Assembly (NCBI GenBank): GCA_019747795.1
Contig: JAIEQK010000107.1
Coordinates: 1 to 51,360 of the forward strand
Source of the DNA: Gammaproteobacteria bacterium
Lineage (GTDB): Bacteria > Pseudomonadota > Gammaproteobacteria > Ga0077536
DNA: 51,360 nucleotides
Reading direction: 5' to 3'
In this document: positions 1 to 51,360 of the stretch, in pieces
Position numbering within the stretch: the stretch's first letter is position 1
Layout: each line of letters begins with the position of its first letter
Notes under the pieces: generated by a model
Databases searched by the model: none
The model's input: the letters and a program-made list of their open reading frames with translations, nothing else
Told to the model about the DNA's origin: nothing
Translations under genes and position numbers: made by a program

Positions 1-265
1 GAGACCGATCATGCGACACTGAACGCGGCTTGAGACCCAAGCCGATGACCGTCCATGGAAGCGGATCAACTTCACACTGTCGATTCGGTCTGATACACGA
101 GGCTCTCGGCCTGTCGCAATTGAAGTTCTGCGGCTAACGCTGCGTCGTATTGTTGAAGTGCCTGGGCGTGTCGAGCGTCGGCCTAGCGTAGTCGAGACCT
201 ACCTCAAAACCGGAAGAGAGCAGGGGTACCAGCGCGGCAAGCGCTAGCCGGCAAGCAGTGGACAT
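1..265 (-). pseudogene. NodT/OprM-type outer-membrane efflux factor, decayed
   Basis: Reading leftward from an ATG at 265, the protein has a signal sequence followed by GFEVGLDYARPTLDTP. This resembles the start of RND-pump outer-membrane lipoproteins, which read GCxVGPDYxRP, but the lipobox cysteine is replaced by Phe. The frame ends at a TAG after 43 residues. In another frame just downstream, AALAAELQLRQAESLVYQTE resembles the coiled channel region that normally lies a few hundred residues later. The gene has therefore lost an internal segment as well as its lipidation site. It is divergent from the TetR/RND remnant to its right, which fits an original divergent efflux locus. Confidence 0.6.
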
Positions 266-361
266 CGGGCGACTCCAGTATCGGTAAAGTCGAGAGGTGG
301 CCATGCTACGAGAAGGTCACTTTCTGTCAATCGTCACCTAAACCGGTCTATCTTCTCTCCC

Positions 362-847
362 ATGAACAACACCGCCATCGATGCGGGCCAGCGCGGCCTG
401 GCCGAACATGCCATCCGCGATCAGATGGTCGCGGCTGCCAACGACTGCGCTAGTCGGTACGGGCACGGTAAAACGACGGTTTCAAATCTCGCGACCGCCG
501 TTGGCTTTTCCAAAGCCTATGTCTACAAGTTCTTCGATTCGAAGCAGGCTATCGGCGAAGCGATCTGCGCCGCCAGCATCACTTCAGTGATCCTGATTGC
601 GCAGATAGATGAGAACCGGAAGTCGGGCATGACGCCCTTCGATGCGGTCCTCGAGGCGAAGGTGCAGGGTGCCTGACCGGTCATCCTGAGGGCGTTGGCG
701 GCAGTGTTCTGGGGACCTTTGGCATTCGCTTTGATTGGCGGCACCGTTTTGACTCTGCTTTTTCCTGTCACGTCTTTACGCTCTGTAGTTTCTTTTCGAG
801 CCAGAAGAGAAGGTCGCTGCGATGGGAAGCCCGAGCGTAGTGACTAG
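362..847 (+). pseudogene. TetR regulator head fused in frame to RND pump tail
   Basis: Residues 1 to about 72 are a TetR-type DNA-binding domain, with KTTVSNLATAVGFSKAYVYK as the helix-turn-helix and FFDSKQAIGEAI after it. From about residue 75 the same frame becomes the end of an RND (AcrB-like) pump: ILIAQIDENRKSGMTPFDAV, a TGA at 674-676, then PVILRALAAVFWGPLAFAL and IGGTVLTLLFP to a stop at 847. The usual order of such loci is regulator, adaptor, pump, so one deletion inside such an operon would give this joint. The TGA sits where pump homologues usually have Arg and the tail also has small losses, so the gene is dead as a transporter. A 104-residue product with an HTH but no ligand domain could still be made. 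Confidence 0.75.
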
Positions 848-888
848 CGGTCTTTGACTTGATGCATGAGAGAAACTTAATTGATCTC

Positions 889-1050
889 GACACACGGGTG
901 ACGAGGATCTTCCCGAATCCGGTAAGCTGCTTCCGATTGGTGCGCGCAATGTGTTCCGACGTCCAAAAGGCGTGGCTGGAAGAGCCTCGAAATTCGAACA
1001 TGGAGTTGCTCAAAGAGCAAAAGCAGGAGTTTGCGCGGCTCGCCTCATGA
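889..1050 (+). pseudogene. IS256-family transposase, C-terminal remnant
   Basis: The frame reads IFPNPVSCFRLVRAMCSDVQ, followed by WLEEPRNSNMELLKEQKQEF. This matches the C-terminal end of IS256-type (mutator) transposases, in which LRLVRAL.....WLE..RYLNM.LREHKK is characteristic. The catalytic DDE core is missing, so this is a scar. Upstream sequence back to the RND tail shows no more of the transposase. Confidence 0.6.
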
Positions 1051-1149
1051 GTTCTTGGTCCAGCCTCAGACCTGGTCCATTTCGCATTACGTGACGTACA
1101 AAACGACCGAGATGTATCGTTCGATTGGCCCAGCAGGCGAGAGCCGTAC

Positions 1150-1910
1150 TAGGCGGGGTGCCAGGCGTTTACAAATCCTCCCGCGTCCTACGGTTTCTGG
1201 CGAGACGCCCCGGCCATGTGGAGGCGGCGGGAGTGTGCCCGTTGCGCTTTAGCGCAAGGGGCATCCCTCGCTTCGCTCGGGACCGTCGCCGCCAAGCGGC
1301 GACGGCCTCGCCACGCTGGCGCGTGGCTCATGCTCGGGATTCGCTTGTTGCGAATCGCTCGGCCTTCGCTGTCGCGCAGGCCCGCAGGCCGACGGCCGGC
1401 GTCGTCGCATCGCCTCGCGATGCTCGTCGAACCCGGACGGTGCCTCGGTTAATCGGAGTACAAGACTGCCCGGCGGCGGGAGTGTGCCCGCTGCGCTTGG
1501 CGCGCAACGGGCATCCCTCGCTCCGCTCGGGACCGTCGCCGCGAAGCGGCGACGTCCTCGCCACGCTGGCGCGTGGCTCGTGGAACCCGGAACTGCGTCT
1601 GGGTTTGGCGTCGTTCGAGATTGTCCGGCGGCGGGAGTGCTCGCGATTCGCTTGGTGCGATTCGCTCGGCCTTCGCTGCGCTCAGGCCCGCCGGCGAAGC
1701 CGGCGTCGTCGCCTCGCTTTGCGAGGCTCGTCGAACCCGGAGGGTGCCTGGGGTAATCGGAGTACAAGACTGACCGGCGGCGGGAGTGCTCGCGATTCGC
1801 TTGTTGCGAATCGCTCGGCCTTCGCTAGCGCTCAGGCCCGCCGGCCTTTGGCCGGCGTCGTCGCATCGCTCCGCGATGCTCCTCGAACCCGGAACGCGTT
1901 TCTTTCCACC
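1150..1910. repeat. Tandem palindrome-rich repeat array (about four units)
   Basis: Units of about 140-150 bp (the first one longer) begin with GGCGGCGGGAGTG near 1222, 1475, 1627 and 1776, and most end with CTCGTCGAACCCGGA or a close variant. Each unit is a string of short inverted repeats, such as GTCGCCGCGAAGCGGCGAC and GCGATTCGCTTGTTGCGAAT. A separate direct repeat, TAATCGGAGTACAAGACTG, occurs at 1450 and 1754 between units. Long frames cross the array on both strands, but their Arg/Ala/Pro-rich translations reflect base composition only. The last unit stops exactly at the 68-bp palindrome. Confidence 0.7.
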
Positions 1911-1978
1911 CCGCCGCCTCCACCATAAACAAGAAAGCCGCCCTAGGGCGGCTTTCTTGTTTATGGTGGAGGCGGCGG
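1911..1978. repeat. 68-bp perfect palindrome
   Basis: Positions 1911-1944 are the exact reverse complement of 1945-1978, with no spacer. The centre is GCCGCCCTAGGGCGGC, and each arm ends outward in CCGCCTCCACCA or its complement. The inner part, AAGAAAGCCGCC with its complement and TTTCTTG, looks like a rho-independent terminator that works in both directions. Symmetry stops abruptly at both ends. Confidence 0.9.
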
Positions 1979-1996
1979 CAATTGAACTCGTTGCCG
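1964..1996 (-). other. tmRNA 3'-end-like fragment, probable att remnant
   Basis: On the minus strand the sequence reads GAGTTCAATTGCCGCCGCC and then TCCACCA, followed by a terminator-like stem. Bacterial tmRNA commonly ends in GGGTTCAATTCCCGCCGCCTCCACCA. The T-loop (TTCAATT) and acceptor end match but the T-stem does not pair properly. No tag-peptide region or 5' half is nearby, so this is not a working ssrA gene. A recombined attachment site left by an island that uses ssrA as its target is the simplest reading. Confidence 0.5.
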
Positions 1997-2046
1997 CAAA
2001 CAGTCGAGTTTCATAGGAAAAATCGACACGAGCTCTGTTCGCTTTA

Positions 2047-2073
2047 TCGAAAATACCCCCAAGAATACCCCCT
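2047..2073. other. AATACCCCC tandem motif, probable integrase arm site
   Basis: TCGAAAATACCCCCAAGAAT is followed by a second ACCCCCT, giving two head-to-tail copies of AATACCCCC about 70 bp inside the tmRNA-like end. Such tandem AATACCCCC blocks are common between tRNA/tmRNA attachment sites and the integrase genes of proteobacterial islands. No integrase gene follows. A second block with the same spacing lies near 7920. Confidence 0.4.
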
Positions 2074-2187
2074 AAATTTCCGGTGCCGTGACGCGATTAT
2101 TGTCGGAGCGAAAAGCCTGTTGGCACCCGAGCATGGTTTGGATTTTTTGTGCTCTGTTCAGCTGGTTGGATGAATTTATGTGGCGCT

Positions 2188-2348
2188 TGTTGGCGCCGGC
2201 CTCAAATTGAGCCACCGCGCCGGCGTTGCAGTGAGCCAGATAATTTGGGGAGATTTTCAAGGGCGACTCGGTCTGTGAGCGGGCCGGACTGACTCACCTT
2301 AATGTCGGCGCGCTACTGGGAAATGGCTCACTTACGCTGGCGCCACTT
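2188..2348 (-). mobile_element. Mini-IS21-like element, copy A
   Basis: The element starts TGTTGGCGCCGG and closes with GGCGCCA. TGAGCCA-type repeats lie near both ends (TGAGCCAC at 2208, TGAGCCAG at 2232, TGGCTCAC at 2324). It is the reverse orientation of the 20699 copy: its first half is close to the reverse complement of that copy's second half. The right terminus is degenerate (ACTT in place of AACA). It has no coding capacity. Confidence 0.75.
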
Positions 2349-2502
2349 GGTTACCCTCTGGGCATGATGGCGGGCGCTACCGTGCTGGCCTTGCTTGTGG
2401 GTCGACGCAATTTTAGAACTGGTTTTCGATAGCTACAATGCGGTCTGTTGCTCACCCGCGTGTTGCTCGGGTGCTCTGGCGATTTTGCGTTTACTGAACA
2501 CC

Positions 2503-2526
2503 GGTGCGGCACGCTGACGCCGCACC
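2503..2526. terminator. Hairpin beyond the alcohol dehydrogenase stop
   Basis: GGTGCGGC and GCCGCACC form a perfect 8-bp stem around an 8-base loop, 37 bp beyond the stop codon of the minus-strand dehydrogenase. There is no T-run on the transcript side, so intrinsic termination is uncertain. The rest of 2349-2562 shows no gene. Confidence 0.35.
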
Positions 2527-2562
2527 CGTATTATCTTCGTTAACGCCTTTACGCAGTATTCA

Positions 2563-4641
2563 TTATTTTGTTGCCGTCACACTCGCCCGTGCCTGCTGGC
2601 GGATGTAGTGGAACAGGCCATTAATATCCTCGTCGGTAAGCTCACCAAAGCGCGGCATACCATTCGCGAGTTTTGCGCCTTTCACCACGACTTCCTTAAG
2701 TGCTACAGGGTTTGTCGCGATTGGCGACTCGCGTAGATCGGGTCCGATGCCACCAGCGACCGCGCCGGTACCATGGCACCACACGCAGGACTTCGCGAAC
2801 CGATCGTTGCCCTTGTCGGCCAGCTTGGCGTCGATTTTGAGGTCTGGAACGTCCACCGGAACGGCGAAAGCCGGCGGCGGCGAAGGTGGCATGGCAGCTT
2901 TGCCATCCAGCGAGAAGGTAAACAAGCGACGTGGATGGACTTTGTATTTCCAGCCGTGCTGCGCGGCCAGGGAGCCAAGCATCCCGCCACTACCACCCCA
3001 ACCGACCAGCACCGAGACATATTGTTTGCCATCGACGGTGTAGGTGATAGGCGCGGCCGAGATACCCGAGCCGACATTTACCTGCCACAACTTTTCGCCG
3101 GTCGTGGCATTAAAAGCGTGGAAGTTCCCGTCGGCCATACCTTCAAACACCAGATTGCCCTTGGTCGTCATGGTGCCGGCATTCCAGTTGGATGGCAGCG
3201 GCTGCTCCCATATTTTTTTCTGCTTGACCGGGTCCCAGGCCAGCAACGATCCAGAGCCGGCGTCTTTGGGCGTGTCCGCCTTAGCGAACTCAACACCCGA
3301 ATCAAAATTAAAATGGGGCGACTTCCAGCCCGCCAGATCCATGCCCTTGTCTTTAAATACACCCGCCATTTCGATGGCCGGAATGTAGGTCAGGCCAGTG
3401 TTGGGGTTGTAAGACATGGGATGCCAGCTGTGGGCGCCAAAAGGGCTGGGCCACACGGTTTCTTCGCCATCCTCGTAACGCGCGCCCTTTACTTCCACCG
3501 GCCGGCCGGTTTTCAGATCGATGCGCTCGGCCCAAGTGGCCTTGGCGAATTTTTCTGCCGACAGCAGCTCGCCATTGGCGCGATTGATGACGTAGAAAAA
3601 ACCATTCTTGGGAGCATGCAGAATGGCTTTGACGGTCTGCCCGCCGTACTGCACGTCGGCCAGCACGATGTCCATATTGGAGGTGTAATCCCAGGTCTCG
3701 CCGGGATTGGTCTGGTAATGCCATTTGTATTCGCCGCTATCGGCGTCGAGTGCAATGATGGAGCACAGGAACAGATTGTCGCCACCGCCGGGGCTGCGGA
3801 TCTTCTGGTTCCAGGGCGAGCCATTGCCGGTGCCGATATAAACGGTGTTGAATTCCGGATCGTAGGTGATGCCGTTCCAGGCATTACCACCGCCGCCGTG
3901 TTTCCACCACTCACCGGTCCAGCTCTTGGCTGCCATCTCCATGGCTTTGTTCTCGAAGCCGTCAGCTGGATTGCCCGGCACGATGTAGAAGCGCCAAACC
4001 TGTTTGCCGGTTTCGACATCGTAAGCCGTCACATAACCGCGCGCCGCTTCGTGCTCGGTGCCGCCATTGCCGATGATGACCTTGTCGCGAAATACTTTTG
4101 GCGCGCCGGTGATGTAGTAAGAGCGGCGGGGATCGATGGTCATGGTTTCCCACAACATCTTGCCGGTCTTGGCATCGAGAGCCACCAGCCGGCCATCCAC
4201 CGTGGTGATGATCAACTTACCTTTGTAAAACGCCGGACCGCGGTTGGTGTCCCACATGATGCGCAGACGATCACCGGCATGTTCGATCACCTTGGGGTCG
4301 TACTCCCACAGCACTTTGCCAGTGCGCGCATCAACCGCGCGGGTATAGCTGTAACTGCCGGTAAAATAGATCACGCCATCGATGGCCAAGGGTGTGCTGA
4401 TCAGGGAACGTTCCTTAGGCAGGTCCAGCGCCCATTGAATGCCGAGCTTTTTAACATTGTCGACATTGATCTGATCGAGCGGGCTGTAGCGCGTTTCACT
4501 GCTGGTGCGGCCATAGGCGGCCCAGTTCGAACCGTCGCCATCGGTGCTGAGATATTTATCGTCAACCACGGTGTCGGCGGCCCACACTCCTGCCCCGCTC
4601 AATGCGAGTAACGTCGCCAGTGCCCAAACGACATGCTTCAT
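2563..4641 (-). CDS. PQQ-dependent quinohemoprotein alcohol dehydrogenase
   Basis: This is a 692-residue periplasmic enzyme of the methanol/ethanol dehydrogenase family with a fused cytochrome c. It would oxidise alcohols and pass electrons from PQQ to its own heme. The ATG at 4641 is preferred because AGGGGAGCAGG lies just upstream and a signal peptide (residues 1 to about 22) follows. An eight-bladed propeller with W-motif repeats such as LDAKTGKMLWE spans about 30-580. The WDYTS Asp (318) is the probable catalytic base. The C-terminal domain has heme motif CVWCH (619-623) and a probable axial Met in GMPRF (662). The region that carries the vicinal disulfide in most relatives reads RIMWDTNRG (127-135), so the Cys-Cys pair is absent. 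No PQQ synthesis genes or separate cytochrome lie beside it. It is one of the few fully intact genes in the left third. Confidence 0.95.
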   Translation of the reverse strand: MKHVVWALATLLALSGAGVWAADTVVDDKYLSTDGDGSNWAAYGRTSSETRYSPLDQINVDNVKKLGIQWALDLPKERSLISTPLAIDGVIYFTGSYSYTRAVDARTGKVLWEYDPKVIEHAGDRLRIMWDTNRGPAFYKGKLIITTVDGRLVALDAKTGKMLWETMTIDPRRSYYITGAPKVFRDKVIIGNGGTEHEAARGYVTAYDVETGKQVWRFYIVPGNPADGFENKAMEMAAKSWTGEWWKHGGGGNAWNGITYDPEFNTVYIGTGNGSPWNQKIRSPGGGDNLFLCSIIALDADSGEYKWHYQTNPGETWDYTSNMDIVLADVQYGGQTVKAILHAPKNGFFYVINRANGELLSAEKFAKATWAERIDLKTGRPVEVKGARYEDGEETVWPSPFGAHSWHPMSYNPNTGLTYIPAIEMAGVFKDKGMDLAGWKSPHFNFDSGVEFAKADTPKDAGSGSLLAWDPVKQKKIWEQPLPSNWNAGTMTTKGNLVFEGMADGNFHAFNATTGEKLWQVNVGSGISAAPITYTVDGKQYVSVLVGWGGSGGMLGSLAAQHGWKYKVHPRRLFTFSLDGKAAMPPSPPPAFAVPVDVPDLKIDAKLADKGNDRFAKSCVWCHGTGAVAGGIGPDLRESPIATNPVALKEVVVKGAKLANGMPRFGELTDEDINGLFHYIRQQARASVTATK

Positions 4642-5010
4642 ACCTGCTCCCCTGATTTTATGTTTTGCGCCCGCTGCCTTGCCCAACAGTCCCGTTGTGC
4701 AAAGCAGCGCGAACTTGTGTGCCGGGTAAAACCACAAGCACGGCCATTGTGCAGGGCTGTGGTGTTTTCGTCATTCCCAATTCGATCGGCTAGTCTGAGC
4801 AGACCGTACTAAGCTACAAACATCACGCAACGCACCATCGCCAACGTCGGCGTCGATGAACGAGGTGAGCCTATCGCCCAACTTGATTGTGGGCATGCAC
4901 AACACGCGCGCCATGAGCCACCCTTCCGGTTGAGACCCAGGGTGCTCACTGCCGAATGCAGGGCCAACATGTTAGGGACGGTTCGGGGTTGTCTGCGCTG
5001 TGCAGGCCTG
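4642..5010. other. Gene-free stretch
   Basis: Apart from the dehydrogenase leader just left of 4700, I see no credible coding sequence, RNA gene or repeat here. Long frames antisense to the dehydrogenase end at its 5' side and have no independent support. Confidence 0.5.
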
Positions 5011-5133
5011 GAATGGCCTGATGATTTTGTCGCCTATAAACGCACACCGCTATTCGACACGCAGAGCGTGCCTGTGGGTCTATTGCGTGACCATGCCACC
5101 CAGCGCGGCGTGGCGAGCATAGGGAGCATTTGA
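5011..5133 (+). pseudogene. DUF1971 (tellurite-resistance-type cupin) fragment
   Basis: The frame EWPDDFVAYKRTPLFDTQ, followed by VPVGLLRDHATQRGV, matches the start of the DUF1971 cupin domain. That domain is known in TehB-type methyltransferases and in small stand-alone proteins, where it reads YKRTPVF...IPAGLLRDHxTKAGVWG. Homology stops at the GV where Trp and the rest of the beta-barrel should follow. The open frame ends about 8 residues later, so only about a third of the domain remains. Confidence 0.5.
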
Positions 5134-5202
5134 TCGATTCGTTGTATCTTGAACTCATCTTCGACCACCTTGTTAGAGGCGACTACTATCCCGACACAGG
5201 GG

Positions 5203-5710
5203 GAAGCTGGACTCGAACTTCCATCCGGACGCTTATGGGTCCCGGCCGGGGAAGTCAGCGAAGCAAGCCGTGGTGACTACGCGTGAACGCTGCTGGCGAT
5301 ATGACTGGGTGGTGGAGTTTGATATCAAGGCGGCCTTCGATCAGATAGATCACGGGCTGCTGATGAAGGCGGTACGCACCCACATCAAGGAAGACTGGAT
5401 TGTTCTGCACACCGAACGGTGGCTGGTTGCGCCGTTCGAAACGGGGGGTGGCGTGCGCGTTCCACGCGACCGCGGCACTCCGCAGGGCGGCGTGATCAGT
5501 CCCATCCTGATGAACCTGTTCATGCACTACGCATTCGACACGTGGATGCAACGCACCAGCCCAAACTGTCCATTCGCACGCTACGCAGACGACGCGGTGG
5601 TTCACTGCCGCAGTCTGAAGCAGGCGGAGTAGGTGAGGCGGTCCATCGCGCCACGGTTGGCGGACTGTCGGTTGACAATGCATCCTAAGAAATCGAAGGT
5701 CGTGTATTGC
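5203..5710 (+). pseudogene. Group II intron reverse transcriptase/maturase fragment
   Basis: The reading runs from FHPDAYGSRPGKS through RYDWVVEFDIKAAFDQIDH, RGTPQGGVISPILMN and the active-site FARYADDAVVHC to LTMHPKKSKVVYC. These are RT domains in the order usual for bacterial group II introns. The finger tip, X/maturase domain and endonuclease domain are missing. An in-frame TAG at 5630-5632 falls where relatives usually have Glu. The 3' end runs directly into an IS5-type transposase remnant. No intron RNA domain V was recognised, so it is a dead fragment. Confidence 0.8.
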
Positions 5711-5711
5711 C

Positions 5712-6008
5712 ATGACCAATCGTCGTTGCCGTGGCCAGGGCGTGGTCGACGAAGTGGAGCGGGCGAAGAACAAGACCAAATCCCGTGTCCGGGCCAAGGT
5801 CGAACATCCGTTCCTGGTCATCAAAGAGATCTTCGGTTTCGCGAAGACGCGATATATGGGCCTCGAAAAGAACGCACACCGACTGTTCGTGACGTGCGAG
5901 TTGGCCAATCTGTATATGGTTAGGCGCCAGCTGTTGCGGATCTCGCAGGCGAGATCTGCCCGTCGTACCGCTCGGGCGCTCAACATGGCGCAATGGGCGG
6001 CGCGATAG
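5712..6008 (+). pseudogene. IS5-family transposase, C-terminal fragment
   Basis: The 98-residue frame contains KTKSRVRAKVEHPFLVIKEI, FGFAKTRYMGLEKN and ANLYMVRRQLL. This is the conserved C-terminal end of IS5-group DDE transposases, including the Glu of the final catalytic motif in the KVEHPF region. The N-terminal two thirds and both terminal repeats are absent. The fragment begins at the end of the RT remnant, so one insertion or deletion probably joined them. Confidence 0.7.
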
Positions 6009-6149
6009 GCACCAGACACGGCCGATTTCGCTACTTTCACCATCAATAACGGATCTCGCGCGACAGACAGACAACTAAATCAGAGTTTCCTTAGCAAATC
6101 GGTACACAGGACGCGCGCTATCAGATACGTAGTCCCTCACAACTGGCCG

Positions 6150-6866
6150 GCCATGGCAAGCGCGCGATGTTCGAATACAACCCGATGGCCCTCTAGCCCA
6201 GTGATCCGGAACGCGTCTACCGTGCGTTTAGCATGGGCCCGCTGCTCGATGTTTTATGCTGTACGAGCGCAGCTATCGCGGCCCCAATAGCGCCAATCGT
6301 CAAACGACCCTGGACGCTGACGCGACTTTTGCTCGGAAATACGCAGCTGATCTGGTTGAAGCAGGCGCTGCGTGGTTCGAAGGCAATCTGGAAGATCATC
6401 GTAAGTGGTATGCCGCTGTCTTTGGTGATCCCGGATCTGAATCCCGACGTGCCACCGGGCAGCTTTGAAGCATGGGCAAATGGTGATGGCTGCGGCCCAG
6501 TGGTCGCCAATTGGAAATGGCCGACCTGCTCAGTTTTATCAGGCGCTAGGATATTCGTAATGTGGTGTGGGTGAGAGACGACGTGCATCACGCCTCGGCT
6601 ACCCACTACCAGCCGCAGCGGGCGAAGTTCAGCGACTTCAAACCGTTTTGGGAATTTGTCGGCGGCCCGGTGAATGCCGGCACCTTCGGCCCGGAAGTGA
6701 AATTCACGAGTCTACCGGCGGGCACCGCGCCCAATCGTCCATCGAGCGATGGTTTGCAGTTTTTTGGCATCGGCCGTGTGGATGCTCAGCAATGGAGTTT
6801 GACGATGTCGCTGCACGACGTGAGTGGCAAAAATTTTCTAAGGTGGAGCTGCGGGTTGAGAGCTGA
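6150..6866 (+). pseudogene. PhoD-type alkaline phosphatase, C-terminal half, frameshifted
   Basis: Pieces in different frames join into one PhoD-like sequence: AMFEYNPM, a TAG, DPERVYRAFSMGPLLDV, YRGPNSANRQTTLDAD, MPLSLVIPDLNPDVPPGSFE, then DDVHHASATHYQPQRAKF, SDFKPFWEFVGGPVNAGTF and SSDGLQFFGIG. The final residues KFSKVELRVES lie in yet another frame. At least three frameshifts and one stop are needed, and the N-terminal half with most metal ligands is absent. Intact relatives are secreted phosphomonoesterases or diesterases. Confidence 0.75.
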
Positions 6867-6951
6867 CGATGACACAATGCGTGCACGTCTGCGGCGCATT
6901 ATACTCAGGCTTCGGGATGCCTTTGCCTAAAACATTGCGAGGAGATCGATC

Positions 6952-7629
6952 ATGAAACTTTATGAGTGGGATTTTGCGCCCAACTGCCGGCGTGTGCGAA
7001 TGTACCTCATCGAAAAAGGTATAGATGTGCCTAAGGTTGAATGTATAACGCCTGCGATTGTGTTGAAGGAACAATTCGCGCAGCAATATTCGCATTATAT
7101 GGTGCCGATGCTTGAGCTCGACGATGGCACCCAGCTGGGTGAAGCCTTGGGCATTTGGCATTACTTCGAAGCATTACATCCCGAACCACCGCTGATGGGC
7201 ACGACGCCGGTTGAGAAGGCCATGGTCAGTGCGTGGGAACGTCGGGCCTACGACGAGGGCCTGATCGGCCATGCGGAGATCTTCCGTAACCAGCATCCGA
7301 ATTTTGTTGATCGCGGTTTGCCTGGGCACAGACAAGCAGTACCGCAGATCCCGGCTTTGATCGAACGTGGCAAATTGCGCGTCGAGCGTTTTCACCAGAA
7401 GTTCAACCAGCAACTCGCGAACAATGAGTTCGTCGCGGGTGCGCGGTTTTCAATCGCGGATATCACCATGGTCACGGTCTGCGATTTTGGACATGCTTTG
7501 CAGATGGCCATCCCGGCGGACGCGCCCCATGTGCAACGTTGGTATGACGAGATGCAGAAGCGACCAAGTGTGGTCAACAGCCGGCCTACGCACATGCCCG
7601 ATGGTTCACCGATGACGGCGGCGGCATAG
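6952..7629 (+). CDS. Glutathione S-transferase family protein
   Basis: This 225-residue cytosolic GST-fold protein has an N-terminal thioredoxin domain (1 to about 80, with APNCRRVRMYL, the cis-Pro in HYMVPML and a glutathione-gamma-glutamyl site around GEALGI). A helical C-terminal domain contains FSIADITMVTVCDF, the family's N-capping Asp motif. The start is set by GGAG seven bases upstream of the ATG. It would conjugate glutathione to electrophiles or act in a degradation pathway; the substrate is unknown. It stands alone between pseudogenes and is one of five GST-type genes in the window. Confidence 0.9.
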   Translation: MKLYEWDFAPNCRRVRMYLIEKGIDVPKVECITPAIVLKEQFAQQYSHYMVPMLELDDGTQLGEALGIWHYFEALHPEPPLMGTTPVEKAMVSAWERRAYDEGLIGHAEIFRNQHPNFVDRGLPGHRQAVPQIPALIERGKLRVERFHQKFNQQLANNEFVAGARFSIADITMVTVCDFGHALQMAIPADAPHVQRWYDEMQKRPSVVNSRPTHMPDGSPMTAAA

Positions 7630-7851
7630 CCATTGCCCCTCACTTTCGCCCTCGCCCCAGGGAGAGGACTGGGATGAAGGGGAACGATCCCTGATCACCT
7701 CGCACCCAGGCCGCCCCCGCCCATCGACGAAGCTCGCCACCTATACTCTTACCCCGCGCGGATAGGAACTAAAACCGCCCGCTTAGACGCATAGCGAGGG
7801 CCGTCGGGGGTAGGTTCGAGCGCCGTCGAGAGGAATGAGCGCGCGGCGGAG

Positions 7852-7943
7852 ATTGAACCGAATGCAAAAAATGCCTGTTTTTTTGTGAGGAATGCCAATT
7901 TCTTTCGGTTCGCGAATTCGAAAATACCCCCAGAAGCCCCCCC
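7852..7943. other. Second ATTGAAC/AATACCCCC attachment-like arm
   Basis: GGCGGAGATTGAACCG (ending 7860) is followed 60 bp later by TTCGAAAATACCCCCAGAAG and CCCCCC. The layout copies the 1978-2073 locus (GGCGGCAATTGAACTC, then TCGAAAATACCCCCA), including the roughly 70-bp spacing. It is probably an attachment arm from a related tyrosine-recombinase element. The surrounding gene-free interval (7630-8211) also holds a palindromic CCCCTCACTTTCG...GAAGGGG element at 7645-7681 and no recognisable gene. Confidence 0.35.
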
Positions 7944-8211
7944 GCGATTGACATCTCCAACATCATGTCTAATCGGATGCTAGCTCCGGCTTCTTGCGGT
8001 CGTTTTGGCGGGTGAGGGTATAGCAGGTTGGCATCTCAGAAGAGTCGAGTCTTCGGCGGCGACCGACGCGACTGCCACTTCTAAGTCCTTTACGACGGAA
8101 AGATCGATTGTAAAGTGCGAACCTGTGCTCAATAAATTTGGTCCGGTCCCCAAGAGTCTTTCATATTGCAGTGCGAGGCTTGTGGTACCCAAATTTAACC
8201 GAGGGTAAGCC

Positions 8212-8493
8212 ATGCAGCTCAATCGCAATTTTACGCGGCGGTCCCGTGATCATGCAGGGACCACGCCTTCCATTGACAAGCCGCTCGCCAATCAGGATGT
8301 CGTCGACTTGTTCGACTATCTGGAAAATGCACTCGCAAATCATGAATGCGAGCATTCGTTCCACATCACCGAAGCCTATTTAGCGTCAAACGGGCTTAAC
8401 TCCAATCGGGTCCTGCCGTGGCTCCGAAAGTGCGGCGCAAACTGCGACTGCGAAATATTAGGCGACTTCGAATTCAAGTGGCGCCAGTCATGA
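8212..8493 (+). CDS. DUF2695 domain protein
   Basis: A 93-residue protein with ATG at 8212 behind GAGGGTAAGCC. Residues about 28-88 match the DUF2695 pattern: an acidic helix (VVDLFDYLENAL), CEHSFHITEAYLASNGL, then VLPWLRKCGANCDCEIL. The conserved Cys/His residues (CEH and CDCE) suggest metal binding, but no function has been established for the family to my knowledge. It has no operon partner, and downstream lies an AraC remnant. Confidence 0.75.
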   Translation: MQLNRNFTRRSRDHAGTTPSIDKPLANQDVVDLFDYLENALANHECEHSFHITEAYLASNGLNSNRVLPWLRKCGANCDCEILGDFEFKWRQS

Positions 8494-8623
8494 TGACCGG
8501 ACGACCAATCGCTTATCGAGCGGATGACAATTGCGCTTCTTCGTCCCTGCAGGAAGGATCGCAACTAAACTGTGGTGGATCAGACATCCATTTGCCCTAA
8601 GCCATCGCGCAATGATGTGGTGG

Positions 8624-8662
8624 TGTTGGCGCCGATACGAAAGTGAGCCGCTCTGAGGCTCA
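8624..8662 (+). mobile_element. Mini-IS21-like element, partial copy B
   Basis: TGTTGGCGCCGATACGAAAG and then TGAGCCGCT reproduce the left end of the 20699 and 17211 copies. Similarity stops after about 39 bp, where the AraC remnant begins. Only a terminus survives, joined directly to another gene. Confidence 0.65.
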
Positions 8663-8803
8663 GCAACACTCGTGCAAGGTAATCTCGGCATTGCCCAGAT
8701 CGCGCTCACGTGCGGCTTCGAAGACGGGAGTCATTTCACGGCGAGTTTCCGCAAGGCCACAGGGGTGACACCGGGCGCCTTTCGGCGGGCAACGCGACAT
8801 TGA
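8663..8803 (+). pseudogene. AraC-family regulator, last 45 residues
   Basis: From 8666 the frame reads TLVQGNLGIAQIALTCGFED and then GSHFTASFRKATGVTPGAFR, ending at a TGA. This is the second helix-turn-helix and C-terminal tail of an AraC/XylS DNA-binding domain. Everything upstream is replaced by the partial mini-IS end at 8624. Confidence 0.8.
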
Positions 8804-8975
8804 ACGGGAAGGGAGGGAAGTGCGCCGGACAACTTTCAGGACGGGTTCTTGGTCATGCGGCGCAATCCAGGGAAACAGTGACGGCGTCATGGGTAGCCGG
8901 TGAGCCAACGTCGGACCCGCCGGTCGTCCGTTGTAGCGAAGGGCGACGGCACTCGCCGTCACCCTTCCAGTGCCC

Positions 8976-9335
8976 TCAACGCAAGTCCCGTTCGCCCTTG
9001 ACCACAATCAGCCCCTTCATTTCCGGATGAAAACGGCAGTGATAAGGGAACCTGCCCGCACTGCGTGCCGTGAACTTCCCTTGCGAGCCGTTGGACATGA
9101 CATCCGTGGTCCAGGCCTCGTCGTCGGCAGTGGCGGTGTGTGGCGCGAGATCCAGATTCGCCCATTGAACGCTGTCGCCTACCGTTACTTCGACTTGGCC
9201 AGGTTGAAAGGCAAATCCGCTGATTTCGACTGTATGTGGTTGTCGTTCCGCTGCAGCCGCGCTACCCGCTGACCCCAGGGATGCCGTCGCCAGCATCAGG
9301 AGAAGAGTCCGGAACGCCAAGGGCAGGTGTCGCAC
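8976..9335 (-). CDS. Small blue-copper protein (plastocyanin/amicyanin type)
   Basis: The protein is exported, with a signal peptide ending near AGSAAAA, and has one cupredoxin domain. The type-1 copper ligands are visible: His in LAPHTAT, and Cys, His and Met in YHCRFHPEM. It would carry electrons in the periplasm. A GTG at 9335, 10 bases past the preceding gene's stop, is preferred and gives about 119 residues; an upstream ATG at 9386 would overlap the DUF4142 gene. It is the last gene of a minus-strand group with DUF4142 and cytochrome P460 and may exchange electrons with that heme protein. Confidence 0.85.
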   Translation of the reverse strand: MRHLPLAFRTLLLMLATASLGSAGSAAAAERQPHTVEISGFAFQPGQVEVTVGDSVQWANLDLAPHTATADDEAWTTDVMSNGSQGKFTARSAGRFPYHCRFHPEMKGLIVVKGERDLR

Positions 9336-9345
9336 GATTGTGAAC

Positions 9346-9879
9346 CTACCGCAAGGTCTCGACCATGTGGCCGGCGTGCGCCTCATGAACCCGGAACGTG
9401 GTCAAGGCTTGGGTCAGGAAGGCTTTCAATTCCGGTGTCTGGATTGTCGGGATCCAGCCTTCGACCGTCTTATTCACGGCTTGATGGTAGGCGAGTTCGT
9501 TCGCAGCATAGGCACGATCGAAATCGACTCCGCTGAGGCCGTTCAGTTCAGCCTTCTTCGCGGTAGCCCCGTTCACCAGCGTTTGACTGAAGGAGTTGTC
9601 GACTGGGGACACCTTGAGCTTAGCAAGCAGAGTTGATGCGCCTTCGTTGACTGCGGAGTGATCCTGGACCATGAGGGTCGCGAACTCCTTGATCGCCGGA
9701 TTCGTCGATTTCGCTAACGCTATCTTTGCGTATTCGATATCGATGACGTCCGCGGTATAAGCCGAATGGGCAATCTGCAGATCGTTCAGGCCCTGTTCCG
9801 CCTGGGCGAGATGACTGCCGAGCAGAATGACCGCGCCGACGGCCACTGATGTCGCCGAAATTCCTGAAATTTTCATCAT
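9346..9879 (-). CDS. DUF4142 secreted four-helix protein
   Basis: The protein has a signal peptide ending at AQA and then the DUF4142 fold: FATLMVQDHSAVN, LNGLSGVDFDRAYAANELAY, HQAVN and ALTTFRVHEAHA. The His and acidic residues in these helices resemble those of ferritin-like proteins, but metal binding is unproved. Two ATGs (9879, 9876) follow GGAGAA. It lies between cytochrome P460 and the copper protein on the same strand, so co-expression is likely. Confidence 0.85.
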   Translation of the reverse strand: MMKISGISATSVAVGAVILLGSHLAQAEQGLNDLQIAHSAYTADVIDIEYAKIALAKSTNPAIKEFATLMVQDHSAVNEGASTLLAKLKVSPVDNSFSQTLVNGATAKKAELNGLSGVDFDRAYAANELAYHQAVNKTVEGWIPTIQTPELKAFLTQALTTFRVHEAHAGHMVETLR

Positions 9880-10028
9880 TATTCTCCAAGTAAAATTTGT
9901 CGTAGGTGATGGAAAGGAGAAAGCACCATCCTCATTCAGAGAGGCGGCATCCATGAACGCCAAACAGCGTTTTCTTTAGTCGGAAGTTGCTCATTGAGGG
10001 CCGGGAAAAGTACGGGAAGTGACTGGCC

Positions 10029-10622
10029 TTAATGGTCCAGAAGTCGGTAGAACTGCGTCCACACCATGTCTTTCTTGGCGCCCGTGGTATGGCATCCGGC
10101 GCACTTGTCATTGGGTTGCAGCACTGCGGTCGCTGCCTTGGGTTCTGAGTGATGGAAATTGAAGAACCCCCAACCGTTCGTGGAAGCAAACCGCGTCGAG
10201 TCCTTTACCGACACGTCAGCACCATTCAGGACGCCCGGAAAGTAGCCAACCCCGGAAGCCTCGGTTCGCGAGCCGTTAGCATTCTGTGGCGTGACGACCC
10301 GTTGCAGCTCTTTGAACATGATCGTGCCTTCAGGAAATACGCCAGTCTTTCTGAAAACGCTATACGATCCCCGTTCGATATAAACGTTGTGGAATTCCGG
10401 GAAGCCTGCTTTCCCGCCGTTAAGCCCGTCAGGCGTCAGCGGTGCGCCGACGAAAACCCACTCGTTGAAATTCTTAGGTAGGATCAGTTCGCCGGAGGAA
10501 GTAAATTCCGGCAAATAGCGAGGTCCGGTCTGCTCCGTTTCTCCCGATTGCTTCTGGGAGAACGTGCTCGTTGCGACTAGGCAGCCCGCCAGTAGGAGCG
10601 CTGCTTTGTGTATGTGCATCAT
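10029..10622 (-). CDS. Cytochrome P460 family protein (first copy)
   Basis: This is a 197-residue exported heme protein. The N-terminus has a lipobox-like LLLAGC, so it may be a lipoprotein. The domain runs from LPKNFNEWVFVGAPLTPDGL through FHNVYIERGSYSVFRKTGVF to heme-binding CAGCHTTGAKKDMVWTQFY near the C-terminus, which defines the P460/cytochrome c'-beta fold. Studied members oxidise hydroxylamine or bind NO; the Lys-heme crosslink that decides this cannot be judged here. It is divergent from an AraC-type gene 114 bp away and leads a group with DUF4142 and a cupredoxin. Confidence 0.9.
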   Translation of the reverse strand: MMHIHKAALLLAGCLVATSTFSQKQSGETEQTGPRYLPEFTSSGELILPKNFNEWVFVGAPLTPDGLNGGKAGFPEFHNVYIERGSYSVFRKTGVFPEGTIMFKELQRVVTPQNANGSRTEASGVGYFPGVLNGADVSVKDSTRFASTNGWGFFNFHHSEPKAATAVLQPNDKCAGCHTTGAKKDMVWTQFYRLLDH

Positions 10623-10736
10623 CGCAGTGTTACCCTACGTTGCGGACCTGGTTTGGGGACCGAGCATGTCATGCATCGAGCCCACTTGCGAAACTCTGTG
10701 TAGCCTACGAGTCTTAGATTTGCCCAGAGGCTGAGA

Positions 10737-11699
10737 ATGGTGTCTGAACGTCTGTTCCTTTCGACTCCGGATCTGAACGGGCTGTTGCTTGCGATGCAAA
10801 TCGAAGCGCTCCAAATGACCGAGTGCCTGGTTGGCAAAGGGTGGCGGCTGAGTTTTCCTGCGGCGAAATATCCTGCCATCCACTACAACCTTAGGGGGGA
10901 GGGAGCCATGTTTGTTGGAGAACATGCGCCGATACCCCTCCGTCCCCATGTCCTGGTGGTGACGCCACCTGGCCAGGCTTACAGGATTGAAGTCCCGGCG
11001 CAGGGAACAGCATCCAATTCACTGAGGACAGTAAACGCGCAACCGCTGCACAACGATAACGCTGGGTTGCTGAACAAATACGTGGCCGCGGCGAACGAAT
11101 ACGAAGTGGAAATGATTTGCGGGTATTTCCGCGCCTCGTTCGGCGCCAGTATCGACATCTTCACGGCTTCGGCGCCACCCTTCAGTGATGCCTTCGACTC
11201 GAGTGCGCAGGTCGCAGCGCAGTTGCGCAACGTGGTTGACGAGATAAGGAACCACACCGTCGGAATGGAGGCGATGGCCACAGCGATCCTCAAGCAAGTA
11301 GTCATCACAGTTTTGCGCAGAAAGCTGATGTCGCCCGATGGGAAGCTGAGCGGACTCTCGGCGCTCTCTGATCCGATGATCGCGCGGGTCATCGCGGAAA
11401 TCGTGGCCCGTCCGGGCGGCCAGCATTCGATAGCGAGCCTGGCGGATATCGCATGCCTCAGTCGCGCTGCGTTCAATGCGCGATTCAAGAAGGCCGTGGG
11501 GCATTCGCCAATGAGTGCCTTGCGGGAAGTGCGTATGGAGCGCGCTGCCAAGCAGCTGATCGCGAATGTACTGTCGATTGAACATATCGCCCGTGGGGTT
11601 GGATACGCCAACCGCAGCAGCTTCTCCCGGGCTTTCCTCGAAGTTTACGGCATGGACCCATCCAGTTACCGGAGCCAGGACCTACGTTCCACGTCGTGA
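10737..11699 (+). CDS. AraC-family regulator with cupin-type sensor
   Basis: This 320-residue protein has an N-terminal AraC-binding-like domain (about 20-190, including FPAAKYPAIHYNLRGEGAMF) and a C-terminal double helix-turn-helix (about 215-310: ASLADIACLSRAAFNARFKK and IARGVGYANRSSFSRAF). AGAGG lies upstream of the ATG. It is divergent from the cytochrome P460 gene and probably controls it. A similar AraC gene stands in the same relation to the second P460 locus (14341). Confidence 0.9.
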   Translation: MVSERLFLSTPDLNGLLLAMQIEALQMTECLVGKGWRLSFPAAKYPAIHYNLRGEGAMFVGEHAPIPLRPHVLVVTPPGQAYRIEVPAQGTASNSLRTVNAQPLHNDNAGLLNKYVAAANEYEVEMICGYFRASFGASIDIFTASAPPFSDAFDSSAQVAAQLRNVVDEIRNHTVGMEAMATAILKQVVITVLRRKLMSPDGKLSGLSALSDPMIARVIAEIVARPGGQHSIASLADIACLSRAAFNARFKKAVGHSPMSALREVRMERAAKQLIANVLSIEHIARGVGYANRSSFSRAFLEVYGMDPSSYRSQDLRSTS

Positions 11700-11715
11700 C
11701 ACCATCACGACGTGG
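11689..11715. terminator. Perfect stem-loop at the AraC stop codon
   Basis: CCACGTCGTGA and TCACGACGTGG form an 11-bp perfect stem with loop CACCA, and the stem includes the TGA stop. There is no T-tract, so it may be a factor-dependent terminator or an RNA-stabilising end. Confidence 0.45.
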
Positions 11716-11939
11716 GCGCCCCAGTCAGCCTCATTGGTTGTCTCGAATCTGAATCACGGCTCGTGCGGGAGGCCACGGTCTCGCAAGATCTGGAGCGCGC
11801 GTGAAACTGTGCCTCATCCGGGCTTCGTCGTCTCAATCCAGACGCTATCGAACTGGAAGGAGAACTCGTCCGCAAATCGGAATTAGGAATGCACCTCTGC
11901 GGAGAAAACCGGAATCACGGCCCCCAGCGCGGCAATTCA

Positions 11940-12345
11940 TTTTCGCGTAATAAGGTAGGCGAACTCGAGCGTGAAGGGCCGCAACCTTATTGCGATCCAC
12001 GAACTCTTCGACGACATGTGGCCGTGTCGATGAGCATGTCAACACCCTATCCGAACGGATCGTGGCCTTGCGCGGTGTGCCGCTGAGGATCATTTAATCG
12101 GTGGCCATCAATACCCGGCGTTCGCCGTTCGATAGGTCGCTGGTCTGCAGTGACGACCATTGTGCTGCTCTCGCCGATCGAGCCAAACAGATTGCCACTT
12201 CCTCCTGCGAGGATAATGTCCAAACCAGCGGATCTGGTGATCACGTCAGCTCGGACATCTTCGTCTTCACGGAAGTCACGCGGGCATTGGACAAGGAGCT
12301 CAGGTTCCTTGAAGGCGGTTGCCACGAGCGAGCTGTCGCTCGACA
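11940..12345 (+). pseudogene. Dps/ferritin-like DNA-protection protein, frameshifted
   Basis: Three frames together give a Dps sequence: KGRNLIAIHELFDDMW (around 11970-12020), then DEHVNTLSERIVALRGVPL, then DDHCAALADRAKQIA and SSDIFVFTEVTRALDKELRF. HELFDD carries ferroxidase ligands of intact Dps, and FTEVxRALDK is the usual C-terminal helix. The N-terminal helix is not recognisable. At least two frameshifts separate the pieces, so no working ferritin is made. The interval 11716-11939 holds nothing else that I can identify. Confidence 0.7.
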
Positions 12346-12397
12346 CCATACCCCTGGGCCGTGTGCGTTCCGCGTGTAGATCCTGAAGAGGCTCCAG

Positions 12398-13006
12398 TTA
12401 TTCGCCCGAGCTGCCCGGCAGCGAACCCGCCAGGATCTCGCTGATCCGTAGTCTCAGGGCTGGCAGCAATTCAATTTCGAACCACGGATTCGTGCGCAGC
12501 CAGCGGTTATTGCGGGGACTCGGATGGGGCAATGGGATGATTTTTGGCCAGAGCTTTCGCCAGTCCTGTACCACGGCGGTTACCGATCTGGTCGACCCCG
12601 GCAAATGCCAAGCTTGGGCGTACTGACCAATCACGAGGGTCAGTTGCAAGTTGGAAAGTGTCGCGAGCAGCGGAACTCGCCATGCTGGCGCGCACTCGGG
12701 GCGTGGCGGGAGATCACCCTGCTTGCCGGTACCTGGGAAACAAAATCCCATCGGCAGGATCGCAACTATCTCGGGTGAGTAGAAAACTTCCCGCGACATA
12801 CCCAGCCAGTCCCGCAAGCGGTCACCGCTGGCATCCGCAAACGGTACGCCAAGGTCATGCGTGCGACGTCCGGGCGCCTGACCTGCGATCAGGATCCTGG
12901 CCGATGCACTGAGCTGGAGGATGGGCCGCGGTCCGAGAGGCAGGTGGGCCACACACAGGGTGCAGCCGTCAACCCGGGCACGCAGTGTTTCGGCTTCGGT
13001 ACTCAC
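12398..13006 (-). CDS. Uracil-DNA glycosylase family protein
   Basis: A 202-residue UDG-superfamily protein for removing uracil or related lesions. The active-site loop reads GQAPGRRTHDLGVPFADASG, with the GxxPG motif characteristic of this superfamily, and the leucine-loop equivalent is HPSPRNNRW near residue 160. Cys residues near the start (GCTLC) fit the Fe-S cluster site of family 4/5-type enzymes, but not all ligands are obvious. The GTG start at 13006 has GGGAG eight bases upstream. It is the third gene of a minus-strand group behind a CMD protein and cytochrome P460. A decayed second copy lies at 16801-17045. Confidence 0.85.
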   Translation of the reverse strand: MSTEAETLRARVDGCTLCVAHLPLGPRPILQLSASARILIAGQAPGRRTHDLGVPFADASGDRLRDWLGMSREVFYSPEIVAILPMGFCFPGTGKQGDLPPRPECAPAWRVPLLATLSNLQLTLVIGQYAQAWHLPGSTRSVTAVVQDWRKLWPKIIPLPHPSPRNNRWLRTNPWFEIELLPALRLRISEILAGSLPGSSGE

Positions 13007-13043
13007 TGGCCCGGCTCCCAGGTTTTGGCCACGCAGCGTCGCG

Positions 13044-13634
13044 TCATCTGGGCATGCCGCCGGTTACCGCCTGCGCGGTATCACGCAGTGTCGGGTAACC
13101 CTGCACAAACACCCAGTCGGTATGTTGCGCCGGCGTATGACAGCCTTGACAGGTTTCGGCAAAGCTCTTGGCAATGTCCAGGGCTGGTGCCTTCGCTTCA
13201 AACAGCGCCCAGCCCCAACCCTTATCCCAGTGCGTATTGTGGCTGAAGCGGCCCTTGTCGTTCTTCACCATCACGAACCAGACGGCGGGTTGTGCTGCCC
13301 ACTGGGCCTGGCCGGTTGTCATGGCCGCCGTATCGATTTTCCGGATCTCCTTCACGAGCACCGTTCCATCGGGGAATTTGCCGGTCTGTCGGTAAGCCTC
13401 TACCGCGGGCGCTTGCGTGTAAACATCGTGGAAGCCGTGGCCTGGGGCAGCAGTATCCGCCACGACCCACGATCCGAGATGTGACCAGTGCAAACGGAAA
13501 TCCTGTGGCAACGAAATCCTGCCCTGGGCATCCACGTAGTCGCGAAAGGTGGCAATGCCGAGATCTTCGGCGACGACGCCACCACCATAAGCCAGCATTG
13601 CACACGCGATTACCAGTTGAACTCTAGTCCGCAT
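13044..13634 (-). CDS. Cytochrome P460 family protein (second copy)
   Basis: An exported heme protein with a signal peptide ending near GGGVVA. The domain holds ISLPQDFRLHWSHLGSWVV, HDVYTQAPAVEAYRQTGKF, KDKGRF-like contacts and the heme site CQGCHTPAQHTDWVFVQ. It is only distantly similar to the 10029 copy but has the same layout. The ATG at 13634 is preferred because GGA lies nine bases upstream; 13643 is possible. It sits between the CMD-family gene (35 bp upstream) and the UDG gene (37 bp downstream), probably in one transcript. Confidence 0.88.
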   Translation of the reverse strand: MRTRVQLVIACAMLAYGGGVVAEDLGIATFRDYVDAQGRISLPQDFRLHWSHLGSWVVADTAAPGHGFHDVYTQAPAVEAYRQTGKFPDGTVLVKEIRKIDTAAMTTGQAQWAAQPAVWFVMVKNDKGRFSHNTHWDKGWGWALFEAKAPALDIAKSFAETCQGCHTPAQHTDWVFVQGYPTLRDTAQAVTGGMPR

Positions 13635-13668
13635 GTGCTGCATTCCAGTAGCGATTGTGACGCCGCGA

Positions 13669-14214
13669 TCAGCCGACAAGACGCAATTCGACTTTGGGAA
13701 AGTCGACCTCCGTTCCTGCCACCACGTTGACGTAGTTGGTCAGCAGGTTGAGCGCGACATTGACCACGATTTCGATGATCAGACCGTCGTCAACGCCAAG
13801 GGATCTCAACTGCTCCAGCTGTCCCGTTAGCACAACGCCACGACTCTGGTTCACCGTGCGCGCGAGTTCGACAACTGCCTTGTCCACCGGATTGATTGCA
13901 GTTCCGTTGCGGGCACTGCGCACTTCTGATTCAGACAGCCCAACGCTTTTGCCGATCATGGTGTGAGCGCTTAGGCAGTATTCGCAGGCATTCTCCTGGG
14001 CGAGCGCAATGGAGATGAGCTCACGCTGGCGAGCCGAGAGCCGCCCGCGCCCGAGGGTCTCGCTCAGGTGCAGATACCCGTTCAACGCGACTGGCGAATG
14101 GGCAAGGGTCGCAAAGAGGTTCGGGACCATGCCAAGCTTGCGCTTCACGCCAGCAAGCGTTTCCGCGATCCGGGCATCGGCCTCGCTGAGATTGAGGGGG
14201 AAGATGTTACTCAT
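13669..14214 (-). CDS. Carboxymuconolactone decarboxylase-like (AhpD-type) protein
   Basis: A 181-residue alpha-helical CMD-fold protein, with ATG at 14214 after GGAGAACTGAC. The motif ENACEYCLSAHTMIGKSVGL carries the CxxC and His typical of AhpD-like peroxidase-related proteins, so a thiol-based reductase or peroxidase role is likely rather than the ring-cleavage step. The C-terminal helix reads VVNVALNLLTNYVNVVAGTE. It is first in the minus-strand group with cytochrome P460 and UDG, divergent from an AraC gene. Confidence 0.9.
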   Translation of the reverse strand: MSNIFPLNLSEADARIAETLAGVKRKLGMVPNLFATLAHSPVALNGYLHLSETLGRGRLSARQRELISIALAQENACEYCLSAHTMIGKSVGLSESEVRSARNGTAINPVDKAVVELARTVNQSRGVVLTGQLEQLRSLGVDDGLIIEIVVNVALNLLTNYVNVVAGTEVDFPKVELRLVG

Positions 14215-14250
14215 GTCAGTTCTCCAGAAGCTGTTTTTCGTTCGTCCTGA

Positions 14251-14267
14251 ACGCATCGTTGATGCGT
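14251..14267. promoter_or_regulatory. Inverted repeat in AraC/CMD divergent region
   Basis: ACGCATC-GTT-GATGCGT is a perfect 7-3-7 palindrome between the divergent CMD operon and AraC gene, 37 bp from the CMD start. It could be an operator for the AraC protein or a leader hairpin. The assignment rests on position and symmetry only. Confidence 0.35.
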
Positions 14268-14340
14268 GGACACAGCTTGCCCCGGGATCGGCGCCCGGCG
14301 GCTACGATCCGTCTCGTCATTGATACCAGGAGTCTCGTGC

Positions 14341-15189
14341 ATGACAGATCGCCTTGGCTTGCTCCTGAACCACTTCGAACTGAAGGCGCGCGTTTTCCAG
14401 AACGGTCCCTTGTGCCAGATTGCCGCCTATGACGGCGCCGGCAGCGCAGGGCACCTCCATGTTCTTCGCCAGGGCGCGATGCGACTGCGTACCACTGGGG
14501 CGCGTACGATGACCCTGCGGGTTCCGAGCCTGATTTTTCATCCACGACCCGTTGCCCACCGACTGGAGCCACTTGACTCTGACGGGGTCGATCTCGTGTG
14601 CGCAACGGTGGATCTGGGGGCCCGGCTGCAGAACCCATTGACCCAGGGCCTGCCGCCGGTTGTCGTCTTGCCGCTGGCCCAGCACGGCAGCCTGGACGCC
14701 ACCTTGCGCGTACTCTTCGCCGAAGCAGGCAATCCCGCCTCCGGGCAGCACGCGGTGCTCAATCGCCTCTTCGAAGTTGTCGTCGTACTGTTGATACGAC
14801 ACCTGCTCGATGATGGTCTGGTGTCAACCGGGGTACTGGCAGGCCTGGCCGACCCACGACTCGCAAGGGCGATTCAGGCGATGCATTCGAACCCGAACCA
14901 AAGCTTCTCGCTGGACTCGATGGCACATTCCGCCGGGATGTCACGATCTCGATTCGCGTTGAAATTTCGGGATGTGGTTGGACAAACGCCCCATGGATAT
15001 CTCACGGCCTGGCGGCTAAGCCTCGCGCAATCCCTGTTGTACAAGGGCAAGCCCGTCAACATCGTTGCGAGTGAAGTAGGCTACGAGAGCGCATCAGCGC
15101 TTGCGCGCGCCTTCCATGCAAAGCTGGGGCTTTCACCCACCGACTGGGTGCGCAGGGAAATCGACATGGCCGCCGACGGGGCCACTTGA
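14341..15189 (+). CDS. AraC-family regulator with cupin-type sensor
   Basis: A 282-residue protein with ATG at 14341 (CAGGAG eight bases upstream). An N-terminal cupin-like sensor (about 1-170) is followed by a double helix-turn-helix (about 185-280: LDSMAHSAGMSRSRFALKFR and VASEVGYESASALARAFHAK). The ending, LGLSPTDWVRRE, is normal for the family. It is divergent from the CMD-P460-UDG group and probably its regulator. Confidence 0.9.
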   Translation: MTDRLGLLLNHFELKARVFQNGPLCQIAAYDGAGSAGHLHVLRQGAMRLRTTGARTMTLRVPSLIFHPRPVAHRLEPLDSDGVDLVCATVDLGARLQNPLTQGLPPVVVLPLAQHGSLDATLRVLFAEAGNPASGQHAVLNRLFEVVVVLLIRHLLDDGLVSTGVLAGLADPRLARAIQAMHSNPNQSFSLDSMAHSAGMSRSRFALKFRDVVGQTPHGYLTAWRLSLAQSLLYKGKPVNIVASEVGYESASALARAFHAKLGLSPTDWVRREIDMAADGAT

Positions 15190-15352
15190 CCCGATGTGGA
15201 ATTCACTTACATTTCTCTGCAGTGAAATCCCGAGAAATTAATCCGGGAGCGCAAGTGCGCAACAAACGCAGCGGGATCTCGATAGCTCGCATCAAGTGTC
15301 ATGCCTACGATGATCGGGAAGATCGAAGCGCGACCATTGAAGGAATCGAGTG

Positions 15353-15949
15353 ATGAGGAATCTTTTCACAACCCGTGATGCCGCAATACTCCTGATCGAT
15401 CATCAGGTGGGCACCATCAAGCTCGCGGCATCTACAACTCGTGAGGAGATTGTCCGCAATACGCGCGCATTGGCGAGGGTCGCGGTGCAGACAGCAATAC
15501 CGCTCGTGCTGACTTCAAGCCAGGAAGACTAGTTTCAGGGGCTGTTGATTGATGACCTTCAGCAGCTTGCACCAGCCGCCTATGCAAACCACGTGCAGCG
15601 GCCGGGCGTGGTGCATTGCTGGACCTATGAACCCTTCAGGCAGGTGGTTGTGGCAACCGGGCGCAAGCGACTCATCATGGCGAGCATGACCAACGACGTG
15701 TGCATCGTCTTTCCAGCCATCAGCGCCGTGGAAGACGGGTTTGAGGTGCAGGTCGTTGTCGACGCCAGCGGATCTCCGACCAAGGATGCTGACAATGCTG
15801 CGATCATGCGCATGCGCGATCGGGGCGTGACGATTACCTCTGCCTACCAGATGATCGCTGAACTTGTCACGGACTGGGCCAGCACCGAAGGCTCCGCCAT
15901 CCAGCACATCATGTTTGAGGAAACGCTGATGCATCTGGTGCGGGCCTGA
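15353..15949 (+). pseudogene. Isochorismatase-family hydrolase (YcaC-like) with one in-frame TAG
   Basis: Two parts in the same frame are split by a TAG at 15530-15532 (SSQED-stop-FQGLLIDDLQQ). Joined, they form a complete cysteine hydrolase: the Asp in AAILLIDHQVGT, then RKRLIMASMTNDVCIVFPAI with the catalytic Cys, and ASGSPTKDADNAAI. The start follows AAGGA, and GTG at 15350 is an alternative. No other lesion is visible, so the mutation looks recent or the stop may be suppressed. TAG is an ordinary stop elsewhere here (GST at 7629, DUF4142), so recoding is unlikely. Confidence 0.85.
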
Positions 15950-16036
15950 GCCGCGTTCGATGGCTACGCGATCCCGGCCGGGGCCTTACCTGCTACCACC
16001 GTTGAAATTCGACTTCGACGCGTTTGAGCCGCTGAT

Positions 16037-16199
16037 TGTTGGCGCTGAAGCGAATTTGAGCCAATTTCGGGCTACGCGCCGGAACATTGGTGAGCCGCTT
16101 CGATCCGCCCATGATCCGCGCCGGGATTGATTTTCCCGGCTCGAAAAATGGTTCACCGCAATGTCGGCACCGTCGCTCAAACTGAGGTCGGCGCCAGTA
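16037..16199 (+). mobile_element. Mini-IS21-like element, copy C
   Basis: 163 bp, starting TGTTGGCGCTGAAG and ending GGTCGGCGCCAGTA. TGAGCCA-type motifs lie at 16057 and 16092, and GTTCACC near the right. The interior differs from the 20699 copy, but the length and the spacing of repeats are the same. It abuts the DUF1003 stop codon. Confidence 0.7.
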
Positions 16200-16200
16200 A

Positions 16201-16710
16201 CTAAGTTCTGTCGCGGTCCAATGAGGCGACTCTTTCGTTCAAATGTTCGACTATCGAGATCAATTCGGCGAGCTTTCTGTAGCTGCGTACGTTTACTTCG
16301 TAGTCGAGTGCTGCGCGCATTTCCGAATAGCGAGCCTGCCTATTCTGGCTAATGAGTAGAAATCCAGTGATAAATGTTGCCTCAATTCCCAACAGCAGAC
16401 CGAGTAAACCGAAAGGATAGCGATCAAAGTTGGCGGCATAGGCCATGAATCCCGAATTGAGTGCAATCCAGATCGCGAACCAGACGATGTGGACCGTGAC
16501 GAAATGAGGATGAGACGTAAAACTGCTAACTTTGTCTGCGATCCTTTCGAGTGGTTTGCGTTGGCCTTGGAATTCTTCTTCGACGTAACGAAATTCCCCG
16601 AGCGCCTTATGACACCCTTCATTGCCGCAAAACATTTCGTCGGGAGGGTTTTCGCCATGACAGATTGGACAAATGACGTTGCCGTTGAGTGTGGTAGTAA
16701 GATTTATCAT
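16201..16710 (-). CDS. DUF1003 membrane protein with zinc-ribbon head
   Basis: About 169 residues from the ATG at 16710 (AAAGG seven bases upstream); 16731 is an alternative. The N-terminus has two Cys pairs, CPICHGENPPDEMFC and GNEGCH, resembling a zinc ribbon. Then comes the DUF1003 core with two membrane helices (VTVHIVWFAIWIALNSGF and GLLGLLLGIEATFITGFLL) and SQNRQARYSEMRAALDYEVN, followed by a short coiled segment. The function of DUF1003 is unknown. The gene is isolated between a mini-IS copy and UDG debris. Confidence 0.85.
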   Translation of the reverse strand: MINLTTTLNGNVICPICHGENPPDEMFCGNEGCHKALGEFRYVEEEFQGQRKPLERIADKVSSFTSHPHFVTVHIVWFAIWIALNSGFMAYAANFDRYPFGLLGLLLGIEATFITGFLLISQNRQARYSEMRAALDYEVNVRSYRKLAELISIVEHLNERVASLDRDRT

Positions 16711-16800
16711 TGAAGAGCCTTTGTCAGTCATGCTTGCTTACGGTGGCCCTCGGCATTGTGCAACGCCGTCGGGAGAATGTTCGAGCTAGGCTGGTCACCG

Positions 16801-17045
16801 TCATCCTTGACGTTTATCTACTATATGCGCGAATGTTTTTCGAAACGCGGGCAACAACTCGACTTCGAACCACGGGGTCTTGCATAGCCAACCGATATTG
16901 CGCGGGCGTGGATGTGGGCGCGGGATGACACGCGGGCTATATGTGCGATAGGCCTGCACCATACAACTCACCGAGTTGTGCGCGCCGGCTAGATGCCACA
17001 TCTGAGCGGACTGGCCGAACCCCGCCGGGCGCCGCGCGAGCGTCG
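16801..17045 (-). pseudogene. Uracil-DNA glycosylase, second copy, C-terminal remnant
   Basis: The frame MWHLAGAHNSVSCMVQAYRT, then IPRPHPRPRNIGWLCKTPWF and EVELLPAFRKTF parallels the end of the intact glycosylase at 12398 (HPSPRNNRWLRTNPWFEIEL). Upstream sequence in a shifted frame gives ATLARRPAGFGQSAQ, matching the preceding part. The active-site loop half is missing. Confidence 0.75.
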
Positions 17046-17210
17046 CAGTGGCTTGTCATGACCGAACGGTATGGTAGCTACAGACCAAGTTCAGAGAATC
17101 GCGGATGACCGTCGGGGCGTCGGCCGACGGGCCATACGAGTTTTCGGTCTGCGTCTCGGATTGCAAGATCGCTGATGCATTGCGATGCGACGTTGCATGA
17201 AGCCATGGTC

Positions 17211-17373
17211 TGTTGGCGCTGACACGAAAGTGAACCATTTCCAAGCAGCGCGCCGACGTTATTGTCAGCCAGTCCGGGCCTCCTACGAACCGCGTTATCC
17301 TTGCAAATCTCCTCTATTTATCCGGCTCACTCAAACGCCGGCACGGTGACACAATCTGAGGCCGGCGCCGACA
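17211..17373 (+). mobile_element. Mini-IS21-like element, copy D
   Basis: 163 bp, from TGTTGGCGCTGACACGAAAG to GGCCGGCGCCGACA. By eye it matches the 20699 copy over most of its length, including the internal CCTCCTACGAACCGCGT block and CCGGCTCACTCAAACGCCGG. It lies between UDG debris and an IS481-type remnant. Confidence 0.8.
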
Positions 17374-17565
17374 CATATGGAAGTACCGTCATGGGAAAAG
17401 GTCCGTGAATGGGCGCGAGATAGCCGATTCCACCTCGGCCAGCGCCTGCGGTGGTAGGGGAGTCCGCTTGCCCGACCGGGTGAAGCAGGCAAAGACCAGG
17501 CTTGGCGGGTTGACTGCGACATACAGTTTGTCGAGACCCCAAAGACCTGGCGGGTCAAAGGCCTC

Positions 17566-17766
17566 TCATCCAGATTCTCGCGCTACAGTCTTATCGGAGC
17601 GCTCGCAGATCCCATTGGGTTGCGGTGACTTTGCCCGGGTCTTGGTGTGCTTGACGTGATTGCGCGCCTGGTACATCTCGTAGTCGTGCTGCTCGACGCG
17701 GTGGCAGTATTCGGTCCCACGGTCGGTCCGCATTCTCAACAGGCGGGCGAATCGGCGGGCCGACAC
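17566..17766 (-). pseudogene. IS481-type transposase (rve) fragment
   Basis: The frame RTDRGTEYCHRVEQHDYEMY, then HTKTRAKSPQPNGICERSDK matches the integrase core around the second catalytic Asp and the Glu (SPQxNGxCER) of IS481/IS3-type transposases. Both ends are lost. The stretch 17374-17565 to its left, on the same strand, translates to DKLYVAVNPPSLVFACFTRS in one frame, which I cannot assign. Confidence 0.7.
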
Positions 17767-17828
17767 GGCACTGCCAAAACCGCGCCCTCAACCCCATAAC
17801 GACGCGCCTCCTCAGCGCCGGCAACAAC

Positions 17829-18623
17829 TTACTCCGGCGCATTCGGCGCGTTGGCGCTGGCCGCAGCGCGGGCGGCGTTGACCGCGGTCAGCCCTTCAAG
17901 CGCAAGCCCGTAGCCGATACCTTCGTGGACGAGCCGTTTCAACCGTTGTGTGAGCGCCTGGCGCGTGTATCGCAGATTCAACGTGGGTTGCTTAGCCAGA
18001 TGGCGCGCAATATCCCACGCCCGAGGCAGGACCTCCCCTTGCGGAAGAATTTCGTGTACGACGCCAAGGGATTTGGCATCGGCCGCTGACAACTTCTCCT
18101 GCATCCAAAGGAAATATCTCGCCCGCGACGAACCCAATGCCTCGGCCCAGAGGATCTGCATCCCATCACCGGGCGCAATACCAAATGTCAGGTGCGGATA
18201 GTCCTGGAACCACGCGGTGTCCGATGCCACCACGATATCCATTGTGAGGATCAGTTCACTGTGCAGGGCGGCCGGGCCGTTGACCGCGCTGATGACGGGG
18301 ATATCGACCTCGAGCATGTTGACCAGCAGGCGACGCTCGTTGGTGTATGCGCGATCCCAGACGTTGGGGTCCGACACGTCGCCAAAACTGGCAAAGTCCG
18401 GGCCATCCATCCAAAGGTCGCCAGATCCGGTCCAAATCAGGACGCGGTTATCGCGGTCACACGTAATGTGGTGAAGCGCATCGCCCAGGTCGGCCTGGAA
18501 TCGGGTGTCGAACACGCAAGGGCGGCCGTCGGTGTGCATCCGAACCTCAAGTATTCCGGTCTCATTCTCCCGGCGAAACACAAGGTTCGGGTATTTGGAG
18601 AAGTAATCGGGTGACGTCGACAT
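17829..18623 (-). CDS. Crotonase-family C-C hydrolase, 6-oxocamphor-hydrolase-like
   Basis: A 264-residue crotonase-fold protein, with ATG at 18623 and GGAG eight bases upstream. It is closer to 6-oxocamphor hydrolase, which cleaves beta-diketones by a retro-Claisen reaction, than to enoyl-CoA hydratases. His121, His144, Asp153 and Glu243 sit one residue before that enzyme's known His122, His145, Asp154 and Glu244 (numbers recalled from the literature). The His45 equivalent appears to be missing. No CoA-binding pattern is obvious. A frameshifted paralogue lies at 23017-23791. Terpenoid or cyclic diketone cleavage is the likely role; the substrate is unknown. Confidence 0.8.
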   Translation of the reverse strand: MSTSPDYFSKYPNLVFRRENETGILEVRMHTDGRPCVFDTRFQADLGDALHHITCDRDNRVLIWTGSGDLWMDGPDFASFGDVSDPNVWDRAYTNERRLLVNMLEVDIPVISAVNGPAALHSELILTMDIVVASDTAWFQDYPHLTFGIAPGDGMQILWAEALGSSRARYFLWMQEKLSAADAKSLGVVHEILPQGEVLPRAWDIARHLAKQPTLNLRYTRQALTQRLKRLVHEGIGYGLALEGLTAVNAARAAASANAPNAPE

Positions 18624-18903
18624 TGTGGTACTCCGGATGAAAGTCGCGACAAGGGCGGTTCGTACGTCAAGGCAAGCCCATCGTCAGTGCGCGGGACTCG
18701 CGCCAGAGTGGCCTGCGGAAGATTTTAGCAGAGGAGTAACGCATTCATTACCGCTTCAGCGAACTACGCGCCACCACGCGTATGCCGATCGGCTTCGGCC
18801 GGACCGTGAGATCGGCTTGCGCCGGAATCGGATCGGCTTGACCCGCAATCCGCCGCCGTAGCGGTAACCCCCACCGATGTCGTCGTCGTGCCCGCGCTTA
18901 CCG

Positions 18904-19041
18904 TCACCTCCGTCGGCGACCTGACCGCCTTGGTCCGGCTCCATGCCCTGTGTGCAGTATGCCCAGGTTCGGCCCCTTGGACATACCCAGCAGCAGTGCG
19001 GATCCGCCGGTAGCCGCCAGAAAAATCTGCGAGTTAACCAT
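18904..19041 (-). CDS. Possible 45-residue membrane-anchored small protein
   Basis: An ATG at 19041 follows a near-perfect AGGAGG five to six bases upstream. The frame starts MVNSQIFLAATGGSALLLGM, a plausible short membrane helix or signal, and ends GPRRSGRRRR. In the next frame the sequence continues GGQVADGGDGKRGHDDDIGG, a Gly/Asp-rich tail, so a frameshifted longer protein is also possible. No family recognised. The 18624-18903 interval carries repeated ATCGGCTT(C/G)xGCCGG blocks near 18784-18836 and no other gene. Confidence 0.35.
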   Translation of the reverse strand: MVNSQIFLAATGGSALLLGMSKGPNLGILHTGHGAGPRRSGRRRR

Positions 19042-19423
19042 GCCATTGTCCCCTCCTCTGCAATTTAACGCGCAGCCCACGCTCTGTCGTCGATTCTGCA
19101 TCTTCTGCCGCCGGGAAAACGCCGACCAGTCAGGACGACGATATGTCGCTTCAACCGTGGCCGCAGTTCAACAGACGTCGCCTTGTTATGCTTATTCGCG
19201 CCAATCGCTTGTTTGATTACATGCCAGACAAAATTTGGAACGCTGGCCCGCGTCTACGGCGACCAACAGGGATTTCGTTGCGCTAAGAATGAAGTTCAGC
19301 AGGAAGCGAGGCGGTGGCCGAGACCAGCACGGGCGAGAAACACGCTGGTCAAATTCAATAATTTGTCGGCCCGGCGCAGCTATTTGAGATTGCGTCAGCG
19401 GCGCACTTTGAGGAGCAATCGAA
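19042..19423. other. Gene-free stretch
   Basis: No coding sequence with a recognisable family or good ribosome site is visible between the small minus-strand frame and the DUF1348 gene. The last 20 bases hold that gene's ribosome site (GAGGAG). Confidence 0.5.
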
Positions 19424-19900
19424 ATGACCCAAGACACTGCACGACCACCGTTACCACCCTTCACGCGGGAAACTGCGATGCAGAAGGTCCGTCTGGCAGA
19501 AGACGCGTGGAACAGTCGCGACCCTCAACGCGTCGCGCTCGCCTATACACTGGACAGTCGTTGGCGCAATCGCAGTGAATTTCCACGTGGGCGCGCTGAA
19601 ATCGAGACATTCCTTGAGCGCAAATGGCAACGGGAACTCGACTACCGGTTGATCAAGGAGCTGTGGGCCCATGACACCCATAGAATTGCTGTGCGATTCG
19701 CCTACGAGTGGCGCGACCGCGACGACAACTGGTTCCGATCCTATGGCAACGAGAACTGGGAGTTCGACGAACACGGCCTGATGCGGCTGCGTTTTGCCAG
19801 CATCAACGATTTACCGATTGCCACGGCTGACCGCCAATTTCACTGGCCGCAAGGCCGACGCCCCGACGATCATCCGGGCCTGAGCGATCTGGGATTGTGA
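19424..19900 (+). CDS. DUF1348 (NTF2-like) protein
   Basis: A 158-residue cone-shaped NTF2/SnoaL-fold protein of the DUF1348 group. The hallmarks are [59 protein letters not shown] and [20 protein letters not shown] lies about eight bases upstream of the ATG. Members are small soluble proteins of unknown catalytic role, often near oxidative or detoxification genes. It looks intact and monocistronic. Confidence 0.9.
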
Positions 19901-20090
19901 GTGCAGCTCCGGGTGCTGAAACGGGGCGCGGACGCAATCCAGCGGCTGCTAATGTAGTTCGTGCGACCGAAAGCGGTTTTCGTGGTGAATATCCCGGTCG
20001 TCGTCACGGGGACACATTAAGTTGCGCAGACGCAAGTGCTGCCGTGTATGGGTGGGTTCGTCGCTCCGCGAAGCCATCAATGAGAAGGCC

Positions 20091-20253
20091 TGTTGGCGCC
20101 GAAGCAGATTTGAGCCATTTCCGGGACGTGCGCCGGTCCTTCGGTGAGCCAGCAAGACGGTTCCGAACCCCGTGCCGCTGCTGGGGTTTGAGCCAAGATT
20201 GCTGGCTTACTAGAGCAATAGCAGCGTGACTCAATCCGGGGCCGGCGCCAACA
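20091..20253 (+). mobile_element. Mini-IS21-like element, copy E
   Basis: 163 bp from TGTTGGCGCCGAAGCAGATT to GGCCGGCGCCAACA. TGAGCCA occurs at about 20112, 20145 and 20194, with TGACTCAAT near the right end. Its interior differs from the 17211/20699 subfamily but keeps the length and end design. Confidence 0.8.
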
Positions 20254-20385
20254 CCTGATGGAGTCGCTATCGGGTGCTTGCGATTTTTATAGCGATTTTG
20301 GTATCCAACAAGCGTATGCAGCGATTTGAGGGCGGCTGTAGAAAGCTGACCCCGCAAAACTAACATGACGCCCCAAAGCCGTGTT

Positions 20386-20697
20386 TTAGTCCGGCTTGGA
20401 AGCGTCGGCATCGCGTGATCTCCGCCATTGCCCGGGAGACCTGCCGACTAGCCGCTTGAAAGCCGCGCCAAACGACGCCTGGCTGCCATAGCCGACCGAT
20501 AGTGCCAGTTCGGTGAGTTTGGTATCAGGATTGTTCAGCGCAAGGGCCTGAGCCCGTTCAATTCGGCACTGCGTAAGTGCAGCGTGAGGAGTCATGCCGG
20601 TACTTTCCTTAAAAGCCCGACAGAATTGTGAGGGACTCAAGCCTGCGATACCCGCAAGTTCCTTTAAATCGACGTCGCGTTCAAGGTTGGCCCACAT
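20386..20697 (-). pseudogene. AraC-family regulator, DNA-binding domain only
   Basis: A 103-residue open frame holds the complete AraC double helix-turn-helix: LKELAGIAGLSPSQFCRAFK, ALTQCRIERAQALAL, ELALSVGYGSQASFGAAFKR, then a normal C-terminus. The sensor domain is gone. The first codon (ATG, 20697-20695) sits one base from the left end of mini-IS copy F at 20699. A stand-alone DNA-binding domain could in principle still be made. Confidence 0.8.
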
Positions 20698-20698
20698 G

Positions 20699-20861
20699 TG
20701 TTGGCGCCGACACGAAAGTGAGCCATTTCCAAGCAGCGCGCCGACGTTATGCTGAGCCAGTCCGAGCCTCCTACGAACCGCGTCACCCCTGTAAATCTCC
20801 TCAATTTATCCGGCTCACTCAAACGCCGGCAAGGTGGCTCAATTTGAGACCGGCGCCAACA
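20699..20861 (+). mobile_element. Mini-IS21-like element, copy F (best preserved)
   Basis: 163 bp with inverted ends TGTTGGCGCCG/CGGCGCCAACA. Left-side repeats are AGTGAGCCATTTCC (about +18) and GCTGAGCCAG (about +53). Right-side repeats are CCGGCTCACTC and GGTGGCTCAATTTGAG. TG...CA termini with several imbricated subterminal repeats are typical of IS21-family ends. No istA/istB sequence lies inside. Confidence 0.85.
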
Positions 20862-21257
20862 ATACTGGTCACGTGAAGTTTGCGTGTCTGCGGAAGGTAA
20901 TCAGATCAGTTTCGCCGACTGCATCGTCGCAGGTTCCACTGATTGTGGGTGTACCGGAGATGATTGCTTGTGTTATTCGCCCAAGGGCGACAAACAGAGA
21001 CGTAGGCCGGCTGATTCAAAAGAGCGGAGTTGCAAGCAAGGCCCCAACAGTTCATGCGGGTAGGAATTTCGTCGCTATCCTATGGCAGCATGCTGCTAGC
21101 GCCTGGCAGAGATGCCGCCCACGCGCTAGCCTGGTCTCGAAGCGGGCAAAACCCCGATGGTGCTCGATTTCCCGGATGTGCGCGGTTATGTTTGCACATG
21201 CCGGGCCGTGGTAACGCCCCGTCTCGTCACGTAATCAACGGGTATCATCGTCAAGTC
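20862..21257. other. Gene-free stretch
   Basis: No recognisable coding sequence, and the missing AraC sensor domain is not found here. The long frame that runs into the DUF2652 gene has no supported start before 21258. Confidence 0.5.
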
Positions 21258-21620
21258 ATGAGCACGCTCATCCGCAACACCGACGCTGTTCTTGTTATTG
21301 TCGACATCAGTGGCTACACGCGCTTCGTGCAGCAACGCCCGGTCAGTCTCGAACACGCAGAGTCCATCGTAACTGAGCTGATCGAGTCCATCATCGACCA
21401 GGCAAGTAATCCTCTGGTGGTCAACAAACTGGAGGGTGACGCGGCGCTGCTTTACGCGGAAACGCACGGTGACCGGGGCGTAGCGATAGCCAGCGTTGTT
21501 GGGCAGCTTGCTCGGTTTTTTTCGGTCTTTTCCAGCAGCCTTGATCGCATCAAGGCCGCCCGCAGTCGCTGTAATTGTGATGCCTGTCCGACAGGTTCCT
21601 CGGGTCCGCTCCGTTGGTGA
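21258..21620 (+). pseudogene. DUF2652 protein, 3'-truncated
   Basis: From the ATG at 21258 the frame matches DUF2652, a nucleotide-cyclase-related family: VLVIVDISGYTRFVQQRPVS, LEHAESIVTELIESIIDQAS, NKLEGDAALLYAE, then CNCDAC. After CNCDAC the homologous sequence shifts frame (RQVPRVRSVGDAVSAVRFFE, running to 21738) and loses the usual C-terminal third. The DISGYTRF metal-site motif is intact, but the fold would be incomplete. Confidence 0.75.
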
Positions 21621-21763
21621 TGCAGTCAGCGCAGTTAGATTTTTCGAGCGCGGTATTAGCAGAACCTGCTACGAGAAAATTGGGCGCTTGAATTATCTGG
21701 ATAACGGATTGCTTCCGAAAATGCTGCGAACCAGATAAGTATGCGGACTCCAATCAGATGCTA

Positions 21764-22108
21764 TCAGGCATTCGCGCGGGATTTCTCTATCAGGATCTCT
21801 TTCACGTTGCCGTTTGCCGTAAAGCTTGCGATGAGAAGGTAGGGAGCGAGCACGGAAGTTCCGCCAACTAAGCCCAGGAAGCCAAGGGCTAATCCGGTAG
21901 GCGAGAAGTGATGGCGCCAAGCCAGCCAAAATCCGGAAAGAATGAGCAGGCAACTGAAGTCAACGTTGAACTGACCGGGCCAGGTCATTCGGAATATGTC
22001 ACCGAAAAAAATCGGTAGGAGATTCCAGCCCTGATTTGTTCCTACGACACCCGTATAGGCAAATAGGACGACGATCATAATCAGCAAGAGTATTCGGAAC
22101 GCGCCCAT
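21764..22108 (-). CDS. Small integral membrane protein, unknown family
   Basis: 114 residues from the ATG at 22108 (AGGGG eight bases upstream). Three hydrophobic helices are visible: ILLLIMIVVLFAYTGVVG, VDFSCLLILSGFWLAWRH and LALGFLGLVGGTSVLAPYLL. The loop NLLPIFFGDIFRMTWPGQFN and the HHFSPTG turn look conserved, as in small DUF-type membrane proteins. I do not recognise a characterised relative. It is convergent with the DUF2652 remnant. Confidence 0.65.
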   Translation of the reverse strand: MGAFRILLLIMIVVLFAYTGVVGTNQGWNLLPIFFGDIFRMTWPGQFNVDFSCLLILSGFWLAWRHHFSPTGLALGFLGLVGGTSVLAPYLLIASFTANGNVKEILIEKSRANA

Positions 22109-23016
22109 ATATTCAGATCCCCTACCGCTCAAATGTTTTGGGGCGGCATGTGATGTCGCCAATCGGCCTGGTGAACGATATTTCAGGCTGCCCGTTCACG
22201 CCAATTACCTCTGAGGTCATCGAGCGTCGTAAGCGGTGGCTCGCGTGGCCAAGGCTGGCGGGCAGTCTTCGAAGCTGAATCTAGGCACCAAAAACGTAAA
22301 TTGCCGACTAGCAGTCGCGCAACAGCTATCGATTTCTCCATCGGTCGTATAGACGCCGAAGCGTTTGCGCTACACAAACTGGTAGCCTGCATTCCATATC
22401 TGCTTTCAGCGTGCAATTCGTAGTTTTCGTTCCATGGGTGGGGGACGCAAAGGTTGATGACTCTGTCTGTCGTCATCCGGCCGCTTTATCACTGTCCGCG
22501 GAAATAAGAAAGTTCCGGCTAGCCGCCCGTCAGTTAACAACACAGTTGGCGTATGCGGGTTGTTCCGTGCGCAATGGCCGCTATGGCGTTGGGGGGAGAT
22601 GACCAACTGAGGCGGTTAGCCGGACAAGGAAGCCCCAAACACCGAGCCGTTTGCGAGAGGGGGAGTTATAACCCCGCAAATGGGGAGTGACGATGCGGAA
22701 ACTTCGTAGCGGCCCCGCATAGTCATGGCTAAACCGGACCGACAGGTCCAATATAGGTTGGCGCGAGAAAAGCTGTCAAGCGTCTCGTGTGGTCTTGGCC
22801 AACGTAGTCGCCGCGGCTGTTTCTGCACTGGTATTGTTTGAACGATTAAGAACTCTGTGGTGAAAGTAATGCTTGAGCGACGCGCAAAGCGAAGTATCGA
22901 AAATCCGTAGTAACGGCAGTATTCAACTCTTTGCGGTGGATCTTCGTCCTCGTTGGAAAATCACGATAGAGAGCAGGCATTCCCCGCGCAACAGACCATC
23001 ATTGATGGGAGGATCC
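22109..23016. other. Long gene-free stretch
   Basis: About 900 bp without a gene I can support. The frame entering from 22873 only becomes credible at the ATG at 23017 (GGGAGG upstream). No known repeat of this window occurs in it. Confidence 0.5.
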
Positions 23017-23791
23017 ATGACGACCTTCGATTCCTATGCAAGCAAATATCGACACCTGCGCATGGAGCGCCGTGACGGCATCCTCCAGATCACTTTGCAT
23101 TCTGATGGCCAGACGTTGCGCTGGGGAAGCGGACCCCACGGAGAGTTTGGCCCGGCATTTCGCGACATCGGTGCAGATCCGGACAACAAGGTCATTATCA
23201 TGACCGGCGTCGGCGATGCCTTCATTGAAGCGGTGGACTCGTCCAATGTTGGCAAACGCCTGCCGACATCGGAAATGTCACCGCGGACCTGGAACCAAAT
23301 CTACTGGAACGTTAAACAGCTACTGATGAATCTGCTCGAAATCGAAGTGCCGATGATCGCGGCGGTCAACGGCCCGGTTTCGATTCACGCTGAATTGGCC
23401 GTGCTCTGTGACATTGTGCTCGCATGTTGAACATGCGTCATTTCAGGATGCGCCCCATTTCCCTAACGGACTCGTCCCGGGCGACGGGGTGCACGTAATT
23501 TGGCCCTTGGTACTGGGTATCAACCGTGGGCGCTACTTTCTGCTGACCGGTCAGACACTTTCTGCGCGGCGCGCTGAGGAGATGGGCGTAGTGAACGAAG
23601 TGCTGCCTGCGGATAAATTGCTCGCGCGTGCGTGGGAACTGGCTGAGCAACTGGCGGGCCAACCGCCGCTCACGCTGCGTTATGCGCGCATCCTTTTGAC
23701 TCAGCGATTGAAGCAGCTGATGCTGGAGCAACTTGGACATGGTCTGGCCCTGCTGGGCTTGGGCGCGAATGACTATTGGCCTGCGGGGTGA
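23017..23791 (+). pseudogene. 6-oxocamphor-hydrolase-like crotonase, single frameshift
   Basis: The 5' part (23017 to about 23425, ending VLCDIVLAC) and the 3' part (EHASFQDAPHFPNGLVPGDG onward) are in adjacent frames. One extra base in GCATGTTGAACATG explains the break. The joined protein keeps equivalents of His41, His124, His147 and Asp156, corresponding to His45, His122, His145 and Asp154 of 6-oxocamphor hydrolase. At the Glu244 position it reads LALLGLG, a Leu. The rest of the frame is clean, so inactivation looks recent. It sits 62 bp before the HAD gene on the same strand. Confidence 0.85.
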
Positions 23792-23853
23792 AGGAGTTTT
23801 TTTGCAGACACATATAGTCCTGATAGCGGCCGCGACCGTGAGGGTAAGCCGAC

Positions 23854-24573
23854 ATGAATCTTAATGGCATCAAAGCGCTGACCTTCGACACCGGCGGTAC
23901 CATCCTCGACTGGCACTCGGGAGTGCGTGCCGCACTCGCATTGGCCGGCGCCAGACACGGGGTGAGCAAGGACTGGTCTGCACTCGCCAACGAATTTCGA
24001 AGTCGGTCGCTGAAGCGGATGCTGAATCACGGTGAACTAGCGCCCGCCACCTTGAATTTCGACGACGTGCATCGCGAAACGCTGGAGCAGTTGCTAGCCG
24101 ACCATGAGCTCGAGATGTTCTCCGCAGAAGATCGGCACGGTATCTGGTGGGACGCGATTCACAATCTTGCTTGCTGGCCAGATTTTCCGAGCACGCTTCC
24201 AGTCCTGCGCAGAAAGCTTCTATGCGTTTCGTTCACCATTCTGAGCTTCCGCATCATCATGGACACTGCCAGGCGCAATAGCCTTAGTTGGGATGCAGTG
24301 ATCTCCTGTGAGGCTATAGGCAAATACAAGCTATTGCCTGAAGCCTACCTGACCTGCGCCAGATACCTTCAGCTGGACCCTTCCGAATGTTGCATGGTTG
24401 CTTGCCACAATTTTGATCTCAATGCCGCGAAAGCATGCGGCTTTATGACTGCCTTCGTCCGTCGCCCTGACGAGTGGGGTGCCGGCGGGCCACCCGACCC
24501 AACCCCTGACCCCCGACACGATATTGTTGTGGATACGTTTCCGGATCTGGCTCGTATTTTGGGATGCAGCTAA
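23854..24573 (+). CDS. HAD-superfamily hydrolase, 2-haloacid-dehalogenase-like
   Basis: 239 residues. Motif I is KALTFDTGGTILDW with the Asp nucleophile, motif II is the Ser in LCVSFTILSF, motif III is the Lys in AIGKYKLLPEAY, and motif IV is the acidic stretch CHNFDLNAAKACGF. The region CMVACHNFDLNAAKACGFMT, with RRPDEWG after it, is typical of haloacid-dehalogenase-type HADs. GAGGG lies nine bases before the ATG. A nearby haloalkane-dehalogenase-like gene (26016) makes dehalogenation attractive, but phosphatase activity cannot be excluded. A terminator follows. Confidence 0.85.
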   Translation: MNLNGIKALTFDTGGTILDWHSGVRAALALAGARHGVSKDWSALANEFRSRSLKRMLNHGELAPATLNFDDVHRETLEQLLADHELEMFSAEDRHGIWWDAIHNLACWPDFPSTLPVLRRKLLCVSFTILSFRIIMDTARRNSLSWDAVISCEAIGKYKLLPEAYLTCARYLQLDPSECCMVACHNFDLNAAKACGFMTAFVRRPDEWGAGGPPDPTPDPRHDIVVDTFPDLARILGCS

Positions 24574-24763
24574 GCGCTTCTTCGATTTCGCTGCAGGCAA
24601 CTTCGATCTCGCTACCTGGCTTACAAAGACGACGTTTTCGTGCATTCACGTATAAGTTCTCGCAAACGCATGGGAAAGGCGGGGGACGGTTTCGTCTGAT
24701 GCTTGTTGGATTTCAGCGGCAGATAGCGTGGCAATTGCGCGGACGCGGCAGGGTTCGCATGGG

Positions 24764-24794
24764 CCAGGCCGCACACCGAGCGGCCTGGCGTTTT
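24764..24794. terminator. Rho-independent terminator between convergent genes
   Basis: CCAGGCCGC-ACACCGA-GCGGCCTGG makes a perfect 9-bp stem with a 7-base loop, followed on the plus strand by CGTTTTATGCTTT. It lies 190 bp beyond the HAD gene and 29 bp beyond the stop of the convergent selenoprotein candidate, and can serve both. Confidence 0.8.
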
Positions 24795-24822
24795 ATGCTT
24801 TGAGCGATGAGCCGGAAAGGGC

Positions 24823-25476
24823 TCAACCTCCCTGGAGTCTTCTCACTACCTCAAGGGTATGCTCCGGTTCAGGGCGCACGGTGTAGTCCGGGTCGACATC
24901 GACCGCGCGCACAATCCCGTTGCTGTCGATCACGAAGCGACCGGGCATAGGCAGCGTCCAGCTGTCATCGCCATCGAACTTCGGCAGGTCAATGCCAAAG
25001 CTGCTATAAATCGCCTCGAGATCGGTTGGCAATTTGAATCTCAGACCGAGCTTTGCCGCATAGGCGTTGTTAGGATCGCTCAGAATGTCGAAGCTGAGAT
25101 TGTTCTTTTCGACAATGGAGAGCCCTAGCTCTGGCAACTGCGGTGAGAGTGCTACCAGACTTGCGCCAAGGTCCTGCAAGGGTTTTGCGATGTCCTGCAA
25201 AGCGTACAGCTCTGCAACACAATAGGGTCACCAATGACCGCGGAATACGGTCAGGACAACAGCGCCCTTGCCCAGGAGGCTTTGGGAGGAAACCGGTGCG
25301 CCGCGCATGTTGGTGAGTTGGAAGGACGGGAGTGTATCGCCCACCTTGATAACACCATCGAGGATCCCCGACGCCCGCAGGTCGGCAGTCGCCCGCTGCA
25401 TGACCGCCAGTTTGTCTGGCGGGATCCTCTTCACCGCGCCGTCGCTGATCTCAGTTAATTTTTGACTCAGACTCAT
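24823..25476 (-). CDS. Peroxiredoxin-like AhpC/TSA protein, candidate selenoprotein (UxxC)
   Basis: Start ATG at 25476 with AGGAGG four bases upstream. Read through an in-frame TGA (25230-25228), the product has 217 residues. The AhpC/TSA fold runs from KVGDTLPSFQLTNMRG through GAVVLTVFRGHW, position 83, PYC, then LQDLGASLVALSPQLPELGL, FDILSDPNNAYAAKLGLRFK and GRFVIDSNGIVRAVDVDPDY. Position 83 is the peroxidatic Cys in relatives (HWCPYC), and here its codon is TGA, giving U83-P-Y-C86. All 134 codons after it are open and conserved. A stem-loop of bacterial SECIS geometry begins 12 bases after the TGA. UxxC forms are known among thioredoxin-fold bacterial selenoproteins. The alternative is a nonsense mutation, possible in a region rich in pseudogenes. 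No selA/B/C lies in the window. Confidence 0.75.
25196..25230 (-). promoter_or_regulatory. UGA codon and candidate bacterial SECIS element
   Basis: On the transcript, UGA is followed by 11 bases, then UGCAGAGC-UGUAC-GCUUUGCA: an 8-bp stem with one G-U pair and a five-base loop. The loop begins 19 bases after the UGA, within the roughly 16-37 described for bacterial SECIS elements, and has G at its second position, as the general bacterial consensus asks. Folding was judged by eye only. Confidence 0.55.
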
Positions 25477-25524
25477 TTGTCCTCCTACGGACTGATTTGA
25501 CGAAATAAACGTAGCATCCGCCAC

Positions 25525-25548
25525 TATTAAGTCGACTGTTGCTTAATA
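25525..25548. promoter_or_regulatory. Inverted repeat upstream of the selenoprotein candidate
   Basis: TATTAAG-N10-CTTAATA is a perfect 7-bp dyad, 49 bp upstream of the ATG, in the only A/T-rich part of the gap before this gene. Spacing of about 17 bp between half-site centres suits a dimeric regulator. The factor is unknown. Confidence 0.35.
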
Positions 25549-25596
25549 TTCGAGGTAGTCGTCGACCAGATTCGTGCGCCGCTTCTGCAAGCCAGC

Positions 25597-26019
25597 TCAC
25601 CCAGTCGCGGCGCCGTCGACGAGGATGGCTGCAGGAATTCGGTACAGCCGCCCGGTTTGGTCCAGTGTATCAACGCTCCATTCGCCGCCAACGCCGGCGA
25701 ACATCCAGCGCAGGATCTGCCACAAATCGTTGTCAACCGCGGTTTCGTCCATCGGCTCAAGCGCCTCGACGAGTGCGTAGATCTCTACACCCGACGGAAA
25801 GCGCTCACCGCTTCGGCCTAGGAAAATCAGCTCGTACGCGTTTCCTGAGGGGCCACGCAGATATCCAGGCCTGTCCATTGCCAGGTCATCGAGTGCAAAC
25901 ATTCGGACGAAGAAGGCGCGGAATTCCGGGTAGTGGGCAAGTCGGTCCTCGCGTAACACATGCACCCGACGTACATCGTTATGCGTGACTGCCTCTGGCG
26001 CGCAAACACTGACGTTCAT
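25597..26019 (-). CDS. Hypothetical protein coupled to haloalkane dehalogenase-like gene
   Basis: 140 residues. Its ATG overlaps the upstream hydrolase stop (ATGA at 26016-26019), indicating translational coupling. Visible segments are VHVLREDRLAHYPEFRAFFV, DRPGYLRGPSGNAYELIFLG and DLWQILRWMFAGVGGEW. It is acidic and soluble, with no signal or membrane segment. I recognise no family. Coupling suggests a role with the hydrolase and GST. Confidence 0.75.
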   Translation of the reverse strand: MNVSVCAPEAVTHNDVRRVHVLREDRLAHYPEFRAFFVRMFALDDLAMDRPGYLRGPSGNAYELIFLGRSGERFPSGVEIYALVEALEPMDETAVDNDLWQILRWMFAGVGGEWSVDTLDQTGRLYRIPAAILVDGAATG

Positions 26020-26975
26020 GTTACGGCTCTCAGGTGATGACCGTTCACAAACTCAACGATCCTCGCGGCAATTTCGGGCCCTGAGTCTTCCTGCAGGAAG
26101 TGCCGGCCGGTCACAAAATAAGGGCCCTCGGCTTGCGGGAGAAGCGCTTTGAATCTTTGCGGGAAAATCTCCGGATTGAAGGTATCGTCCCCGCGACCCC
26201 AGATCAGCAGTGTGGGCAAGGTGCAGGACGTCAGTTGATCTTCTAACCATGAAAATCGACTCATTGCCCGTGCTGCGTTGTCGATGGGGATCCAGCGTGG
26301 CCAGGCCCAGGTCAACAATCTGTCGGCCGGGTCGGGCAGCACGAACTCATATGCCGCCTGTGCCTCTTCGCGGAAGCGCTCACGATCAACCACCGACAGG
26401 TAGAGGCCGCGCTTTACGAGCGCCGCGTGCCGGCCAAGCAAATAGGGTCCGACCAGCGGGGCATGCATGGTCCGCCACGGGAACATCCGCGTATGGAATT
26501 CGGACGGAGGCATGGGCCAGGCCCACGTACTCATCAGCACAAGGCTGTGCATGCGATTGAGATTTGAGAGCGCGAAGCCGAGACCGGTAGGTCCTCCCCA
26601 GTCATGACAAACCAAGGTGACGCGCTGCAAATCGAGGCTGCGGAGCAGGGCAGTCAGATTCGCGATATGGCCGTCGAGTGTATGAGCTTGTTCAATGCTC
26701 GGCTTTTCGGACAGCCCGAAGCCGATCATGTCGGGCACGATCACGCGATAACCCGCCGCAGTGAGCGGCGCGATAAATTCACGATACAGGTAGCCCCAGG
26801 TGGGGTTGCCGTGAAGGAGGACGACAGGGTCGCCTTGGCCCTCGTCGATATAGTGCATGCGGTAGCCGTTCACACGTGCATACCTTGGTCGATAAGGCCA
26901 TTGCGCACGTAGCCAATCGGGCAGCGCGATGCCGTCAGCGCTGCTGCTGAGTGCCGGCACTCGTTGACTAGTCAC
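26016..26975 (-). CDS. Haloalkane-dehalogenase-like alpha/beta hydrolase
   Basis: 319 residues with the haloalkane dehalogenase signature: HGNPTWGYLYR (oxyanion and halide Asn near 57, W60), nucleophile Asp125 in LVCHDWGGPTG followed by the halide-stabilising Trp126, an acid Asp in WGRGDDTF (263/264) and catalytic His292 in GRHFLQEDSG. The cap domain runs from about 150 to 235. It would hydrolyse C-halogen bonds to alcohols. Its ATG overlaps the GST stop by four bases and its own end overlaps the next ATG, so GST, hydrolase and unknown gene form a tight operon. Epoxide or ester hydrolase is less likely, because Asp-Trp follows the nucleophile elbow. Confidence 0.88.
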   Translation of the reverse strand: MTSQRVPALSSSADGIALPDWLRAQWPYRPRYARVNGYRMHYIDEGQGDPVVLLHGNPTWGYLYREFIAPLTAAGYRVIVPDMIGFGLSEKPSIEQAHTLDGHIANLTALLRSLDLQRVTLVCHDWGGPTGLGFALSNLNRMHSLVLMSTWAWPMPPSEFHTRMFPWRTMHAPLVGPYLLGRHAALVKRGLYLSVVDRERFREEAQAAYEFVLPDPADRLLTWAWPRWIPIDNAARAMSRFSWLEDQLTSCTLPTLLIWGRGDDTFNPEIFPQRFKALLPQAEGPYFVTGRHFLQEDSGPEIAARIVEFVNGHHLRAVT

Positions 26976-27670
26976 ACAGGATACCCGGGTGTGCTCGCAG
27001 CTAGTCCGTCGAACGAATTCAGCAGTCGAAGGCGCCAGGCCGCAACAGCGTCATCGTCGGCCAGCAGCTTGAAGGGACTTATACAGCGCGCCCATTGAAA
27101 GGCCCCGAATACGATGTAGTCGGCATAGGCGGGATGAGTACCGGCCAGGTAGGGCTGGAGCTGAAGGACGGCGCGCAGAGGCTCCAAAGTCTGACGGAAA
27201 CTCAGCACGGCTTCGTCTCGACCAGCACTGACTTCTTCGAGTGGTTTGCCAAAGACCTTTTCGCGTGTGGTGCGGAAGTACTCCCGGTCCTGTGGTGCCA
27301 CGTGCGCGTGAATGTCGGATATGACGAGCGGGGCCAGGGCCGGATGGAGCACTTTGTCGGTCCACGCGTTCAGAAACCGCGTGACAGACATTCCGACATC
27401 GCCGCCGAACAACGATGGCCTATCTGGATAGTGCGTTTCGAGGTGAACAGCAATTGCCCATGAGTCGATGACGGTCGTGTCCCCATCAACCAGCACCGGG
27501 ACCCGCCCCTGACCAGAAAATGCGATCTCGTCCTTATCGGTGAACCTCCAGGGCAAAGTTTCGACGGCCAATTCTTTGTGCGCGAGTGCTAGCTTCGTGC
27601 GCCAGCAGAACGGGCTGAACCGTCGATCAGGATCGGCACCCGCCAAATCGTAAAGCCGGAGAGCTGGCAT
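26972..27670 (-). CDS. Glutathione S-transferase, LigE/LigF-related type
   Basis: 232 residues from the ATG at 27670 (AAGAGG upstream); 27733 is a longer alternative. The thioredoxin domain carries RFSPFCWRTKLALAHKEL with a Ser (or Cys) at the glutathione thiolate site, QGRVPVLVDG with cis-Pro, and IDSWAIAVHLE. The helical domain has TRFLNAWTDKVLHPALAPLV and AYADYIVFGAFQWAR. The SPFxWRT start resembles bacterial beta-etherase/isomerase GSTs. First in a three-gene operon with the haloalkane-dehalogenase-like gene; glutathione-dependent removal of a reactive product is a plausible role. Confidence 0.85.
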   Translation of the reverse strand: MPALRLYDLAGADPDRRFSPFCWRTKLALAHKELAVETLPWRFTDKDEIAFSGQGRVPVLVDGDTTVIDSWAIAVHLETHYPDRPSLFGGDVGMSVTRFLNAWTDKVLHPALAPLVISDIHAHVAPQDREYFRTTREKVFGKPLEEVSAGRDEAVLSFRQTLEPLRAVLQLQPYLAGTHPAYADYIVFGAFQWARCISPFKLLADDDAVAAWRLRLLNSFDGLAASTPGYPV

Positions 27671-27772
27671 ATTCGAACCTCTTGGCGTAGGGGACCCCGA
27701 AGACATCGACCGGTGTGATATTTCTTCTACCATGATACCGGACCACGCGGTCCATAATAAATCAAAAAAATG

Positions 27773-28360
27773 CTACTTAAGCGCCGACATGATCACGCCG
27801 ACGATTTCCGTCATTGCTCGATGACTGGTGCCCGCTTTGACCATGGTACGGAGTCCACTCAAGCTCGATAACAAGTAGCGTCCGAGAACATTGGGGTCTT
27901 TGTCGAGGGGAATGGATCCGTCGGACTGCGCTTGCTTGACCGCAGCGACGAATACCTGCGTCACCCGCTTGGCGCCGTCGCCGATCAGCTCTCTGATACG
28001 GGGATCGCGAGCGGAGAACTCGGTCGCCACATTTACGATCATGCAACCGCGTGGGTCTTTGGACGAAAGGACTTCTTCGGCGGCCCCCATCAATACGCTC
28101 TCGATGAACTCCCAGCCGGAATCGCCAGCGCGCAGGCGCGAACGCAGATTCGACGTCACATTGTCGCAGTAATGCGACAGCGCCCGTTGGAAGGCCTCAT
28201 GCTTGCTATTGAATGCCTGGTAGAAACTGCTCTTTGATAGTCCGGTGGCGTCGAGTAGATCGCGCAGAGAGGTTCCCTCATAACCCCGACGCCAGAACGC
28301 CTGCATGGTGGCGTCCAAGGCGACGTCGGGTTCGTACTCAAGGGGGCGTCCAGCATTCAT
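27773..28360 (-). CDS. TetR/AcrR-family repressor
   Basis: 195 residues. The N-terminal helix-turn-helix is LRDLLDATGLSKSSFYQAFN, with SKHEAFQRALSHYC after it. The C-terminal half contains DPRGCMIVNVATEFSARDPR, a pattern seen in the LmrA/YxaF/NemR-like group, which often senses electrophiles or quinone-like compounds. It lies between the GST-hydrolase operon (same strand, downstream) and a divergent GST gene, and could control both through the dyads at 28419-28459. Confidence 0.9.
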   Translation of the reverse strand: MNAGRPLEYEPDVALDATMQAFWRRGYEGTSLRDLLDATGLSKSSFYQAFNSKHEAFQRALSHYCDNVTSNLRSRLRAGDSGWEFIESVLMGAAEEVLSSKDPRGCMIVNVATEFSARDPRIRELIGDGAKRVTQVFVAAVKQAQSDGSIPLDKDPNVLGRYLLSSLSGLRTMVKAGTSHRAMTEIVGVIMSALK

Positions 28361-28418
28361 TGGCTGATTATGTGCTCCGGCGCGTTGTCTTCAAAGCTTA
28401 ACGATGCACGTGCCAGGG

Positions 28419-28459
28419 CCAATAGACAATTTAGAAGGCTGTGTCTATATTGGACCAAT
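28419..28459. promoter_or_regulatory. Overlapping dyads, candidate TetR operator
   Basis: CCAATAGACA (28419-28428) faces TGTCTATATTGG (28442-28453), and the latter overlaps a second dyad ATTGG-A-CCAAT ending at 28459. Both lie in the 160-bp gap between the divergent TetR and GST genes, 61 bp upstream of the GST start. TAGAC/GTCTA half-sites are common in operators of this TetR group. Confidence 0.5.
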
Positions 28460-28520
28460 CGGGCCGTAATTATAAAAAACGTAACTGCCAATCTTGTTCG
28501 TCCCCTAATCGAGGTTTCAA

Positions 28521-29180
28521 ATGATTGATTTATATACATCTTCGACGCCCAATGGATGGAAGGCATCGGTCATGCTGGAAGAAATCGGGATGCCATATAC
28601 CGTCCATCCCATAAGCCTCAGCCAGGGTGAACAGAAATCGCCTAAATTTCTTGCGGTCAATCCCAATGGTCGCATTCCCGCTATCGTTGACAGGGCGAAC
28701 GGTGACTTCGCCGTATTCGAAAGCGGTGCAATCCTGCTTTACCTCGCCAAGAAGAGTGGCAAGCTACTACCCAAGGACGACAAGGGCGAATCCCACGTCA
28801 CCCAATGGTTGATGTTCCAAATGGGCGGCGTCGGCCCGATGATGGGGCAGGCCAATGTGTTCTATCGCTACTTTCCGGAGAAAATCCAGCCGGCCATTGA
28901 TCGCTATCAGAACGAAGGCCGGCGTTTATTCGAAGTCCTGAATGGGCAGCTCAAGGGCCGCGAGTATCTTTGCGACGAGTACAGCATCGCGGATATCGCA
29001 AACTGGTGCTGGGTGCGCATTCATGCCTGGAGTGGCATCGACGTCACTGGCTTGGATGATCTGCAGGCTTGGCTCGCCCGGCTTGAGGCACGTCCTGCTT
29101 GCCAGCGAGGTATCGTCGTGCCCGAACCGCTCGTTCTCGAAGGGGTAGTCGACATGGCCAAGAAGATCTTGACCAAATAG
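28521..29180 (+). CDS. Nu-class-like glutathione S-transferase (YfcG/YghU type)
   Basis: 219 residues. [20 protein letters not shown] has the Thr/Asn-Gly start of Nu-class enzymes, followed by [11 protein letters not shown] and [15 protein letters not shown]. The C-terminal domain holds [20 protein letters not shown] and [15 protein letters not shown]. Nu-class GSTs are disulfide-bond oxidoreductases or peroxidases that bind two glutathiones. Divergent from the TetR gene; 48 bp separate it from the next GST-like gene. Confidence 0.92.
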
Positions 29181-29228
29181 GCGCACTTTTCACGAGCACT
29201 GGGCCAAAGCGGCCAGCGCACCCAAGCA

Positions 29229-30014
29229 ATGTCAGGAATGCGAAGAATGCTTACTTACCTTTCGCCCGCTGAAATCATCCACCATGAAGGGCTGCGGATA
29301 GTTCTTGTGCAAGGCATGCCCAGCCCGTGGGGGCAGGCGGCCAAAACTATCCTCGAGATCAAAGGGCTCGACTATGTCGCGGCACCCTTGGCCGTCGGTG
29401 GAACCAATGACGAAATCGTCGCCTGGTGCGGCGAGAACAGTGGCCCGATTGTCGCCTGGGCGGACGAAAAGCCGGTCCACCGCTGGCTCGACATCCTCCA
29501 CCTGGCTGAGCGCTTGGCACCCACTCCTGCGCTCATTCCAAGCGACGCGAGTCGACGCGCGCTCATGATTGGTCTTTCCAATGAGATCTGCGGCGAACTT
29601 GGCATCGGATGGAACCGCCGCCTGCAACTATTCGCACCCGCGATGAAAGCCGAGACCCCGCCCGAAGGGGTCGCGCGGATGAGTGGCAAGTACGGCTATA
29701 ACGAATCGGATGCGGAAATTGCAGGCGCCCGTGTCGCTGGCAGCCTTCGGGCATTGACTACGCAGCTTAGATCGCAGCGCGAGCGCGGTTCGCAGTTTTT
29801 CATCGGCGACAGGCTCAGTGCCCTCGATATCTATTGGGCATCGTTCATGAACCTTCTAGCGCCGCTGCCGAAGGAAAACTGTCCGATGCCTGAAGATTGG
29901 CGGCCGGCATTTGTTGCTACAGATCCGAAGATTGTCGAGGCCTTGGATCCCCTGTTGGTTGAGCATAGGGACCGAATATTCTGGGCCTACTTTCGCAATC
30001 CGATGGAGTTTTGA
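29229..30014 (+). CDS. Glutathione S-transferase-like protein
   Basis: Up to 261 residues. ATGs at 29229, 29238 and 29247 are all possible; AGGA stands before the last. A thioredoxin-like domain is visible (LRIVLVQGMPSPWGQAAKTI, with SPW at the usual thiolate position). A helical C-terminal domain follows, with GSQFFIGDRLSALDIYWASF giving the GST N-capping box. It is more diverged than the other GSTs. Same strand and close spacing suggest co-transcription with the Nu-class gene. Confidence 0.75.
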   Translation: MSGMRRMLTYLSPAEIIHHEGLRIVLVQGMPSPWGQAAKTILEIKGLDYVAAPLAVGGTNDEIVAWCGENSGPIVAWADEKPVHRWLDILHLAERLAPTPALIPSDASRRALMIGLSNEICGELGIGWNRRLQLFAPAMKAETPPEGVARMSGKYGYNESDAEIAGARVAGSLRALTTQLRSQRERGSQFFIGDRLSALDIYWASFMNLLAPLPKENCPMPEDWRPAFVATDPKIVEALDPLLVEHRDRIFWAYFRNPMEF

Positions 30015-30095
30015 TGGGTTGTCCCATCTGCACAACCGGCGGCAGGCGAACACTCGTCGTGGTGTAAAGGCGGGCCGTTCGAAGTTCCATCCGGC

Positions 30096-30371
30096 ATGAC
30101 ATACAGAATCTACGGCGATGAACTGAGTCTGTTCACGCGCAAGCTCGAGTGCGCTTGCTTGTTCTATGGGCTCGATTTTGAGCGATGTGACAAGACCCGC
30201 GAAAACGCAGCGCATATTGAGCAGCGTGCGGGCACACACCAGGTTCCGGTCTTACACACGCCAGAGAACTGGATGCTCTCAGACACCACTCCTATTCTCG
30301 CTCTGTTGGACGCCCGTCACCCCGGACGAGAAATGTTTCCGCCAGGCTTGTATGGTGCTATTGCGCATATC
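30096..30371 (+). pseudogene. Glutathione S-transferase, thioredoxin domain only
   Basis: The frame MTYRIYGDELSLFTRKLECA, with RAGTHQVPVLHTPENWMLSD and LLDARHPGREMFPPG, is the N-terminal domain of a GST with the SxFTRK thiolate region and cis-Pro. Homology ends about where the IS630 element begins (30372); the open frame runs on to 30383 inside it. The helical domain is missing and was probably cut off by that insertion or a later deletion. Confidence 0.8.
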
Positions 30372-31416
30372 CTAAATAACTGATCCAAATTTTGCGACAC
30401 TGGGGGAGTTGCCTGGAAAGGGACTGGCCGCGCTTAGAAATGCTCGCACGGCGGCCATAAGTTTATCCATTGTTGGATAGCCGATAGTTACGGGTGATGT
30501 TGTCATGGAGTTGCTTCCAGAGCTTTTCGATGTCGTTCACCCAGGGCTGATAGGCTGGCTGAAAGAGGATCTCAAACTTCGGGTTATAGTTCAGCCAGGC
30601 TTGCGCCAGATTGGATTTGTGGATGATGTAGTTATCTGCAATTAGCACGATCTGTCGGGCGCTGCGGTAGGTCCGTTTCAGGCACTCTAACCGGCACAAG
30701 AATAGATCTGTATTTTTGCGTTCGCCCTCGACGTAGTCCACGCGGCCTGTTCGTGCATGCAAGGCACCAGCGAGATAGCGTTTCTGATTCTTGCAGGGTG
30801 TCGGGACCGTCTGCTGTTGCCCGAGCGGCGACCAGAGGAAGCCGATTTTGGGATTCAGGTCGATATCGACTTCGTCCACATAGAAAATCTCGACGCCGGA
30901 CTTAGGCGAGTCCAGTCTTTGCTTGATCGCCCGCAACCGCTGTGCCGAGGCGGGATGCGAGATCCGCAACGTCGGCCGAGCACGACGCCAGCGCAGACCT
31001 ATTTTGGGTAATTCCCGGCGCACCGTCGAAGCATGAACGGGACGCTCGAGCAGCGAAGAGAGCGTGAGCGCGAGCATCTCACTGGTCCAGGTGCTGCGAA
31101 GATAGCCGTAATCACCGGGCGGTTGTCCGACGAGTTCTAACAAGGTTTCCCGTAGCGTCTCATCGACGGTATAGGCCGGGCGACCCGAGTGACAGACTGC
31201 CAGAGCGGCTTCGCCGAGCGTCATAAAAGCCGCTGCCCATCGATAAACCGTTGAACGGGCAACCAATAGACCCTCGGCAATCTGCGTGACGGCAACCCCG
31301 GACGCCAATTGCAATACGCCTTGGGCGCGCCTGACTTGCCGCGCCTCCGAGCATCGCTGCACAAGCCGTTGCAGGCGGCGCTTCTGTGGGCGGCTCAATA
31401 TCAATAAACTGCTCAT
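30372..31416 (-). pseudogene. IS630 transposase with C-terminal frameshift
   Basis: From the ATG at 31416 the protein has an N-terminal winged helix (AEGLLVARSTVYRWAAAF), then a DDE core: FYVDEVDIDLNP, IVLIADNYIIHKS and PWVNDIEKLWKQLHDN. The frame ends early at 30463 (NYRLSNNG). In the next frame the natural tail continues as YPTMDKLMAAVRAFLSAASP, then FPGNSPSVAKFG, to a stop at 30372. A single base change in length explains this. All catalytic acids are upstream of the lesion, so residual activity is conceivable. Confidence 0.85.
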
Positions 31417-31521
31417 GCTCAGGTGACCTCTCTCGGTATAGGTGTTTGATTGACACAACCTCCGATCACCGAATGTCACCTGAGTTCTATATCTGATCGA
31501 TCTTTTCGAACGCCTATTTAG
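30372..31521 (-). mobile_element. IS630-family insertion sequence (about 1.15 kb)
   Basis: The span holds one transposase and is bounded by CTAAATA at 30372 and its complement TATTTAG ending 31521. The next bases inside each end are only loosely matched (ACTGATC and GATCGATC), so termini are proposed by eye. The length suits IS630. A clear TA duplication is not visible, consistent with later decay or rearrangement. Confidence 0.65.
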
Positions 31522-31527
31522 CGCCCT

Positions 31528-31567
31528 ACGTACATCCAGTACCGGCACGGCGGTGCTGGATGTACGT
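31528..31567. repeat. 12-bp perfect inverted repeat next to IS630
   Basis: ACGTACATCCAG and CTGGATGTACGT flank a 16-base centre. It begins 6 bp outside the proposed IS630 end. It may be the terminus or target of another element, or a hairpin; no gene is associated. Confidence 0.6.
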
Positions 31568-31789
31568 CTCATTTAGTGCAGGAATTTACTCGTTCAACCC
31601 CAGCAAGACCGCCGCTTCCTGCCGCGCCCGCTCCGGGCCGCTGAGCAGCTGAACCAGTAATGCAAGCCGAGCAGAACGGTGAAACCCGTGCCATCGTGGA
31701 CTTCGGTTGTGTTGCTCGCCATGAAGGCACCGACTTCGGCAAGATGGGCCTCGCGCGACAGGCGTAGAGCGCCACCGGGCAAGGCAGAA

Positions 31790-32197
31790 TTTTTGCGGCG
31801 GCCGTCAGTGGTTTTGATTACACCCTGGTCGGGGTGTTCGGTTCAGGGTTTGACCTGGGCTTGCTCAGTGAATTCCACTACGACGAACGTGGCGATCGCG
31901 CCCTTCAATCACGATGTGTATGTCGGCGCGCGGCTGGCGGTCAATTACGCTTCCAACAGCCAGGTTTTGAGTGGCGTGGTGGTCGATGTGCAAAACGGCG
32001 GCGAGTTTTTTAGTGTCGAGGCGAGCCGTCGATTTGGCGATCATTGGCGGCTGGAATTGGAACTGCGGGTGCTGATGAATATCGCCCCGACGGACGTGTT
32101 CTATGGCACGCGTCACGACGACTATGTGCAGGTGGAACTCGCTCGCTTCTTTTTAGGGCGTGCCGCGCCGCGCGAGCACAGCGTATATCGTGTGTAG
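31790..32197 (+). pseudogene. Outer-membrane-like protein, C-terminal remnant
   Basis: Two frames join: SGFDYTLVGVFGSGFDLGLL with SEFHYDERGDRA, then DVYVGARLAVNYASNSQVLS, FFSVEASRRFGDHWRLELEL and DDYVQVELARFF. Alternating hydrophobic residues and a final aromatic Phe look like the last strands of an outer-membrane beta-barrel, and HYDERGD resembles an extracellular loop. I cannot name the family. The left neighbour (31568-31790) has no assignable gene; a short minus-strand frame there is unrecognised. Confidence 0.5.
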
Positions 32198-32264
32198 CAA
32201 GGGTGTCCAAGCCCAATAGCTATCGTCCCCATGCGATACTCCGTGATCCCAAGATTGCGGATAT

Positions 32265-32784
32265 GTGCAGTTCGTGGAAACCGTTTTGCACAATGTGTTG
32301 GTCTTTCTGATCGCGGCGGTCGCCGTGGTGCCCATGGCCAAGCGCCTCCGCTTGGGCGCAGTGCTCGGCTATCTGCTTGCGGGGCTGTTGATCGGGCCGT
32401 GGGGATTGCGGCTGATTCTCGACGCCGAGGTCATTCTGCATTTCGCCGAGTTCGGCGTCGTGTTGCTTTTATTCCTCATCGGCCTCGAACTCAATCCACG
32501 TCGGCTGTGGGACATGCGCCGCGCTATCGTTGGCGCCGGTTTGTCGCAGTTAGTGATGACGGTGGCGCCTTTATTGGCATTGGCGATACTGGCCGGCATG
32601 ACAACCGGCAGCGCCCTGGTCACAGCTTGCGTGCTGGCGCTGTCGTCTACGCCGTTTGCCTTGCAGATCCTGCATGAGCGGCGCTGGGCTGAAACGCCGA
32701 CGGGTAAAACAGCCTTTTCAATACTCCTGTTTCAGGATATCGCCGTCATTCCGCTGTTAGCGCTGCTGCCTGCACTCAGAACTC
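32265..32784 (+). pseudogene. KefB/KefC-type cation/proton antiporter, N-terminal third
   Basis: The frame starts at GTG (32265) with VLVFLIAAVAVVPMAKRLRL, GAVLGYLLAGLLIGPWGL, FGVVLLLFLIGLELNPRRLW and TGKTAFSILLFQDIAVIPLL. These are the first five or so helices of CPA2 exchangers, including the QD of LFQDIAVIP. After PALRT (about 32784) homology stops. The remaining transport domain and the TrkA-N domain are absent, and foreign sequence follows. Confidence 0.85.
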
Positions 32785-32813
32785 GCGCCGTGACATGGCT
32801 CAGCTCGGTCAGT

Positions 32814-33026
32814 TTAACGATCAAACACGATGGGATGAATCTCACCGGGTTCCGCAGTCACCTCAGCACCGCAACATCTATAAGGAAAGCGGGCGTTGAC
32901 GGTGCCATTGAGGTTGTCTTCCCAAGCGTCGATGGCGTTCTGAAACGCCGGCAGCAAGCCCGACGGGCCATGGCTCTCGGTGAATGTCATCAATTCGTTG
33001 GCCGCAGCCGGATTAAAGTTCGCCAT
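32814..33026 (-). pseudogene. 5' fragment of an unidentified gene
   Basis: A minus-strand frame starts MANFNPAAANELMTFTESHG and contains LLPAFQNAIDAWEDNLNGTV and NARFPYRC. It has good codon character, but homology to the left is cut at the antiporter joint. I do not recognise the family; it looks like the start of a soluble protein. Confidence 0.35.
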
Positions 33027-33109
33027 AGTCGATCCTTTGTGTGTTGAGGCCCGTGCGCACCCCTACACTCGCCCTGTTGCACCGTGTCGAGGTAGGGGCT
33101 GCACAAACG

Positions 33110-33355
33110 CTATCTGCTTCGACGTCGAGGGACACGGGACATACACGATGGCGATGTGGTGGAGGTGTATAACAATCGCGGTAGCTTTGAGGCGCACGGG
33201 TGAGTGACGACGTCAACGCTGGCTTGTTGATGGCTACGCTGGGTTACTGGCGGTAATTTAATCGCGGTACGGTCAATGTCGTGAGCTCGCCGGAGTTCGC
33301 CAATCTGGGACATGCGCCGAGCTTCTTCGATGCTTTAAACGGCGTCATCAAAATC
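33110..33355 (+). pseudogene. Molybdopterin oxidoreductase, C-terminal fragment
   Basis: In two frames the sequence gives HDGDVVEVYNNRGSFEAHG, then VSDDVNAGLLMATLGYWR, a TAA, and NRGTVNVVSSPEFANLGHAP. This is the molybdopterin-dinucleotide-binding end of the DMSO-reductase family (DGDxVxVxNxRG and VxPG-type turn, final NxLT/NVVSS block). The rest of the enzyme is missing. Confidence 0.65.
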
Positions 33356-33627
33356 CGTCTGCTAAATGGCACGACACAGCGCAGTGCGCGGCAAGACCTG
33401 TGTCGTACGCTTGCACAACGGGGGCGGTGCGTCCACAGTTCGCGGAGCTTCGCGAACCAATATCTCCCGCTCACGTCTGACCGAAAGACCTCGGCGAAAC
33501 AGGACCCGACCATGACCTGCCTCAAGATATCCGAGCTCGGGCCTTATGCCCGAGCAGTCACGCGCGCGCCGCTACTAGTTCCGTGCATCTCGCACAGCGT
33601 GACCACGTTCGAAAGCCCGCTGCGCGC

Positions 33628-34283
33628 CGTGCACGTTGATCGTGCTCTTCAGTTCGGAAGGCTGCAACGGCTGCCCGCCTGCAAATGCGTAGTTGTCGAG
33701 CCTTCGGAATTCGGAGGGCTGCTGGTCGCAATACTTACCGGTGACGTTTCATGTGACGTTTTGGGACTCGCTCGGCTGGCGCGACCGCTCCGCGAGCGAG
33801 CAGTTTGATGCGCGGCATGCCACGCCGAAGCGTCCGTGTACACCCGGGTGTTTTTTCGCAGTCAAAGAACGACTCAGCTGGCGCCGGTCGCCGCATGTGT
33901 ATGAACAACTTCCCGATACAGCGTCTGGCGTGCTCAAACTTGGGATGACGGATACGACCGCCGACATCGCGTTCACCAGTGCACAACCGAGCGTGCAACC
34001 GATGGTCGCACTGGCGTGACTTCGAGCCGGCCAATCCACTGCGGTCAGTCGCGGCGAAAACGCGGGCAGGACGCTAGGTCACGAGTTTGTCGTGACACAG
34101 CTGCAAGCGGCCCCCATGAACGACACCCAGGGCACCTGGCATGCATCGTTCGTCGTGACCGCGGACGAGTTCGCGGACCACGAGGCGGCGGCGGTGTGGG
34201 TGCTCGACGCTAATGTGCAGCCCATCCAGGCAATCGGTGGCTGGTTGTCCAACGCACACACCACGTATGAGAGGCTCGATTGA
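33628..34283 (+). pseudogene. DUF1223 secreted thioredoxin-fold protein, broken
   Basis: Pieces are LFSSEGCNGCPPANA (with CxxC), a TAG, SSLRNSEGCWSQYLPVTFHV, TFWDSLGWRDR, then after a deletion/frameshift FFAVKERLSWRRSPHVYEQL, VLKLGMTDTTADIAFTSAQP, and finally GHEFVVTQLQAAPMNDTQGT up to the stop at 34283. DUF1223 proteins normally read LFTSQGCSSCPPAD...FHVTYWDxLGWKD. At least two frameshifts and a stop are present. Positions 33356-33627 hold nothing recognisable. Confidence 0.7.
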
Positions 34284-34285
34284 AC

Positions 34286-34732
34286 ATGTCCACGCATTCA
34301 TCTGTCGTGCGCGCGCTGATCGCGTTCGTGGCATTGGTCTTCGCAATGTTCGTCCACGCCGGTTCATCGGCGACGGTCGCGCTCGGCGGATACGACGTCG
34401 TCAGCTACCGCACTGCATCCGGACCGGTCCTCGGAACCACTGCCATCACCACGGTATACGCAGCGCACGAATATCGCTTCATCACCGAGGAAAATCGGAC
34501 GCAGTTTCTCGGCAACCCAGGCAGGTATCTGCCCCGCTACGACGGTTGGTGCGCAACCAGTCTGTCGATGGGGCGCCTCGTGGTCCCCGACTACACCAAT
34601 TTCAAACTCGAAGACGGCAGCTTGTTGTTGTTTGAGCACGATGGTTTCACCAACGGCCACACTCTGTGGGACACAGATCCGAAGGGGTTCCGCGCGCGCG
34701 CCGACCAGCACGCGGTTGACCTGCTGAAGTGA
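34286..34732 (+). CDS. YHS-domain exported protein
   Basis: About 148 residues from the ATG at 34286 (a TTG at 34280 is possible). A signal peptide ends near VHAGSSA. The domain runs VALGGYDVVSYRTASGPVLG, YAAHEYRFITEENRTQFLGN, PGRYLPRYDGWCATSLSMG. This is the exported YHS-like form found beside metal-handling or sulfur genes. The usual Cys and Tyr are present; the ligand is unknown. The DUF1223 remnant ends 3 bases before it, and its stop overlaps the TAXI gene start, so the pair is co-translated. Confidence 0.85.
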   Translation: MSTHSSVVRALIAFVALVFAMFVHAGSSATVALGGYDVVSYRTASGPVLGTTAITTVYAAHEYRFITEENRTQFLGNPGRYLPRYDGWCATSLSMGRLVVPDYTNFKLEDGSLLLFEHDGFTNGHTLWDTDPKGFRARADQHAVDLLK

Positions 34733-35946
34733 TGGGGTTGCGAAGATTCGCTTGCGCTTGCTTCGTAGCTGCAAGCTGGATCGCGACCAGCGCAGGCGCC
34801 AACGAACCGATCCGGCTGGGCTACCTCACGGAAGAACCCGGCCCTGCAATGGCACAACTGCTCGCTGAAATCCTGGGACCGCTCGGTGAGATACAGCTGC
34901 GGCCCTACGCCGACGTGACACGTTTTTATCAGGACCTGAGCAACAATGAGCTCGAACTTGGTCTGGCGGAAGAACCGGAGCGACCCATCGATGGCATCTT
35001 CTGGATCGCGGCGATTTATCCGAGCGTGCTGCACATATTGGCATCCACCGCGCAACCGGCCAATGATCTGAAACAGATTCTCGCAACCGCCGATTTGTAT
35101 ACCGGACCGCCAGGCGGGGTTGCACAACGCCTCGCCTCGTCGCTGAGGCACCAATACCGGCTCCGCCCGGTGACCGCGGTTGATGCGCCCGCACCAGCGG
35201 TTCCAGGCACTAGTGATCCAGCGGCCTACTTTGTGTTTGGGGGTTTCTTACCCGACGACGCGCGCGGGCGCCTGCAAGGCTACCGGCTGGTAAGCCTGCA
35301 AGGTTCGAGCAAGCCGACGGCGCAGTCGGTTGCCGACGGGATCGGCATGCGCTTCCCGCAGTTCCGGCCGTTCGTACTACCGTCGGACATCTACCCTGAG
35401 CTCAGCCGTGACAGCGTCCAAACCGTCGCAATCTCGATCCTGCTGCTCGCCGGCGCCGACGTGGCGCATCAGGCGGCGTACTCAATTGCCGAATTGGTGC
35501 AGAACAACGCGGGCCGGATTGCCGATCTGTACCCGCTGGCGCGACAGACTCGAGACATGACCGATGTACACGTGGTCCCGATCCATCCCGGCGCTCGCGA
35601 CTACACCAACCGTCTTCAGCCGAACTTCCTGGAACGCCATGCGAACCTCTTCACATTGGCTGTTTCGATATTGGCTATCGTAGCCAGTAGTCTGGCGGGA
35701 TGGTGGCGACACGCGAAGCAGAAACGCAAAGATCGACTGGATAGGTACTACGCCAAAGCACTCGAGCTGCGCGCGGCCGTCACTCCGGACAACGGCGCTG
35801 CGATCGACGCACAACTCGTCGCGCTGCAGGGCGAAGTGCTCGATCTGCTGGTCAATGAAGGCATCGATGCGGACGGTTCGCTCGTGGCACTCCTGCTTCT
35901 GACGAATCGAATCATGGATGAGGCGAACGCACGGGCAGGTGGTTGA
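34732..35946 (+). CDS. TAXI-type TRAP solute-binding-like protein with membrane anchor
   Basis: About 404 residues (GTG at 34729 or ATG at 34732). A signal peptide ends near SAGANEPI. The periplasmic domain resembles TAXI-family substrate-binding proteins (PIRLGYLTEEPGPAMAQLLA, LGLAEEPERPIDGIFWIAAI, PGARDYTNRL), whose last motif is the ending of TAXI binding domains. A membrane helix (about 305-325, FTLAVSILAIVASSLAGWWR) and a charged cytoplasmic tail follow. The DctQ/DctM transporter genes are not here. With the overlapping YHS gene it may act as a sensor or scaffold rather than in uptake. Confidence 0.75.
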   Translation: MGLRRFACACFVAASWIATSAGANEPIRLGYLTEEPGPAMAQLLAEILGPLGEIQLRPYADVTRFYQDLSNNELELGLAEEPERPIDGIFWIAAIYPSVLHILASTAQPANDLKQILATADLYTGPPGGVAQRLASSLRHQYRLRPVTAVDAPAPAVPGTSDPAAYFVFGGFLPDDARGRLQGYRLVSLQGSSKPTAQSVADGIGMRFPQFRPFVLPSDIYPELSRDSVQTVAISILLLAGADVAHQAAYSIAELVQNNAGRIADLYPLARQTRDMTDVHVVPIHPGARDYTNRLQPNFLERHANLFTLAVSILAIVASSLAGWWRHAKQKRKDRLDRYYAKALELRAAVTPDNGAAIDAQLVALQGEVLDLLVNEGIDADGSLVALLLLTNRIMDEANARAGG

Positions 35947-36004
35947 CAACGCTGGGCGACTTGCTCATGGTCGCAGCGTACATCCAAGTTCGGAGCGACA
36001 AATC

Positions 36005-36280
36005 ATGCTGACGGCATTGGTGACCAGCGGCACCGAAGGAGTCGGTGGAGGCCTCGCTGAGGGCCTCGCGGCGGCCGGCATGCGGGTTTACTTTACCGAG
36101 CACCGCCGAGCGGCTGGCTCAGACGGCGTCGTCGCCCAGCAAGTTTGGCGGCAAGGTCATCGCGCGGCAAACGGACCGTCAGCACGACGGTCAGGTTGCC
36201 GCGCTCATCTACTAGATCAATCGTAGCCACTCAATTGACCTGTTGGTGAATAACGTCCGGAACGGCCGCGAGAACATGGT
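36005..36280 (+). pseudogene. Short-chain dehydrogenase, N-terminal half
   Basis: ATG at 36005 with GGAG nine bases upstream. The frame ALVTSGTEGVGGGLAEGLAA, with AAGMRVYFTEHRR, has the Rossmann TGxxxGxG pattern altered to TSGTEGVG. Later pieces in other frames are KVIARQTDRQHDGQVAALI and SIDLLVNNVRNGRENMV, the NNAG-like motif. Sequence stops exactly where mini-IS copy G begins (36281). Two frameshifts and a stop precede that joint. Confidence 0.75.
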
Positions 36281-36443
36281 TGTTGGCTCCGATTCCAGAT
36301 TGAGCCACCCTGCCAATGCCGCAGTGAGCCGGACAATATCCCCAGATGAGCAGAGGCGATGCGGCTCGGGAGCTGATTGAAGTGGCTCACTGGAACGTTG
36401 GCGTGCCACTCGAAAGTGGCTCAAATCCGCGTCGGCGCCAACA
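36281..36443 (-). mobile_element. Mini-IS21-like element, copy G
   Basis: 163 bp from TGTTGGCTCCGATTCC to GCGTCGGCGCCAACA. TGAGCCA occurs near the left (36301 and 36327), and GTGGCTCAC and GTGGCTCAAAT near the right. It separates the SDR remnant on the left from a cut signal-peptide frame on the right. Confidence 0.8.
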
Positions 36444-36520
36444 ACCAGAGTCAACAGGCTCGCGAGCATGGCGATGAAGGTGGCGCGGTGGGGATGTGTG
36501 TTTGTTGGTATGGCGTTCAT
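36444..36520 (-). pseudogene. Cut 5' end of an exported protein gene
   Basis: A minus-strand frame starts MNAIPTNTHPHRATFIAMLA and then SLLTLV, a plausible signal peptide. It then enters mini-IS copy G. The mature part is not found left of the element. The family is unknown. Confidence 0.3.
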
Positions 36521-36664
36521 GTCGGTGCTTGAGGTGTTTAACTATTCAGCCTTGCTTGGGGAGTAGTTCGTTGTCCCGTGGTGATTGATTACACGCTCGG
36601 GCAAAATTGTCGTTCGGCGCTGCCGGTCCACGCGCGCTTGTAACCAAAGGCCCCTGTGTAACGA

Positions 36665-37234
36665 ATGAAGAGTAACGGGCAGACAGAGAGCACCGAGCGG
36701 CGCCTGAGTGATTTGCTGCCGCAGGGGCTCGCCGGAGATGCCCGTGCCTATCAGACCTTCCTGCAGGAGTTAAGCGCCTACCTGCGCGGCTTTTTGCGGC
36801 GTCGCTTGAGAGGGCTGCCCGATGATGTGGAAGATCTGCTGCAGGAGACCTTGTTGGCACTACATAACCAGCGGCATACCTACGATGCCGCGCAACCGTT
36901 GACGGCTTGGATACACGCAATTGCCAAATACAAACTCATCGACATGTCACGCCGCCGCGCCTTACGCGAGCAGCTGCACGAGCCGCAGGACGATGATCTC
37001 GAGATTTTTTCCAGTGCCGATCTCGATGCGGCCGAGGCGCGCCATGACCTGGGGCTATTTCTCGATCAGTTGCCGCACCAGCAACGTCTGCCGATAGTGC
37101 ATATGAAGCTGCAGGGCTTGTCGGTGGCTGAAGCAGCGGCAGCATGCGGTATGCCGGAGTCGGGCGTCAAAGTTGGTGTGCACCGCGGACTGAAAGCGCT
37201 GGCATTGCTGATGGGAGCCAAGCATGAAGACTGA
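36665..37234 (+). CDS. ECF-type sigma-70 factor
   Basis: 189 residues. Region 2 runs [40 protein letters not shown] and [20 protein letters not shown]. Region 4 is [34 protein letters not shown]. This belongs with ECF factors that travel with DUF1109 (NrsF) anti-sigma proteins, and the next gene is such a protein, overlapping by 11 bases. Targets may include oxidative- or metal-stress genes, inferred from relatives only. Confidence 0.9.
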
Positions 37235-37571
37235 GGATTTTGTGGCGATGCTCGCGCGCGGCAATGCTGGCATTGTGCCGCCCGCCTATGGGCGCCGTTT
37301 CGTGGTCGGACTTGGTCTGGGTACTGCGGCTAGCGGTTTATTGTTGGCAGGCATGCTCGATATTCGCGTGGATCTCGCCGCCGCCCTGCGCTTACCCATG
37401 TTCTGGGTCAAATCGGGCTTTGCTGCCAGCCTCATGCTGGCGAGCCTCATGTATGCCCTGCGGCTGTCGCGACCAGGGACACCCGTGGGCCACGCCCCGG
37501 GCGCCATTGCCGAACCTATCGCTGCAATCTGGTTGCTGGCAATTCTCAGCTTGATCGCCCCCGGAGTATAG
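37224..37571 (+). CDS. NrsF/DUF1109 anti-sigma factor, shortened
   Basis: 115 residues with three membrane helices ([53 protein letters not shown]). DUF1109/NrsF proteins usually have six helices and about 210 residues, so the second half is missing; the frame ends at TAG just after the third helix. The N-terminal cytoplasmic segment ([13 protein letters not shown]), thought to contact the sigma factor, is intact. Its start lies inside the sigma gene. Confidence 0.7.
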
Positions 37572-37826
37572 GCAGCATAATCGCCGTCTACTTCGACATT
37601 GAGGTTGAAAAAGGGGCGTTGCGCGCTGACGCCAAGGAACGAATGGCTTCAACGACAGCCGGTGATGTCGGGTTTGCAACGGAATTTCGGGAACGCAAGG
37701 GGTCGGCGGCGTGGATTGAGTGGGTCGTTCGGGGGACATGGTGTCTTCTCGGGCCCGCCGGCGTGAGCGAAAAAGAGCCGGGTGTCAGGCCAGCCTCGCG
37801 TCCGTGCGTCAGAGAGGGGTCTGCCG

Positions 37827-37990
37827 TCAGCCTGGCTGCTTTTGGCCCGACAATTCTTGTTGCGGCGGCGCTCGGGCGAACGGTCTGAAGGCGGGCGTCG
37901 TGGGCTCGGCGCGCACGTCGATGTGCTCAAGGACCCGCTTGATCACGATGGTTCGGGAGCGTCCGGAAACCGGAAAAATAGAAGCGGGGG
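37827..37990 (-). pseudogene. Possible IS91-type transposase tail
   Basis: A minus-strand frame reads IVIKRVLEHIDVRAEPTTPA, then FRPFARAPPQQELS. Many IS91-like transposases end in VIxxILxHLGLPTxxP...ARAPPQxEL. Only this tail is present. The rest of 37572-38283 has no gene I can support; it forms the gap before the conjugative-element module. Confidence 0.4.
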
Positions 37991-38283
37991 TCGGGGGTCT
38001 CCTTCGGGTCGATGACGGCCCTTCGCTGCGGCGCAGCATGCCCTGCGGAGCTCGTGTCGATGGGGCGCTGTAGCGCGCGAGGCTTCGGATACGCGCCCCG
38101 GCGTGCGCTCGCCAGACCACGAGACCTGCTTAACTTGTACCGTTGGTACTCGGTCGGTGGCGGCTCTAATCTCAACGGTGCGTGCTCAAACCTGGGCCCG
38201 AAGAGGCTACTTGCTGTCCCCGCCGCCTTTCAGTGACTATTTTAACGGTCGCGCATTCGTCGACGTTCGTCCGCGTTAGATTC

Positions 38284-40713
38284 ATGGCCGAAATTGTCAT
38301 CACCGAAAAAGCCAGTCAGGCGAAAGACGTCCGCGCTGCCGTCGGCGGGCGCTATGGCGAGATCCTGCCAGCCGAGGGTCATCTACTCGACTTGCTTGAA
38401 CCGCAAGACGTTGTGCCGGCATGGAAGCACTGGTCGGCCATTCTTCTTCGGCCCGAAGGCCTCTACGGCACGCGGCCTGCAGCCGGCGGCCACAAGGCCG
38501 CGAAGCTCAGCGCCATTCGCGAGGCATTGCGCACCGCTACGCGGGTCTGGCTCGCCACCGATTGTGATCGCGAGGGTCAACTGATCGGCCAGGAGATCCT
38601 CGAGCACTACAGCTATCGTGGCGAGGTCATGCGGGTGCTTTTCACGGCCCAAGATCAGCAAACTATTCGCGACGCCTTCAGTCGAGCAAAGCCGAATAGC
38701 GAATATGCCCATCTTTACGCCGCCGCCGTCGCGCGCCGGCAGGCCGACCAGATCTACAACCTATCGCTGACGCGCACGGCAACGGTCATTCTGGGCCGCG
38801 GCGCGCGGGGCGTCATCGGGATCGGCCGAGTGAAGACGCCCACCTTAGCCATCGTGTGCACGCGCGAGTTGGAGATCCGGGATTTCGTGCCGGTTGCCTA
38901 TTATGAGGTTGTCGTCACTGCGAACGTTGCGGGTGGGTCATTTCAGATCGGCCACCGACCACCGGAGCGCATCGTTCGTCGCGAGCTTGCGCAGGACATC
39001 GCCCATGCGGCCGACGGTTTCGAGGGCGCGCTCGGGGTACGCGTCGAGGACAAGCGGCAAGGGCCACCGAAGTTGCACGATCTGCCTTCGCTGCAGAAAT
39101 TTTGCGGCTCGCGGTTCGGCTGGACGGCGGCCAAGACGCTTGAGGTGGCGCAGGAGTTGTATGACGGCCCCAGCAAGAAAATCATCACCTATCCGCGTGC
39201 CGAGGTGCGTTACCTGCCGGAGAGCTTGATCGCCGATGTGCACAAAATCGTGGCGGGCTTGCGCGTCGGGCAATCGTTCAGCAACTTTCCAATGCCCGGA
39301 CCACCCGTGATCCGAAAGGGCGCGAGCGGCACCTTCCACGACAAGGCGCTGCAGGGCGCGAGCCATCACGCGATCATTCCCAACGTCAACACCATCGAGA
39401 ACCTCGGCGCACTCTGGCCGCGATTGTCGTCTGACGAGAAGAAACTGTTCGACGTTGTCGCGCGGGCCTATCTGGCCGCTGTCATGCCCGACTTTCGCTA
39501 CCGGCAGACGACCGTGACGCTCGACGTTTGTGGCTTCCCTTTCCGCGCTGCGGGTCGCCAGCCCATCGAACTCGGCTGGCGCGCGGCATTGCCGGACTGG
39601 CAGCCGGACGCAGAGAAGGGCGACGAGATGCAATTGCTGCCGACGCTCGGTGACGGCGAGCGTGTACAACTGAAAGATCCGTCTGTCGAGCGAAAAGAGA
39701 CCCGCGCACCGGTGCGTTACAACGAAGGGACGCTGATCGAGGCGATGCAAAATGCCTGGCGCTTTGTTGACGATGGCGCGTTACGCGAGCGGCTGAAGGA
39801 AGCCAAGGGCATAGGCACGCCGGCAACTCGGGCAGAGATAATAAGCGGGTTGAAGACACAGCATTTTCTGATCGCCCAGGGGAAAAACATCGTGCCAACC
39901 GAGACCGGCTTGGCGCTGTTCGACGTTCTAAGACGGGCCGATCCGGCCTTAGTCGATCCCGGCGTGACGGCGCAGCTGGAATGCTTGCTCGACGAGGTCG
40001 CTATCGGTAGGCAGGAGATGGTCGAGGTGATTGATGCGGTCTGCACTGTTGCCCTACGCATTATCGACAATCTCAAGAAAGGCGCCGCTGCCTGGGAACG
40101 TCCTATCCCCGGCGTCGCTGCAGGCGACGGCGATAGTGGACGCGCGCCGACACCTGCGATGAAGCGTTTTGCAGACAGCATCGCCCGGCAAGTGGGCGTT
40201 ACACCGCCGCGTGGCTACACGAAATCGGGCGCCATCTGTCGCGCTTTCCTAGATCAATACGCACCTAAGAAGGCGGACGGCGAAACCGCTGGTGAGACGG
40301 GATTAAAGCCAGCGACTCCGGCGCAAACACTGCTCGCCGAAAAAATTGCCCAAGAGCACGGCATTGTCATCCCTGACAGTGCAAGGTTGAGCTCACAGGC
40401 TCTTTCAACATGGATTGACGCTATCCATCGCACGGCGCGCGGCAAGCGCAGCGCCAAGACAGCCAATAAGCCGACGAGATCAACGGCCCCTGCAGCGAGA
40501 TCGCCAACGACAAAATCGCGGAAGCGGAAAACGGACGGCATCGCCGCTTCAGCGCGCCCGGCGCGGCAGACGCCCAGCACCGACACGCCCCTGAACATTC
40601 CCTTTGGCAACAAGGAGGCCGCGTTGAAGCTCGGCGCTCGTTATCGCGCTGGGGGATGGTATGCCCCTGCGGGAGTCGATCTTGACGCCTTCCACGCGCA
40701 AGGGTGGCTTTAA
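38284..40713 (+). CDS. topB: ICE-type DNA topoisomerase III
   Basis: 809 residues from the ATG at 38284. The TOPRIM domain begins AEIVITEKASQAKDVRAAVG, with EGHLLDL and the acidic triad ATDCDREGQLIG. The type IA core has the catalytic Tyr in KKIITYPRAEVRYLPE (the usual T-Y-P-R signature), and later KGIGTPATRAEIISGL. The tail after about 640 is low-complexity, rich in Lys, Thr and Ala, and ends in IPFGNKEAALKLGARYRAGG, with WYAPAGVDLDAF, a DUF5710-type domain common in conjugative-element topoisomerases. It likely resolves replication or transfer intermediates. In related ICEs topB usually sits after the ssb/STY4534 genes; here it comes first. Confidence 0.95.
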   Translation: MAEIVITEKASQAKDVRAAVGGRYGEILPAEGHLLDLLEPQDVVPAWKHWSAILLRPEGLYGTRPAAGGHKAAKLSAIREALRTATRVWLATDCDREGQLIGQEILEHYSYRGEVMRVLFTAQDQQTIRDAFSRAKPNSEYAHLYAAAVARRQADQIYNLSLTRTATVILGRGARGVIGIGRVKTPTLAIVCTRELEIRDFVPVAYYEVVVTANVAGGSFQIGHRPPERIVRRELAQDIAHAADGFEGALGVRVEDKRQGPPKLHDLPSLQKFCGSRFGWTAAKTLEVAQELYDGPSKKIITYPRAEVRYLPESLIADVHKIVAGLRVGQSFSNFPMPGPPVIRKGASGTFHDKALQGASHHAIIPNVNTIENLGALWPRLSSDEKKLFDVVARAYLAAVMPDFRYRQTTVTLDVCGFPFRAAGRQPIELGWRAALPDWQPDAEKGDEMQLLPTLGDGERVQLKDPSVERKETRAPVRYNEGTLIEAMQNAWRFVDDGALRERLKEAKGIGTPATRAEIISGLKTQHFLIAQGKNIVPTETGLALFDVLRRADPALVDPGVTAQLECLLDEVAIGRQEMVEVIDAVCTVALRIIDNLKKGAAAWERPIPGVAAGDGDSGRAPTPAMKRFADSIARQVGVTPPRGYTKSGAICRAFLDQYAPKKADGETAGETGLKPATPAQTLLAEKIAQEHGIVIPDSARLSSQALSTWIDAIHRTARGKRSAKTANKPTRSTAPAARSPTTKSRKRKTDGIAASARPARQTPSTDTPLNIPFGNKEAALKLGARYRAGGWYAPAGVDLDAFHAQGWL

Positions 40714-41441
40714 CGGGCGGTCGAATACGGCGGCAAATATTCGGTTTTGCGATTGCCTGGATGACCGCAGGCTACCGGCACTCTTTGCGCGTCATTTCCC
40801 GCATTCAGCTTTCCAAAACTTAGTTCGACCCGCGCCACAATCTCGCATCGTCGTCGCCGTCGATTGGTGTAATACGGCGTCTTCGCGTGGGCCCGGCTCT
40901 AACCAGCACGCTGTCAGCCCCTGCGGCGATTGCGCTTAGGCAACTAGACCTCAACGAATCTACCGTCGGTTTTCCCGTGAGATGGGTGCCGAGCCGCCGT
41001 TATTCGTCCGCGGCCTTAGCGGTCAACGCTCTGCTCGATACTCATCGATTTCACGACGCCTGTTGCGCAGGTCTTTCCTGGAAACGACGTGTCGCCTTTT
41101 GATACCAATTCTCCTCCTCGATCCCGGCCGTAATGAAGCTCGCCGAGCGCGCCGCCCACGACGGCCGCAGCGCTAGTTGATTCCGTCCTAGAGCCGCGTG
41201 AGCGCCATATTTAAGGCGCTGCAGATCTTGACGGGGCCAACTCAAGCCCCTGCCTGCGTTTGCCGTTATGCATCGCCATCCCTCAACCGTGACTTGGATA
41301 CGCGGTAAGCCTGTCGTCTCAGAAACAACGGGTGCAGGAACAATCGGAAGCTTTTTCTACCCCTAAATCCCCAATTCCAATTGAAGCCTACCTGATTGTG
41401 GGTATTTCATTTCCCCGTCAACCAAAGGACTGGGGGGCGAG
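40714..41441. other. Gene-free stretch within the ICE module
   Basis: About 730 bp without a supportable gene. It contains a hairpin AGCGCC-ATATTTAA-GGCGCT at 41201-41220. A regulatory or replication-origin role is possible because it separates topB from the sigma/parA operon, but I see no iteron set. Confidence 0.45.
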
Positions 41442-42032
41442 ATGGGGCTCAAGGATGGAGCGGGTCTTGAACAATGGGAAATTGCTGTCACAAAGAAAAT
41501 TGTCTCGGATTTCCGCAGGCGATTTCGTAGTCTCGCACGCGAGGATTTCGACGATCTCCAGCAGGAATGCCTGTTGCACTGGATCCAGGTACGCGCGCGG
41601 CTCGTCCCAGTCGGAGAAGGACCCCCAGTCGCGTATATGTCGCAGGTTCTGCGCAACATGCTTACCGACTACGTCCGGGAAAAGGCGGCCGACAAGCGAG
41701 GAGGGGAACAGGAGATCCTCTCGCTCGACGCGCCAGTCGATGGCTCCGATGACGGGTTCACGCTCGGCGATCTGATTGCCGACACTACCGTAGCCGTCTC
41801 AGGCGACGCCGTGGGGAGCACGCGCCATCACACCGAGCTTGACGTCGCGCGGGCACTCGAACAGCTGACACCGATGCAGCGTCGGATCTGTACGATGCTT
41901 GGCGAAGAGGGGTTATCAGTCAAAGAGACCGCCAAGCGGCTCCGAATTCCGCGTGGCACGTTGTACGAAGAGATTAAGCGCATTCGCCAGAGCTTGGCCG
42001 ATCAGGGGCTTGCCGACTATTTGAAGGAGTAG
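41442..42032 (+). CDS. Sigma-70-family factor of the conjugative element
   Basis: 196 residues. Region 2 is FRSLAREDFDDLQQECLLHW, then AYMSQVLRNMLTDYVREK. Region 4 is LTPMQRRICTMLGEEGLSVK, ETAKRLRIPRGTLYEEIKRI. A linker of about 45 residues between them (GGEQEILSLDAPVDG) is reminiscent of conjugative/phage sigma-like proteins. It heads the parA-parB run, 61 bp upstream of parA, and may switch on the element's own promoters. Confidence 0.85.
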   Translation: MGLKDGAGLEQWEIAVTKKIVSDFRRRFRSLAREDFDDLQQECLLHWIQVRARLVPVGEGPPVAYMSQVLRNMLTDYVREKAADKRGGEQEILSLDAPVDGSDDGFTLGDLIADTTVAVSGDAVGSTRHHTELDVARALEQLTPMQRRICTMLGEEGLSVKETAKRLRIPRGTLYEEIKRIRQSLADQGLADYLKE

Positions 42033-42093
42033 CCCGACACTTTTTCGCTCGATTCCGTATCCCTGATCTAAGACCTGATTAGGAGCGGAATCG

Positions 42094-42939
42094 ATGATCA
42101 AATTCACCATCGCAAGTACAAAAGGCGGCGTCGGCAAGACGACCCTGACGGCCAATCTGGGCGCGCTGCTGGCCGACTTGGGACTGCGCGTCTTGCTAAT
42201 TGACGCTGATATTCAGCCGTCGCTCTCAAAATACTTTGCGCTCACGAGTGCCAGACCCTCAGCGGGCCTGACGGACGTGCTGTTGAACGGCGAGATGACG
42301 GCGTCATCCATCACCGCGACCGTTATTCCTAATCTCGATATCGTCGTCTCTGACGATCCCGAGGGCCATCTGTCGAACTGGTTGTTGAATCGCATTGACC
42401 GCGGGATCCGATTGTGGCGAGCGCTGCAATCGCCACTGGTAACCCAGGCCTATGACTGCGTCCTCATCGACACGCAAGGCGCGATTGGTCCCGTCCAGGA
42501 CGCCGCCATTCTGGCCGCTGACGTTCTGATCTCACCTATCACACCCGAGGTTTTGTCCGCACGGGAATTCCGGGACGGCACGCTGGAGCTTTTAGAGCGC
42601 CTCGAACCTGGCGGCGCTTTCGGCGCAACGCTCGGTCCCGTCAAAGCGGTCATTTACCGGCAAGACCGCACTGCGGACGCGCGCTTGATTGCGGAGGGCA
42701 TTCGGCAGGACTTCGTGCGACTCCATAGTCGATTCTCCATCCTCGATACGGTTGTGCCCCACGCCAAGGCTTATAAAGAAGCGGCGACCTTGCGCATACC
42801 GGTCCATCGGCACGAACGTCGGCGCGGCGGGGTCATGCCAAGCGCCTGTGTTGTGATGCATCAGCTTGCGTGGGAACTCATCCCAGATCTGAAAGGCGTT
42901 TATGCCGGCAAACCGCAACGGCGCGAGCACGCGTCGTGA
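42094..42939 (+). CDS. parA: ParA/Soj partition ATPase
   Basis: 281 residues, AGGAG upstream. It has the deviant Walker A FTIASTKGGVGKTTLTANLG, Walker A' LLIDADIQPSLSKY and Walker B DCVLIDTQGAIGPV. It lacks an N-terminal HTH, so it is the short Soj-like type known from ICEs such as PFGI-1 and SPI-7, needed for maintenance of the excised circle. Its stop overlaps the GTG of the ParB gene. Confidence 0.95.
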   Translation: MIKFTIASTKGGVGKTTLTANLGALLADLGLRVLLIDADIQPSLSKYFALTSARPSAGLTDVLLNGEMTASSITATVIPNLDIVVSDDPEGHLSNWLLNRIDRGIRLWRALQSPLVTQAYDCVLIDTQGAIGPVQDAAILAADVLISPITPEVLSAREFRDGTLELLERLEPGGAFGATLGPVKAVIYRQDRTADARLIAEGIRQDFVRLHSRFSILDTVVPHAKAYKEAATLRIPVHRHERRRGGVMPSACVVMHQLAWELIPDLKGVYAGKPQRREHAS

Positions 42940-44297
42940 AAACCAAACCTTCCGACGATGAGCGCCGGCGTCAGGTAGCGGCGTCCCTGCAAGTGGGTAA
43001 CCCGGGCAACAACGCCCGCGATCTCGGCGCGCGACTTGACCCCCAGGCAGACTGCCAGATTGAACTGGCCGTGGACGAGATAAGGCCGTACGAGAACAAC
43101 CCACGCCGAGCGATCAATAACAAGTTCGACGACATCAAGGAATCGATCCGTACCAGCGGTCTTCGCAGTCCATTGACCGTAACCCGCCGGCCAGGTGAGA
43201 CGCATTTTATTGTCGAGGCCGGTGGCAATACGCGGCTCGTGGCGCTCCAACAACTGTGGGCGGAGACACACGATGTTCGCTATCGCAATCTCGTCGTGTT
43301 GTTTCGTCCGTGGCGCTCGGAGAGTCATGTCTTAACCGCGCATCTGATCGAAAACGAGCAGCGCGGTGACATGACGTTCTGGGACAAGGCCGCTGGCATG
43401 GTCGCGCTGAAGGGCCGATTAGAGGACGAGCTTGGCCATGCCTTGTCACTGCGCCCGCTCGAAGATGCGCTGCACGGCCTCGGCTTGTCGGTCAATACGG
43501 CGACCCTCGCGCATTATCTCTTTGCCCTCGAACGGCTGCGCACCCTTGGCGACGCAGTACCGAGTTTATCTGGGCTCGACGTTAAGACGCTGCAGCCGCG
43601 ATTGAATGCGCTGAAGCGCTACGCGCAGGCGCGCGCGTCGATATCGGAAGACGAACTCTATGCGCAAGTCTTCGAGCTGGTATTTTGTCAGGTCGCCGAG
43701 CAGTACCGCCGCACGCAGAGTTTCAGCGTGCCGGCAACCTGTGAGGCCTGCGAGGCAGCGCTGGCTCGGCACATCGGCGAGCCGGTAGAAAAGCTTCGCG
43801 ACGGAATGCGGCTAAGCGTTGGTCGAGGGCAAGAGCGCAGCGAGTTAGACGGTGCGAGTGCGCGACCCAATGCCCTTTCATTGAACAACGACCGGGTCAT
43901 GGGTGAGGACGCGTCTCGTCGGGCCCTTAGCGCACCCATCGACACGGTTTTTCATGCGGCGCGGGAGTTCGCTGGGTCGGTCAACCTTCTCGAATGCGTG
44001 GAGCGTGCTTGCGGAACGCCGACGGGCTATCGGATCTCGGCGCTGCCCATGGCTGAAACGGCATCGTCAGACCGCCAACGCGCTTGGTGGCTGCTAGCCG
44101 GAGTATGCGGTCAGTTGGAACCCGACGCGGCGGTACCCGTTCCGCTCGACGGCGCATTCCTGTCTTGGCTTGCAGATCCTGATGACGCCTCGTCCTGCGC
44201 CTTCTGGGCGATGCTGAGCACGCTCAGGCAATCGCTCAGCACCGTCAGCGGTGCTCACGCAGCCGACGACGCGATGTCTGCTGAAGGTCAAGCGTGA
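42936..44297 (+). CDS. parB: ParB-family partition protein of the ICE
   Basis: 453 residues from the GTG at 42936 (GTGA overlap with parA). The ParB N-domain has LAVDEIRPYENNPRRAINNK, IKESIRTSGLRSPLTVTRRP and HFIVEAGGNTRLVALQQLW. A central helical region follows with HLIENEQRGDMTFWDKAAGM, corresponding to the second ParB box. The C-terminal half is variable, with a Cys pair (ATCEACEAALARH). Such large ParB-like proteins are typical of the ICE family. Confidence 0.9.
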   Translation: MKTKPSDDERRRQVAASLQVGNPGNNARDLGARLDPQADCQIELAVDEIRPYENNPRRAINNKFDDIKESIRTSGLRSPLTVTRRPGETHFIVEAGGNTRLVALQQLWAETHDVRYRNLVVLFRPWRSESHVLTAHLIENEQRGDMTFWDKAAGMVALKGRLEDELGHALSLRPLEDALHGLGLSVNTATLAHYLFALERLRTLGDAVPSLSGLDVKTLQPRLNALKRYAQARASISEDELYAQVFELVFCQVAEQYRRTQSFSVPATCEACEAALARHIGEPVEKLRDGMRLSVGRGQERSELDGASARPNALSLNNDRVMGEDASRRALSAPIDTVFHAAREFAGSVNLLECVERACGTPTGYRISALPMAETASSDRQRAWWLLAGVCGQLEPDAAVPVPLDGAFLSWLADPDDASSCAFWAMLSTLRQSLSTVSGAHAADDAMSAEGQA

Positions 44298-44839
44298 TGC
44301 TACGCCTTCACGACGTCCAGGTACGGCTGGTGCTACTTAACCATGTCACCGTACGGCTCGCCGAAGGCGAGGAGGAGGAGCTCAGCGCGGCCGGCATCGA
44401 GAACGAGCAGCTGAGTCACCTTCGGCAACTCTCAGCACTCGATTTGAGTCGCCTCGCGGCCATGCGCTCGCTCACCATCGGCGTTGCCTTCGATAGCGCA
44501 GAGCTGAAAGCCGGGCTTCGCGCCGTTGCGATCGCTAATGAGGCGAAGGCGCTTGAGACCTATTTCATCCGCCATGGCGCGTCCACGCAGCTCATGAGCG
44601 CGCTGTTCAAAATGCGCCGCAAGCTGACCTTGAAGCGTCGCCGTGATGTCGGCGCGCGTCGACCAGCAGGTAGGGTGCGGCTTCCGGACTATCCCCTGCG
44701 TGAACGCATCTACCGTGCCTGGCGAGACATTCCCGATCCCATTCCTCGTGTTCGTTACTACCGCCTGCACCAGGCCTTTCCACAGCTACCGATCGCGGTA
44801 CTGGAAACCGTTATCCGCACTTTTGAGGCCGATCTATGA
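44297..44839 (+). CDS. DUF2857 ICE protein
   Basis: About 180 residues, ATG at 44297 or GTG at 44294, overlapping the parB stop. Features include LSHLRQLSALDLSRLAAMRS, AKALETYFIRHGASTQLMSA and, near the end, VRYYRLHQAFPQLPIAVLET. DUF2857 genes almost always lie between parB and the STY4528-type gene in ICEs; the function is unknown, but the C-terminal part looks like an HTH. It overlaps the next ATG by four bases. Confidence 0.85.
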   Translation: MLRLHDVQVRLVLLNHVTVRLAEGEEEELSAAGIENEQLSHLRQLSALDLSRLAAMRSLTIGVAFDSAELKAGLRAVAIANEAKALETYFIRHGASTQLMSALFKMRRKLTLKRRRDVGARRPAGRVRLPDYPLRERIYRAWRDIPDPIPRVRYYRLHQAFPQLPIAVLETVIRTFEADL

Positions 44840-45210
44840 ACGCTCGAACACAAGTCCACGGCATCACGACCGATTTGCTGCTGGAAGTATTCGATATCCC
44901 CGTCAGCTTTCATCGCTGTCTCGTCCCCGTGACCGGCGGGATCACGTCCGCCTTGATGCTGTCGCAGGCCATCTGGACCACGCACGCGCTTGAGCCAGCC
45001 GCCGAGGGCTGGTTCATGCGCTCCCAGGAGGAGTGGACGGAGGAGACCGGCCTGTCGCGTTGGGAGCAGGAGACTGCGCGGCGCGCGCTGCGTCGTGCAG
45101 GACTACTGGAAGAGCGTCGATTCGGTATGCCGGCAAGGCTCTGGTTCCGCGTGCGCGCCGAAGCGGTCTGGCGTGCCTTACAGGTGAGTGCTGGGAACCT
45201 TTGGCAGTGA
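44836..45210 (+). CDS. Single-module winged-helix protein related to STY4528
   Basis: 124 residues. Residues 25-106 (FHRCLVPVTGGITSALMLSQ ... GWFMRSQEEWTEETGLSRWE, QETARRALRRAGLLEERRFG, MPARLWFRV) form one winged-helix module. It is similar to two modules inside the next protein (45220). The pattern resembles replication-initiator/phage O-type wHTH domains, which test for bound DNA. A small extra paralogue directly before the STY4528 gene suggests duplication. Confidence 0.75.
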   Translation: MNARTQVHGITTDLLLEVFDIPVSFHRCLVPVTGGITSALMLSQAIWTTHALEPAAEGWFMRSQEEWTEETGLSRWEQETARRALRRAGLLEERRFGMPARLWFRVRAEAVWRALQVSAGNLWQ

Positions 45211-45219
45211 CGTTGCGCA

Positions 45220-46647
45220 GTGCCTGCCATGGTTGAAGACTGGGACGTTGTTAAACGCAACTGCGAAGCGCCGAGCGGCTTGCGTGCCACGGCCCCGCTC
45301 GCGGTCATCTGGCCGCTGCTCGGCCGGCACATCGCCTTTCATCGACGCCTGGTGGACGTGACTACCAGCGTCAAAGCGGCGCTGCTCCTATCGCAGTCAA
45401 TTTACTGGACGCGCCATGGCCGGGAGATCGCCGAGAACCAGGGCTGGTTCTGGAAGACCGCCGAGCAATGGGAGCGGGAGACGGGTCTGTCAGCGAAAGA
45501 GCAGACGACTGCGCGTGATCTGCTGCGTCATTTATCGCTCGTAGAGGAGAGTCGCATGGGTATTCCAGCCCGGCTGCATTTTCGTGTGAGCTTGGACACC
45601 TTGGGGGCGCGGTTATCTGAACAGGTAGCGTTGCGTCAGGGTGAACGCGACATCAGCGAACGCGCCATCATCACGCAATTGCTCGGGCCCTCGCTCGCCT
45701 ATCACCGTGCGCTGGCCGAGGTCGCGGGGGGCATACACGCGGGCCTCATGCTGTCGCGGGCGCTGCATCTCACCCGCCAGCAGATCAAGCGCCGCCTGGA
45801 TGCCTGGATCTGTAATTCGGCGGCGCGTTGGTCTGATGAAATCGGGCTGACGCGGCGCGAGCAGGAAACCGCGCGGCGGTCATTGACGCGCATCGGTGTT
45901 TGGGAAGAAACCCTGAAGGGCATTCCGCCCAGCATGATGGCGCGCATTCGTCTCGACTGCTTGTTAACACTGCTAACAGAGGGCGCCTCGCCTGAGATTT
46001 TAGGTCAAGGTTCGGCCCCTCAATCCTCCGGAAGTCGAGCAGACTGGGCTGCACAGAAGGGCGAAACAAGATTGCGGCAATCCCACATTCATGTTTCGCC
46101 GAAAGCGCCAAAATTGATTAGCCGAAACCGCCATCACTGTTTCGACAAAAGCGCCATCGTTCTTATTAATATAATTACAAAAGATCTATTACAACCACAG
46201 GACGCCTCTCAAACACCCCTTGAAGTCACCGGTCCGATCGGTGGTGGTGATCTGATTTTTCCAGAGCAACTGCTGCCGGGAGAGCGTGTCGCTGCACGGC
46301 AGCTTTTGCAGGATTGCGAAGTCGAGGCACAGGCCCTGCTCGACGAACTGGCCGGTCGCTTAAAGGTTCACGGTGTGCGCAGCAGTCCGCTCGCTTACCT
46401 GCGCGCGCTCGTCGCTCGCGCGCGTGCTGGAAGCTTCGTCCCTGAACTCGGTCCGCGCATAACCGCGCAACGCTTGCTGCGCCAGGAAGCTGCAGATCAA
46501 CGCAGCGTCCGTGCCGCTGCTGAGGCGCGTCTGGCAGCCGAGCATGCATCGTCGGACTTCGAGGCCGAGGTCCAAGCGCGCCGTGAAACGGCCCGGCGCG
46601 AGATACGCGACATGAAGCGTCGTCTGCGCGCAGGCAAGCCAACCTGA
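45220..46647 (+). CDS. STY4528-type ICE replication protein with two wHTH modules
   Basis: Up to 475 residues (GTG 45220 or ATG 45229). Module 1 covers 40-123 (FHRRLVDVTTSVKAALLLSQ, GWFWKTAEQWERETGLSAKE, GIPARLHFRV) and module 2 covers 161-246 (YHRALAEVAGGIHAGLMLSR, ARWSDEIGLTRREQETARRS). An A/T-rich linker of about 100 residues (260-350) is followed by a basic helical C-terminus (ARRETARREIRDMKRRLRAG). The position after DUF2857 is that of STY4528-family pathogenicity-island replication proteins. Likely binds the element's origin. Confidence 0.75.
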   Translation: MPAMVEDWDVVKRNCEAPSGLRATAPLAVIWPLLGRHIAFHRRLVDVTTSVKAALLLSQSIYWTRHGREIAENQGWFWKTAEQWERETGLSAKEQTTARDLLRHLSLVEESRMGIPARLHFRVSLDTLGARLSEQVALRQGERDISERAIITQLLGPSLAYHRALAEVAGGIHAGLMLSRALHLTRQQIKRRLDAWICNSAARWSDEIGLTRREQETARRSLTRIGVWEETLKGIPPSMMARIRLDCLLTLLTEGASPEILGQGSAPQSSGSRADWAAQKGETRLRQSHIHVSPKAPKLISRNRHHCFDKSAIVLINIITKDLLQPQDASQTPLEVTGPIGGGDLIFPEQLLPGERVAARQLLQDCEVEAQALLDELAGRLKVHGVRSSPLAYLRALVARARAGSFVPELGPRITAQRLLRQEAADQRSVRAAAEARLAAEHASSDFEAEVQARRETARREIRDMKRRLRAGKPT

Positions 46648-46703
46648 CGTTGCGCCTTTGCCCAATTACCAATTAACCAGCCTTCCAACCCAAGGAGTAC
46701 GCC

Positions 46704-47633
46704 ATGGAAACGCAAAACACTCGCTCGCCTATCAACTCAACCATTGCGCCCGCAGATCTGCTCGGCGGGATCATGTCCGTTGCTGCTACGGGATCGCCGA
46801 AGCTGCGATCTGATTTGGCCGTGCCGTTAGCACCGCCAACGACCCTTCCGGTGATGCTGGGCCAACTGGCCGACGAAACCCCGGACGTCATGACCCTACA
46901 CACCCGCGACGCCTACCGAATGTTTGTTGGCCGCTCAGGGGAGGAGGCGACCCAGGCCAGCGCCATTGTGGGCGGTCGCAAGTTTGCCGCCATGCTGAAG
47001 TCGCTCTGGCACCTGTCCGCCAACGACAACCCGTATGCCGACTGGATTTTGATTGATGTCTATCAAAACCTGGTTCAGATCCGCGCGCGGATGGGGGAAG
47101 TGATTAACACGCGTGAAGCGGAATTCGAGCGGCTTCGGCGCCGCGGTTTGAACCTGTCGGTTTTAGGCTCGCGCAGCCCGCTCAACGTTGCGCTCGGATT
47201 TCGTAGCCCCTACGGCTACGCGACCGCCGAAGCCATTGTCGAATTCGACTACCACGTGCGCATGGTCAAGACCCTGGTCATGAAAGACCGACTGAGCGAT
47301 GACGACGGCCGCGCGGCGATCCGCGAGGTGGGTCGGGCTTTGCGTGGACTCTTCCTCGCGCCCATGCGCTGGGAGCGGGTTCTGTTGCGCGAAGAAATGC
47401 TGCCCCTGAGTCGGCGCGATTTTCTGCCCGGCGCTGATGGTCTCGCGCGGTTACGCGTGCGCGCGGCCTTGGCGGTATTCGGTGAAGTCCCGCGCAAGAT
47501 TTTTACCGGCGAGCAGGCGCCGCGTCACTCGCAGCGTCGAGTGTTACTGAGCGAAGCCGAGCTTCGGCTACTGCAGCAAGTCTCACTGACGCTAGACGAT
47601 CTCCCGGCGCAGCCGGCAGGAGAATTACTGTGA
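46704..47633 (+). CDS. PFL_4669-family ICE protein
   Basis: 309 residues, AAGGAG nine bases before the ATG. Features include LHTRDAYRMFVGRSGEEATQ, LWHLSANDNPYADWILIDVY, SRSPLNVALGFRSPYGYATA and EAIVEFDYHVRMVKTLVMKD, which I recognise as the TIGR03761-type family (PFL_4669). AcaB-like regulators of conjugation share this fold, so DNA binding is possible. Its stop overlaps the GTG of the next gene. Confidence 0.85.
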   Translation: METQNTRSPINSTIAPADLLGGIMSVAATGSPKLRSDLAVPLAPPTTLPVMLGQLADETPDVMTLHTRDAYRMFVGRSGEEATQASAIVGGRKFAAMLKSLWHLSANDNPYADWILIDVYQNLVQIRARMGEVINTREAEFERLRRRGLNLSVLGSRSPLNVALGFRSPYGYATAEAIVEFDYHVRMVKTLVMKDRLSDDDGRAAIREVGRALRGLFLAPMRWERVLLREEMLPLSRRDFLPGADGLARLRVRAALAVFGEVPRKIFTGEQAPRHSQRRVLLSEAELRLLQQVSLTLDDLPAQPAGELL

Positions 47634-47950
47634 GCGGCGCGCAAGCGATCGGCGGGCGCCATCCGAGCGCTGCAGAGTGGAAGGTCTTGTGCGCGGTGGC
47701 TCAGGAATCGCTCCACCTGGCCTTACGCAACAGCGCTCATCACGTGACGTTCCAGGGCTATCGCATTGAGGCGTGTCGCGCAGGGAGCGACGGTGAGGCT
47801 GGCGCTGTCATCGAGATCAGGGTGAGTGATGGCGGGCATCACTCACCCCCGGAATTTGAGCGCATTGAAGTTGCGCGCTATTGCGTTTTGAGATCAGCAT
47901 GCCTCATGCAATGGCTGCCGGTGTCTCGCGCGATCACCGTGCTGCATTAA
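47630..47950 (+). CDS. Hypothetical ICE protein
   Basis: 106 residues from a GTG that overlaps the previous stop (GTGA). Visible parts: AAEWKVLCAVAQESLHLALR, HHVTFQGYRIEACRAG, EFERIEVARYCVLRSACLMQ. No family recognised. Position suggests a DUF3158- or SSB-like slot of related ICEs, but I see no sequence support for either. Confidence 0.65.
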   Translation: MSGAQAIGGRHPSAAEWKVLCAVAQESLHLALRNSAHHVTFQGYRIEACRAGSDGEAGAVIEIRVSDGGHHSPPEFERIEVARYCVLRSACLMQWLPVSRAITVLH

Positions 47951-48070
47951 GTTTCTCGCTGGCTGTGTCAGCCCGATTGATGCCCGTTACGCATCGCCCA
48001 AAACCGGCCAGATCTCCTGAGAGCCGGTGGCCGTAAGGCCAGGAGATACAAGTTGTGCGCTTCAACCCAA

Positions 48071-48110
48071 GCGGGGAGTCCTATCCCCGCATGGGGCATG
48101 GTCTCCCCAT
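48071..48110 (+). promoter_or_regulatory. Twin hairpin leader before DUF3577 gene
   Basis: GCGGGGA-GTCCTA-TCCCCGC (7-bp stem) is followed without a gap by ATGGGG-CATGGTCT-CCCCAT (6-bp stem). AGGAGG and the ATG follow 30 bp later. The first hairpin has nearly the same loop as the radC leader hairpin (GTCCTC), so a shared regulator or RNA-stability role is likely. Confidence 0.6.
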
Positions 48111-48139
48111 TCATGTGTGTCATGTCATAGGAGGCCATC

Positions 48140-48580
48140 ATGGCTGAGCAAACTCAAGAAAAGGTGCAACCGTCCTTCTTCAACCTGTTCGTCGAAGGTA
48201 TTGGTTATCTCAATCGTGTGCGCGTCGTCAAACCCAAGAAGGGTCAGGAGTTTCTGGCCTGCACTGTCGCCGCCATGCGTGGCAGTGACAGCGACGTGTG
48301 TTACACGAAGTTCGACTGTCGCGTCAGCGGTGCTGATGCCCAGGCAATCGTCAAGCGATTGGAAGACGATGTCACGGCCGACAAGACCGTGATCATTGGC
48401 TTCCGCATTGCTGACATTTATCCCGAAACTTTCACCTTCGAGAAGGGTGACAGAAAAGGGCAAACCGGCGTCAGCATCAAGGGTCGTCTGCTCCGCATCA
48501 AGTTCGCCAAAGTCAACGGCGTGGCTATCGATGTGCCGCAGCCGGAGCGCTCAGCCGAGCGCGAAAGCGTTCCGGCCTGA
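48140..48580 (+). CDS. DUF3577 (STY4534-type) ICE protein
   Basis: 146 residues, AGGAGG upstream. The family pattern is visible: SFFNLFVEGIGYLNRVRVVK, FLACTVAAMRGSDSDVCYTK, FDCRVSGADAQAIVKRLEDD and FTFEKGDRKGQTGVSIKGRL. It is predicted OB-fold-like by length and beta-pattern, and relatives are annotated as ICE replication proteins. It probably binds single-stranded DNA during element replication. Confidence 0.88.
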   Translation: MAEQTQEKVQPSFFNLFVEGIGYLNRVRVVKPKKGQEFLACTVAAMRGSDSDVCYTKFDCRVSGADAQAIVKRLEDDVTADKTVIIGFRIADIYPETFTFEKGDRKGQTGVSIKGRLLRIKFAKVNGVAIDVPQPERSAERESVPA

Positions 48581-48605
48581 GCCGCGACACCCGTCGTCAT
48601 TCCAT

Positions 48606-48660
48606 CCCCTGGGGAGTCCTCTCCCCAGGGGAGGCGCTCCCCTTCTTCTTGGAAAGGGAG
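48606..48660 (+). promoter_or_regulatory. Hairpin leader before radC, second hairpin covers the ribosome site
   Basis: CCCCTGGGGA-GTCCTC-TCCCCAGGGG is a perfect 10-bp stem. Then CTCCCCTT (48637-48644) can pair with AAAGGGAG (48653-48660), which is the radC Shine-Dalgarno sequence six bases before the ATG. The layout could switch translation on and off. Confidence 0.55.
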
Positions 48661-48666
48661 ACAGTC

Positions 48667-49260
48667 ATGAGTCCTTGTTTGAAATCGATGTCAGACGTCG
48701 ATGTGCTCGGCGTGCTAGTCGGTCGTCGTAACGCTGCGCAGTTGATAAGAGACGCCGGCGGCAGTTTGTCTGAGCTTTTGAAAGAAGCGGAGGTGAGCAA
48801 CGATGTCAGGCCCCAGGCCGTCGTCAAACTCGATGCCGCGAAAGAGTTGATAAGGCGCTCGCTAGTCGAATCGATGCGTCATCGCGACGCGCTCGAATCG
48901 ATAGCCGCAGTGCGTGATTATCTGCGGCTGACGATTGGTCGGCGCGACTACGAAGTATTCATGGTGCTATTCCTCGATACCAAACATCGAGTCATCGCGC
49001 CGGAAGAAATGTTCCGTGGCACCTTAAGTCAGGCGAGCGTCTATCCCCGCGAAGTGGTCAAGCGCTCGATGGCGCATAACGCCGCAGCCGTGATCTTCGC
49101 GCATAACCATCCCTCTGGTGTTGCCGAGCCGAGCGCTGCGGACGAGGCCATCACCCAGGCATTGCGCAACGCATTAGCGCTGCTTGATGTTCGCGTGCTC
49201 GACCACCTGGTGGTCGCTGGCAACGAGATTGTGTCGTTCGCCGAGCGAGGTTTGTTGTAG
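48667..49260 (+). CDS. radC: RadC/JAB-domain ICE protein
   Basis: 197 residues from the ATG at 48667. The JAMM metal site is visible: Glu in APEEMFRG, then HNHPSGVAEPSAADE (His146, His148, and the later Ser and Asp). The N-terminal HhH-like part (VLGVLVGRRNAAQLIRDAGG) is short. RadC-type JAB proteins are frequent on ICEs and plasmids; the biochemical role is unsettled despite the name. Confidence 0.9.
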   Translation: MSPCLKSMSDVDVLGVLVGRRNAAQLIRDAGGSLSELLKEAEVSNDVRPQAVVKLDAAKELIRRSLVESMRHRDALESIAAVRDYLRLTIGRRDYEVFMVLFLDTKHRVIAPEEMFRGTLSQASVYPREVVKRSMAHNAAAVIFAHNHPSGVAEPSAADEAITQALRNALALLDVRVLDHLVVAGNEIVSFAERGLL

Positions 49261-49377
49261 TTCAACGCAGCGTGGTCTGAAGGGCTTTCCTTTGGACTGC
49301 ATTGCCAGCGTCGGCGCGGAGCAATCCGCGTCATCCATCGGGGCCGAGTCTTCTCGGTCTGACTTCTGTAACCCTGG

Positions 49378-49395
49378 CGGGGATGTGCATCCCCG
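49378..49395 (+). promoter_or_regulatory. Hairpin in the DUF932 leader
   Basis: CGGGGAT-GTGC-ATCCCCG is a perfect 7-4-7 hairpin 45 bp before the DUF932 ATG. It resembles the GGGGA/TCCCC stems ahead of DUF3577 and radC. Confidence 0.55.
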
Positions 49396-49439
49396 TGTTC
49401 GGGCATGCCGTCTCCGCTTTTTTCTTTGGAGTAACCACT

Positions 49440-50504
49440 ATGAAAAGCGGACGTTCACTTGTAAACCTGGCCCAAGAACTCGAGCGCCAGCTTGCTCGCA
49501 AGCAGGATCTCGTCGTTCCTTCCTCTCTACTGCAATGCCGTACCGATGAGGGCGGCGATCTCAAGATGCTCGTCGAGGCCCGCACGGGCGAAGTTGAATA
49601 CGGCGTCAATAGCCTCGCGCGGCACCAGCTCGCCGAGAAGCTCAAGATCCCATTCGCCTACTTCGAGCGCATGCGTCACGAGCAGCCGGCCTTGCTGGAC
49701 AGCAACGTCAATACCTGGCTACGGACAGACGGCGATCGCCGCATGATCCGCACCTTGGACGGGACGGTTCGTGCCGTGTTGTCAGATAGATATCGGCGGC
49801 TCGATAACTTCGACCTGGCCGAGAATGTGTTGCCGATCTTGCATCGCCTCGAAGGTGCACGCTTTGAATCGGTCGAGCGGACCGAGACGAAGATGTACCT
49901 GAAGGTCGTGACGCCCCGCGTCGAGTACGAAGTTGCCCCTGGCGATATCGTGCAGGCAGGCATTGTCATTTCCAACTCGGAAGTCGGCTGCGGCACCTTG
50001 TCGGTGCAACCGCTCATCTTCCGGCTGGTATGTCGAAACGGGCTCATCGCGCCAGACCGTACTTTGCGCAAAACCCATGTCGGGCGAGCGCTCCAGTCAG
50101 ACGATGAGTCGGTCAACGTCTACAGGGATGACACCCTGGCTGCCGACGACCGTGCGTTCTTCCTGAAAGTCCGAGATGTGGTGGAAGCCGCACTCTCCGC
50201 GGCGACGTTCAGACAGGTTGCGTTGAAGTTCCAGAAGACCCGTGAGATCCCGCTGACTGGCGATCCTGTGAAGACGGTCGAAGTGCTGGCCAACCGCTAC
50301 ACGCTCAATGAAACCGAGCGAACCGGCGTGTTGCGGCACCTCATCGTCGAAGGAGATCTCTCGGCCTACGGTCTCGTTAACGCGGTCACGCACTACTCGC
50401 AGGAGGTCGAGGACTATGACCGCGCGACCGAGTTCGAGGCGTTGGGTGGCCGGCTGATCGATCTACCCGCCAAGGACTGGAAGGAATTGGCGCAGGCCGC
50501 CTGA
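49440..50504 (+). CDS. DUF932 protein
   Basis: 354 residues from the ATG at 49440 (TTGGAG upstream). DUF932 hallmarks are HQLAEKLKIPFAYFERMRHE, WLRTDGDRRMIRTLDGTVRA, VLSDRYRRLDNFDLAENVLP, GIVISNSEVGCGTLSVQPLI and FRLVCRNGLIA. The family (phage/plasmid LGT_TIGR03299-like) is common on mobile elements; it has no fixed biochemical role. A terminator follows 71 bp downstream. Confidence 0.9.
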   Translation: MKSGRSLVNLAQELERQLARKQDLVVPSSLLQCRTDEGGDLKMLVEARTGEVEYGVNSLARHQLAEKLKIPFAYFERMRHEQPALLDSNVNTWLRTDGDRRMIRTLDGTVRAVLSDRYRRLDNFDLAENVLPILHRLEGARFESVERTETKMYLKVVTPRVEYEVAPGDIVQAGIVISNSEVGCGTLSVQPLIFRLVCRNGLIAPDRTLRKTHVGRALQSDDESVNVYRDDTLAADDRAFFLKVRDVVEAALSAATFRQVALKFQKTREIPLTGDPVKTVEVLANRYTLNETERTGVLRHLIVEGDLSAYGLVNAVTHYSQEVEDYDRATEFEALGGRLIDLPAKDWKELAQAA

Positions 50505-50574
50505 AAGTCGTTAGACAGCGCGTCGAAAGGCTGGCCTTGAAGACCACTGCCGCTGACAACTGACTCCCTCCTTC

Positions 50575-50611
50575 GCCCGGTGCAACCTCACGGTCGCCCG
50601 GGCATTTTTTT
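50575..50611 (+). terminator. Rho-independent terminator after DUF932
   Basis: GCCCGG (50575-50580) pairs with CCGGGC (50598-50603) around a 17-base loop, and ATTTTTTT follows at once. It closes the plus-strand ICE gene run before the convergent integrase. Confidence 0.75.
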
Positions 50612-50661
50612 GACTGTCAGCAGTGCTGACGACTTGGTCGCGGCCGATGATCGGTGGCGGA

Positions 50662-51360
50662 CTATCGTCCGAGGTAAAGCGCAGTAATTTGCTCGCGAAC
50701 ATGGCCCAGCTCTGCGCTGATGGTCAGACGCGCCTGGTGATCGGACTCGCGCTGCGCCGGCGTTAATTCTTTGGAGCGCGGCCCACCGGCAGCCGGGGCC
50801 GACCAGCCGGTGAGTTCGCGGTATCGGGTTTGTGCGTACTGGTGGCGATGACCGTGGGCGCGATTTATTCCAGCGGTCGCACATTGATGCTCGAAGCGCC
50901 GGAGTTGCTCGATGTAGGTTTGCCCTGCCGGGATCAAGCTGCCCCTGCCGGCGAGTGCCTTGGCGGCATCGACGACCTGGCGTTGTTCGTCGTTACGAAT
51001 CGGGACCTCGCGAGCGCGTCCACCTTTCGTCCATGTGTCCTTCAGTGCGAGGCTGGTGCCGCGATCGGCCCACACCGGACAGATCTTGATGGACTCCGCG
51101 CGTCGCAGACCAAATGCCGCTTGCAGGCGCAGGGACATCTGGGTGTAGAGATCGGTGACTTTGGCAAGTTCGGCCGCGACCAGTTCGCGGGCCTTGCTGA
51201 CGTTGGTGACGTATTGGCGTTTCCCGATCCCGTAATGGTCGTTGTCACGGGCGAGCACATTTTGTTTGCCGATTTTCTCGGCCCACTGAAGTTGATCCGC
51301 TTTCGTGGACATCCGAACCTTTGGGAGACTGGAGGCCACGATGCCGAAATCAAGAATGCC
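50662..51360 (-). CDS. Tyrosine recombinase (integrase-domain protein), 5' end beyond window
   Basis: The frame is open to the right edge (ILDFGIVASSLPKVRM precedes a GTG at 51339), so the true start is outside the window. Catalytic residues are visible: Arg in LQAAFGLRRAESIK, HGHRH in RAHGHRHQYAQTRY, and Tyr in HVREQITALYLGR. The region NVLARDNDHYGIGKRQYV, with WTKGGRAREVPIR, is typical of ICE/plasmid integrase-domain proteins of about 300 residues. The usual N-terminal core-binding domain looks shortened (few residues before VLARDN). It may be the element's recombinase or an accessory one. Confidence 0.85.
   Translation of the reverse strand, partial: GILDFGIVASSLPKVRMSTKADQLQWAEKIGKQNVLARDNDHYGIGKRQYVTNVSKARELVAAELAKVTDLYTQMSLRLQAAFGLRRAESIKICPVWADRGTSLALKDTWTKGGRAREVPIRNDEQRQVVDAAKALAGRGSLIPAGQTYIEQLRRFEHQCATAGINRAHGHRHQYAQTRYRELTGWSAPAAGGPRSKELTPAQRESDHQARLTISAELGHVREQITALYLGR

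Follow-up and report, generated by a model that had tools for sequence, protein, structure and literature searches.

In the window, by which we mean the whole stretch of 51,360 nucleotides analysed here (contig C315 of a 5.94 Mb genome assembled in 331 contigs), a minus-strand gene is interrupted by a TGA codon at the position where nearly all mapped relatives outside its order encode a cysteine. This raises the question of whether the gene is broken or whether the TGA is read as selenocysteine (Sec). Judged from sequence comparison, the gene, for which we use the name prxU, is almost certainly intact, with its TGA read as Sec at the active site. We consider it highly probable (about 0.94) that prxU encodes a thioredoxin-fold peroxiredoxin-like selenoprotein, in which UGA 83 would be decoded via SelB, tRNA-Sec and a stem-loop; insertion of Sec at residue 83, taken by itself, can be assumed with even greater confidence. 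This reading follows from the conservation of codon 83, the presence of sel genes, the constraint on the stem-loop and the selection acting downstream of the TGA. The sequence features by which bacterial selenoproteins are recognized were found, namely a UGA at the position of a redox Cys, selABCD (selD in part) and a downstream stem-loop as candidate SECIS.

The reading frame of prxU and its predicted product

The features of the gene in the window are as follows.

24823..25476, minus strand: prxU (name given here), predicted Sec-containing peroxiredoxin-like gene, 217 codons/residues with U83, terminator TGA (from translation)
25228..25230, minus strand: in-frame TGA, codon 83 (UxxC), aligned with the Cys of homologues
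25219..25221, minus strand: TGT codon of Cys86, the putative resolving residue in U-P-Y-C, with C86 invariant in a 44-sequence alignment
25481..25486, minus strand: Shine-Dalgarno sequence AGGAGG, read directly from the sequence, with the ATG four bases further on

Translation of the 217-codon frame gives one internal stop, the TGA at codon 83 in the context VFRGHW-TGA-PYCVAEL, in agreement with the original prediction of a single in-frame TGA in HW-TGA-PYC. The 134 codons described as intact after the TGA were counted, and the perfect AGGAGG reported before the start was read at 25486-25481, four bases ahead of the ATG. The gene's own terminator (24823-24825, minus strand) is likewise TGA, which means that TGA is still a stop in prxU itself. 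Mechanical ORF calling splits the gene into 25228-25524 and 24823-25200, and prxU might readily be taken for a pseudogene in this way, yet it was found at E<=1e-30 in 24 of the 36 genomes sampled from the window's order, all of one family (28 match rows with one TGA inside each).

The prxU protein belongs to the Pfam family AhpC-TSA (PF00578; 83.8 bits, cut-off 26) and also matches Redoxin (65.1 bits, cut-off 26.6). An AlphaFold2 model calculated with Cys substituted for Sec (mean pLDDT 96.6) shows a helix (84-102) that begins right after residue 83. No variation was seen at R79, W82, P84, C86 or residue 83 (treated as Cys) across the 44 sequences. We propose that UGA 83 would be decoded by SelB and tRNA-Sec, aided by the stem-loop just downstream. 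Sec83, located at the helix start, might attack an oxidised substrate (a hydroperoxide or a disulfide) and then form a selenenylsulfide with Cys86 as the resolving residue, after which a thiol reductant would reset Sec83. A hydroperoxide is the more likely substrate, with a disulfide nearly as likely, and we lean towards a peroxidase rather than a disulfide-oxidoreductase activity.

It is a real possibility that the product of prxU is a selenoprotein acting not as a peroxidase but as a thiol-disulfide oxidoreductase of the ResA/TlpA-like UxxC type. The UxxC at the helix start of the model would suit such an enzyme, and a profile search against PDB sequences reached ResA structures (E about 1e-14) beside the peroxiredoxins; the best matches, however, were peroxiredoxins, and Foldseek ranked PrxQ/BCP and AhpE structures highest for the model, placing a ResA-type entry 22nd. 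The motif PxxxTxxC/U, given as the canonical peroxiredoxin active site in a 2026 review (PMC13188914), is absent from the 44-sequence alignment, the window protein having Thr at -7 and Gly at -3. This absence adds to the case for an oxidoreductase and makes "peroxiredoxin-like" the safer name. In the same direction, the name thiol:disulfide oxidoreductase has been given in print to a UxxC Prx-like family.

Predicted selenoproteins in this review (PMC13188914) include Prx-like proteins with UxxC/UxxU (PF00578), a peroxiredoxin-like protein with UxxS (cd02970) and a redoxin with UxxC, and 225 UxxC "Prx-like 1" genes are counted in the GOS survey. With the Prx-like thiol:disulfide oxidoreductase selenoproteins (PF00578, UxxC/UxxU; "Prx-like 1"), which are likewise predicted, prxU shares PF00578 and UxxC; its likeness to the Prx-like UxxC group (representative WP_010940744.1) is one of domain and motif, and the two may overlap. 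Against the NCBIfam model SelL_rel_redox (NF040769) the window protein scored 28.3 bits, far under the cut-off of 120, and three relatives gave 32.0 bits, 41.8 bits and no match. The AhpC/TSA or peroxiredoxin-like family selenoprotein (cd02970 / pfam13911) has in common with prxU a peroxiredoxin-like domain and Sec at the first redox position, but carries UxxS instead of UxxC, and pfam13911 gave no match on prxU at E<=0.001. The selenocysteine peroxiredoxin of the TxxU type (Eubacterium acidaminophilum Prx; NCBIfam NF040737 PrxU) shares the peroxiredoxin fold and an active-site Sec; prxU, however, is without PxxxTxxU and scored 19.8 bits against NF040737 (cut-off 270). Where NCBIfam models matched the Sec proteins at all, their scores stayed under the respective cut-offs. 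Plasmid genes annotated "peroxiredoxin-like family protein" reach up to 51% identity to prxU by overall similarity.

Conservation of codon 83

Every one of the 27 order loci with codon 83 in its span, among them the one in the window, carries TGA there, at identities reaching down to 48%. L055, a C-terminal fragment without codon 83 whose TGA consequently sits elsewhere, was excluded from this count. Altogether codon 83 was mapped in 60 of 61 loci, with TGA in 30 (L015, L016, L028-L054, L056) and TGC/TGT in 30. L016 duplicates L054 (same DNA over the matched part); L015 and L030 form identical rows in the tree and duplicates in the SECIS region, so they probably represent one genome. A class-wide sample of 369 genomes added eight loci, all with TGC/TGT; one of them, G544, had been listed with one TGA but reads TGC at codon 83 and was taken as Cys. 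Outside the order, TGC/TGT was thus found in 38 of the 39 mapped loci, in line with the claim that relatives have Cys at residue 83, and the sole Sec homologue there is that of G174 (L056; 50% identity), a genome that has selA. A phylum-wide sample gave matches in 44 of 398 genomes at E<=1e-20, the window's own included; the mapping of codon 83 leaves out 18 phylum-wide rows outside the order and 13 newly matched class-wide rows, the latter all without internal stop. No Cys version was seen among the order matches at E<=1e-30, though a weaker Cys relative may lie below that threshold. The comparison of homologues proposed earlier for residue 83 therefore returned a Cys/Sec exchange and not random stops.

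A copy in G005 (G005:C87:91911-94377; L054, L055, L016) lies in two parts, residues 1-137 and 137-215, about 1.8 kb apart, and was apparently interrupted by an insertion. Its downstream part carries a further TGA, and another copy in this genome (C80) covers residues 2-213.

The genes around prxU in the window are the following.

About 22873-23790, plus strand: enoyl-CoA hydratase gene broken across two frames, the first matching ECH_1 positions 4-116 and the second 124-211
26016-26975, minus strand: a/b-hydrolase
26972-27733, minus strand: GST
27773-28360, minus strand: TetR
28521-29180, plus strand: GST
29181-30434, plus strand: frame with a GST N-terminal match near its end
30463-31572, minus strand: DDE-type transposase near the GST genes

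Neighbouring genes had been said to carry nonsense mutations, and at least one neighbour is indeed broken, the enoyl-CoA hydratase gene, whose split between two frames is a frameshift or pseudogene. This gene and the nearby transposase would fit a nonsense mutation in a decaying prxU. Such a reading is nevertheless very improbable and was rejected, since it is contradicted by the conserved codon, with TGA in 27 of 27 order loci at identities as low as 48%, and by selection; moreover, synonymous codons after the TGA are frozen. We obtained dN/dS values of 0.05-0.23 upstream of the TGA (eight of nine relative pairs with unsaturated synonymous sites) and of 0.04-0.19 downstream of it (six of nine), the genes being compared position by position from codon 83 rather than through an alignment. 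The low downstream values argue against a dead gene and agree with the earlier description of the post-TGA codons as conserved, just as the recurrence of the TGA in the order bears out the view that a chance nonsense mutation is unlikely.

The own genome holds a second copy of the Sec gene (G000:C302:26914-27561; L053, L092) that is 64% identical and likewise possesses the TGA and the stem-loop. A sequencing or assembly error at codon 83, which an assembly of 331 contigs might invite, is more improbable still than a pseudogene and was rejected, as this second copy and other genomes carry the TGA too.

Selenocysteine machinery and the downstream stem-loop

The following Sec genes were located in the source genome.

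C291:20917-21008: tRNA-Sec (selC), 62.4 bits; ARAGORN tRNA-SeC, anticodon tca
C291:16182-17531: selA, 593 bits, over cut-off
C291:17573-19456: selB, 418.9 bits, over cut-off
C281:31694-32524: selD, 266.5 bits, over cut-off, model positions 38-310 only

All four genes whose search had been suggested as a check are thus present; selD is partial and, from the length of its locus, apparently cut by the contig end. No tRNA-Sec was found in the 14 kb stretch surrounding the C302 copy of prxU. A genome-wide reassignment of TGA, for example to Trp or Gly, would equally produce an in-frame TGA with an intact frame downstream, but it was rejected as exceedingly improbable, given that prxU itself terminates with TGA, that all 38 mapped homologues lacking Sec have Cys at codon 83, and neither Trp nor Gly, and that the genome has tRNA-Sec and selAB.

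Among the order genomes, selA was found in 23 of 24 with prxU versus 8 of 12 without it, a modest association (P 0.034); G010 (completeness 86, contamination 7) has prxU and shows no selA. Outside the order, 29 genomes were considered, and selA was over the cut-off in G174 and in 2 of the 28 Cys genomes, these being the ones with fetched loci out of 42 genomes matching outside the order besides G174. Taken together, selA is present in 24 of 25 Sec genomes versus 2 of 28 Cys genomes (Fisher P ~1e-11, with genomes treated as independent though related). The order genomes with selA and without prxU at E<=1e-30 are G003, G009, G014, G015, G022, G028, G031 and G033; probably other selenoproteins occur in the order, or prxU is missing from these assemblies. 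In the own genome, formate dehydrogenase models gave 23 match rows, none with an internal stop, and formate dehydrogenase was rejected as a further Sec client there, the only match over the cut-off having Cys (VCHSPT). Within the window, seven TGA-bearing frames read through and one plain ORF were compared with Pfam in search of a second selenoprotein, and no TGA fell within a matched domain.

The stem-loop that might serve as SECIS element is located just behind the UGA.

25196..25216, minus strand: candidate bacterial SECIS stem-loop, loop UGUAC at 25204-25208, suggested by pairing and frozen codons

Its stem starts 11 nt after the UGA and comprises eight possible pairs (25216-25209 with 25203-25196), and its loop begins 19 nt after the UGA with a G at loop position 2, so that the stem length, the loop G and the spacing given in the original prediction were all recovered from the window. 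The folding check proposed there is supported by pairing in relatives and by codon freezing, with weak covariation. In an alignment of 26 distinct sequences anchored at the TGA, from which four duplicate-DNA rows were omitted, columns 15-22 pair with columns 28-35 in 92.8% of cells, compared with 26-57% when the columns are slid by 1-3. Change on both sides was seen in one pair (2 cells), and 183 of 500 shuffles equalled this pair count; covariation was therefore set aside as proof of the stem.

Several codons in this region are strongly fixed. All 26 sequences use GCT for Ala +9, whereas GCT accounts for 9% of the Ala codons in the rest of these genes. Glu +6 is always encoded by GAG (25/25, background 51%) and Leu +7 by CTG (25/25, background 36%), and Pro +1 is mostly CCC (22/26, background 28%). 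Binomial P values for this freezing treat related sequences as independent. The Cys homologues (38 mapped loci) resemble prxU over most of its length and have a W-C-P-[YF]-C type site, but they differ in carrying Cys for Sec, and no freezing was seen at the matching positions in the 30 examined; at position +8 these homologues depart from background with CAG in 13 of 13 (P 2.6e-5). When codons +1 to +12 were taken as a block, the window gene differed strongly at synonymous sites from two genus relatives (pS 0.84), the other seven pairs giving pS 0-0.375. Because this block-wide difference is high, the constraint appears to act on particular codons. As far as the aligned sequences can tell, codon freezing is stronger evidence for the stem-loop than covariation.

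Rfam gave 0 matches on the stem-loop at E<=10. A covariance model built from it (R1) recovered the two prxU copies in the own genome (E 1.2e-14 and 6.1e-13, the C302 copy scoring 54.6 bits), and the next hit had E 0.39. As a finder of further selenoproteins in this genome R1 was rejected, being too family-specific and confident only on the two prxU copies.

Ancestry and genomic neighbourhood

In a maximum-likelihood tree of 56 proteins, calculated with the Sec/Cys column masked and without L016, L018, L050 and L054, all 27 Sec rows fall on one side of one branch. This branch has a support of 95/94 and is present in 94% of 200 bootstrap trees. G174 is the earliest branch inside the Sec group, which fits transfer and old ancestry alike. 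With one Sec clade and fairly close Cys relatives, prxU adds a well-supported Sec/Cys pair through which the benefit of Sec to an enzyme of the peroxiredoxin-like fold might be studied.

The original prediction placed the gene in a glutathione-rich detoxification cluster. GST genes do adjoin prxU in the window, and they recur beside it in G002, G005 and G013 at 64-85% identity; those in G023 and G024 are more distant (38%). However, they recur in some relatives only, and none of eight window neighbours sought was found within the 6 kb flanks of the close relative L015, whose protein is identical in the tree to that of G019, a member of the window's genus. The link to GST is therefore partial, and a role of prxU in glutathione-rich detoxification might be conjectured.

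In four relatives (G007, G016, G017 and G035) prxU starts 69-142 nt behind selC. The gene order in G035 is selA, selB, a beta-lactamase/esterase-like gene, selC, prxU and a convergent gene for an oxidoreductase-SelD fusion. Among the 27 order loci, with flanks of up to 1.5 kb, selC lies by prxU in 4 and the SelD-fusion gene in 6, so that one or both accompany prxU in 7 (G007, G016, G017, G035, G030, G032 and G034); neither was found within the flank at the remaining 20, the window's included. In the own genome the prxU copies are on C315 and C302, and selA, selB and selC on C291; we infer that prxU left the sel operon in this genome.

In PMC1794560, selA-selB-selC operons are described for Sec-decoding Alpha-, Beta- and Gammaproteobacteria/Pseudomonadales, with the adjoining fdhA as the only selenoprotein there. 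The four relatives share with these operons a selenoprotein gene by selABC, but the neighbour is prxU, whereas it is fdhA in those operons. A search of part of the literature recognised no prxU-type family adjoining selC. Predicted UxxC Prx-like selenoproteins are already in print, and it is the place of prxU beside selC that is unusual. Sel operons with a selenoprotein neighbour other than formate dehydrogenase bear on what makes lineages retain an apparatus for Sec that is expensive to maintain. One might speculate that the order keeps this machinery chiefly for prxU, in the place of fdhA by selC, and that Sec arose once with no reversion to Cys, a scenario that we regard as rather doubtful.

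The oxidoreductase-SelD fusion gene (L089:1473-3704, plus strand, and relatives) is convergent with prxU in six genomes, and the product of the L089 gene scores over the cut-offs of both TIGR03169 and TIGR00476. Just upstream of selA, a 354-residue protein is encoded at L089:9723-10784 (minus strand); it gave no NCBIfam match at E<=0.001, and a similar N-terminus is found at L088:10154.
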